DNA of 37,244 nt, from positions 78,742-115,985 of the forward strand of contig JAEUSI010000001.1 of the NCBI GenBank assembly GCA_016788375.1. The letters are read 5' to 3'. The stretch comes from Ignavibacteria bacterium (GTDB lineage: Bacteria; Bacteroidota; Ignavibacteria; Tepidaquicellales; Tepidaquicellaceae). The stretch's first letter is position 1. Each line of letters opens with the position of its first letter. The notes under the pieces are model-generated. The model ran no database searches. It was given only the letters and a program-made list of their open reading frames with translations, and was not told the origin of the DNA. Positions 1 through 37,244 of this stretch are shown here, piece after piece. A program made the position numbers and the translations under genes.

Positions 1-1343
1 GGAACATACTGTCCTTTCGGATTTTTGTCAACTTTAATTTTCGAAACTTTTTCTTCTTCGTCAAAATAAATATATAAGTCATCACCTTCAATATTATTAA
101 TTCCGTTTGCTTTTCCTTCTTCATAAAGGAAATAAATGCTTCTGGAATTTCTGTTAACCTGAATCTCGCTGATCTTATTATTTTTGAATTTTAACGTTAT
201 ATCTTCTCCGCTTATCTGGTCATATCTGTCACTGAATGTCAGGTTATTATTTCCGGAAATTACAAATGAAATATCCGAAACTGTCAGACCGTCAATTTTT
301 CTGACATAAACCGTCTGAAGCTCATTGTCCGGCAATTCGGCATAAATAGAGTCTCCGGTCATCTGCATATTCCCCTGCCAGATAACAGGTTTATCCGAGA
401 TTGACAAAGTTTCGTTATCTTTGAAATATACACCTGTACCGCATTTGGAATAAAAATCATCCCTTATGAAGATTACATTTCCCCGGGCAATATACTTTTC
501 CGGTTTATTTCTGAAAGCTTCCATTAAATCACAGCTTATAAAAACAGAATCCTTTCCGTTTTCAGTCTGAACAAGTTTAGCGCTGTCTTTAACCAATGTA
601 TAATTTTTTAATCCGTAATTTTCCAGGGTTCTTCCCGTAATGACAGTGTTTTTATTCAGACTTACAATTTTTACATTACCGCTTGCAACGGATTTTCTTT
701 CTCCGGAATAATTAGATGCTGTATCGGAAGTTATGATTGTTGAATCACTCTCAATGTTCACATTCCCGTGTGCAAAAGTCCTGCCTTCCCGTTTATAAAA
801 ATCTATGTTCTCAGCTTTAATGACGGCAGAATCTGTAGTAACTGTTACCTTTCCCTTTGCAAACGAATCCTCCGTGTTCCTCATATATGTAAGTTCATCG
901 GAAACAATTTTATACTGAGAATTAACTATAATTACTTCACCCCTGAAAACTGCTTTTGCATCATTAAAATAATAAAATCCATCATCAGCTCTGAGCGCGG
1001 CATTCGGATCTTTCAATGTGACACCTCCTTCGCAGAAAGCTTTTTTATCGTCTCCGAAATATGTTGCCCGTGAAGTAAACAGAGAAATTGTATCCTGAAT
1101 AATTTTTACATTTCCGCGAAGTTCAACTCTGTTTGCATTTAAGAACTGTGTTGCCGAGCTGCAGTATACTTTTACGTTACCCTGAACAAATTCAACATTA
1201 CCGCTGGCTTCCCGGACACTCTGACCGTCAATTGTTTTGCCGGATAATTCATCGGCATTCTTCAGCTCAATTTTCTCCTGAGAAAAACTCTCCGAAGAAA
1301 TCAACACAAGAAAAATAAATATATATTTTTCATATAATTTCAA
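1..1343 (-). CDS. OstA/LptA-like LPS transport protein (partial, C-terminus off the window)
   Basis: An open frame runs from 1343 to the left edge with no stop, so only about 447 N-terminal residues are visible. Residues 1-21 look like a signal peptide (hydrophobic IFIFLVLISS, then SFSQ). The rest is beta-rich repeats of the OstA kind, for example ASGNVEFVQGNVKVY, VELRGNVKIIQD and FAHGNVNIES, where a G-N-V step recurs about every 25-40 residues. The last visible residues include VDKNPKGQYV. Family knowledge: OstA/LptA proteins form a periplasmic beta-jellyroll bridge carrying LPS to the outer membrane; this one is much longer than E. coli LptA (about 185 residues). The start is taken as TTG at 1343, 11 bases after an AAAGG; ATT at 1346 is also possible. 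It follows the lptC-like gene by 34 bases, which supports the role. An LptD N-terminal region is a less likely alternative. Confidence 0.8.
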   Translation of the reverse strand, partial: MKLYEKYIFIFLVLISSESFSQEKIELKNADELSGKTIDGQSVREASGNVEFVQGNVKVYCSSATQFLNANRVELRGNVKIIQDTISLFTSRATYFGDDKKAFCEGGVTLKDPNAALRADDGFYYFNDAKAVFRGEVIIVNSQYKIVSDELTYMRNTEDSFAKGKVTVTTDSAVIKAENIDFYKREGRTFAHGNVNIESDSTIITSDTASNYSGERKSVASGNVKIVSLNKNTVITGRTLENYGLKNYTLVKDSAKLVQTENGKDSVFISCDLMEAFRNKPEKYIARGNVIFIRDDFYSKCGTGVYFKDNETLSISDKPVIWQGNMQMTGDSIYAELPDNELQTVYVRKIDGLTVSDISFVISGNNNLTFSDRYDQISGEDITLKFKNNKISEIQVNRNSRSIYFLYEEGKANGINNIEGDDLYIYFDEEEKVSKIKVDKNPKGQYV

Positions 1344-1377
1344 AATGCCAAAAACCTTTATTTATTTCTGTTTAATT

Positions 1378-1914
1378 TTATTTTGAAAATGTTCCGCTTA
1401 CTTTAAATATCTTATAATTTTTAAGATTCTGATCTGATTCAAAACCGATGCCTTCAATTGTTTCTTCCGGGGTTTTTATACTTACAAAAACATCCGAGGA
1501 AACCTTCTGTGTTTTATTTTCCCAGAAGAGTTTTTGAGTATTCAGTTCGCTTCCTTCATTGTTTATGACTATTACACTGTCGTAAATTTCAATATCCTTG
1601 GTCTTGTCATCAATCCTTCCTCTTTGTCCCGAAAGCCTTGAAACCTGAACACCGTTTTTAAAAAAATCAACTGTTGCGCCGCTGTCAATCTGGGTATACC
1701 CCTTGCTCTTAAAAACAGATATATGACCCGCTTTTAAAATTGCCTTTGTATTGCCGAGTTCCGAGAAAATTACGGTTGAATTCCAGCTTTCCTGAGATAC
1801 TGAATCTTCCAGTTTAGTTTCTGAATTCGGTGGTTTGAACTTATCTTCACAAGAAATAAAAAATAAAGAAAACAGTACTGCCGAAAAAATTAATATTATG
1901 ATTTTATATGACAA
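1378..1914 (-). CDS. lptC: LptC-like LPS export lipoprotein
   Basis: This 178-residue protein starts with a lipoprotein signal: a hydrophobic stretch followed by the lipobox FISC (Cys22). The rest is beta-rich and lacks other membrane segments, with a typical LptC-type core (TKAILKAGHISVFKSKG, GVQVSRLSGQRG and DSVIVINNEGSELNTQKLFW). Family knowledge: LptC couples the inner-membrane LptBFG transporter to periplasmic LptA. E. coli LptC uses a membrane helix, whereas many Bacteroidota-type versions are predicted lipoproteins. It lies one base after kdsD and 34 bases before the OstA-like gene, the same functional grouping as the enterobacterial kdsD-kdsC-lptC-lptA locus. Assignment rests on size, lipobox, beta character and neighbours. 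Confidence 0.8.
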   Translation of the reverse strand: MSYKIIILIFSAVLFSLFFISCEDKFKPPNSETKLEDSVSQESWNSTVIFSELGNTKAILKAGHISVFKSKGYTQIDSGATVDFFKNGVQVSRLSGQRGRIDDKTKDIEIYDSVIVINNEGSELNTQKLFWENKTQKVSSDVFVSIKTPEETIEGIGFESDQNLKNYKIFKVSGTFSK

Positions 1915-1915
1915 A

Positions 1916-2920
1916 TCAGAGCCCTTCTTCTATTAATCTGTGCATATGAATCATTCCTACCGGATTTTTTTTATAATCTCCGACAATAAGCTGAGTGATT
2001 TTATTTTTCTCCATCAGTTCAAGCGCTGAGTATGCAAGCATATCTTTTGAAATAATTTTCGGATTCGGATTCATCAGATCTTTTGCCACGGTATTATCAA
2101 TATTATCCCAGTTTTTTTCAAGAAGCCTTCTGATATCTCCGTCAGTGATGATTCCGACAATTTTTGATTTTGAAGTGACACAAGCACATCCAAGCCTTTT
2201 AGATGATATCATGTAAATAATATCCTTAAGTTTTGAATTGATGCCGACAACAGGAATATCTGAACCTTTAGTCATAATATCATCAACTTTCAGCAAAAGC
2301 CGCTTTCCCAGATTTCCACCGGGATGGACAAAAGCAAAATTTTCAGAAGTAAAATCTCTTTTCTGAAGAAGTGAAATCGCCAGTGCATCTCCGAGAACAA
2401 GCGCGGCAGTAGTTGAAGATGTAGGCGCAAGGTTATGCGGACATGCCTCTGCTTTCACCGAAGCATCCAGCACAATATCAGAAAGCACTGCAAGATCGGA
2501 ATCGGGATTTCCCACAACAGATATGATTTTTATTCCGAGGAGTTTAAAATTCGGAATGAGCTGTTTTATTTCAGATGTATCCCCGCTTTTTGAAATAATC
2601 AGAATTATATCTTCTTTTCTTAATACACCCAGATCACCGTGAAGGCTGTCAGTGGAATGCATAAAAATCGAATAAGTCCCGGTTGAATTAAAAGTAGCAA
2701 CAATTTTCTGAGCTATTATTCCTGACTTGCCTATTCCGGTTACGACAATTTTCCCCTTGCATCTGTATATGGATTCAACTGCATCGGTAAAACTATCCTT
2801 GAATTTTTCATTCTTAAAACGGCTTTCAAGATCGGAAACGGCTTTCTTTTCTGTTGCAACAACTTTTCTTCCGTAAGAGATAATATCCTTATATGCTTTT
2901 GATTTACTCATTGATAACAT
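1916..2920 (-). CDS. kdsD: Arabinose-5-phosphate isomerase (KpsF/GutQ family)
   Basis: This enzyme interconverts ribulose 5-phosphate and arabinose 5-phosphate, the first committed step of Kdo synthesis for LPS inner core. The protein has 334 residues, close to E. coli KdsD (328). A SIS sugar-isomerase domain covers about residues 40-190, with TGIGKSGIIAQKIVATF, the HSTDSLHGDLGVL loop, ISKSGDTSEI and LAPTSSTTAALVLGDALA. Two CBS domains follow (about 215-334; GIITDGDIRR in the first). The listed start gives MLSMSK; the second Met at 2911 is equally possible because neither has a clear Shine-Dalgarno. It is divergent from rlmD and leads the LPS export genes. A KdsC phosphatase gene is not adjacent. 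Confidence 0.93.
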   Translation of the reverse strand: MLSMSKSKAYKDIISYGRKVVATEKKAVSDLESRFKNEKFKDSFTDAVESIYRCKGKIVVTGIGKSGIIAQKIVATFNSTGTYSIFMHSTDSLHGDLGVLRKEDIILIISKSGDTSEIKQLIPNFKLLGIKIISVVGNPDSDLAVLSDIVLDASVKAEACPHNLAPTSSTTAALVLGDALAISLLQKRDFTSENFAFVHPGGNLGKRLLLKVDDIMTKGSDIPVVGINSKLKDIIYMISSKRLGCACVTSKSKIVGIITDGDIRRLLEKNWDNIDNTVAKDLMNPNPKIISKDMLAYSALELMEKNKITQLIVGDYKKNPVGMIHMHRLIEEGL

Positions 2921-3005
2921 TTTATAATTTAGATATAATACTCATTATGAAAATTTTTTTAAATATCATTACAAATAATAAACCCGGTACAGAAAAACAA
3001 TAAAA

Positions 3006-4412
3006 ATGGTAAAAAAAGGAGAAGAACTCTCTGTTGATATTTTAAGTCTGAATTCCGAAGGAAAAGGAATTTCGAAAACTGATGAAGGATTTGTTGTTTT
3101 TTCGGAAAAGACGCTTCCGGGTGACAGGGCAATAGTCAGAATATTAAGGAAAAAACCGAACTATGCCGAAGCAGTATTGCAGAAAATAGAAATCCCTTCT
3201 GTATACAGGACTGATCCTCCATGCCTGCATTTTGGTGTCTGCGGCGGATGCAAAATTCAGAATTATGATTACGGACAACAGCTTAAGTTTAAAAGAAATG
3301 TTGTAAAAGATGCATTTGAAAGGATAGGTAAATTCGAAGGAATTAAAATACCTGATACAGTTTCATCCGAAAGAACATTTTATTACCGCAATAAAATGGA
3401 GTTTTCATTTTCTGACGATGAATGGATGACAGAAGTAAATTCGGGAATCGAAAAAGGAAATTTCGCTCTCGGACTTCACGTTCCTAAATTTCATTCGAAG
3501 ATTCTGAGAATTGACAGATGCTTTCTGCAGTCAGAGTTATCAAACGGAATTTTGAATTTTACCGGTAATTTTTTTAAAAGCAGAAATATTCCTGTTTATT
3601 CAACACGGACAAATTCCGGATTCCTGAGATTTTTAATAATCAGGCAGAGTTTCAATACTGAAGATTTAATGGTTAATCTGATTACTTATGATTACGATGA
3701 AAGACTGATGCAGGAATATACCTCAAGTCTGATTTCAGAATTTCAGTCTGTCACTACTGTCATAAATTCCGTTTCAGAGAAAAAAGCTCAGGTAGCGACC
3801 GGTGAAAAGGAAATTGTCTTATACGGCAGCGGATATATTACTGAAATTCTCAAAAGAGGCATAAAAAATTTCAGTTTCAGGATTTCACCGCAGTCTTTTT
3901 TTCAGACAAATACTTTACAGGCGGAAAAGCTGTTTAACATAGTGACAGAATTTGCAGATTTCGGGAATGAAGATAATGTTCTGGATTTGTATTGCGGTAC
4001 AGGAAGCATATCACTGTTTATATCTGACCTTGTGAACACGGTAACCGGAGCAGAGCTAATACAGGATTCTGTAATTGATGCGGTAAGAAATGCAGAATTA
4101 AACCGGGCAGACAATTGCAGATTCATTTGTACGGATATTAGAGATTTCCTTCTGAACAAATCGGAAAATGACAATTACGACAAACTCATACTTGATCCCC
4201 CTCGGGCAGGTCTCCATCCGGAAATATGCAGGATACTGTCTGAAACAAAATTCACAAAAATGCTGTATGTTAGCTGTAACCCGCACACTCAGGCAAGAGA
4301 CTTACAGATAATCTGCAGCAGGGATAATTACAAAATAGACAGGATTCAACCGGTGGATATGTTTCCTCACACATATCATGTAGAAAATGTAGTAAGTCTT
4401 TCCGTCAAATAA
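3006..4412 (+). CDS. rlmD: 23S rRNA (uracil-5-)-methyltransferase, RlmD/TrmA family
   Basis: This SAM-dependent enzyme methylates C5 of a uridine in 23S rRNA (m5U). The protein has 468 residues. An N-terminal TRAM domain (about 1-60) is followed by the iron-sulfur cysteines C73, C79 and C82 (C-x5-C-x2-C) and C172 in DRCFLQ. The methyltransferase domain has the SAM-binding loop DLYCGTGSISL, the LDPPRAGL motif and the catalytic cysteine C424 in LYVSCNP. All key residues are present. The exact uridine (RlmD, RlmC or RlmCD type) cannot be told from sequence alone. The gene stands alone, divergent from kdsD and followed by a 120-base gap before porX. Confidence 0.9.
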   Translation: MVKKGEELSVDILSLNSEGKGISKTDEGFVVFSEKTLPGDRAIVRILRKKPNYAEAVLQKIEIPSVYRTDPPCLHFGVCGGCKIQNYDYGQQLKFKRNVVKDAFERIGKFEGIKIPDTVSSERTFYYRNKMEFSFSDDEWMTEVNSGIEKGNFALGLHVPKFHSKILRIDRCFLQSELSNGILNFTGNFFKSRNIPVYSTRTNSGFLRFLIIRQSFNTEDLMVNLITYDYDERLMQEYTSSLISEFQSVTTVINSVSEKKAQVATGEKEIVLYGSGYITEILKRGIKNFSFRISPQSFFQTNTLQAEKLFNIVTEFADFGNEDNVLDLYCGTGSISLFISDLVNTVTGAELIQDSVIDAVRNAELNRADNCRFICTDIRDFLLNKSENDNYDKLILDPPRAGLHPEICRILSETKFTKMLYVSCNPHTQARDLQIICSRDNYKIDRIQPVDMFPHTYHVENVVSLSVK

Positions 4413-4501
4413 AGTGATTGATTGACTTTTTAAAAACGGAATTAATATATATGTTATAATTGAATTCAGAAAATCAAATCAAAAGATGCAGATGAAATGA
4501 A

Positions 4502-4528
4502 TTTTTACTTTTTTATATAAAGTAAAAA
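4502..4528. promoter_or_regulatory. Perfect 10-bp inverted repeat in the porX leader
   Basis: TTTTTACTTT (4502-4511) and AAAGTAAAAA (4519-4528) are exact reverse complements separated by 7 bases. They end just before the porX Shine-Dalgarno AAGGA (4531-4535). The pairing is all A/T apart from one C-G, so it is a weak RNA hairpin but could be a symmetrical protein-binding site. Function is unknown. Confidence 0.4.
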
Positions 4529-4535
4529 GAAAGGA

Positions 4536-6128
4536 ATGCAAATGCAAACTACAGAAACTTCAGCAAAAGACAAAAACAACATTCTATGGGTTGATGATGA
4601 GATAGAATCTTTGAAATCAAACATTCTGTTTCTGAAACAGAAAGGTTATAATGTTAAGGAAGCTACAAACGGCGAAGACGGGATAAATCTTATCAAAGAC
4701 AATGAATTTGATCTTGTTTTCCTTGATGAAATGATGACAGGAATGGGAGGACTTGAGACACTGCTAGAAATCAAAGATATAAAACCCAGCCTTCCGGTTG
4801 TCATGGTTACTAAAAATGAAACCGAAAGTCTGATGGAAGATGCCATAGGTAATAAAATTTCAGATTACCTCATAAAACCCGTAAATCCTACACAGCTGCT
4901 GCTTGTATGCAAGAAAATGCTTGAGTCAAAGCGTCTCAAGGGAAGTCAGGTATCAAAAGATTACATACAGGAGTTCAATAAGATTTCCATGAAAATTATG
5001 GAAGGTCCGGACTGGAAAGAATGGATAGACATACATATGACAATGACAGGCTGGGAGCTTGAACTTGATGAACATCCTGATCTGGGATTAAAGCAGACTA
5101 TTCTTACACAGAAAAGAGACTGCAATACCGAATTTTCCAAATTTGTCGAAAAGAATTATCTCGGCTGGCTTAATACAAAGGAAAACAGACCTATACTTTC
5201 AACCGAAATAGTTGATAAGTTTGTAATACCGGAACTGGATGAAAACAAATCTGTATTCCTGTTTGTAATAGACTGCATGAGAATGGATCAGTGGATGGTA
5301 ATGGAAAAATATCTTTACGATTATTTCAAAATCACAAAGGATTTTCATTATTCCATTCTTCCTACAGCTACCCCATACAGCCGGAATGCAATATTTTCGG
5401 GGCTTTTTCCTTCAGAAATCGAACAGCATTATCCCGAACTCTGGAAGAAGAATGATGATGATGAAAACAGCAAAAATAATTATGAAAAGGAATTTCTTGC
5501 GAAACTGCTTGAGCGCAGAAGAATTAAGCTGAAAAATGAGATTAAATACACGAAGATAATGGATTCAAATTTCGGCAGAGGCATAGAAAGCAAGATTATG
5601 TCTTACTGTAATAATCAGCTCAATGCAATTGTAATTAATTTTGTAGATATGATTGCCCATTCAAGAAGCGATAATGCAATATTAAAGGAAATCGCTCCTG
5701 ATGAATCTGCATACAGATCTCTTACTGAATCCTGGTTTGAACATTCATCATTCTTCGGAATGCTCCGTCAGCTGTCCGGAAGGAAAGACATTAAAATAAT
5801 AATCACAACTGATCACGGAAGCATAAGATGTCTTCACGGGGTTAAAGCCATGGGTGATAAGGAAACCTCAACAAATCTCAGGTATAAATGCGGAAGGAAT
5901 GTCAAAGCGGATTCTCGTCATGCATTATTTATCAGAAATCCGCAGGAATACAAGCTTCCGAAACGAAGCGGAATGATCAGCTATATAATTGCAAAAGAAG
6001 ACTTTTACTTTGTTTATCCAACTGATTATCACAAATACCTTAATCAGTATAATGATACATTTCAGCACGGCGGAATATCAATTGATGAAATGATACTTCC
6101 GGTTATAACTCTTGAATCAAAAGCTTGA
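4536..6128 (+). CDS. porX: PorX-type response regulator with PglZ/alkaline-phosphatase-fold effector domain
   Basis: This is a two-domain regulator of 530 residues. Residues 13-130 are a receiver domain: acidic pair D20/D21, phospho-acceptor D64 (LVFLDEMM), switch T92 and K114 in DYLIKP. Residues about 238-525 are a PglZ domain of the alkaline-phosphatase superfamily: metal ligand D246 (FVIDCMRMD), nucleophile threonine at 277 or 279 (LPTATPYSRN), the TTDHGS motif and a terminal GGISIDEMILP. Family knowledge: this fusion is PorX, which acts with the PorY kinase to control T9SS and has zinc phosphodiesterase activity in Porphyromonas gingivalis. Two Mets lie close together; 4542 is better spaced (6 bases) from AAGGA than 4536. 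It overlaps tsaE by four bases. No kinase gene is visible here. Confidence 0.92.
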   Translation: MQMQTTETSAKDKNNILWVDDEIESLKSNILFLKQKGYNVKEATNGEDGINLIKDNEFDLVFLDEMMTGMGGLETLLEIKDIKPSLPVVMVTKNETESLMEDAIGNKISDYLIKPVNPTQLLLVCKKMLESKRLKGSQVSKDYIQEFNKISMKIMEGPDWKEWIDIHMTMTGWELELDEHPDLGLKQTILTQKRDCNTEFSKFVEKNYLGWLNTKENRPILSTEIVDKFVIPELDENKSVFLFVIDCMRMDQWMVMEKYLYDYFKITKDFHYSILPTATPYSRNAIFSGLFPSEIEQHYPELWKKNDDDENSKNNYEKEFLAKLLERRRIKLKNEIKYTKIMDSNFGRGIESKIMSYCNNQLNAIVINFVDMIAHSRSDNAILKEIAPDESAYRSLTESWFEHSSFFGMLRQLSGRKDIKIIITTDHGSIRCLHGVKAMGDKETSTNLRYKCGRNVKADSRHALFIRNPQEYKLPKRSGMISYIIAKEDFYFVYPTDYHKYLNQYNDTFQHGGISIDEMILPVITLESKA

Positions 6129-6559
6129 CAGAAATTGTTTCCAGAAATCCAGAAGAGACATTTGAAGCCGGCAGAAAATTTGCTGCCGGCCTTGCTCAAA
6201 ACAGTGTTGTAGGATTATACGGAAATCTCGGGTCTGGCAAGACTGTATTTGTTAAGGGAATATGTGATTATTTTAACGTAAAAAATGACGTAAACAGCCC
6301 GACATTTATTATAGTAAATGAATATACCGGATTTGATAATGCCAGAAAATCCGTTTTGAACATTTATCACTTCGACTTATACAGGCTAAAAAATCTTAAA
6401 GAGCTTACCGATACGGGTTTTGAGAATTACTTAGCGACAGATAATTCGTTGTGTATTATTGAATGGCCGGAACTGGCTGATGAATACAAAAGTGTTTCAT
6501 TGGTTAAAGTAAATTTAAGTCCGGGAGATTCCCCCGGCGAAAGAATAATCAAATACTGA
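6125..6559 (+). CDS. tsaE: tRNA threonylcarbamoyladenosine biosynthesis ATPase TsaE
   Basis: TsaE is the P-loop ATPase that, with TsaB and TsaD, transfers threonylcarbamoyl to A37 of ANN-decoding tRNAs (t6A). The protein has 144 residues, normal for the family. The Walker A loop is GNLGSGKT (residues 33-40), followed by the typical NSPTFIIVNEY, HFDLYRL and IIEWPE motifs. The start is a TTG at 6125 that overlaps the porX stop (TTGA), with no separate Shine-Dalgarno, which suggests translational coupling to porX. The tsaB gene follows six bases later; tsaD is not in the window. Confidence 0.95.
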   Translation: MTEIVSRNPEETFEAGRKFAAGLAQNSVVGLYGNLGSGKTVFVKGICDYFNVKNDVNSPTFIIVNEYTGFDNARKSVLNIYHFDLYRLKNLKELTDTGFENYLATDNSLCIIEWPELADEYKSVSLVKVNLSPGDSPGERIIKY

Positions 6560-6565
6560 ACATCA

Positions 6566-7216
6566 TTGGGCATACTGCTTATAGACAGTTCTTCAAGAAT
6601 AACTGAATTCGGATATATTGAAAACAATAAGATTCTTTTTGAAAAAAAATCCGGCTTAAACTCCAAAGCCGACAGTCTGATTTATGATATAAAAACTTCT
6701 TTTGAAGAAGCAGGAGTTAATTGCAGAGAAACAGAAACTGTAGCGGTATCCAACGGACCGGGTTCATTTACAGGTCTTAGAATCGGTTCATCTGCAGCAA
6801 AAGGAATGTGCTTTTCTCTCGGATGCAGACTTGTAACAATTAACACTCTTGATATAACAGCAAATAAAATCAGGACATCAGATATTATTACTTCCATGAT
6901 ATTCTCAAATCCGAGAATTCCGGAATTTTTCTATTGTGATTATAAATATGAGTTAAATATTCTGAAAAGAATTTCGGGATATAAAACCGGGAGTATAAAT
7001 GAAGTTGTGAGGAACAGGGACAGTATTTATTTGCTTAATGAAAAAATTACGGACAATATCCCGTCAGAATATACAGAATTAATCAATGATGTTTCGGATA
7101 AATCCTCAATAATTTCTCTATGGGAATTAACCAAAGAAGCAATGTCTGCAAATAATTTTGCCGATTATAGACTTTCAGAACCTTATTACATGAAGGATTT
7201 TGTTCCCAAAATATGA
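6566..7216 (+). CDS. tsaB: tRNA threonylcarbamoyladenosine biosynthesis protein TsaB
   Basis: TsaB is the non-catalytic ASKHA-fold partner that binds TsaD in the t6A-forming complex. The protein has 216 residues. The N-terminal ILLIDSSSR strand and the hallmark NGPGSFTGLRIG segment (about residues 63-74) are both present. The C-terminal half is diverged, as usual in this family. The start is TTG at 6566, six bases after the tsaE stop, so tsaE and tsaB are one unit. Confidence 0.92.
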   Translation: MGILLIDSSSRITEFGYIENNKILFEKKSGLNSKADSLIYDIKTSFEEAGVNCRETETVAVSNGPGSFTGLRIGSSAAKGMCFSLGCRLVTINTLDITANKIRTSDIITSMIFSNPRIPEFFYCDYKYELNILKRISGYKTGSINEVVRNRDSIYLLNEKITDNIPSEYTELINDVSDKSSIISLWELTKEAMSANNFADYRLSEPYYMKDFVPKI

Positions 7217-7263
7217 TTTTATTTTAGAGATAATGTTGCTTATTTTGGAATACAAAAATAATT

Positions 7264-8106
7264 ATGGCCTGGTTTAAAAGATCAAAGGATAATATTTCAC
7301 CGGATACACAGAAAAAGGATATTCCTGACGGTACATGGATAAAGTGCCCCGAATGCAATGAGATGATGTTTAAGACTGTTTGGGAAGCAAATTATTATCT
7401 TTGCACTAAATGCAGTCATCATTTCAGAATTGGAAGCGAAGAGTATTTTAAAATTCTTCTTGATGCCGATTCATTCAGAGAAACAGAAAAAAAACTCCGT
7501 TCAGTTGATCCCCTGAATTTCGAAGATACAAAACCATATAAAAACAGAATTGCCGATACAATCAAAAGCACTGAACTATATGATGCCGTAAGAACGGGTA
7601 CAGGTAAAATAAATTCCATTGATGTTGTAATAGCATGCATGGACTTCGGATTTATCGGAGGAAGCATGGGAAGCGTAGTAGGGGAAAAGATAAGCAGAGC
7701 TGTTGACAGAGCAATTAAAAGCAAATTTCCTTTAATTATTATATCTTCAAGCGGCGGAGCCAGAATGATGGAAGGAGCTATCTCATTGATGCAGTTAGCA
7801 AAAACAAGTTCAAAGCTTGCCAAACTCAGCGAAGAAAAAGTACCGTACATTTCGATTTTAACAAATCCTACAACCGGCGGATCTACAGCATCTTTCTCTA
7901 TGCTCGGAGATCTGAATATTGCCGAACCGAAAGCTTTAATAGCCTTTGCGGGACCCCGGGTTGTAAAACAGGCAACGGGCAAAGATCTTCCTCCGGGTTT
8001 TCAGAGAGCGGAATTTCTGCTGGAACACGGATTTATTGATTTCATAGTTAACCGAAAAGACATGAAAGACAAGCTCACCCAGGTACTCAAACTAATTTTA
8101 AATTAA
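7264..8106 (+). CDS. accD: Acetyl-CoA carboxylase carboxyltransferase subunit beta
   Basis: AccD, with AccA, moves the carboxyl group from biotin to acetyl-CoA to form malonyl-CoA, the first step in fatty acid synthesis. The protein has 280 residues, the usual size. An N-terminal zinc ribbon is complete: C28, C31, C47 and C50 (CPEC and CTKC). The crotonase-like carboxyltransferase core follows, with SSSGGARMMEGAISLMQLAK, the NPTTGGSTASF loop and GPRVVKQATGKDLP. It overlaps panC by one base (TAATG), suggesting co-translation. accA is not in the window. Confidence 0.97.
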   Translation: MAWFKRSKDNISPDTQKKDIPDGTWIKCPECNEMMFKTVWEANYYLCTKCSHHFRIGSEEYFKILLDADSFRETEKKLRSVDPLNFEDTKPYKNRIADTIKSTELYDAVRTGTGKINSIDVVIACMDFGFIGGSMGSVVGEKISRAVDRAIKSKFPLIIISSSGGARMMEGAISLMQLAKTSSKLAKLSEEKVPYISILTNPTTGGSTASFSMLGDLNIAEPKALIAFAGPRVVKQATGKDLPPGFQRAEFLLEHGFIDFIVNRKDMKDKLTQVLKLILN

Positions 8107-8969
8107 TGAAGGTAATAAAGGAAATTTCTTCAATACAGGATATTTCTGATTATTACAGATACACCGGAAAAAAAACAGCACTCGTTCCAACAATGGGTTT
8201 TCTGCATCCGGGTCACACTTCTCTCATGCTCAAAGCAAAAGATGAGAATGATATCGTTACAGTTAGTATATTTGTAAATCCGACTCAGTTCGGTAAAAAC
8301 GAAGACTATTCGAAATATCCGAGAGATTTTCAAAGAGATTATCATATATGCGAAAAAGCCGGAGTGGATTATATTTTCAATCCGGATGTAAATGAAATGT
8401 ACGGAGACAACAATCTTACAACCGTAAGTCTAAGTTCAATCACAGATAAGCTCGAAGGAAAAATCCGTCCCGGGCATTTTACCGGAGTAGCAACTGTAGT
8501 AACAAAATTACTGAATGCAGTCAAACCGGCATACTTATATTTAGGGCAGAAAGATGCTCAGCAGAATGCAGTTCTGAAAAAAATGATCATTGATCTCAAT
8601 ATTGACACTGAAGTAAGAATTTGTCCGACTCTAAGAGAAGAAAGCGGTCTTGCAATGAGCTCAAGGAATACATATCTGACACCTGAACAAAAAGACAAAG
8701 CTTCAGTCTTATATTTCATTTTAAATGAAGGGAAGCGTATGATTCTTGACGAAAAAACCGGAGACATTAATTCAGTTAAAGACAGAATCCGGAAAATTTT
8801 TTCGTCAAAAGCGCCGGAATTCGAACTGCAGTATTATGAAATTACGGACAACATAAATCTCGAACCGATTAATGATTTAAATTTGTATAAAGGCGAAGTA
8901 CTTATTTCCGTTGCCTGCAGGGCAGATACAACGAGGCTTATAGATAATGTAATTTTTCATAAAGAATAA
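8106..8969 (+). CDS. panC: Pantoate-beta-alanine ligase (pantothenate synthetase)
   Basis: PanC condenses pantoate with beta-alanine using ATP to give pantothenate, the precursor of coenzyme A. The protein has 287 residues, typical for the family. The nucleotidyl-transfer HxGH-like motif is PTMGFLHPGH (H34 and H37). Pantoate and ATP sites include GHFTGVATVVTKLLN, GQKDAQQ and the KMSKS-like MSSRNTYL. It is coupled to accD through a one-base overlap, joining CoA supply and malonyl-CoA formation in one transcript. panB and panD are not adjacent. Confidence 0.97.
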   Translation: MKVIKEISSIQDISDYYRYTGKKTALVPTMGFLHPGHTSLMLKAKDENDIVTVSIFVNPTQFGKNEDYSKYPRDFQRDYHICEKAGVDYIFNPDVNEMYGDNNLTTVSLSSITDKLEGKIRPGHFTGVATVVTKLLNAVKPAYLYLGQKDAQQNAVLKKMIIDLNIDTEVRICPTLREESGLAMSSRNTYLTPEQKDKASVLYFILNEGKRMILDEKTGDINSVKDRIRKIFSSKAPEFELQYYEITDNINLEPINDLNLYKGEVLISVACRADTTRLIDNVIFHKE

Positions 8970-8997
8970 TATTTATTAAACATAAAAGATATTCACG

Positions 8998-9756
8998 GTG
9001 AATAAAAAAATATCAACGGTAATAATGGCTGCAGGAAAAGGCAAACGAATGAAAAATCCCGAAAAATCAAAAGTAATGCATAAACTGAACGGAAAGCCTC
9101 TGATTCAGTATGTTACCGAGTTATCGGATAAGATAAATTCGGAACTTATAATTATTGTTGTAGGTCACCGGAAAGAATCTGTTATTGAATTCATTAACGG
9201 AAAGTTTTCGGATAAAATAAGCAGGATTAAATTTGCCAGTCAGGATGAACAACTTGGCACCGGACATGCCGTCATGCAAACAGGAAAATTTCTTAAGGAT
9301 TTTAAGGGAGATACGCTTATTCTTTCAGGCGATGTACCGTTGCTTAAATCCGGTACTGTAGAGTCCTTTCAGGATTTTCATTTTAACAATAATTTTGATG
9401 CAAGCCTTATATCTGCTGTTGTCGATAATCCGTCCGGTTACGGGAGAATTCTGCGGGACGAAAATGATAATTTTTTTGAAATCAGGGAAGAGAAAGACTG
9501 CACCGAAAAAGAGAAGCTTTGCAAGGAAATTAATTCGGGTATTTATTTGGTAGACACAGGATTGCTTTTTGAAGCTTTGAGTACTATTAAAACAGATAAT
9601 GCTCAGCAGGAATATTATCTGACAGATATATTCGGATATTTCAGAAAAACGGGCAGAAGTACAGGAGCTTATGCCGTTAAAGATGTAAGAGAAATAACCG
9701 GAATAAATACAGTAGAACAGCTTGAAGAACTTGAAAAATCATTACTTGTAATTTAA
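8998..9756 (+). CDS. glmU: GlmU-type uridylyltransferase, N-terminal domain only
   Basis: This nucleotidyltransferase probably makes UDP-GlcNAc from GlcNAc-1-phosphate and UTP. The 252 residues cover only the Rossmann-like pyrophosphorylase domain. Visible are the IMAAGKGKRM signature (9-18), the conserved lysine region KSKVMHKLNGKP, DEQLGTGHAV, and the LSGDVPLL metal-binding segment. The left-handed beta-helix acetyltransferase domain that makes E. coli GlmU 456 residues long is absent, so GlcN-1-P acetylation must be done by another protein. The start is GTG at 8998 without a strong Shine-Dalgarno. glmM follows 23 bases later, which supports hexosamine nucleotide synthesis over other sugar nucleotides. 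Confidence 0.85.
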   Translation: MNKKISTVIMAAGKGKRMKNPEKSKVMHKLNGKPLIQYVTELSDKINSELIIIVVGHRKESVIEFINGKFSDKISRIKFASQDEQLGTGHAVMQTGKFLKDFKGDTLILSGDVPLLKSGTVESFQDFHFNNNFDASLISAVVDNPSGYGRILRDENDNFFEIREEKDCTEKEKLCKEINSGIYLVDTGLLFEALSTIKTDNAQQEYYLTDIFGYFRKTGRSTGAYAVKDVREITGINTVEQLEELEKSLLVI

Positions 9757-9779
9757 ATATACTTAAACAAAAAAATATA

Positions 9780-11159
9780 TTGACCGACATAATAGCTTCA
9801 GTTTCGGGAGTAAGAGGAATTATCGGGGATAATCTCACTCCTTTCAATATTATCAAATTTACTTCCGCATTTGCGGAATACAACAGGAGGAAAAACTTTA
9901 AAAAAAAAATTGCTGTAGGAAGAGACGGAAGAATATTCGGAGAAATAATATCTGCTTTAGTAATTAATAACTTGCTTCTGTCGGGATTTGAAGTGATTGA
10001 CATAGGCACAGCGCCAACGCCGACTGTTCAGATTGCAACAGAAGATTTAAAATGCAGCGGAGGCATATCTGTAACTGCATCGCATAATCCACAGATCTGG
10101 AACGGTTTGAAATTTTTAAACGGTAACGGAACATTCCTTGATGAATCTCAGGTTAAAACCTTGCTGAAAATTGCCGAAGGAAATAAATTCATTTATGCCG
10201 GCATTGATAAAATAAAAACCGTAACAACGGATTATTCCTGGAATGACAGGCATATTGAGAAAGTATTAAGATTAAAAATAATAGATGTAGATAAAATAAA
10301 AAAAAGAAAGTTTAAAATAGTTGTAGATGCCGTAAATTCATCCGGCTCGTCAATTGTACCTTCTCTTCTTGAAAAGCTCGGATGCAAAGTAATAAGACTG
10401 TTCTGCGACGGTACAGGAAAATTTCCGCATACACCTGAGCCGGTTCCCGAAAATCTTAAGCTTCTGTCAGAATCTGTATTGAGGAATAAAGCTGACTTAG
10501 GTATTTCTGTGGACCCGGATGCTGACAGGCTTGTAATAATTACTGACCTTGGCAAGCCGTTCAGCGAGGAAAATACGATTGTAACAGCAGTTAAACATGT
10601 TCTGAAAAAATCAGGAAGGAACAAAAGCGCAACTGTTAATTTATCAACAACAAGAGGAACGGATGACATAGCTTCCTTATATAAAGCTAAAGTTTTCAGA
10701 AGTTCTGTCGGTGAAATTAATGTTGTAAAGGAAATGATAAGAAATAAATCTGTAATCGGCGGAGAAGGAAGCGGAGGAGTAATTTATCCGGAACTGCATT
10801 ACGGCAGGGATTCCCTGGCTGGGATAGCACTGGTTTTAAACGAGTTTGCTGATTTCGGGGGAAAAGTAAGCGATTTTAAAAAAACCTTGCCGGAATATTT
10901 CATAACTAAAACAAAAATTGAAAATGTAAGAAATCCCGATAAAGTGATAAAAAGAATTGAGAATAAATACAGGAAGAATAAGGGTGTAGTCAGTATCAGT
11001 ATTACCGACGGACTGAAAATTGACTTTAAGGAATACTGGATACATCTGAGAAAATCAAATACAGAACCTATTATAAGAATTATCACAGAAGCAAAATCCT
11101 TGAAGGAAGCGGGAAATATTCAGAATGATTTTCTTGAAATGATCAGAAAAGAGTTATGA
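9780..11159 (+). CDS. glmM: Phosphoglucosamine mutase / phosphohexomutase
   Basis: This alpha-D-phosphohexomutase has 459 residues and probably converts GlcN-6-P to GlcN-1-P. The phosphoserine loop is TASHNP with S101; the magnesium loop is DPDADR (245-250); the sugar-recognition loop is GGEGSGG (near 324-330); and the C-terminal phosphate-binding loop is RKSNTEP. The N in the last motif and the NPQIWNGLKF segment resemble the COG1109 phosphomannomutase/archaeal-type GlmM rather than the E. coli form, so the substrate is inferred from the adjacent GlmU domain. The start is TTG at 9780. The gene ends 20 bases from a convergent flippase gene. Confidence 0.85.
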   Translation: MTDIIASVSGVRGIIGDNLTPFNIIKFTSAFAEYNRRKNFKKKIAVGRDGRIFGEIISALVINNLLLSGFEVIDIGTAPTPTVQIATEDLKCSGGISVTASHNPQIWNGLKFLNGNGTFLDESQVKTLLKIAEGNKFIYAGIDKIKTVTTDYSWNDRHIEKVLRLKIIDVDKIKKRKFKIVVDAVNSSGSSIVPSLLEKLGCKVIRLFCDGTGKFPHTPEPVPENLKLLSESVLRNKADLGISVDPDADRLVIITDLGKPFSEENTIVTAVKHVLKKSGRNKSATVNLSTTRGTDDIASLYKAKVFRSSVGEINVVKEMIRNKSVIGGEGSGGVIYPELHYGRDSLAGIALVLNEFADFGGKVSDFKKTLPEYFITKTKIENVRNPDKVIKRIENKYRKNKGVVSISITDGLKIDFKEYWIHLRKSNTEPIIRIITEAKSLKEAGNIQNDFLEMIRKEL

Positions 11160-11166
11160 TGAAGTT

Positions 11167-11190
11167 ACTGAATTCAGATTCAGTTTTTAT
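11167..11190 (+). terminator. Candidate weak terminator after glmM
   Basis: ACTGAAT (11167-11173) pairs perfectly with ATTCAGT (11178-11184) around a TCAG loop and runs into a T-rich tract. The stem is short and AT-rich. The T tract lies on the plus-strand side only, so it would serve the glmM transcript. It overlaps the 3' end of the convergent flippase gene. Confidence 0.4.
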
Positions 11191-12658
11191 TAAATACTTT
11201 TTTAAACTTTTGCAGTTCTACTATTTTTAATTTGTTCAGTGCAGTTAAATATGAAACAACAAGAATTACATTTATCAAAAAAATCCAGACACTGCTTATA
11301 TTAAATCCGTTAACAAAATAATAACCCGTGACAAAAACAATTATGCTCATCAATATAATCACCCTTATTTTTTTCCAGTCATAACTGATATTATAAATTC
11401 TCTGAGAGTAAATATATATTATTACAGTCATAAATCCGTAAGTCAACAGAGTTGAGAAAGCGGCTCCCATAATTCCCGTTTTAGGAATCAGTAAAAAATT
11501 AAGAAGGAGATTTATCAACAATCCTGACAGTGCAAATGCAAAGAGAGAACCAGTCTTATCGGTGAAAAACGGTGCTGCATTTAACACAGAATACAATCCT
11601 GATAAAAAGTAGGCGAGCATAACGACAGGTACGATGGATATGCCTGACCAGTATTTTACATCCAGAAAATTAAAGCCGAAAAAATTTAATGAAACGATCT
11701 GATCCATAAATATTGAAAAGACAACAAACAATAACAGACCTGCAAACACGAAATAAGTAAAGATACCTGAAATGATTTTCTTATTGTCCGGATTGGAAGC
11801 AAGATTCAGGAAATAAGGCGTCCAAGAGAATCTGAATGCGGATATCAAAAGGCTCATAACAGTTGCAAGGCGGTAATTAGCCCAGTAAATACCGACTAAA
11901 CTTTCATCAAAGTAATACTTTAAAAAAAATCTGTCAGACATATCTATCAGAATTAAAAATATTCCTATATAAATAAATTTGTTTCCGTAAACAAACAATT
12001 CCTTTATATCAGATGCAGAAATTTTAAGAGTCAGGTATTTTCGGGTTATTAACAAACCAACCGCAAAGGTAACAAATGCTGAAATTATGTAACTGTAAAA
12101 AATAGATTCTACTCCTTTTTTTAAAACCGCAATAAAAATCAGATTACACAGCAGATTGACGGTAAAAGTAAAAATATTTAAATAAGTATATGTCTTTGTA
12201 TTAAGATCCGCTCTGAACAGAAGCAGAGGAAATCTGTAAAGAGTGTCGATTAAAATTACAATGCTCATTATCCGAATCAGCGAACCGCCTTCGGTTACAT
12301 CTTCAAATTTAAAAAAAGATGATATTGAACCCGAAAACGAAAAAATCAGAAAAGATAATAAGAAAGAAGTTGCAAGAAGTGATATCAGAACTGAAGAATA
12401 GATTTCTGATTTTCTTTTCAGATCATCAGCTTCAATGAAATATTTCATAAAAGAAGTTTCCAGTCCGAATGTATAGATTACGCCGAGAAACAAAGAAATG
12501 GACTGCACAAGCGTAAACAATCCAATTTGCTCCGGAGGGAAATAATTTGTGTATAAAGGCAGTAAAATGAAGTTAACTGATTTATTAAGAATAATACCAA
12601 GACCGTAAATTACAGAATGTGACAACAGTTCACCAGCATGAGATTTTTTGACTGTCAT
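11180..12658 (-). CDS. Oligosaccharide flippase (Wzx/MATE-like polysaccharide export membrane protein)
   Basis: This 492-residue protein is strongly hydrophobic with roughly 12-14 predicted membrane segments spread over its full length. The N-terminus (SHAGELLSHSVIYGLG) and the following segment LPLYTNYFPPEQIGLFTLVQ are typical of the polysaccharide biosynthesis flippase family. Family knowledge: such proteins move lipid-linked glycans across the inner membrane. The start overlaps the upstream glycosyltransferase stop by four bases, so the two are coupled. The substrate is unknown. A MurJ or multidrug MATE role is less likely given the partner gene. Confidence 0.88.
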   Translation of the reverse strand: MTVKKSHAGELLSHSVIYGLGIILNKSVNFILLPLYTNYFPPEQIGLFTLVQSISLFLGVIYTFGLETSFMKYFIEADDLKRKSEIYSSVLISLLATSFLLSFLIFSFSGSISSFFKFEDVTEGGSLIRIMSIVILIDTLYRFPLLLFRADLNTKTYTYLNIFTFTVNLLCNLIFIAVLKKGVESIFYSYIISAFVTFAVGLLITRKYLTLKISASDIKELFVYGNKFIYIGIFLILIDMSDRFFLKYYFDESLVGIYWANYRLATVMSLLISAFRFSWTPYFLNLASNPDNKKIISGIFTYFVFAGLLLFVVFSIFMDQIVSLNFFGFNFLDVKYWSGISIVPVVMLAYFLSGLYSVLNAAPFFTDKTGSLFAFALSGLLINLLLNFLLIPKTGIMGAAFSTLLTYGFMTVIIYIYSQRIYNISYDWKKIRVIILMSIIVFVTGYYFVNGFNISSVWIFLINVILVVSYLTALNKLKIVELQKFKKVFNKN

Positions 12659-13719
12659 ATGATATTATTCTTTTCATAAATATTCATCAACAATTCATTT
12701 ACCGATGAATATGAATGGAATTTTTCAACCCATTGCCTTCCTTTTGCAGACAGTTCATCCCGCAGAGACGCATAAGAAATTAACTTATGCAAGTTGGTTT
12801 TAAGAGATTCAATTTTTGAATGTATAAAAGGATTATCCCTGATGAAATTAAGATAATCTTCCGAGAATTCAGTAATGGTTGGGATTCCCATGGAAAGATT
12901 TTCTATGGAATTTTTCCCGTAACCTGTTCCTCCCATTTCACCTCCAACCTGGTCTATTGCAATGTCACATTCACTTTTTATATGAAGGACTTTTTCTCTG
13001 TCTACATTTTCAAGCAAAATAAATTCAAAGTCACATTCTTTTTCCAGATCGCCAATTACCTTTAATATCTTATCCGTTCCTTTGTATCTGCGGTTTGTAG
13101 GAGAATGTATAATCTTTACTTTTTCGTTATTTCTTTTTTTGATTGCAAATTTTCTTTCGTCAAAAGGGAAATAAATGTAGTTAATGCTTTTATACAATTT
13201 CAAATGATCAAATTCGACAGTAAGATTCAAATCGCTCATTTCATCAAGTTCACGGAAGATTCCTCTGGTCCTCAGGTCACTTCCGAAATAACAGCAGACA
13301 ATTTTTTTATTTCTTTTTTTAAGTTCCTTTGCAAATCTGAGATCTCGGAAAAGATCCATTCCTCCGTCAAAATGATATATATCATAATCAAAAAGATTGT
13401 ATTCTTCAACAGCTTTAAAGATTTTATTTTTATTTTTTTCATCACGCAGAAAAAAATAAATTTTTTCAGGTAAATTTTCAGGTTTAAGATACTTCAGCCC
13501 CGAATCCGCCTGATTAAGCACTTTTTTATCTCGCCATTTCTTTGCACGATGACCTTCCGGCAATTTGAAATCAAGACATATATCCTCTTCAAAGCTGATG
13601 GAATTTCTGTAAAGTGTTAAGAGATTAGATTTTGCGCCGAATTCTTTATGCATCTGAACAAAATCATAAGGCATTCCCGCATAATTCTGAGGTGCTATGT
13701 GTAATATTTTTAATGCCAA
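12655..13719 (-). CDS. Glycosyltransferase (GT-B fold, GT4-like)
   Basis: This 354-residue soluble protein has the layout of a GT-B enzyme. The N-terminus KILHIAPQNYAGMPYDFV resembles an acceptor-binding Rossmann start. The C-terminal half has KIIHSPTNRRYKGTDKIL followed by a nucleotide-sugar binding segment with GKNSIENLSMGIPTITEF, where the E fits the second Glu of an EX7E-type motif. Donor and acceptor are unknown. It is translated just before the flippase with overlapping ends, which suggests assembly of a lipid-linked glycan that the flippase then exports. The start ATG at 13719 faces a 115-base gap to the divergent DUF952 gene. Confidence 0.78.
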   Translation of the reverse strand: MALKILHIAPQNYAGMPYDFVQMHKEFGAKSNLLTLYRNSISFEEDICLDFKLPEGHRAKKWRDKKVLNQADSGLKYLKPENLPEKIYFFLRDEKNKNKIFKAVEEYNLFDYDIYHFDGGMDLFRDLRFAKELKKRNKKIVCCYFGSDLRTRGIFRELDEMSDLNLTVEFDHLKLYKSINYIYFPFDERKFAIKKRNNEKVKIIHSPTNRRYKGTDKILKVIGDLEKECDFEFILLENVDREKVLHIKSECDIAIDQVGGEMGGTGYGKNSIENLSMGIPTITEFSEDYLNFIRDNPFIHSKIESLKTNLHKLISYASLRDELSAKGRQWVEKFHSYSSVNELLMNIYEKNNII

Positions 13720-13834
13720 TTATAATCTATTTTGTTTTTCAAATTATTTAATTAGAATGACAGATAAAATATAAAAGTGCCGATAAAGACACAAAGAATT
13801 TTTATTTTAAATTGCAGACAAATCATACTGTTTT

Positions 13835-14152
13835 ATGATTTATCATATTGCCGAAAAAGAAGAGTGGGAAAATTCAGAAAATTATTATTGTCCCTTAACT
13901 TTCAATACTGAAGGATTTATCCACTGTTCAACCAAGGAAAAGATTTGCGAATCTGCTAATAAATTCTTTAAGGGAAAGAGTGGCATTTTATTACTGAGTA
14001 TTGATGAGAATAAAGTTACTGCTGAAATAAAATGGGAGGACTTATACAGTTTTAACTACAAATTTCCTCACATTTACGGAAAATTAAATAAGGATTCGGT
14101 TATTTCCATAACGGAAATATATTCTGATACTAACGGTGAGTTTAAACTATAA
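13835..14152 (+). CDS. DUF952 family protein
   Basis: This small soluble protein has 105 residues. The N-terminus MIYHIAEKEEWE and the segment GFIHCSTKEKI match the DUF952 family pattern (start IYH or IFH, then FIHCS), and the C-terminal region FPHIYGKLNKDSVI also fits. Family knowledge: DUF952 proteins are about 100-115 residues and have no settled biochemical role, though their fold has been compared with ADP-ribosyl-transfer domains. It is the only plus-strand gene among minus-strand glycan genes and has no evident partner. Confidence 0.85.
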   Translation: MIYHIAEKEEWENSENYYCPLTFNTEGFIHCSTKEKICESANKFFKGKSGILLLSIDENKVTAEIKWEDLYSFNYKFPHIYGKLNKDSVISITEIYSDTNGEFKL

Positions 14153-14175
14153 CGGATAAAACTTACGGAATAGAG

Positions 14176-14910
14176 TTAATTGTTCAACAGTCTTAAAATA
14201 TTTCCCGAAAAGATAAGCTCTTTGTCAGAAGCGGGTATATCCAGGCTTTCGACTACGGGAATATACATAAGCGGAAGACCAAGATTATAATCACTTCCGA
14301 AAACAACTTTTTCAGCGCCGATTTTTCTGACAACTTTATTTACAAAATAAAATTCTCTCACGGATTCGGTACCAAGATATACATTATCAAATTTTTTATT
14401 TTTAACTTCATCCGCGCATTCAAGATAAATTGAAGGCTGATCGCCTCCGAGATGAGCAAGAATCAATACCAGTTCAGGATATTTTCCCGCAACTTCAAGA
14501 GGATAATTATATCCCGCAATTTCCTTCCATCTGCCGCAGTGAACAATAACAGGCTTATTGTATTCGCATGCAAGTTCAAGATATTTTTTATATGACTGGT
14601 CGGTTATTCTTTTTCTCTGAACAGAAGGGTGAATTTTAAACAGTGAGATTTTATCCATATTGTTTTTCAAAAATTCGTCCAGCTTTTTATCCTCCGGATT
14701 GATCCATGCATTAAAATAAAACTTAAAATCTGTCAAATCATAAACTTCTTTCAGTAAATGCTCGTTCGGAGTGTTATCAGCCGGCATGCATACGGCAGAA
14801 TCTACACCGGATTTTTTCATGACAGTAACTGCTTCCTGAACGTTAGATTCATAATTGTAAAATAATTCACTCCATTTTCCTATATGAATATGTGCGTCAA
14901 TAATTTTCAT
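14176..14910 (-). CDS. Amidohydrolase-family metal-dependent hydrolase (TIM barrel)
   Basis: This 244-residue protein carries the metal ligands of the amidohydrolase-2 group: H7 and H9 in IDAHIHIG, H124 in VIVHCGRW, H153 in LAHLGG, and D207 in FGSDYN. These are ordered as in TIM-barrel hydrolases and decarboxylases of the ACMSD/LigW type. The substrate is unknown. Its start overlaps the stop of the upstream NDP-sugar epimerase by one base, so it is the last gene of the long minus-strand run. That context suggests action on a sugar or surface metabolite, but this is inference. Confidence 0.82.
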   Translation of the reverse strand: MKIIDAHIHIGKWSELFYNYESNVQEAVTVMKKSGVDSAVCMPADNTPNEHLLKEVYDLTDFKFYFNAWINPEDKKLDEFLKNNMDKISLFKIHPSVQRKRITDQSYKKYLELACEYNKPVIVHCGRWKEIAGYNYPLEVAGKYPELVLILAHLGGDQPSIYLECADEVKNKKFDNVYLGTESVREFYFVNKVVRKIGAEKVVFGSDYNLGLPLMYIPVVESLDIPASDKELIFSGNILRLLNN

Positions 14911-15881
14911 CAGAAATTATTTATTTTTTTCCTGTACCAGTTATAAGTTCTTATTATACCTTCATTCAGATCCACTTTCGGTGAAAAACCGAGAAGGTTT
15001 TTAGCTTTTTCGATGCTGGGAATTCTCAGTTCAACGTCAACATAATTTTTCGGAACATAAACAATTCCGGATTTTGATTTGCAAAGAGTTACGATTTTTT
15101 CCGCAAGTGACGAAATAGTAATAGTTCCTTTCGGATTTCCGATATTGAATACTTCCCCGACGGCATTTTTATTACTGAGGCATAAATCAATTCCGTCAAT
15201 CATATCGTCGATATAGCACCATGATCTTATCTGGTCTCCCTCACCGTGAATTTCGATATTTTTATTTTTAACAACATTTTTTATGAATATCTGTATGGCA
15301 CCTTCGCCTACCTGACCCGGTCCGTAAATATTAAAAGGTCTTATTGTTACACAAGGATACCCGTATTGTTTATAATAACTGTGAACAAGATGTTCTCCGG
15401 TAACTTTACTTATTGAATAAGTCCATCTTCCCTCTCCAACCGGAGCAAAGTTTGTCTGGGATTTTTCACTGGATTTGTAAGCGTATGCTCCGAGAACTTC
15501 ACTTGTAGAAAAGTCCAGAAACCTTTCAAGCTTGCCGGAATATTTTTCCAGGGCTCGCAGAAGATTTAAAGTTCCGTTGATATTTACATCAAGAGTCTTA
15601 ACGGGATCAATTATTACAGTATCAATACCTGCAACAGCTGCAAGATGTACAACAACCTGAGGTTTGAAATCTTCACATTCTTTACGGAGAGAATCCGGGT
15701 TAAGGACATCATCCTTTACAATTTTAATATTTTTTGACTTAAGTTTTTTAAACTTAAGCGAATCCCTGTAAAAATTGTCGTATATAAGAATTTCATTATT
15801 CCTGTAAAGCTTTTCAGCAAGTGTGCTTCCTATAAATCCTGCACCTCCTGTCAGAAGGATTCTCTTGTTTTTCAGTTTCAA
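14910..15881 (-). CDS. NAD-dependent NDP-sugar epimerase/dehydratase (extended SDR)
   Basis: This 323-residue extended short-chain dehydrogenase has the NAD-binding TGGAGFIG (residues 11-18), D-loop LIYDNF, the DFSTSE segment carrying the catalytic Ser/Thr, and the YxxxK pair Y155/K159 (YSISK). The segment RPFNIYGPGQVGEGAIQIF is characteristic of nucleotide-sugar epimerases and dehydratases. The exact sugar cannot be deduced. UDP-glucose 4-epimerase, UDP-glucuronate decarboxylase-like and dTDP-sugar enzymes are all close. It overlaps the amidohydrolase gene by one base and follows the acyltransferase gene by 12 bases, so it belongs to the surface-glycan operon. Confidence 0.85.
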   Translation of the reverse strand: MKLKNKRILLTGGAGFIGSTLAEKLYRNNEILIYDNFYRDSLKFKKLKSKNIKIVKDDVLNPDSLRKECEDFKPQVVVHLAAVAGIDTVIIDPVKTLDVNINGTLNLLRALEKYSGKLERFLDFSTSEVLGAYAYKSSEKSQTNFAPVGEGRWTYSISKVTGEHLVHSYYKQYGYPCVTIRPFNIYGPGQVGEGAIQIFIKNVVKNKNIEIHGEGDQIRSWCYIDDMIDGIDLCLSNKNAVGEVFNIGNPKGTITISSLAEKIVTLCKSKSGIVYVPKNYVDVELRIPSIEKAKNLLGFSPKVDLNEGIIRTYNWYRKKINNF

Positions 15882-15893
15882 TTTTAACTGGTT

Positions 15894-16871
15894 TTAATTT
15901 ATGTCAAGTTCAAATGATTTTCTCAGAAATCCGTTTGCCAGAAAATTTTTTTTAAAAGCAAACAATCCGTCAATCAGTTTTCCGCCGGAATCAGAAGTAC
16001 CGGTATCATAATATTTAAAATTATTTTCTTTTGCCCACTCAATTGACTTATAAAGAATGAATTCCGATACTCTTTCCATTTTATATTTTTCATCGTCGGC
16101 AAGATAAAAATTCAGAATCATTTCCCTGTTTATGGAAAACAAAAAACAGACAGCTACGACTTTTGAATCAAGTTTTGCAGAGAAAAGAATAATTTCATTT
16201 TTAAAATTTTTTTTAAGGTATATAAGTTCTTCGAAGGAATGAGTCGGATAAACTCCTTTGAGTTTTCTGTTTTCGAATAATATTTCATAATATTCCGCAA
16301 AATTTTCTTCTGTTAAATCCTCAGATACAATTTCAAGATCAATTTTTTTAAGGGTTTTCCTGATTGACCTTTTTTTAGGTTCGGAAATTTTTCTGAATTC
16401 AAAATTCTCAAGATCAATAATGTTTGAAACAGATACGGAGGAAACCCTGAATCCGTTTTTAATAAGCGCATATTCTGTTTCTTCATTTGGATTCTTATTA
16501 TAAAGAAACGGCGGATTTTTCAGGATGCACTTGTTAAAATTATTTAATCTGAGATAATCAATAAAACTTTCCGTAATCTCAATAAATTTTATAAGATTGA
16601 TTTTTTTCTTCCAGAGAAAACCGCCAAAACTTACACCTTCACAGGAATTGTATATCTTCTTATCTTCCGAAGATTTTTCACAGCCTATCATAATTGCGAG
16701 AACTTTATTCGAATCACTGTCCTTGAATTTCAGATGATGCCATTTAATTTTTTTATTAAATACATCATTATAAGAATTAAATTTATAATCAAAAAACAGA
16801 TTGTACTGATTCCTCAGAAACTCTTTCCACTCAAGATCACTTTCAATGTCTGTTTTAATTACACTTATCAT
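15894..16871 (-). CDS. FemAB/GNAT-like acyltransferase
   Basis: This 325-residue protein resembles the GNAT/FemAB-like group often found in polysaccharide loci. The C-terminal part contains the GNAT-type elements: a strand segment with KVVAVCFLFSI, followed by FILYKSIEWAKENNFKYYDTG and GLFAFKKNFLANGF, the latter typical of FemAB/GNAT relatives. No signal peptide or membrane segment is seen. Such enzymes transfer an acyl or aminoacyl group to a sugar amine or lipid-linked intermediate. It starts three bases from the glycosyltransferase stop and ends 12 bases from the epimerase. Its substrate is not identifiable from sequence. Confidence 0.68.
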   Translation of the reverse strand: MISVIKTDIESDLEWKEFLRNQYNLFFDYKFNSYNDVFNKKIKWHHLKFKDSDSNKVLAIMIGCEKSSEDKKIYNSCEGVSFGGFLWKKKINLIKFIEITESFIDYLRLNNFNKCILKNPPFLYNKNPNEETEYALIKNGFRVSSVSVSNIIDLENFEFRKISEPKKRSIRKTLKKIDLEIVSEDLTEENFAEYYEILFENRKLKGVYPTHSFEELIYLKKNFKNEIILFSAKLDSKVVAVCFLFSINREMILNFYLADDEKYKMERVSEFILYKSIEWAKENNFKYYDTGTSDSGGKLIDGLFAFKKNFLANGFLRKSFELDIN

Positions 16872-16874
16872 ATT

Positions 16875-18554
16875 TTAGTTTTCATACAGTTCATAACCGG
16901 GAGAACTTACTGCAAGCCTGAATTCGGAAGGTATAAACTGATCCGAATTCCCGTATACAGCCCTGTTAATTCCTTCTTTTTCAACTATAATTTCGTATCC
17001 GCCTGCAGGAAGCTGTTTTAGTTTTTCTTTTACATTTTCATAACCTTCCTTATTATCCAGAAAAATCAGTTCATATTCATTGTTTTCCCAGCCGAGATCC
17101 AGTCCCTTAAAATAAAAACTGAACTGAGGATTATGCCTGTAATTTGTTGCAACATATACAATTTTATTTCTGCCGCTTTTCTCGATTTGATTTTTTACTT
17201 CTGAAATGTGAAAATCATTTTCCCAGAACGGTACATGAATGAGATAATATAAATTCAGTATCAGAAAGAATCCAAATATAAATATATAAATTGCTTTTTG
17301 TAGTTCAATTTTATCTGCGATAATTGCTGCCAGAAAATATAATAAAGTTAAAACTAATGCCGTTGAAATAAGTATGAGAAGCTTATTTTCTTCATATAAA
17401 AAGCTTTTGATTTCGGGTCTGACTGATTCAGTTGCATACCAGAATATGTTCAAAATAAGAGCTGTTATCAGAGTTCTCTTTAAAATAAAATTTTTCTTAT
17501 CTATCTGGCTTATGCAGGAAGTCATCAGCAGGCATCCGGGAGTCAAAATAAGAAGCACATAAACTTCAAGTTTTGTTTTAAAAAGAGCAAGTATAAGCAA
17601 ACCTGTCAGAAACCAAATCCATAAAATTATCTTTCCGGTACTGAGAGAGCGGAATGATTTTAAATCAATATACATTGAAAAAAATATCAGAACGCTAAAA
17701 GGGATTATTGTTAACAGATAATTAATATGATACAGTACACCTGAATTTTTTTGGTTCATTTCCACTCCGTAAACAGCCCTGTCATAGATATGAAATTTGA
17801 AAAAAAAGTCCGTGAAATCACTTCCGTATTTTGCAAGCATAAAAATGTGCCATGGCAGTGCTATTAATATTCCGATGAAAACAAGAAATACAATATCCTT
17901 AAATCTGAAATTTACTTTATCTTTTACAAAGAACCAGCTGATCACTAAAATCATAGGGATATAAAATCCGACGAGAATTTTTACCATCAGACAGCAGCCG
18001 AATGAAACAGCACTTAATACAAGATAGCGGTAATTGAGAGATTCATTAAATTTGATAAATGTATATATTGAAAATAAAATAAAGAAAGTATAAGGATAGT
18101 CAAACTGAAATCTTTTCGAGAAGACATTAAAAATAATATTGCTGCAGAAAATCAATGATGCATAAAAAGCTGTTTTAGAATCATAAATTTTTTTTCCCGC
18201 TGACATTATAAGTACAACACAAAGGAGGCTGAATATAAAAGGAATAATTTTAAGAGCGAATGAATTGATGCCGAAAATTAGCGTGGAAAAATATCCGATC
18301 CAGATGAGAAGCGGTGGATGTGATCCTGAATAAAACCTGCCGACAGAATGAGAACTCTGATCAAAAAAATCCCCGTTTAAATGTATAGAAAGAACTCTTG
18401 TCGCATACATTCCTTCATCCCACGGCTGAATATCGGAGAAAATAATTCCGGGAAGTTTTACTGCGCATAAAAAAACAACGATAAAAATTATCAACTTTCG
18501 AAAATTAATATCGTTGCTTATAAAATTATCGGCATTTGAGTAAAAGTCGGACAT
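16875..18554 (-). CDS. Membrane glycosyltransferase, GT39/ArnT-like (polyprenyl-phosphate sugar donor)
   Basis: This 559-residue protein has about ten to twelve hydrophobic segments in the first 420 residues and a soluble C-terminal region of about 120 residues. The first periplasmic loop carries the acidic pair D46/E47 in QPWDEGMYATR, followed by a SHPPLL motif near residue 80, as in ArnT and other dolichyl/undecaprenyl-phosphate mannosyl- or arabinosyltransferase relatives. Family knowledge: such enzymes move a sugar from a polyprenyl phosphate to lipid A, protein or other acceptors on the periplasmic side. It is 27 bases downstream of a PorV-like gene and 3 bases upstream of an acyltransferase gene. 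The acceptor is unknown; a T9SS-linked glycan or LPS is possible. Confidence 0.85.
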   Translation of the reverse strand: MSDFYSNADNFISNDINFRKLIIFIVVFLCAVKLPGIIFSDIQPWDEGMYATRVLSIHLNGDFFDQSSHSVGRFYSGSHPPLLIWIGYFSTLIFGINSFALKIIPFIFSLLCVVLIMSAGKKIYDSKTAFYASLIFCSNIIFNVFSKRFQFDYPYTFFILFSIYTFIKFNESLNYRYLVLSAVSFGCCLMVKILVGFYIPMILVISWFFVKDKVNFRFKDIVFLVFIGILIALPWHIFMLAKYGSDFTDFFFKFHIYDRAVYGVEMNQKNSGVLYHINYLLTIIPFSVLIFFSMYIDLKSFRSLSTGKIILWIWFLTGLLILALFKTKLEVYVLLILTPGCLLMTSCISQIDKKNFILKRTLITALILNIFWYATESVRPEIKSFLYEENKLLILISTALVLTLLYFLAAIIADKIELQKAIYIFIFGFFLILNLYYLIHVPFWENDFHISEVKNQIEKSGRNKIVYVATNYRHNPQFSFYFKGLDLGWENNEYELIFLDNKEGYENVKEKLKQLPAGGYEIIVEKEGINRAVYGNSDQFIPSEFRLAVSSPGYELYEN

Positions 18555-18581
18555 AAATTCACTTTAGAGAAATAAGCAAAA

Positions 18582-19490
18582 TCAGAAATTCATCCCAAGT
18601 GAAAATGTATTGCTGTTACCGAAATTGCTGCTGTAAGGGACGAAGGCATAATCAAAATAAACCCCTTTGTATTTAAAACCGATTCCGGTTGTAAAATTTT
18701 TGTTTTCATATTCTGTCTGATAACCCATTCTTAAGAAAATGAAATCTTTGTATCCTGCTTCTGCGCCGGTATTAATGTGAAAACTTCCGCCGTCAAGAAC
18801 TGTAAACCCGTCAAGTCCGAGTAGAAAACTGAATTTTTCTTTTTCAAATTTATAACTTCCGCCGAATCTGAGAGCAGAAGGTAGTTTTGTTTCTTCATAA
18901 AGCAGTGCATTGACAGATCCGATATTGACTAAAACCAGTGCAACACTCAGATTATCTTTGATATAACTTGTTCCAAAGTCAAAAGCAAAACCGGACGCTT
19001 CATCAACATAAATTTTTTCAAAAAGATACTTACCCGTAATCCCTAAATTAAAATTTTTGTTAATCCTGTAACTAAAGGACAAACCGGTGGATAAATTGCT
19101 AGCGTCAAATGTTTCTATTGCAGCGCCAGGAATATTCCGGATTTCAAGATTACTGATTGACGTTGAAAAAACACCAACACCAAGCGCGACTTTACTGCTT
19201 AACGGAAATTTTAAAGCCAGAAAATCCGTATTGACATCCTGAACAAGTTCATTATGCATTATGATTACATTGCTTTTATCACCAACACTGAATCTGGACG
19301 GGTTGTAAATAAAAGCGGTAGCGTCATCAGTAACTGACGAAAAAGCTTCACCCATTGAAATAGCTCTTGCTCCGGCTCCTAATTTCAAAAAAGCAAGCCC
19401 GGTATTTCCGGGACCGTCATTCTGTGCTTTTAAATGCTGAGCAGAAACTGACAGCACGATAAAACATATTATTAATTTAATTACTCTCAT
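18582..19490 (-). CDS. PorV/PorQ-like outer-membrane beta-barrel (T9SS-associated)
   Basis: This 302-residue protein has a signal peptide (MRVIKLIICFIVLSVSA then QHLKAQ). The start of the mature region, LKLGAGARAISMGEAF, followed by ATAFIYNPS, matches the PorV/PorQ family, related to FadL-type 14-strand barrels. The rest is alternating beta strands ending in GNSNTFSLGMNF, with a C-terminal phenylalanine as for outer-membrane barrels. Family knowledge: PorV shuttles folded T9SS cargo from the translocon to the sortase PorU, and PorQ helps present A-LPS. Being the second of two tandem copies behind a putative cargo gene, it might be a dedicated carrier. The spacing of 2 bases to the upstream homologue implies one transcript. 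Confidence 0.85.
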   Translation of the reverse strand: MRVIKLIICFIVLSVSAQHLKAQNDGPGNTGLAFLKLGAGARAISMGEAFSSVTDDATAFIYNPSRFSVGDKSNVIIMHNELVQDVNTDFLALKFPLSSKVALGVGVFSTSISNLEIRNIPGAAIETFDASNLSTGLSFSYRINKNFNLGITGKYLFEKIYVDEASGFAFDFGTSYIKDNLSVALVLVNIGSVNALLYEETKLPSALRFGGSYKFEKEKFSFLLGLDGFTVLDGGSFHINTGAEAGYKDFIFLRMGYQTEYENKNFTTGIGFKYKGVYFDYAFVPYSSNFGNSNTFSLGMNF

Positions 19491-19492
19491 TA

Positions 19493-20569
19493 TTATTTAA
19501 ATTTAAACACAATTCCTATATTCTGAATAAGATCATGGCTGAAAGGTTCAACTTGTAAAGCGTAATCAAATCCGAGATTAATTGTTTTCGAAAAACTTTT
19601 ATCAAGACTCAAGCCGAACGAAGGCTTAAGATTTCCCGAAAAATCTTCTGCCGAGAAATCAATTCTGTCCATTCCTGCTCTGAGTTTAAGCTGTTTAATA
19701 ACGTTGATTTCAACTCCGAATCTGAAAACAGTATTGTTACTGTTTTCAATAAGATCTGTACCGGTTGAATCATCAGCAGGAACTGTCAAAGACGGATTAA
19801 AATACTGCTGAATTGCAAGGGAAGCAATTCCCAGATTTTTGGGAAGAAGATAAGACCCTCCGAGGTTAAGAACGGCGGGGAATTTATCTTCGGTTGTATT
19901 TCCGTTACTTCCGTACAATTGCGAAGTCTGCCATTCATATTTTGCGCCTAAATCTATAAAACTTAATCCGAAAGAAAGATTTTCGCCTGCTTTATAAACA
20001 CCTCCGAAATCAACAGCAAATGAAGTTGCTGTAACATCTTCATAAAGTTTAGCATAATAAAGTTTAAAACCTATGCCGGCTGATATTTTATCGGATAATA
20101 TAAATCCTGTTCCGAGATAAAATTCATTTTCAAAAGTAGAAAGCATTCCGGTTTGACGTGTATCATTATCTCTTGAATCAATATCACCTACACCTGCATT
20201 CAGCCAGGCAATTGTAATTCCGGCACCGCCTGATTTCTGTTTTGGTAATTTAAATTTTTTTGTAAATCCGAGAAAATTTAGTTTTCTGTCAAAACTCAGG
20301 AAAGTGTAGCTTAAATCTACTTTCCCGTCTTCCTGAAAAGTTGATAAAGCCGGATTATATATTCCGCTTGTACCTCCGAACACATCAGAAACCACAGCAT
20401 TACTCAGTCCGAGACCTCTGGTAGTGAAGCCCATTCTTGAAAAAGCACCTGCATAGCTGCCCAGCTGAGCATAACCTGAACAGGTAAAGAGTAACAACAT
20501 CATTATTATAAAAAGTTTTTTCAATGTATTAAAAGAAATTACAAATTCGATTCTGATAAAACTGAACAT
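19493..20569 (-). CDS. PorV/PorQ-like outer-membrane beta-barrel (second copy, more diverged)
   Basis: This 358-residue frame probably starts later than its first Met. A TTG at 20524 (residue 16) gives LKKLFIIMMLLLFTCSGYAQ, a clean signal peptide. The mature region begins with SYAGAFSRMGFTTRGLGLSNAV and GGTSGIYNPA, a diverged form of the PorV/PorQ N-terminal motif. The remainder is beta-barrel-like strands ending in a short FKFK. It is not a recent duplicate of the neighbouring copy: overall the two sequences differ strongly. It lies 12 bases after the T9SS propeller gene and two bases before the other barrel gene. Confidence 0.78.
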   Translation of the reverse strand: MFSFIRIEFVISFNTLKKLFIIMMLLLFTCSGYAQLGSYAGAFSRMGFTTRGLGLSNAVVSDVFGGTSGIYNPALSTFQEDGKVDLSYTFLSFDRKLNFLGFTKKFKLPKQKSGGAGITIAWLNAGVGDIDSRDNDTRQTGMLSTFENEFYLGTGFILSDKISAGIGFKLYYAKLYEDVTATSFAVDFGGVYKAGENLSFGLSFIDLGAKYEWQTSQLYGSNGNTTEDKFPAVLNLGGSYLLPKNLGIASLAIQQYFNPSLTVPADDSTGTDLIENSNNTVFRFGVEINVIKQLKLRAGMDRIDFSAEDFSGNLKPSFGLSLDKSFSKTINLGFDYALQVEPFSHDLIQNIGIVFKFK

Positions 20570-20581
20570 AAAATTTATTTA

Positions 20582-22201
20582 CTACTGAAGTAGAATTATC
20601 TTACCCCAGACCGGGTTTTCATTATCAAATTCAACACGATAAAAATAAACACCGTTTGCTACCTGATATCCGTTGTCATTAGTACCGTCCCAGGATGTAA
20701 ACAGCACATCAGTTCCGGATCTTGTTGCATTCTGAATCAGAGTCCTGACAGGATTCATGCCGAAATCAAATATTTTTATTGTAATGCTTGAAACATTTGT
20801 CGTGCTCTTATAATAAATCCGTGTAACTTCATCATCCGGCGAGAAGGGATTAGGAGCTGCATAAGTTTTAATGTCCGAAGATAAATCTATCGGAGAAACA
20901 GCGCGAATGATGTTCCACTTACCGATCCATGGCGAGCCGTATTCAACCGTACTTACCAATGCATCTGCGCTGCCTATATACAGAGTGTCACCGATATGAT
21001 TACCGCAGTAAAATGAATTTGTCCTAAGCTGGTCTTTTGTTCTTTCATCATAAATAACTCCTGCTTTAGACCAGTTGAAATTTCCGAAAACAGTTCTCCA
21101 CAATCCTGCATCAGTATACCCGTATGCAATGGAATCCTTAAATGAAATTCCGTTTGTTTTTATATCATCAAGCGTATTGTACCAGTTAGCACCGCCATCA
21201 GAAGAATAACTGAATGCATCAAATTCATCCAGTTCTTCTGCCTGTCTTGTAGCACCCCATACAATTTCCTTGCCGTTATATTTCTGCACTTCCATATTTA
21301 CCACAAAATTTCCTGAGATACCGTTTCCGCTGCCGGTATTTGCATAATTATATTTGTTCCAGTTTACCCCCCAGCTTGAAGACTTATTAATTCCGTCAGC
21401 TGTTCCGACATATAGTGTAGAATCATTTACGGCAGTAATGCTGAAAACTCTTTGATTAAGATTGTCTCTCGGATTAAGGGCAAAAGTATATCCGGCAGTA
21501 TTGATATTAATACTGTCTAGATTATCCGGAGGAAGAAGGACTCTTTCCCACGTAACTCCGTAATCTGTGCTTTTTCTTAATCCCCCGGCAAAACAGCAAA
21601 TCCAAATCGTATAATTTTCGGGATCATTTTTTGTTTTTGTAATTGCAATATCATAAGAAAGATTTTGCTGCGGCACAACAACAGGAAGTGCATAAAGAGT
21701 GTTTGAACCGTAAACAATAACAGAATCTGACCTTAAGTCTACCGGCTGAGGATAAGAGGACCAGCTGTAACCGAAATCGGTTGAAATTTTAATTCCCGTT
21801 CCTGTGGGAACAGAAGAGCCGCTGATTTCCTGACTTATAGCAGTTGAGGCAGCTATCACTTTTTTATTAAGACTAAATCCTGCAATATCATCTTCACCGA
21901 ACGGTGACAAACCGTAATAATACTGATAACTGCTGAAATTATTTACGGTACGCATGAGACCACTTCCTGTGGCAAACCAAACCGTATCTCCGTTAAGCAA
22001 TATATCAGTTATGAAATTGCTTACCGGTGTGCCGGATACATTCGGAATTACAACTTCCGACAATACAAAAGAATTATCATAGTTCTTATTCATAATATTT
22101 CTTCCGGATGTATTTTCGGTAATTTTGTAATCTTCAGCAGTGAAAATGTTCTGAGAAAAACAAATGTTTGCAGAAAGCAATATTATTACAAGATATTTCA
22201 T
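20582..22201 (-). CDS. Secreted Asp-box beta-propeller with FlgD-like C-terminal T9SS domain
   Basis: This 539-residue protein has a signal peptide (MKYLVIILLSANICFSQ). At least four Asp-box (BNR-like) repeats of the form S-x-D-x-G-x-x-W are visible, ending at W147, W218, W281 (degenerate SSSWGVNW) and W340. Together they predict a sortilin/sialidase-type propeller over about residues 40-440. Residues about 447-539 form an Ig-like FlgD-type domain: PNPFSPDDEV, FTSWDGTNDNGY, and NGVYFYRVEF. Such a C-terminus is the typical T9SS target region in Ignavibacteria. The predicted site is the cell surface or medium. ATG overlaps the previous gene's stop by one base (TAATG). Sialidase activity should not be assumed because no catalytic Arg triad was checked. 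Confidence 0.85.
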   Translation of the reverse strand: MKYLVIILLSANICFSQNIFTAEDYKITENTSGRNIMNKNYDNSFVLSEVVIPNVSGTPVSNFITDILLNGDTVWFATGSGLMRTVNNFSSYQYYYGLSPFGEDDIAGFSLNKKVIAASTAISQEISGSSVPTGTGIKISTDFGYSWSSYPQPVDLRSDSVIVYGSNTLYALPVVVPQQNLSYDIAITKTKNDPENYTIWICCFAGGLRKSTDYGVTWERVLLPPDNLDSININTAGYTFALNPRDNLNQRVFSITAVNDSTLYVGTADGINKSSSWGVNWNKYNYANTGSGNGISGNFVVNMEVQKYNGKEIVWGATRQAEELDEFDAFSYSSDGGANWYNTLDDIKTNGISFKDSIAYGYTDAGLWRTVFGNFNWSKAGVIYDERTKDQLRTNSFYCGNHIGDTLYIGSADALVSTVEYGSPWIGKWNIIRAVSPIDLSSDIKTYAAPNPFSPDDEVTRIYYKSTTNVSSITIKIFDFGMNPVRTLIQNATRSGTDVLFTSWDGTNDNGYQVANGVYFYRVEFDNENPVWGKIILLQ

Positions 22202-23022
22202 TAATCAGGCTGAATAAATTTAATGCTGTCGGTCAGAGGGATTCCGGAAATTCCCGAATTATCCTTTACCGTAAAAGTATATTTAAAATATCCGTATGAA
22301 GACGGATCTGAACTGTATGAAACATAATTTGAAAAAGTAAACTGCCCGTTCTGATTATTAAACATCGGAATCGGAGGCAGTGTGACTCCGTTTGGTCTGA
22401 CCGTAACAAATGTAACGTCTCTGATATCGCATAAACCGTCCGGATCACCTGCATTTACGGTAATTGTAAGCAGGGATGAATCACCCGGCAAAGGTCTGAT
22501 AACACTGTCCGGTAAATTTGACGAAATAATTACAGGCGGCTGATTCGCGGAATTTACAACCCTGAAATCTGAAGTAATCAAATTGCTAAATAGACCCGAA
22601 TTATTTTCAGCAAGATATTCAATATTGTATTTCCCTACCAATAAGCATTGTATATTACTTATGCTGACTGAAACAGAATATCTCCCGTCACCTGAAACTG
22701 TGTCCGGACTTATCCCGTTGTCCGACATAAAAAACTGTCCTATCTGAACTTCCTGAGGATTTGTAATTGAACAGATTACATAATTTAAAGGCGAACCTCC
22801 GTTAACATTAACGGCTACAGAAGTATTCAGAATAATCAAAGGGCTTGAAGAAGTTGTAAACACTGTATCCGGATTCTGATAAGGATTAGATATTACAGGT
22901 GCATAAATGGAAGGGTCAATTACGGTATTATTGTTTTCCTCACAAGAATAAAAAATAAAAGCAGCAATTAACGGAATAATTGCTGCATAAACAAATTTAA
23001 TTTTTCTGATATTTATGATAAT
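22201..23022 (-). CDS. Lipoprotein with choice-of-anchor X-like domains and no canonical start codon
   Basis: The frame is open upstream of GTG 22863 to a stop near 23060. Just upstream of that GTG lies a classic lipoprotein signal: charged N-terminus (IRKIK), hydrophobic IIPLIAAFIF, then lipobox YSC (C27 if started at 23022). No ATG, GTG or TTG occurs in this frame between the stop and the lipobox. I place the start at ATT 23022, with ATC 23019 or ATA 23016 as alternatives, giving 273 residues. The mature protein has a DNGISPDTVSGDGRYSVSVS segment as in choice-of-anchor X domains, and an Ig-like domain in the C-terminal half. It overlaps the T9SS propeller gene by one base. It may be a surface lipoprotein partner of that cargo. 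A truncated 220-residue product from the GTG would lose the signal peptide. Confidence 0.68.
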   Translation of the reverse strand: MIINIRKIKFVYAAIIPLIAAFIFYSCEENNNTVIDPSIYAPVISNPYQNPDTVFTTSSSPLIILNTSVAVNVNGGSPLNYVICSITNPQEVQIGQFFMSDNGISPDTVSGDGRYSVSVSISNIQCLLVGKYNIEYLAENNSGLFSNLITSDFRVVNSANQPPVIISSNLPDSVIRPLPGDSSLLTITVNAGDPDGLCDIRDVTFVTVRPNGVTLPPIPMFNNQNGQFTFSNYVSYSSDPSSYGYFKYTFTVKDNSGISGIPLTDSIKFIQPD

Positions 23023-23096
23023 ATGATTTTTAAAATTATCTAAGCGTATAAATATAATCGATAAAATTATTTAGAAAAATTAATTAAATAAAAACG

Positions 23097-23864
23097 TTAT
23101 TTTCTTTTTACTCTTTTAACATCCGGATAAATATTCAATCCCACATCTATGCTTACAATACCCATATATCTTTTAAATCCGGGACCGCCGTTTGAATCGC
23201 CGTCATTTAGATTTAAATTTTCAGTCTGACCGTCAAAAGCTGCTGTATTATCATCATTAAACAGGTTCATCAGATTGTACCTTGCTCCGATATTAAGACC
23301 TAAATTTCTTTTTTTGTTTTTAAACACAAACTCAAGACCGGCTTTAACTTCCATACCCACTCTGAATGAAGATTCAAATGACCTGGCATAATTTAAAAGT
23401 GTATCAGCCGGATTTGGTTCGAAACTTCCGTTAATGATATTTCCCGTGAATCCGATTCCGTAATAGCTTCTGAATCCGTAAGTGCCGAAAAACAAGTATT
23501 CATATCCGGCGTCAATAGTAACAATATCATAACTTGTTTTATTGTAATCGGAAAAATCTGAATTTACCATCCCTTTATAATCAAAGCCGAGATATATTCT
23601 GTCATTTTTCTTTTTACCTGGGCTGTATTTACCGTACAGATAACCACCGAAACCCCATCTCATCCCGTAATTATCTGCAAGATTAAACGAATTCGGAGAA
23701 TAATTTGCTCTTCCGTATGCATCATTTGTTGCTAAATTCCATGCAGGTCCGAATCCTATGACCCAGGAAGGTCTTGAATAAGTATAATATTGTTGTGCAA
23801 ATATATCCTTATTTAGAAACAGAATTGTGACTAATATAAAAATACTGAGTACGATTTTTTTCAT
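23097..23864 (-). CDS. Outer-membrane beta-barrel protein, unknown function
   Basis: This 255-residue protein has a strong signal peptide (MKKIVLSIFILVTILF, cleavage after FAQ). The remainder alternates strands and turns rich in Tyr, Gly and Asn, with a long predicted barrel of about eight to ten strands. The segment RNLGLNIGARYNLMNLF is typical of a membrane strand and hairpin. A near-ideal Shine-Dalgarno AAAGGA lies 6 bases upstream. No function can be assigned. It is the first gene of the minus-strand run and ends 75 bases before the lipoprotein start, so it may or may not be in the same transcript. Confidence 0.68.
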   Translation of the reverse strand: MKKIVLSIFILVTILFLNKDIFAQQYYTYSRPSWVIGFGPAWNLATNDAYGRANYSPNSFNLADNYGMRWGFGGYLYGKYSPGKKKNDRIYLGFDYKGMVNSDFSDYNKTSYDIVTIDAGYEYLFFGTYGFRSYYGIGFTGNIINGSFEPNPADTLLNYARSFESSFRVGMEVKAGLEFVFKNKKRNLGLNIGARYNLMNLFNDDNTAAFDGQTENLNLNDGDSNGGPGFKRYMGIVSIDVGLNIYPDVKRVKRK

Positions 23865-24109
23865 TTAGAATCCTTTCTGTGAAGTGGAAATTTCTGTAAA
23901 ATAATTTATGCCAAATTAATATTTTGATTTAAAACAATCAAGTATATATTATCTTTAATCCGCTTAGAAATTAATCGATATCTGATTTTACAAAGCAAGT
24001 ATTTACAGTATTTCAGAATATTTAAATATTTGATTTCAACTTAAATAAAAGTATATTTTTTATATTACTTCAACAGATGATTTTTTCATTAAATATTAAT
24101 TTTAAAAAA

Positions 24110-24121
24110 TTTATATTGAGT
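24110..24121 (+). repeat. Shared 12-base motif upstream of nuoA (copy 1)
   Basis: TTTATATTGAGT occurs here, ending one base before the nuoA ATG at 24123, and again at 26003-26014 upstream of nuoC. It contains TATATT, one base off the TATAAT -10 consensus. Six bases after that hexamer is the nuoA start codon, so a leaderless or near-leaderless nuoA transcript is conceivable. Confidence 0.5.
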
Positions 24122-24122
24122 C

Positions 24123-24491
24123 ATGATAGAAACATATATTCCGATTATAATCTTATTAGCTATCGCTGTAATCTTTGCTGTGACGAATGTAAAACTTTCT
24201 TCACTGCTTGGACCAAGCAGACCAGGCAAAGAAAAATTATCAACTTATGAAAGCGGAATTGAACCTGTTGGAACTGCTCATGACAGATTTTCTGTCAAAT
24301 TTTATATGGTAGCTGTACTATTCATTCTGTTTGATATAGAAGTTGTATTTCTTTATCAGTGGGCAGTATCATTTCTCAATCTTGATACAGCTAAAATGAT
24401 TTATTCATTCATCAGTGCAATTGTATTTATTATTATTTTACTTGTAGGTTATATTTATGTAATTAAAAAAGGAGCTTTAAAGTGGGATTAG
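24123..24491 (+). CDS. nuoA: NADH-quinone oxidoreductase subunit A
   Basis: This is a small membrane subunit of complex I, which passes electrons from NADH to quinone and pumps protons. The 122 residues contain three hydrophobic helices (about 5-27, 60-82 and 90-113). The conserved loop [13 protein letters not shown] and the [14 protein letters not shown] motif are clear family hallmarks. It is the first gene of the nuo cluster and its 3' end overlaps nuoB by ten bases. A 258-base AT-rich gap separates it from the divergent barrel gene and must hold the promoter. Confidence 0.96.
24465..24474 (+). promoter_or_regulatory. Shine-Dalgarno that fixes the nuoB GTG start
   Basis: AAAAAAGGAG ends seven bases before the GTG at 24482. 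It lies within the nuoA 3' coding sequence and supports GTG 24482 as the true nuoB start despite the ten-base overlap with nuoA. Confidence 0.75.
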
Positions 24492-24970
24492 AAGAAAAAC
24501 TCTCGAAAGACGGTTTCATTACATCAAAAATCGATGATCTGATTAAATGGTCGAGAAAGAATGCTCTGTGGCCGATGCCGATGGGCATTTCCTGCTGTGC
24601 AATTGAGATGATGGCAGCTGCCGGACCAAGATTTGACATATCAAGATTCGGAAGTGAAGTATTCAGATTTTCTCCGAGACAGTCCGACGTTATGATTGTT
24701 GCCGGAACTACTACATATAAAATGGCACGGGTTGTAAAGAAAATTTATGATCAGATGCCGGATCCGAAGTGGGTCATCGCTATGGGGGCATGTACTTCAA
24801 GCGGAGGGATGTACAGAACATATTCCGTTGTACAGGGTATTGATCTTTTTTTACCTGTAGATATTTATGTTGCAGGTTGTCCTCCGAGACCTGATAATTT
24901 GTTAAATGCATTAATTAAATTGCAGGAAAAAATCCAATCCGGACAGGAAGGTACTTTTTCAATAAATTAA
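24482..24970 (+). CDS. nuoB: NADH-quinone oxidoreductase subunit B
   Basis: NuoB carries iron-sulfur cluster N2, the last carrier before quinone in complex I. The protein has 162 residues, consistent with the family. All four cluster ligands are visible: C38 and C39 in ISCCAIE, C104 in GACTSSGG, and C133 in AGCPPRP. The start is GTG at 24482, fixed by a strong Shine-Dalgarno seven bases upstream, and overlaps nuoA by ten bases. It is followed not by nuoC but by a T9SS cargo gene, 40 bases downstream. Confidence 0.97.
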
Positions 24971-24984
24971 ACCCAGTTTAATTT
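24964..24984. promoter_or_regulatory. Perfect 9-bp inverted repeat at the nuoB end / cargo gene leader
   Basis: AAATTAAAC (24964-24972) and GTTTAATTT (24976-24984) are exact reverse complements around the 3-base centre CCA. It overlaps the last codons of nuoB and sits about 26 bases upstream of the T9SS cargo start. The compact symmetry resembles an operator more than a terminator, as no T tract follows. Confidence 0.35.
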
Positions 24985-25010
24985 CAACACTAACTAAATA
25001 AGGAGAAGCT

Positions 25011-25937
25011 ATGAAACAAATCTATTTAACTTTCTTAATTTTGCTGTTAATGGCAGGATTTACAAAAGCTCAACCGGTAGTATGGTCTGAAGGTTTTGAG
25101 ACTTCCGACAGTTTAAATTTACCTTCGGGATGGTCAATTTATTATAATTCACCCCCTACGGATACATTAGATCCGTTCTGGAACTGGACAGTAAGAACTG
25201 TTGGATCATCTCTTCCGGGTTTACAAACCAGTTTAGCTGTAGTTCATTCCGGGACAAAATCAATTGGTGTAAGCTGGTATGCAGGTCAGACAACAACTGG
25301 AATATCAGATGCATGGCTGGTAACAAAGAAAATAAGAAACGTTCCCGCAGACGGTTTATTCAGTTTCTGGGTGACAGGAGGATCTACCAGTTACAGTGAC
25401 AGTGTTTCTATCTGGATAAGCACAGGAGATTCCACACCTGCTTCATTTTTATCAAATCCTAACAATGAAAACCAGAATATTCTATTCCCAATAGGATCAA
25501 CTTACGGATTGTACGAACAATATTTTGTTGATCTGTCCAGCTATGCAGGTCAGAATGTATATATAGGTTTCAGATATAACATGAATACTGCAATAAACGG
25601 ATATTTTGTACAGCTGGATGATGTTGAGTTTCAGGGAACAGTTTCTGTAAATCAAATAGGTTCTATAGTACCGGATAAGTTTTCATTAAATCAGAATTAT
25701 CCTAATCCGTTTAATCCGGTAACTAAAATTACATTTGATCTTCCGAAAAATTCTAATGTAAAACTCACAGTATTCAATTCACTCGGTCAGAAGGTTACGG
25801 AGTTATTCAACGGATTTAAATCTGCAGGTAAGTACGAAGCAGTGTTTGACGGGGGTAATTTAACCAGCGGAACTTATTTTTACAGACTGGAAACAGAATA
25901 TTTTACCGAGACAAAGAAAATGCAACTGATTAAGTAG
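25011..25937 (+). CDS. T9SS-sorted secreted protein with choice-of-anchor J / cleaved-adhesin-like domain
   Basis: This 308-residue protein has a signal peptide (residues 1-21, ending in FTKAQ), then a jelly-roll-like domain over about 22-210 (WSEGFETSDSLNLPSGWS, YAGQNVYIGFRYN and FVQLDDVEF), as in choice-of-anchor J/cleaved adhesin domains. Residues 225-308 form a type A T9SS sorting domain: NQNYPNPFNPVTKITFDLP, LTVFNSLGQKV and a C-terminal KKMQLIK. It should be exported across the outer membrane and attached or released. A strong AAGGAG lies 5 bases before ATG 25011, and a clear terminator follows the stop, so it is a separate expression cassette. It interrupts the complex I cluster between nuoB and nuoC, where no functional link is expected. 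The ligand is unknown. Confidence 0.92.
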   Translation: MKQIYLTFLILLLMAGFTKAQPVVWSEGFETSDSLNLPSGWSIYYNSPPTDTLDPFWNWTVRTVGSSLPGLQTSLAVVHSGTKSIGVSWYAGQTTTGISDAWLVTKKIRNVPADGLFSFWVTGGSTSYSDSVSIWISTGDSTPASFLSNPNNENQNILFPIGSTYGLYEQYFVDLSSYAGQNVYIGFRYNMNTAINGYFVQLDDVEFQGTVSVNQIGSIVPDKFSLNQNYPNPFNPVTKITFDLPKNSNVKLTVFNSLGQKVTELFNGFKSAGKYEAVFDGGNLTSGTYFYRLETEYFTETKKMQLIK

Positions 25938-25960
25938 AAAAACTTTTTTGAATTAATTTT

Positions 25961-25987
25961 AAAACCCGCTTAACTGCGGGTTTTTTG
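25961..25987 (+). terminator. Rho-independent terminator after the T9SS cargo gene
   Basis: AAAACCCGC (25961-25969) pairs with GCGGGTTTT (25976-25984) around the loop TTAACT, followed by a T run to 25986. The GC core of five pairs and the T tract make this a convincing intrinsic terminator, 24 bases after the cargo stop codon and upstream of nuoC. Confidence 0.85.
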
Positions 25988-26002
25988 TTGTTTAAAATAA
26001 AT

Positions 26003-26014
26003 TTTATATTGAGT
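26003..26014 (+). repeat. Shared 12-base motif upstream of nuoC (copy 2)
   Basis: This is the same TTTATATTGAGT as at 24110-24121, now 24 bases upstream of the nuoC ATG and just after the cargo terminator. The TATATT within could be a -10 box restarting transcription of the remaining nuo genes. Confidence 0.5.
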
Positions 26015-26038
26015 AAGTTAACAAACAAATTTTAAACA

Positions 26039-26521
26039 ATGTCCGAACAGAATATAGAAACTCTCAAAACAAAGTTGAGTAATTTTAAAACGGAATTTAC
26101 TGACGTTAACGGATATACAGGAATATATGTTGACGGGGAACAGATTCTTGACGTATGCAGAATACTTAAAGAGGATCCGGAATTAATGTTTGATTCACTT
26201 CTGGATGCAGTAAGCGTCGACAGATTTCAGAAGAAAGACAGATTTGAAATGATTTATAATATTCTTTCAATTAAATACAATAGAAGAATATTTATCAAAA
26301 TAAAACTTGATTCCAAAACACCCGAAATGGAAAGCCTTTCACAGATTTGGAAATCAGCAAACTGGTATGAAAGAGAAGCCTATGATATGATGGGAATTAA
26401 TTTCAGGAATCATCCTGATTTAAGGAGGATGTATATGCCTGAAGAATTTGAATATTATCCTTTAAGAAAGGATTTTCCTCTTATGGGAATACCGGACTCA
26501 ATTCCGTTGCCGAATAAATAA
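26039..26521 (+). CDS. nuoC: NADH-quinone oxidoreductase subunit C
   Basis: NuoC is the 30-kDa peripheral-arm subunit of complex I that packs beside NuoD near the quinone site. The protein has 160 residues. The hallmark C-terminal region is ANWYEREAYDMMGINFRNH followed by DLRRMYMP and YPLRKDFPL. It is separate from nuoD, not fused as in E. coli. The preceding T9SS gene and terminator separate it from nuoA and nuoB. A candidate promoter motif lies 24 bases upstream. Confidence 0.97.
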   Translation: MSEQNIETLKTKLSNFKTEFTDVNGYTGIYVDGEQILDVCRILKEDPELMFDSLLDAVSVDRFQKKDRFEMIYNILSIKYNRRIFIKIKLDSKTPEMESLSQIWKSANWYEREAYDMMGINFRNHPDLRRMYMPEEFEYYPLRKDFPLMGIPDSIPLPNK

Positions 26522-26535
26522 TCTGTATATACAGA
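26522..26535. promoter_or_regulatory. Perfect 14-base palindrome between nuoC and nuoD
   Basis: TCTGTATATACAGA equals its own reverse complement and begins right after the nuoC stop codon, 17 bases before the nuoD start. It could be an operator or a short RNA hairpin with little loop. No known consensus is recognised. Confidence 0.4.
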
Positions 26536-26551
26536 AACAAATTTACACATA

Positions 26552-27838
26552 ATGCCTAAATTTAATAATACTGAACAAGTAATACCGGAACGCGTAATAA
26601 GAAAATCCGAAATACAGAAAGTTCTGGAATCAATGGAAACCGATGATCTGAGTATTTCATATTCTGATGCACTTGATAATGAAATGGTTTTAAATATGGG
26701 ACCTCAGCATCCAGCTACTCACGGAGTTTTAAGACTGCTGGTCAGCCTGGACGGAGAGACAGTTAAGAAATGTGTTCCCGAACTCGGCTATCTTCACAGA
26801 GGTTATGAAAAACTTGCAGAATCCAGCACATACCATGAATTCATTCCGCATACGGACAGGCTTGATTATCTCTCACCGATGGCAAATAATGTTGCTTATG
26901 CACTTGCGGTAGAAAAGCTGATAGATCTTGAAATTCCCGAAAGAGGAAAATACATTCGTGTTATTATTGCCGAGCTTGCCAGAATACAGTCACATCTGCT
27001 TGCATTAGGTGCGCTCGTAATGGATATCGGAGCTGTTACTCCTTTCTTATGGGCTATAAGGGAAAGGGAAAAAATTCTGGATCTGTATGACATTATCTGC
27101 GGAGCGAGGTTTACAACATCTTATACGAGAATCGGCGGAGTTGCACAGGATGTTTCAGACGAAGCATTAGCCGGAATAAAAAAATTCACGGATGAATTCA
27201 TTTCCAATCTGAATGATATCAGAAATATTGTCGAAAGGAATAAAATCTTTATAGTCCGTTGTGAAGGGATAGGTTATCTGTCTAAAGAAGATTGCATTGA
27301 ACTGGGATTAACCGGTCCGTTACTCAGGGCATGCGGAATTGACCGGGATCTTAGGGTTAACGAACCCTACCTTGTTTATGATAAACTAGATTTCAGAATA
27401 CCGACATATACCGACAGCGATTGTCTGGCAAGATATTACGTAAGAGCCGAAGAACTTGTAGAATCAGTAAAGATTCTACAACAATGCCTGGAAAAAATTT
27501 CCAAAGGTCCCCACAATGCGCTTCAAACAAAAAAAGTGCTTCCTAAAAAGGATAGGGTTTACACAAAAATGGAAGAACTTATTCACGATTTTATGATAAT
27601 CAACTTCGGAGTAAATCCTCCGAAAAGAGAATCATATTCTGCAATTGAAGCTTCAAAAGGTGAACTTGGATTTTATTTTATAAGCGACGGAAGCGGACAT
27701 CCTTACAGACTGAAAATCCGGTCACCAAGCTTCTGCAATCTTCAGGGACTTGCTCCAATGATGAAGGACTGTATGATATCCGATACTGTTGTAATTATAG
27801 GCAGTGTAGATCCAGTAATGGGTGAAGCTGACAAATGA
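26552..27838 (+). CDS. nuoD: NADH-quinone oxidoreductase subunit D
   Basis: NuoD is the 49-kDa subunit that forms the quinone-binding pocket with NuoB. The protein has 428 residues. It shows NMGPQHPATHGVLRLL, the LGYLHRGYEKLAE segment, HTDRLDYLSP and the C-terminal region FYFISDGSGHPYRLKIRSPSF, all typical. The GDVDP-like motif near the end of the family is present as GSVDPVMGEADK. It follows nuoC by 30 bases and precedes nuoE by 54. Confidence 0.97.
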   Translation: MPKFNNTEQVIPERVIRKSEIQKVLESMETDDLSISYSDALDNEMVLNMGPQHPATHGVLRLLVSLDGETVKKCVPELGYLHRGYEKLAESSTYHEFIPHTDRLDYLSPMANNVAYALAVEKLIDLEIPERGKYIRVIIAELARIQSHLLALGALVMDIGAVTPFLWAIREREKILDLYDIICGARFTTSYTRIGGVAQDVSDEALAGIKKFTDEFISNLNDIRNIVERNKIFIVRCEGIGYLSKEDCIELGLTGPLLRACGIDRDLRVNEPYLVYDKLDFRIPTYTDSDCLARYYVRAEELVESVKILQQCLEKISKGPHNALQTKKVLPKKDRVYTKMEELIHDFMIINFGVNPPKRESYSAIEASKGELGFYFISDGSGHPYRLKIRSPSFCNLQGLAPMMKDCMISDTVVIIGSVDPVMGEADK

Positions 27839-27892
27839 TTTTCATTTAAAATTTTTCATTGGCAAAATTAAACAATCTAAGATTCATTTTAT

Positions 27893-28393
27893 ATGAGTGA
27901 ACAAAATTACAATCCGCAATTCGATGAGAACGAATTGAAGATGGTGGAGTATCATAAATCCAAATATCCTGCGCAGATGGCCGCAGTAATGCCTGTATTG
28001 TGGATGATACAGGAAAAATACGGATGGATTTCTACTGATGCCATGAAATATGTCGGCGAACTACTGAATCTTCCTGCAGATCATGTTCTTGGCGTGGCAA
28101 CATTTTATACAATGTATTTTAAAAAACCGGTCGGCAAATATCATCTTCAGATCTGTACAAATGTTTCCTGTATGTTATGCGGAGGTTATGATGTTTTCAA
28201 TCATGTTTCAAAAAAACTAGGAATAAAGAATAAAGAAGTTACTTCTGACGGATTTTTCTCAATAGAAGAAGCGGAATGTCTCGGAAGCTGTGCAACCGCA
28301 CCTATGCTTCAGATAAACAATAAAGATTTTTACGAAAAACTTTCGCTTGATGAAGTGGACAAACTTCTTGATAAGCTAAGAAATTCAAATTAA
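27893..28393 (+). CDS. nuoE: NADH-quinone oxidoreductase subunit E
   Basis: NuoE is the 24-kDa subunit of the NADH dehydrogenase module and carries a [2Fe-2S] cluster. The protein has 166 residues. The four cluster ligands are visible as C88 and C93 (CTNVSC) and C129 and C133 (CLGSC), in the expected C-x4-C and C-x3-C spacing of thioredoxin-like ferredoxins. The helical N-terminal region [12 protein letters not shown] and the ATFYTMYF motif fit the family. nuoF starts eight bases after its stop. Confidence 0.97.
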
Positions 28394-28401
28394 TCATTTT
28401 A

Positions 28402-29799
28402 ATGGAAAAAATAATACTCAAGGATATTCCCGGCTTACAGAACATAGACGTATACATTTCAAATAACGGATATTCTTCTTTAAAGAAAGTTTTAACACAG
28501 ATGAAGCCGGAAGATGTCATTGAAGAAGTAAAGAAGTCAGGATTAAGAGGCAGAGGAGGTGCCTGTTTTTCAACAGGTCTGAAATGGTCTTTTATGCCGA
28601 AAGGAAATGAGAAACCGAAATTTTTATGCTGTAACGGAGACGAAAGCGAGCCAGGAAGTTTTAAAGACAGGGAGATATTTGAAAAGAATCCGCATCAGTT
28701 TATTGAAGGATCTCTTATAGCTGCTTATTCAATGGGAATAAAAGCCGTTTATGTTTATATCAGAGGTGAATACTGGAAGTGGATTAATATTATGGAGGAA
28801 TGTGTTGCTGATGCTTATAAAAAAGGATTTATAGGAAAAAATATTCTCGGATCGGAATTTTCTGTTGATATGTATGTGCATAAAGGCGCAGGAGCATATA
28901 TCTGCGGCGAAGAATCTTCTCTGATGAATTCTCTTGAAGGCAAGAGGGGTTATCCGCGTGTTAAACCACCATTCCCAGCTGCTGTAGGTGTCTGGGGAAA
29001 TCCTACAACAATCAACAATATCGAAACTCTTGCAAATGTACCCGAGATTATTAACAAAGGAGCCGAATGGTTCAGCAAAATCGGCGAACCGAAACACCCC
29101 GGAACTCTTCTGTTCGGTGTGAGCGGTCACATTAATAAACCTGGTGTTTATGAATTGCCGACAGGAACTCCTCTTATGACTATTATTAATGATTATTGCG
29201 GAGGTATAAGAAACGGGAAAGATTTTAAAATGATAATACCGGGAGGTTCTTCTATGCCTCCACTCACAAAAGAAGAATCTCTTACCATGAAAATGGATGC
29301 TGAAAGTCTGAAAGCAGTTGGTTCTGCAATTGGAACTGCCGGTGTGATTGTCATGGATGAAGATACTGATATTGTTCATGTACTTCAGAGGATTACAAAA
29401 TTTTATTATCATGAATCCTGCGGTCAGTGTACTCCTTGCAGAGAAGGCTGCGGATGGATGCTCAAAGTATTGAACAGAATATTGGACGGTTCAGGAAGAA
29501 AAAGTGATCTCGACCTTCTGATTTCAGTCGCTGAAAATATAGAAGGTAATACTATATGTGCTCTGGGAGATGCTGCGGCTTGGCCTGTAAAGTGGACTGT
29601 CAGAAAATTCAGAAAAGACTTCGAAGATAAAATAAAAGATGATTCTCTTGAACTTAACGTCGTCAATAAAGTTCATGGTCTCAGAAATTCAAACGAGTAT
29701 GTAAAGGTTTCAAATGATGAAAATTCAACTGTTGAGAATCTTATCGGGAAAGTTCAGGAAATAATCAATAATGACGACATAAAGAGATTCAGTTCTTGA
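28402..29799 (+). CDS. nuoF: NADH-quinone oxidoreductase subunit F
   Basis: NuoF binds NADH and FMN and holds the first [4Fe-4S] cluster of complex I. The protein has 465 residues. The NADH/FMN site is [17 protein letters not shown] (about 46-62), with [14 protein letters not shown] and the glycine-rich [19 protein letters not shown]. The cluster ligands are C340, C343 and C346 (CGQCTPC) and C386 (NTICALGD). It is the last nuo gene here; the next gene is convergent, with only three bases between the two stop codons. nuoG and the membrane-arm subunits are therefore elsewhere. Confidence 0.97.
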
Positions 29800-29802
29800 T
29801 TA

Positions 29803-30825
29803 TTAAATCTTTATTCTTCCTGATTCTGAAAGCACATAAAGAGCATCAGTTGTAATCCATTCGTTAAAATCCGATTTTTGTTTACTGCTCCAGTCGACTC
29901 TTTCAAAATTCAGTTCCGGTTTAAATCCGTCATATTTACTGATTTTGTAATATTTGCTTCCCGTTTTCCAGCCGCCGGATTTTAAACGTTTGGACTCCAG
30001 TATATCCAGCGCTTCTGAGCATCTGCTGTCTTTTATAAATCCGGCTTCTGCCATAACTTTCAATCCGAATAAAATGTCATAATGCCAGTAGCAGGGATAA
30101 TGAAGTTTTAAAAACTCCGGATTAATTATCTTACCATCTCTTATTTTTTTAAAGAGATTTCTTCCTAGAAAAATTTCTGCTGCATTTTTAACTGCATTTT
30201 TAACTTTGCCTTCATGACATTTCTTTAAACAATATGCCAAAGCTCTCAGTGGAATGAGTGATTCGGTAAATGAAGATTTTCGGGCATCTGGATTTTTATC
30301 ACAGTTCCATCCTCCGTCCGGCCACTGCCATTTCAATAACAGATTTTTCAGTGTCTCTGATCTTTCATCTTCAATCCGCAGAGTCAATGTTGCAAACAAT
30401 GCATTTCCCTGTTGTGAAGCACATCTTCTGTATCTTCCGTTTATGACCGGAACTGCCACTGTCCCGTAAGCACTTTTCTTATCTGTACAATCCTCTGAAT
30501 TCAGCATATAGTCCGAAAGCCAAATGTCATAAACCTGATCTCTTAGAGGAAAAAGGGATTTGTCACCTGCCGGATAAAACAATTCAGCAAGATGGACAAG
30601 CACCCAGTGAGCTCCGAACCATTTGTGATAAGGCTTATCATATGGTGCTGACTTTCCGGAAGGATTACGGTGAGAAAGTAATTTTCTTACCCTTGAGGAA
30701 TTCCTGATTTCCTCTCTCAACTTTAAATTGTTAGCAGAATCCGGATTTTCTTTCAGCAGAAGAATTCGGGTTCTGTATTTTACAGAAGGTTCATCAGATA
30801 TTAACAACTGATCAATAATCTTCAA
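29803..30825 (-). CDS. Alpha/alpha-toroid (terpene-cyclase/prenyltransferase-like) protein
   Basis: This 340-residue soluble protein resembles the squalene-cyclase/prenyltransferase toroid fold by its QW-like repeats: KWQWPDGGWNCDKNP near the middle and LESKRLKSGGWKTG in the C-terminal part, plus GAHWVLVHLAEL. Helical repeats are spread over the whole length. It is only about half the size of squalene-hopene cyclase and no DXDD catalytic motif was noticed, so enzyme activity is doubtful. No signal peptide is seen. Its stop codon is three bases from the nuoF stop. An M28 peptidase gene lies just upstream in the same direction, 25 bases away. Function is unknown. Confidence 0.68.
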   Translation of the reverse strand: MKIIDQLLISDEPSVKYRTRILLLKENPDSANNLKLREEIRNSSRVRKLLSHRNPSGKSAPYDKPYHKWFGAHWVLVHLAELFYPAGDKSLFPLRDQVYDIWLSDYMLNSEDCTDKKSAYGTVAVPVINGRYRRCASQQGNALFATLTLRIEDERSETLKNLLLKWQWPDGGWNCDKNPDARKSSFTESLIPLRALAYCLKKCHEGKVKNAVKNAAEIFLGRNLFKKIRDGKIINPEFLKLHYPCYWHYDILFGLKVMAEAGFIKDSRCSEALDILESKRLKSGGWKTGSKYYKISKYDGFKPELNFERVDWSSKQKSDFNEWITTDALYVLSESGRIKI

Positions 30826-30850
30826 AATTAATTTCTTGCTGTTTTAAATT

Positions 30851-32689
30851 TTACCTGCTTCCCAGAATAATCTTTAAAGTAACCTGTTCATTTTTTCTTA
30901 ATACAATAATTTCAGCTTCTTCACCCGGTTTGTACTCTCCCATTGCATACATATAATCGTAAATATTTTTTACATCTTTTGTCCCGAATTTTATTATAAC
31001 ATCTTCCGCAATAAGACCTGCTTTCTCTGCCGGACTACCTTCTTTTACACCTGTAATCTTCATGCCTTCGACAGTTGACGAATAATCTGGTATAGTACCG
31101 ACATAAACTTTAATACTGCCCATTGTTCTGTTTTCATTGTTTGCTGCGGCAACTTTTATAAAATCAGGTTTCGTTTTCATTTTGTCCAGATTCATTGAAA
31201 CATCATAAACCATATTAAGTACTTTCACTTCACCTTCGGCATTAATTTTATCATAATCGTCTGAAGGTGAATGATAATCCGAATGCGTTCCCGTGAAAAA
31301 ATGCAGCACTGGAATATTTTTTGAATAAAAACTCGAATGATCGGAAGGTCCGAACCCTTCGGGATTTTTTGTCAGGTTAAATTTAAAAGAGTTGTTCAGA
31401 CTGTCTATGAGATTATTCCATACTGATGAAGTACCGGTACCGTATATTATAAGCTTGTCATCTTTAAGCCTTCCGATCATATCCATATTCAGCATCGCTA
31501 CAATATTGTACTTTTCAAATAAAGGTGATTTTGTAAAATAAGCAGAACCCAGCAAACCCGCCTCTTCAGATGCGAAACAAATAAACAAAATGCTTCTCTT
31601 AAGTCTGTTTTTTTCGGAAGAAAATTTTTGTGCAAGTTCAAGCACTCCGGCGGTTCCGGAAGCATTATCGTCTGCACCGTTATGTATCTGCTTATCTTTT
31701 CCGTTATACAATGATCCGTATGCACCGTAACCGAGGTGGTCTTTATGTGCACCAATTACTATTACTTCGTTTTTTAGGACAGGATCTTTTCCCGGAAGAA
31801 ATCCGATTACATTATCAGTCAGAGCATTTACTGGCTCTACATCTGTCTCTATAACAGCTTTTACATTATTTAAAAAAAATGAATTGGGAATTTTGCTTTC
31901 ATCAATATCTTTCTGAATCTGATTCAGATCGTATCCGTTTTCCGAAAAGACTTTTTCTATTATATCTCTTTTACAGTTAATTACAGGCAGACCGGCATTC
32001 TGAAGTACATTATCATATTTCAGTCCAATAAGCGCATCATCTCCCGACTGAGGTCCTGAGATAATAATGATTGCAGTAGCTTTTCCTTCCCGCGGAATGA
32101 GAGTTTTATATCTCGAAGGTTCATATTTCTCAAAGGGATTGTTGTGAGGGTCATTCTGACCCGGAGAATATCTCATCATTACAAGAATTTTTCCTTCAAT
32201 ATCAATCTCATTTCCGTTCTTATCTTTATAATCATCATAATTCTGTTCAGGTGCAGAAATACCGTATCCGACAAACAGAAGCTCTCCTTCAGCTTTACCT
32301 GAACCGCTGAATCCGAGAGGCATGAATTCCTTTTCAATTGCAACAGACTTTTCCGTTCCGCCGGAAACAAGTCTGAATTCATTTGTACCTTTTAACTTCA
32401 TTTCCGTGACCATTTCAAAAGGCTGCAGATAACCGTTTACACCTGCAGGTTTTAGTTTGTACTTTTTAAATTCATTTATAATATAACTCTGAGTAAGTGA
32501 ATCTCCGGCTGTACCCGGAAATCTGCCGGTTAACTGATCGGAGGAAAGATATTTTATATGATTGTAAACTTCTTCCTTCGTAATATTGTAATCTGGATTA
32601 TTGCTCGTAATTTCACTGAAACTGAAAGCACTCAGAACAGTAACTATGGTTAAGAGTAATAATTTATAATAAATTTTTCCTGTAATCAT
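30851..32689 (-). CDS. M28-family metallopeptidase with PA and PDZ domains
   Basis: This 612-residue protein has a signal peptide (to about residue 26). A PA-like insert (LLFVGYGISAPEQNYDDYKD) precedes the catalytic domain. All dizinc residues are visible: first His in GAHKDHLGYG, bridging Asp in GADDNASGTAG, catalytic and ligand Glu in SEEAGLLGS, Asp in NMDMIGR, and the last His in DYHSPSD. Residues about 525-612 form a PDZ domain (GVKEGSPAEKAGLIAEDVI). It should be a secreted or periplasmic aminopeptidase. No T9SS sorting tail is seen. A 221-base AT-rich divergent gap lies upstream. Confidence 0.94.
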   Translation of the reverse strand: MITGKIYYKLLLLTIVTVLSAFSFSEITSNNPDYNITKEEVYNHIKYLSSDQLTGRFPGTAGDSLTQSYIINEFKKYKLKPAGVNGYLQPFEMVTEMKLKGTNEFRLVSGGTEKSVAIEKEFMPLGFSGSGKAEGELLFVGYGISAPEQNYDDYKDKNGNEIDIEGKILVMMRYSPGQNDPHNNPFEKYEPSRYKTLIPREGKATAIIIISGPQSGDDALIGLKYDNVLQNAGLPVINCKRDIIEKVFSENGYDLNQIQKDIDESKIPNSFFLNNVKAVIETDVEPVNALTDNVIGFLPGKDPVLKNEVIVIGAHKDHLGYGAYGSLYNGKDKQIHNGADDNASGTAGVLELAQKFSSEKNRLKRSILFICFASEEAGLLGSAYFTKSPLFEKYNIVAMLNMDMIGRLKDDKLIIYGTGTSSVWNNLIDSLNNSFKFNLTKNPEGFGPSDHSSFYSKNIPVLHFFTGTHSDYHSPSDDYDKINAEGEVKVLNMVYDVSMNLDKMKTKPDFIKVAAANNENRTMGSIKVYVGTIPDYSSTVEGMKITGVKEGSPAEKAGLIAEDVIIKFGTKDVKNIYDYMYAMGEYKPGEEAEIIVLRKNEQVTLKIILGSR

Positions 32690-32910
32690 AATAATTTTTT
32701 AAAAATGTATTTTAATTTTTAAACAAACTTCTGATAACCTTTAATAAAATCAAGATACAAATTTAATGCACTGTTAAATTATTTATATATCAGACAAGTC
32801 ATTAATTGTAATGATTGCTGGCTTATTTTAAATAAAACAGTCTTGTTTAATTAATCTAATATTGTGATATTTGAAAAAGAAATAATCTAAAATTTAAATA
32901 CAAATCCACT

Positions 32911-33567
32911 ATGAAAAAAATAGCTTTATTTGTATCTGTACTTTTCATTCTTTCATCATTTTTGTCTTCTTGTTCATCTGTTACAGAAATAAACGGTTCC
33001 TGGAAAAAACCCGGAACTACTGCACAGAAGTATAAAAAAATAGTTGTAATAGGTGTTTTTAATGACCTGGTAAAGAGATCAATGCTTGAGAAAAGTGTAG
33101 TTAACAGTCTGACTGCAAACGGATTTAATGCAGTTTCCGGATCGAATATTCTTCCGAACAGCCTACTTGATACCGATAATGACAAAAAACTGGATCCTGA
33201 TGCCCGGGAAAAAATCATTAAAATATTAAATGAACAGGGAATTGACGGAGCGATTGCTTTTACTCTCGAAGATGTAAAAAAATCAACGTCATATGTTCCC
33301 GGCAATAACTTCTATACACCGGGTGTAGGAATGTACGGATTCTACGGTTATTACGGAGCTGCATGGAATAATTACTACGATCCCGGTTATTATGTAACTA
33401 CAACAAATGTTTTCCTTACGACAAATTTTTATAATGTAGCTTCAGAGCAGCTGTTATGGTCAACTCAGTCACAGACTGTAGATCCTCAGTCTATAAAAGA
33501 TTTTGCAAGTTCTTACGGTCCGACTGTAGTAAATTCCCTGCTGGAATCAGGGATTATCCGAAAGTAA
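32911..33567 (+). CDS. Putative lipoprotein of unknown function with Gly/Tyr/Asn-rich segment
   Basis: This 218-residue protein begins with a lipoprotein signal (MKKIALFVSVLFILSSFLSSC; lipobox LSSC at C21). The mature part has an alpha/beta-like start (KKIVVIGVFNDLVKRSMLEKS, then SLTANGFNAVSG), resembling DUF4136-type or penicillin-binding-activator-like lipoproteins in layout. A segment of about 30 residues near 131-160 is rich in Gly, Tyr and Asn (FYTPGVGMYGFYGYYGAAWN). The end (SYGPTVVNSLLESGIIRK) is helical. I do not recognise the family with confidence. A good terminator follows, so it is monocistronic. Confidence 0.62.
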   Translation: MKKIALFVSVLFILSSFLSSCSSVTEINGSWKKPGTTAQKYKKIVVIGVFNDLVKRSMLEKSVVNSLTANGFNAVSGSNILPNSLLDTDNDKKLDPDAREKIIKILNEQGIDGAIAFTLEDVKKSTSYVPGNNFYTPGVGMYGFYGYYGAAWNNYYDPGYYVTTTNVFLTTNFYNVASEQLLWSTQSQTVDPQSIKDFASSYGPTVVNSLLESGIIRK

Positions 33568-33589
33568 GTTTTTAAATTTATTTTTTTGC

Positions 33590-33622
33590 AAAGCAGTTCT
33601 GTTTCAGAGCTGCTTTTTTTTT
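33590..33622 (+). terminator. Rho-independent terminator after the lipoprotein gene
   Basis: AAAGCAGTTCT (33590-33600) pairs with AGAGCTGCTTT (33606-33616), with one G-T wobble and a GTTTC loop, followed by nine T residues (33614-33622). It lies 23 bases after the stop codon. Confidence 0.85.
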
Positions 33623-33683
33623 ATGCAATTGTAAATACTTTTAAATATTTCTAATTTATTTAAACAACTTTTCCGGGATAAGC

Positions 33684-35120
33684 ATGGATTCTAAAATCAG
33701 TTTTATATTGAACGAAAATTTTATAGAAGCTGAAATCAATCCTGCTGTGGTTTTACTGGATTTTATAAGGAAGCAAAGACTCACCGGCACAAAAGAAGGC
33801 TGCAAAGAAGGTGACTGCGGCGCATGTACTGTTCTCTGCGGTGAAATTTCCGGATCCAAACTGACCTACAAAACCTTAAACTCATGTCTTCTTCCTCTCG
33901 GGAATATTCAAGGAAAGCACATAGTAACAATTGAAGGATTGAGTTCTGGAAAAAATGAATTGAATCCGGTTCAGGAAGCATTTGTTGCCGAAGGAGCCTC
34001 GCAATGCGGATTTTGCACACCCGGTTTTATAGTTTCAATGACTTGTTATTTCCTGAATCCTGAGATTATTTCATTAACTAAACCCGGATTTGTAATGGAC
34101 GGAAATATATGCAGGTGTACCGGTCATAATTCCATTATAAGAGCTGCAGAAAAGATTTCTTCCCGTTTAAAAAGAAAATTTGTTTCTGATGAACCTGATT
34201 TTGTTTACCTTACCGAAAAAAAAATTATTCCGGAATATTTCTTAACAATTAAAAATCGTTTAAAGAAAATAGATATTAAATCCGGCAGGATTTTTGACTC
34301 TTCAAAACCGGGAATATATATCGGCGGAGGAACAGATTTGTTTGTTCAGAAACCGGATGAACTGTTTAAGTCAGAAACTATTTTTCTTCATAATGACATT
34401 AATCTTAAAGGAATTGAAATTAAAAATGGAAATTGTGAAATCGGCAGCAGTACAACAGTTTCAGAAATTCTGAATTCCGGCATAATACGCAAAATTATTC
34501 CGGGATTGGACAAATTCGGATTATTATTCGGATCTGCTCCGATAAGGAATAACGCAACAATCGGCGGGAATATCAACAATGCTTCACCAATCGGAGATAT
34601 GACTAGTTTGTTTATGGCACTTGATTCTGTGCTGATCTTAACAAACGGAAAATCAGAGAGGGATATTCCGCTTAAAAATTATTTTTCCGGATATAAAAAA
34701 ACCGAAAGACATAATGACGAGTATATGAAGAGTCTGAAATTCAGAATTCCTGAAGGAAATTACTTTATTAATTTTGAAAAAGTATCAAAAAGAACTTATC
34801 TGGATATTGCAAGTGTAAATTCATCTTTGCTGATTAATATTGAAAACGGAATTATTGCCTCCGCTCACATGTCAGCAGGAGGAGTTTCTGCTGTTCCTTT
34901 GTATTTAAAAAACACATCGGAGTTTTTAACTGCAAAGAAATTGTGTCCTGATATTGTGAATGAAGCCGTTAACACTGCACAGCTGGAAATTTCCCCGATT
35001 TCAGATGCAAGAGGATCGTCAGAATATAAAAGACTTCTTTTATCGAGATTAATCTATGCCCACTTCATTACACTGTTTCCGGAAATTATAAATATAGAAG
35101 ACACATATGAAAGATTATGA
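33684..35120 (+). CDS. xdhA: Xanthine dehydrogenase small subunit (2Fe-2S and FAD domains)
   Basis: XdhA passes electrons from the molybdenum subunit to FAD and NAD. The 478 residues hold two [2Fe-2S] clusters: C40, C45, C48 and C68 (GCKEGDCGAC then NSCLLP) and C108, C111, C143 and C145 (CGFCTPG then CRCTG). A FAD-binding domain starts near residue 210 with YIGGGTDLFVQ, and continues with GSAPIRNNATIGGNINNASP. The layout matches bacterial XdhA. Its 3' end overlaps xdhB by 14 bases. It starts 62 bases after the previous gene's terminator, so the xdh pair has its own promoter. Confidence 0.95.
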   Translation: MDSKISFILNENFIEAEINPAVVLLDFIRKQRLTGTKEGCKEGDCGACTVLCGEISGSKLTYKTLNSCLLPLGNIQGKHIVTIEGLSSGKNELNPVQEAFVAEGASQCGFCTPGFIVSMTCYFLNPEIISLTKPGFVMDGNICRCTGHNSIIRAAEKISSRLKRKFVSDEPDFVYLTEKKIIPEYFLTIKNRLKKIDIKSGRIFDSSKPGIYIGGGTDLFVQKPDELFKSETIFLHNDINLKGIEIKNGNCEIGSSTTVSEILNSGIIRKIIPGLDKFGLLFGSAPIRNNATIGGNINNASPIGDMTSLFMALDSVLILTNGKSERDIPLKNYFSGYKKTERHNDEYMKSLKFRIPEGNYFINFEKVSKRTYLDIASVNSSLLINIENGIIASAHMSAGGVSAVPLYLKNTSEFLTAKKLCPDIVNEAVNTAQLEISPISDARGSSEYKRLLLSRLIYAHFITLFPEIINIEDTYERL

Positions 35121-37244
35121 TATAATACATCATGTACGCGGTGAGTCGCAGTTTATTGATGATTTAAACATTCCTTCAGGAACACTTTTTGCATCAGTAT
35201 ATTATTCGCCTTTTGCACACGGGAAAATTAAAAAACTGGATACTGAATATGCCGGTTCAATTAAAGGTGTAGTAAGAATAATTACATACACTGATATTCC
35301 CGGAGAAAATCAGATTGGCGGTATTATTCCGGATGAACCGCTTCTTGCAGAAGATGAAGTACATTATACGGGAATGCCGGTAGCAATAGTCATAGCCGAA
35401 TCTCAGTTTACTGCAAGAGAAGCTGTCAGAAAAATTAAAATTGAAATCGATCCATTACCGGTAATTACTGATCCTCGTGAAGCTTTTGAGAATGGTCATC
35501 TTATAATTCCGCCGAGAATATTTTCAAGCGGAGATACTGAAAATTCATGGAAAGAATGCGAATATATTTTTGAAGGGAGCTGCGAGTCCGGCGCACAGGA
35601 GCATTTATATCTTGAAACTCAGGGTTCATTTTCATTTCCCGTCGAGGGAGGGGGAATTAAAATAGTATCATCCACACAGGGACCTACAACAGTGCAAAGA
35701 GCTGTATCAAAAGTACTCGGAGTTTCAATGAATAAAATTGAAGTTGAAGTTCTCCGTCTCGGCGGAGGATTCGGCGGCAAGGAAGATCAGGCAACTCCAT
35801 GGGCTGCAATGTCTGCTTTGTCAGCATTTATTCTGAACCGGCCGGTCAAATTGATTCTTCCGCGGCATGATGATATAATTATGACGGGAAAAAGGAATCC
35901 GTATTCATCTGATTTCAAAATCGGATTGTCAAAGGACCTTAAGATACTTTCCTATGAAGTAACTTTTTACCAGAATTCCGGAGCTTCAGCAGATTTGTCG
36001 CCTGCAATACTTGACAGATCTCTTTTTCATTGCACAAATGCATATTTCATTCCGAATGTAAAGGCAACCGGTTATTGCTGTCGTACAAATCTTCCGTCAA
36101 ATACAGCTTTCAGAGGATTCGGCGGACCTCAGGGAAAATTTGTGATTGAATGTGCAATTTCAAAAGCAGCGGAAAAAACAGGTGTTGAAGCAAGTGTTAT
36201 TCAGAGAAAAAATCTTTTAAAGGAAAATGATGTGTTTCATTACGGGCAAATTGCTTATAATGTTCAGGCGGAAGCCACTTGGAATAAAACCGAAAATCTG
36301 TTTAACACGAAAAAAATCAGGGAAAGGATTAAAAAGTTTAACTCTGAGAATAAGTGTTTTAAAAAAGGATTTGCCTTCATGCCGATCTGTTTCGGGATTG
36401 CATTTACAAACACAAGAATGAATCAGGCAAATGCACTTGTGAATGTATATACAGACGGAAGTATCAGCTTCAGCACTGCAGCTGTAGAAATGGGGCAGGG
36501 AGTAAATGCAAAGATAAAGGAAGTGGTTGCAAGAACGTTTTCAGTCAGACATGACAGGATTAAATGCGAAACCACAAACACGACACGGTCGGCAAATACT
36601 TCTCCGACAGCTGCAAGTTCGGGTGCAGATCTGAACTGCGGCGCAGTATTGAAAGCATGCGGCAGAATTTTAATCCGGCTGAAGGAATCAGCCGCCGGGG
36701 AATTAAAAGAAAAAGACAGTTCAAAAATTGAAATTATCAATGAAAGAGTTTTTTACGACGGAAATGAAACTGACCTTGACTGGGATATTCTGATCGAAAA
36801 AACTTATTCGAAAAGGATAAGTCTTTCTGCACATGAACATTATTCAACGCCTGATATTCATTTTGACAAAAATACAAACAAAGGCAGTCCGTTTCGCTAT
36901 CATGTTTACGGAACAGCGGTGATAGAAGCTACAGTTGACTGCCTTCGCGGAACTTATGTTATTGATTCTGTGCAGGCAGTTCATGATTTCGGTCACAGTC
37001 TGAATCCTGTTATAGATAAAGGACAGGCAGAAGGTGCAATAATTCAGGGAATCGGCTGGATGACAATCGAAGAAATTATTTTCAGCAAGGAAGGAAAACT
37101 TCTGACCGATCTGCTGTCAACATATAAGGTTCCTGATATTCATTTTGCACCTGAAGTAATGGATATACATTTTCTCGGCGAACCAAATCCATCTGGCATA
37201 TTTAATTCAAAAGCTATCGGAGAACCGCCTCTTATGTACGGAAT
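35107..37244 (+). CDS. xdhB: Xanthine dehydrogenase molybdopterin-binding subunit (partial, C-terminus off the window)
   Basis: The frame starts at ATG 35107, inside the xdhA 3' end, and remains open to the right edge (712 codons). XdhB hydroxylates hypoxanthine and xanthine at the molybdenum centre. By alignment to bovine enzyme from memory: Q191 (STQGPT) matches Gln767; E226 in GGGFGGKED matches Glu802; R304 (LDRSLFH) matches Arg880; R336 and F338 in AFRGFGGP match Arg912 and Phe914; and the catalytic Glu is E706 in IGEPP (Glu1261). The spacings between these residues agree with the bovine numbering. Purine-recognition residues Glu802 and Arg880 being present favours xanthine dehydrogenase over aldehyde oxidase. 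About 50-60 residues are probably missing. Confidence 0.95.
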   Translation, partial: MKDYDIIHHVRGESQFIDDLNIPSGTLFASVYYSPFAHGKIKKLDTEYAGSIKGVVRIITYTDIPGENQIGGIIPDEPLLAEDEVHYTGMPVAIVIAESQFTAREAVRKIKIEIDPLPVITDPREAFENGHLIIPPRIFSSGDTENSWKECEYIFEGSCESGAQEHLYLETQGSFSFPVEGGGIKIVSSTQGPTTVQRAVSKVLGVSMNKIEVEVLRLGGGFGGKEDQATPWAAMSALSAFILNRPVKLILPRHDDIIMTGKRNPYSSDFKIGLSKDLKILSYEVTFYQNSGASADLSPAILDRSLFHCTNAYFIPNVKATGYCCRTNLPSNTAFRGFGGPQGKFVIECAISKAAEKTGVEASVIQRKNLLKENDVFHYGQIAYNVQAEATWNKTENLFNTKKIRERIKKFNSENKCFKKGFAFMPICFGIAFTNTRMNQANALVNVYTDGSISFSTAAVEMGQGVNAKIKEVVARTFSVRHDRIKCETTNTTRSANTSPTAASSGADLNCGAVLKACGRILIRLKESAAGELKEKDSSKIEIINERVFYDGNETDLDWDILIEKTYSKRISLSAHEHYSTPDIHFDKNTNKGSPFRYHVYGTAVIEATVDCLRGTYVIDSVQAVHDFGHSLNPVIDKGQAEGAIIQGIGWMTIEEIIFSKEGKLLTDLLSTYKVPDIHFAPEVMDIHFLGEPNPSGIFNSKAIGEPPLMYG

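What the first reader, a model, noticed from the sequence alone, without database searches (positions are those of the whole stretch)
18582..23022. Tandem PorV/PorQ-like barrels encoded with an Asp-box propeller cargo and a lipoprotein: possible dedicated T9SS export cassette
Four genes on one strand, with junctions of 1-base overlap, 12 and 2 bases, encode a lipoprotein, a propeller with a FlgD-like C-terminal domain, and two unlike PorV/PorQ-type barrels. In known systems (P. gingivalis) single PorV and PorQ proteins serve many cargoes from scattered loci. Two diverged barrels directly behind one cargo suggest a cargo-specific shuttle or anchor. The two barrels differ strongly, so this is not a simple recent duplication.
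Basis: partly seen in the sequence, partly recalled or inferred. Interest (0 to 1): 0.6.

Follow-up and report, generated by a model that had tools for sequence, protein, structure and literature searches.

The report
Conserved T9SS propeller-and-two-barrels surface cassette

Summary
The four genes LIPO–PROP–BAR2–BAR1 lie at 18582–23022 (minus strand) with the stated junctions. The order is not local. Among 79 fetched loci with PROP, 62 show the four-gene order, and BAR2 neighbours PROP in 78. These loci span many families inside and outside the window's class (Ignavibacteria), while the flanking genes stop at the class boundary. BAR1 and BAR2 form two separate phylum-wide clades of the PorV/PorQ family, distinct from canonical PorV and PorQ. 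PorU, PorV, PorQ and PorZ are all encoded elsewhere in the same genome, so this is an additional module. PROP is one predicted 7-bladed propeller with a PorU/PorZ-like (uncleaved-type) C-terminal domain; no Pfam or NCBIfam model names it. About 20 genomes without recognisable PorU and PorZ keep SprA and PROP, usually with barrels. In one family PorU was lost three times independently; each time the neighbouring lipoprotein was lost too, while PROP remained. Best reading: PROP is exported by T9SS and held on the surface by its own barrel(s) through a retained C-terminal domain, as PorZ is by PorQ; the lipoprotein ties this complex to the sortase branch. The conservation is shown; the anchoring is inferred.

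The parts
22201..23022 (-). LIPO: lipoprotein of about 273 aa with weak Ig-like domain matches, probably surface-exposed (>=2 acidic residues at +1..+6 after Cys in 24 of 27 relatives); non-ATG start (ATT/ATC) likely
20582..22201 (-). PROP: signal peptide, one predicted 7-bladed Asp-box-type beta-propeller (about 46-432), T9SS C-terminal domain (about 446-539) of PorU/PorZ/FlgD type
20582..20866 (-). C-terminal domain of PROP (residues about 446-539), the most conserved part; beta5-beta6 loop WDGTNDNGYQVANGVY as in PorU and PorZ
19493..20569 (-). BAR2: FadL-fold outer-membrane barrel, diverged member of the PorV/PorQ family, near-constant neighbour of PROP
18582..19490 (-). BAR1: second outer-membrane barrel, PorV/PorQ family (158 bits), own phylum-wide clade
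14910..18554 (-). Class-level companions downstream: PMT-type glycosyltransferase (16875-18554), FemAB/GNAT-like protein (15894-16871), sugar dehydratase/epimerase (14910-15881); linked in many class loci, never found beside the cassette outside the class

Best explanation
[quoted passage not shown] PROP is exported through the SprA/Sov translocon by its C-terminal domain. It then stays on the cell surface because that domain is not cut off and remains bound to its own PorV/PorQ-type barrel, most likely BAR2, with BAR1 as a second anchor or as the shuttle. LIPO is a surface lipoprotein that belongs to the complex but is needed only where the PorU/PorZ sortase branch exists. Shown: gene order, orthology, phylum-wide co-inheritance, domain types, persistence without PorU/PorZ, repeated loss of LIPO from the locus together with PorU/PorZ. 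Inferred: export, CTD retention, which barrel binds what, complex formation, and the ligand of the propeller (a glycan is the likely guess, by analogy with PorZ).
For: (1) Of 79 loci with PROP, 62 have the four-gene order (one of them with an extra distant PROP-like hit), a further one has a broken PROP; BAR2 is adjacent in 78. Six flanking gene families never occur beside it outside the class, 0 of 25 loci. Rearranged forms keep the same partners: BAR2-LIPO-PROP in L204 and L212; a doubled LIPO-PROP unit in L288. (2) BAR1 and BAR2 are separate phylum-wide clades (SH-aLRT 99 and 100), apart from PorV (100) and PorQ (100). (3) Distances of propeller, CTD, BAR2 and BAR1 correlate at r 0.86-0.92 over 70 loci, and the CTD is the most conserved part (49% against 34-38%). 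(4) 34 of 37 PROPs match the PorU model, in the window in its C-terminal region, but only 3 the type A tail. Uncleaved PorU/PorZ CTDs have an extra hairpin between strands 5 and 6 (PMC11285876); PROP has a long loop there with a bridge at 507/513. (5) PorZ (5m11) is a Foldseek match of PROP, E 1.4e-12, though the TM-score is low, 0.34. (6) All 171 PROP+ genomes have PorU or SprA; 20 lack PorU and PorZ above cut-off yet keep SprA, and the 10 of them tested keep a PorV-like protein of 325-349 bits. (7) In family f36 LIPO adjoins PROP in 13 of 13 PorU+ and 0 of 10 PorU-/PorZ- genomes, with 3 independent losses. (8) Precedents: PorZ CTD kept by PorQ (PMC10202324, PMC5562754); type B cargo held by a PorP/SprF barrel (PMC9143113, PMC12618676).
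Against: No interaction, localisation or CTD-processing data exist, and no complex could be predicted here. BAR2 in the window is just under the PorV/PorQ cut-off (80.8 against 90), and its fold matches FadL transporters about as well as PorV. BAR1 is missing beside PROP in several lineages (L203, L206, L214, the f46 loci), and both barrels are missing in L205 and at the PROP locus of G315, so neither barrel is strictly linked. The link between CTD type and barrel adjacency rests on few non-PROP cases. Whether LIPO lies elsewhere in the PorU- genomes was not searched.
Confidence: 0.6

Rival explanations
1. BAR1/BAR2 are cargo-specific shuttles that take PROP out of SprA in place of PorV, not permanent anchors; PROP is then released or handed to PorU.
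For: PorV shuttles type A cargo and PorP/SprF barrels are needed for secretion of their own cargo (PMC5562754, PMC12618676). Two barrels could be shuttle plus anchor. BAR1 profile hits PorV of the translocon structure, E 6.6e-24.
Against: The CTD is of the uncleaved type; the cassette persists without PorU, so PorU processing cannot be general; a canonical-like PorV is still present in those genomes tested.
Confidence: 0.2
2. The cassette is an accessory part of T9SS or outer-membrane biogenesis itself (assembly or quality control), comparable to BamG-BamH, where a FadL-like barrel carries a surface lipoprotein, with PROP a scaffold like Ycf48.
For: Surface lipoprotein signature in LIPO (BamH-K in PMC12578637); Ycf48 and scaffold propellers among the fold matches; mostly one copy per genome, wide conservation.
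Against: BamG model scores are far below cut-off (22.9 of 250); many T9SS+ genomes lack PROP altogether (171 PROP+ against 258 PorU+).
Confidence: 0.12
3. The barrels are FadL-type importers of hydrophobic or glycan-derived compounds and PROP/LIPO are their surface binding proteins or a GH74-like glycosidase; T9SS serves only to export PROP.
For: FadL/TodX rank beside PorV for BAR2; BT4663 heparin sensor and GH74 among PROP fold matches; NF045728 glycosylhydrolase-like propeller matches in all 37 members.
Against: Sequence profiles place all 35 orthologs of each barrel in PorV/PorQ, not FadL; NF045728 score for PROP is 32.9 against a cut-off of 175; no SusCD-type genes are part of the unit.
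Confidence: 0.07
4. Ordinary cargo with neighbours by chance: PROP is a normal cleaved type A cargo and the barrels are unrelated neighbours.
For: These genomes carry many T9SS C-terminal-domain proteins and 3-18 PorV-family genes.
Against: Order conserved across the phylum while flanks change; type A model not met in the window (16.6 against 23).
Confidence: 0.01

Closest known systems
PorZ:PorQ (with PorU:PorV), the T9SS attachment complex of P. gingivalis
   Same: Propeller protein with an unprocessed C-terminal domain plus an outer-membrane barrel of the PorV/PorQ family; PorQ holds PorZ at the membrane (PMC5562754, PMC10202324)
   Different: PROP has one predicted propeller, not two, and no PorZ match beyond the C-terminal domain; two barrels and a lipoprotein are encoded with it; canonical PorZ, PorQ, PorU and PorV are all separate in the same genome; the unit survives loss of PorU and PorZ
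Type B cargo + PorP/SprF-like barrel (+ PorE-like lipoprotein) loci of Flavobacterium johnsoniae / P. gingivalis
   Same: Cargo gene followed by its own FadL-fold barrel, in several F. johnsoniae loci with a lipoprotein gene nearby; barrel needed for secretion and surface hold (PMC12618676, PMC9143113)
   Different: PROP's C-terminal domain is not type B (TIGR04131 in 1 of 37); barrels are PorV/PorQ type, not PorP (TIGR03519 in 0 of 35 BAR2 and weakly in 7 of 35 BAR1); LIPO has weak Ig-like matches only (no OmpA domain reported)
NCBIfam NF052325 PorV2 (putative type IX sorting system protein)
   Same: Non-canonical PorV/PorQ-family barrel thought to serve a particular sorting system
   Different: BAR1 81.3 and BAR2 32.8 bits against a cut-off of 325
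BamG-BamH of the Bacteroidota BAM complex
   Same: FadL-like barrel with a surface lipoprotein
   Different: BAR1 22.9 bits against 250; no BamA gene seen in the neighbourhood

Membership tests
PorV/PorQ family (NF033709) | BAR1 score above the curated cut-off of 90 bits | tested here: met
   BAR1 158.1 bits; 35/35 aligned orthologs match
PorV/PorQ family (NF033709) | BAR2 score above the curated cut-off of 90 bits | tested here: inconclusive
   80.8 bits in the window; 35/35 aligned orthologs match the family, and several orthologs exceed 90, e.g. G014 99.8 and G375 98.4
Canonical PorV (NF033710) | Score above 250 bits and place in the PorV clade | tested here: not met
   BAR1 71.8, BAR2 25.6; PorV clade separate with support 100; the genome's PorV is at C275, 258 bits
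Canonical PorQ (NF033711) | Score above 220 bits and place in the PorQ clade | tested here: not met
   BAR1 91.7, BAR2 48.3; the genome's PorQ is at C66, 243 bits
PorZ (NF052228) | Full-length match above 260 bits, two propellers plus C-terminal domain | tested here: not met
   No match for the window protein; 4 of 37 orthologs at E<=1e-3; hhalign to the genome's PorZ aligns only the last ~113 residues; the genome's PorZ is at C345, 355 bits
T9SS type A sorting domain (TIGR04183) | Score above 23 bits | tested here: not met
   16.6 bits; only 3 of 37 orthologs at E<=1e-3
Unprocessed CTD (PorU/PorZ kind) | About 96-108 residues with an extra hairpin between strands 5 and 6 | tested here: met
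   Predicted CTD of about 94 residues with a bridge pair at 507/513 between strands 499-504 and 517-525; WDG...ANGVY loop aligned to PorU and PorZ; rule from PMC11285876
Unprocessed CTD (PorU/PorZ kind) | CTD still present on the mature surface protein | not testable with these tools
   Needs mass spectrometry of surface proteins
T9SS client | Found only with a T9SS translocon | tested here: met
   PROP+ genomes: 151 of 171 have PorU; the other 20 all have SprA; SprA was not searched in the 151
PorP/SprF family (TIGR03519) | Match to the PorP/SprF model | tested here: not met
   No match for either window barrel; 7 of 35 BAR1 orthologs weakly, 0 of 35 BAR2

The most novel reading that the evidence does not exclude
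The cassette is a second, so far unnamed core module of T9SS, in which two PorV/PorQ-type barrels hold an exported propeller on the surface by a CTD protected from the sortase, and the lipoprotein is the physical link to, or an acceptor/adaptor for, the PorU/PorZ sortase branch. That would explain why the lipoprotein disappeared from the locus in each of three independent losses of PorU and PorZ.
Probability: 0.25. Interest if true: 0.85.

Novelty: new variant of a known kind. Interest (0 to 1): 0.68.

Why it matters
How PorZ and PorU escape cleavage is an open question; a 2023 review suggests that binding to a cognate PorV-like barrel protects the C-terminal domain (PMC10202324). Here is a natural, phylum-wide set with a CTD protein, two dedicated barrels and a lipoprotein, in lineages with and without the sortase, so that idea becomes directly testable. 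It also adds probable components to T9SS outside the few model organisms, and shows that the surface module can be uncoupled from PorU/PorZ.

Tried and rejected
(a) PROP is the PorZ of this genome: rejected, a full PorZ lies at G000:C345. (b) BAR1/BAR2 are the missing PorV/PorQ: rejected, both exist elsewhere. (c) Recent tandem duplication of the barrels: rejected by the tree. (d) The downstream glycan genes (PMT, FemAB, dehydratase, flippase) belong to the unit: only within the class, 0 of 25 loci outside it. (e) T9SS-independent cassette: rejected as far as tested, SprA was present in all 20 PorU-less PROP+ genomes. (f) Plasmid copies as a source of organism names: no match. (g) Literature on PorV-family paralogs beside cargo in these groups: nothing found in the open library. 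(h) CTD loop type against barrel adjacency: consistent but too few non-PROP cases for a firm test; one of the three 'long-loop, adjacent' non-PROP cases is itself a barrel, a false hit.
Full report
WHAT IS THERE. On the minus strand, in transcription order: LIPO (about 23022-22201), PROP (22201-20582), BAR2 (20569-19493), BAR1 (19490-18582), with a 1-base overlap and gaps of 12 and 2 bases. PROP has a signal peptide, a predicted single propeller and a C-terminal domain (CTD); the AF2 model has mean pLDDT 89. Its best PDB fold matches are the BT4663/BT4673 sensor propellers and PorZ 5m11 (E 1.4e-12), then GH74 and Ycf48; TM-scores on the query are low (about 0.2-0.45), so this is a resemblance of fold class only. 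BAR1 scores 158 bits and BAR2 80.8 bits against the PorV/PorQ family (cut-off 90). The BAR2 model has the FadL fold and matches PorV of the translocon (8gl6_F, TM 0.59) about as well as FadL and TodX.

CONSERVATION OF ORDER. PROP is found at full or near-full length in most genomes of the class and in 171 of 395 genomes of a phylum sample, of which four hits are weak (E 1e-16 to 1e-20) and may not be orthologs. I fetched 79 loci, about one per genome from many families. LIPO-PROP-BAR2-BAR1 is present in 38 of 40 loci of the first set (all from the class) and in 24 of 39 of the second (one of the 24 with an extra distant PROP-like hit), plus one with a broken PROP. PROP-BAR2-BAR1 without LIPO occurs in 7, LIPO-PROP-BAR2 in 6, BAR2-LIPO-PROP in 2 and LIPO-PROP alone in 1. 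Flanking families (FemAB, PMT, dehydratase, amidohydrolase, the 12655 protein, the flippase) accompany it in many class loci and in none of 25 outside the class (weak-threshold check for three of them). That contrast is the internal control for chance linkage.

TWO OLD BARRELS. In a tree of 125 PorV-family proteins all BAR1 form one clade (99) together with a single unlinked paralog from a genome (G062) whose cassette lacks BAR1, and all BAR2 form another (100); PorV (100) and PorQ (100) are separate. The tree used the quick search and has some long branches, so deep joins are unsure, but these groupings are well supported. All 35 aligned orthologs of each barrel match the PorV/PorQ family. 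The same genome encodes PorV and PorU (C275), PorQ (C66) and PorZ (C345), each above its curated equivalog cut-off. So the cassette is additional to the attachment complex.

THE CTD. PROP matches the PorU model in 34 of 37 orthologs (in the window over PorU's C-terminal region) and the type A sorting domain in 3. hhalign finds the CTD of the genome's own PorU (probability 88) and, more weakly, PorZ (probability 38). It is the most conserved part of the cassette: 49% mean identity over 70 loci against 37% for the propeller and 38% and 34% for the barrels. In P. gingivalis the uncleaved CTDs of PorU and PorZ are longer and carry an extra hairpin after strand 5 (PMC11285876); PROP's CTD (about 94 residues) has a long loop and bridge pair at that place. 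PorV-family barrels in these genomes often sit directly behind genes that end in such long-loop CTDs, and 12 short-loop CTDs in the fetched loci are never next to a barrel, but the non-PROP numbers are small.

PERSISTENCE WITHOUT THE SORTASE. In the phylum sample 151 of 171 PROP+ genomes have PorU. The other 20 have no PorU above cut-off and no PorZ above cut-off, while four PorU+ controls have PorZ at 361-407 bits. All 20 have SprA, and the 10 of them that were tested have a PorV-like protein of 325-349 bits. In two of these (G133, G419) the only PorV-family proteins found are PorV and the two cassette barrels, so PorQ appears to be gone as well. Seven of the 20 (family f46) are less clean: six have a roughly 1700-1800-aa protein resembling PorU below cut-off, and two have a PorQ-clade barrel.

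THE LIPOPROTEIN FOLLOWS THE SORTASE. In family f36 LIPO lies beside PROP in 13 of 13 PorU+ genomes and 0 of 10 PorU-/PorZ- genomes. A tree of PROP+BAR2+BAR1, holding 9 of the 10 PorU- genomes, requires three separate changes of PorU state, most simply three losses. Over all 99 loci LIPO is missing beside PROP in 13: two contig-edge loci (L097, L220), one PorU+ class locus (L103), and these ten. In one PorU- genome (G315) the barrels are not beside PROP either. Whether LIPO moved elsewhere in those genomes was not searched. LIPO has acidic residues after its cysteine (24 of 27), as described for surface lipoproteins in the BAM study (PMC12578637), so surface exposure is likely but inferred.

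MOST LIKELY MECHANISM. PROP is secreted by SprA/Sov and kept on the surface by BAR2 and perhaps BAR1 through an uncut CTD, as PorZ is by PorQ and as type B cargo is by PorP/SprF barrels (PMC5562754, PMC9143113, PMC12618676). LIPO ties or tunes this complex to the PorU/PorZ branch. The steps of export, retention and binding are inferred; order, orthology, co-inheritance and the loss pattern are shown.

KNOWN OR NEW. No Pfam or NCBIfam model names PROP or LIPO, the two barrels fit no equivalog, and no open-access paper found describes the unit. Subscription papers and preprints could not be searched. It works like a known kind (a CTD protein plus its own barrel) but is a new variant: two barrels, a lipoprotein, a single-propeller cargo, phylum-wide, and able to persist without the sortase.

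Noticed in passing
window 22990-23022 (-): The lipoprotein has no ATG/GTG/TTG start for its signal peptide; the codon four places before AGA-AAA is ATT or ATC in the window and four close relatives, so an AUU/AUC start may be conserved in this clade. Order-level relatives use ATG.
   Followed up: partly
window 4536-6128 (+): Response-regulator receiver plus PglZ domain, the architecture of the T9SS regulator PorX (PorX identity from general knowledge).
   Followed up: no
window 25011-25937 (+): A type A T9SS cargo (choice-of-anchor J domain) lies between nuoB and nuoC in the NADH dehydrogenase operon (nuo names from general knowledge).
   Followed up: no
L167:10169-14567 (own genome C88): Another pair: a 1092-aa protein with a long-loop CTD directly before a PorV-family barrel; similar pairs occur in other genomes.
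   Followed up: partly
L165, L255, L257, L259-L261: A different recurring pair: a gene with a TonB-receptor-like C-terminus directly before a PorV-family barrel.
   Followed up: no
L288 (G330:C1:133500-143500): LIPO-PROP is duplicated in tandem ahead of BAR2-BAR1.
   Followed up: no
G198:C1 (family f46): Contig length 3,551,823 equals, from memory, the chromosome of Salinibacter ruber DSM 13855; if so, f46 is Salinibacter-like and a cultured organism carries LIPO-PROP-BAR2. Not tested.
   Followed up: no
window 23097-23864 (-): A 255-aa protein with a signal peptide and no family match, conserved upstream of the cassette in several near relatives only.
   Followed up: no
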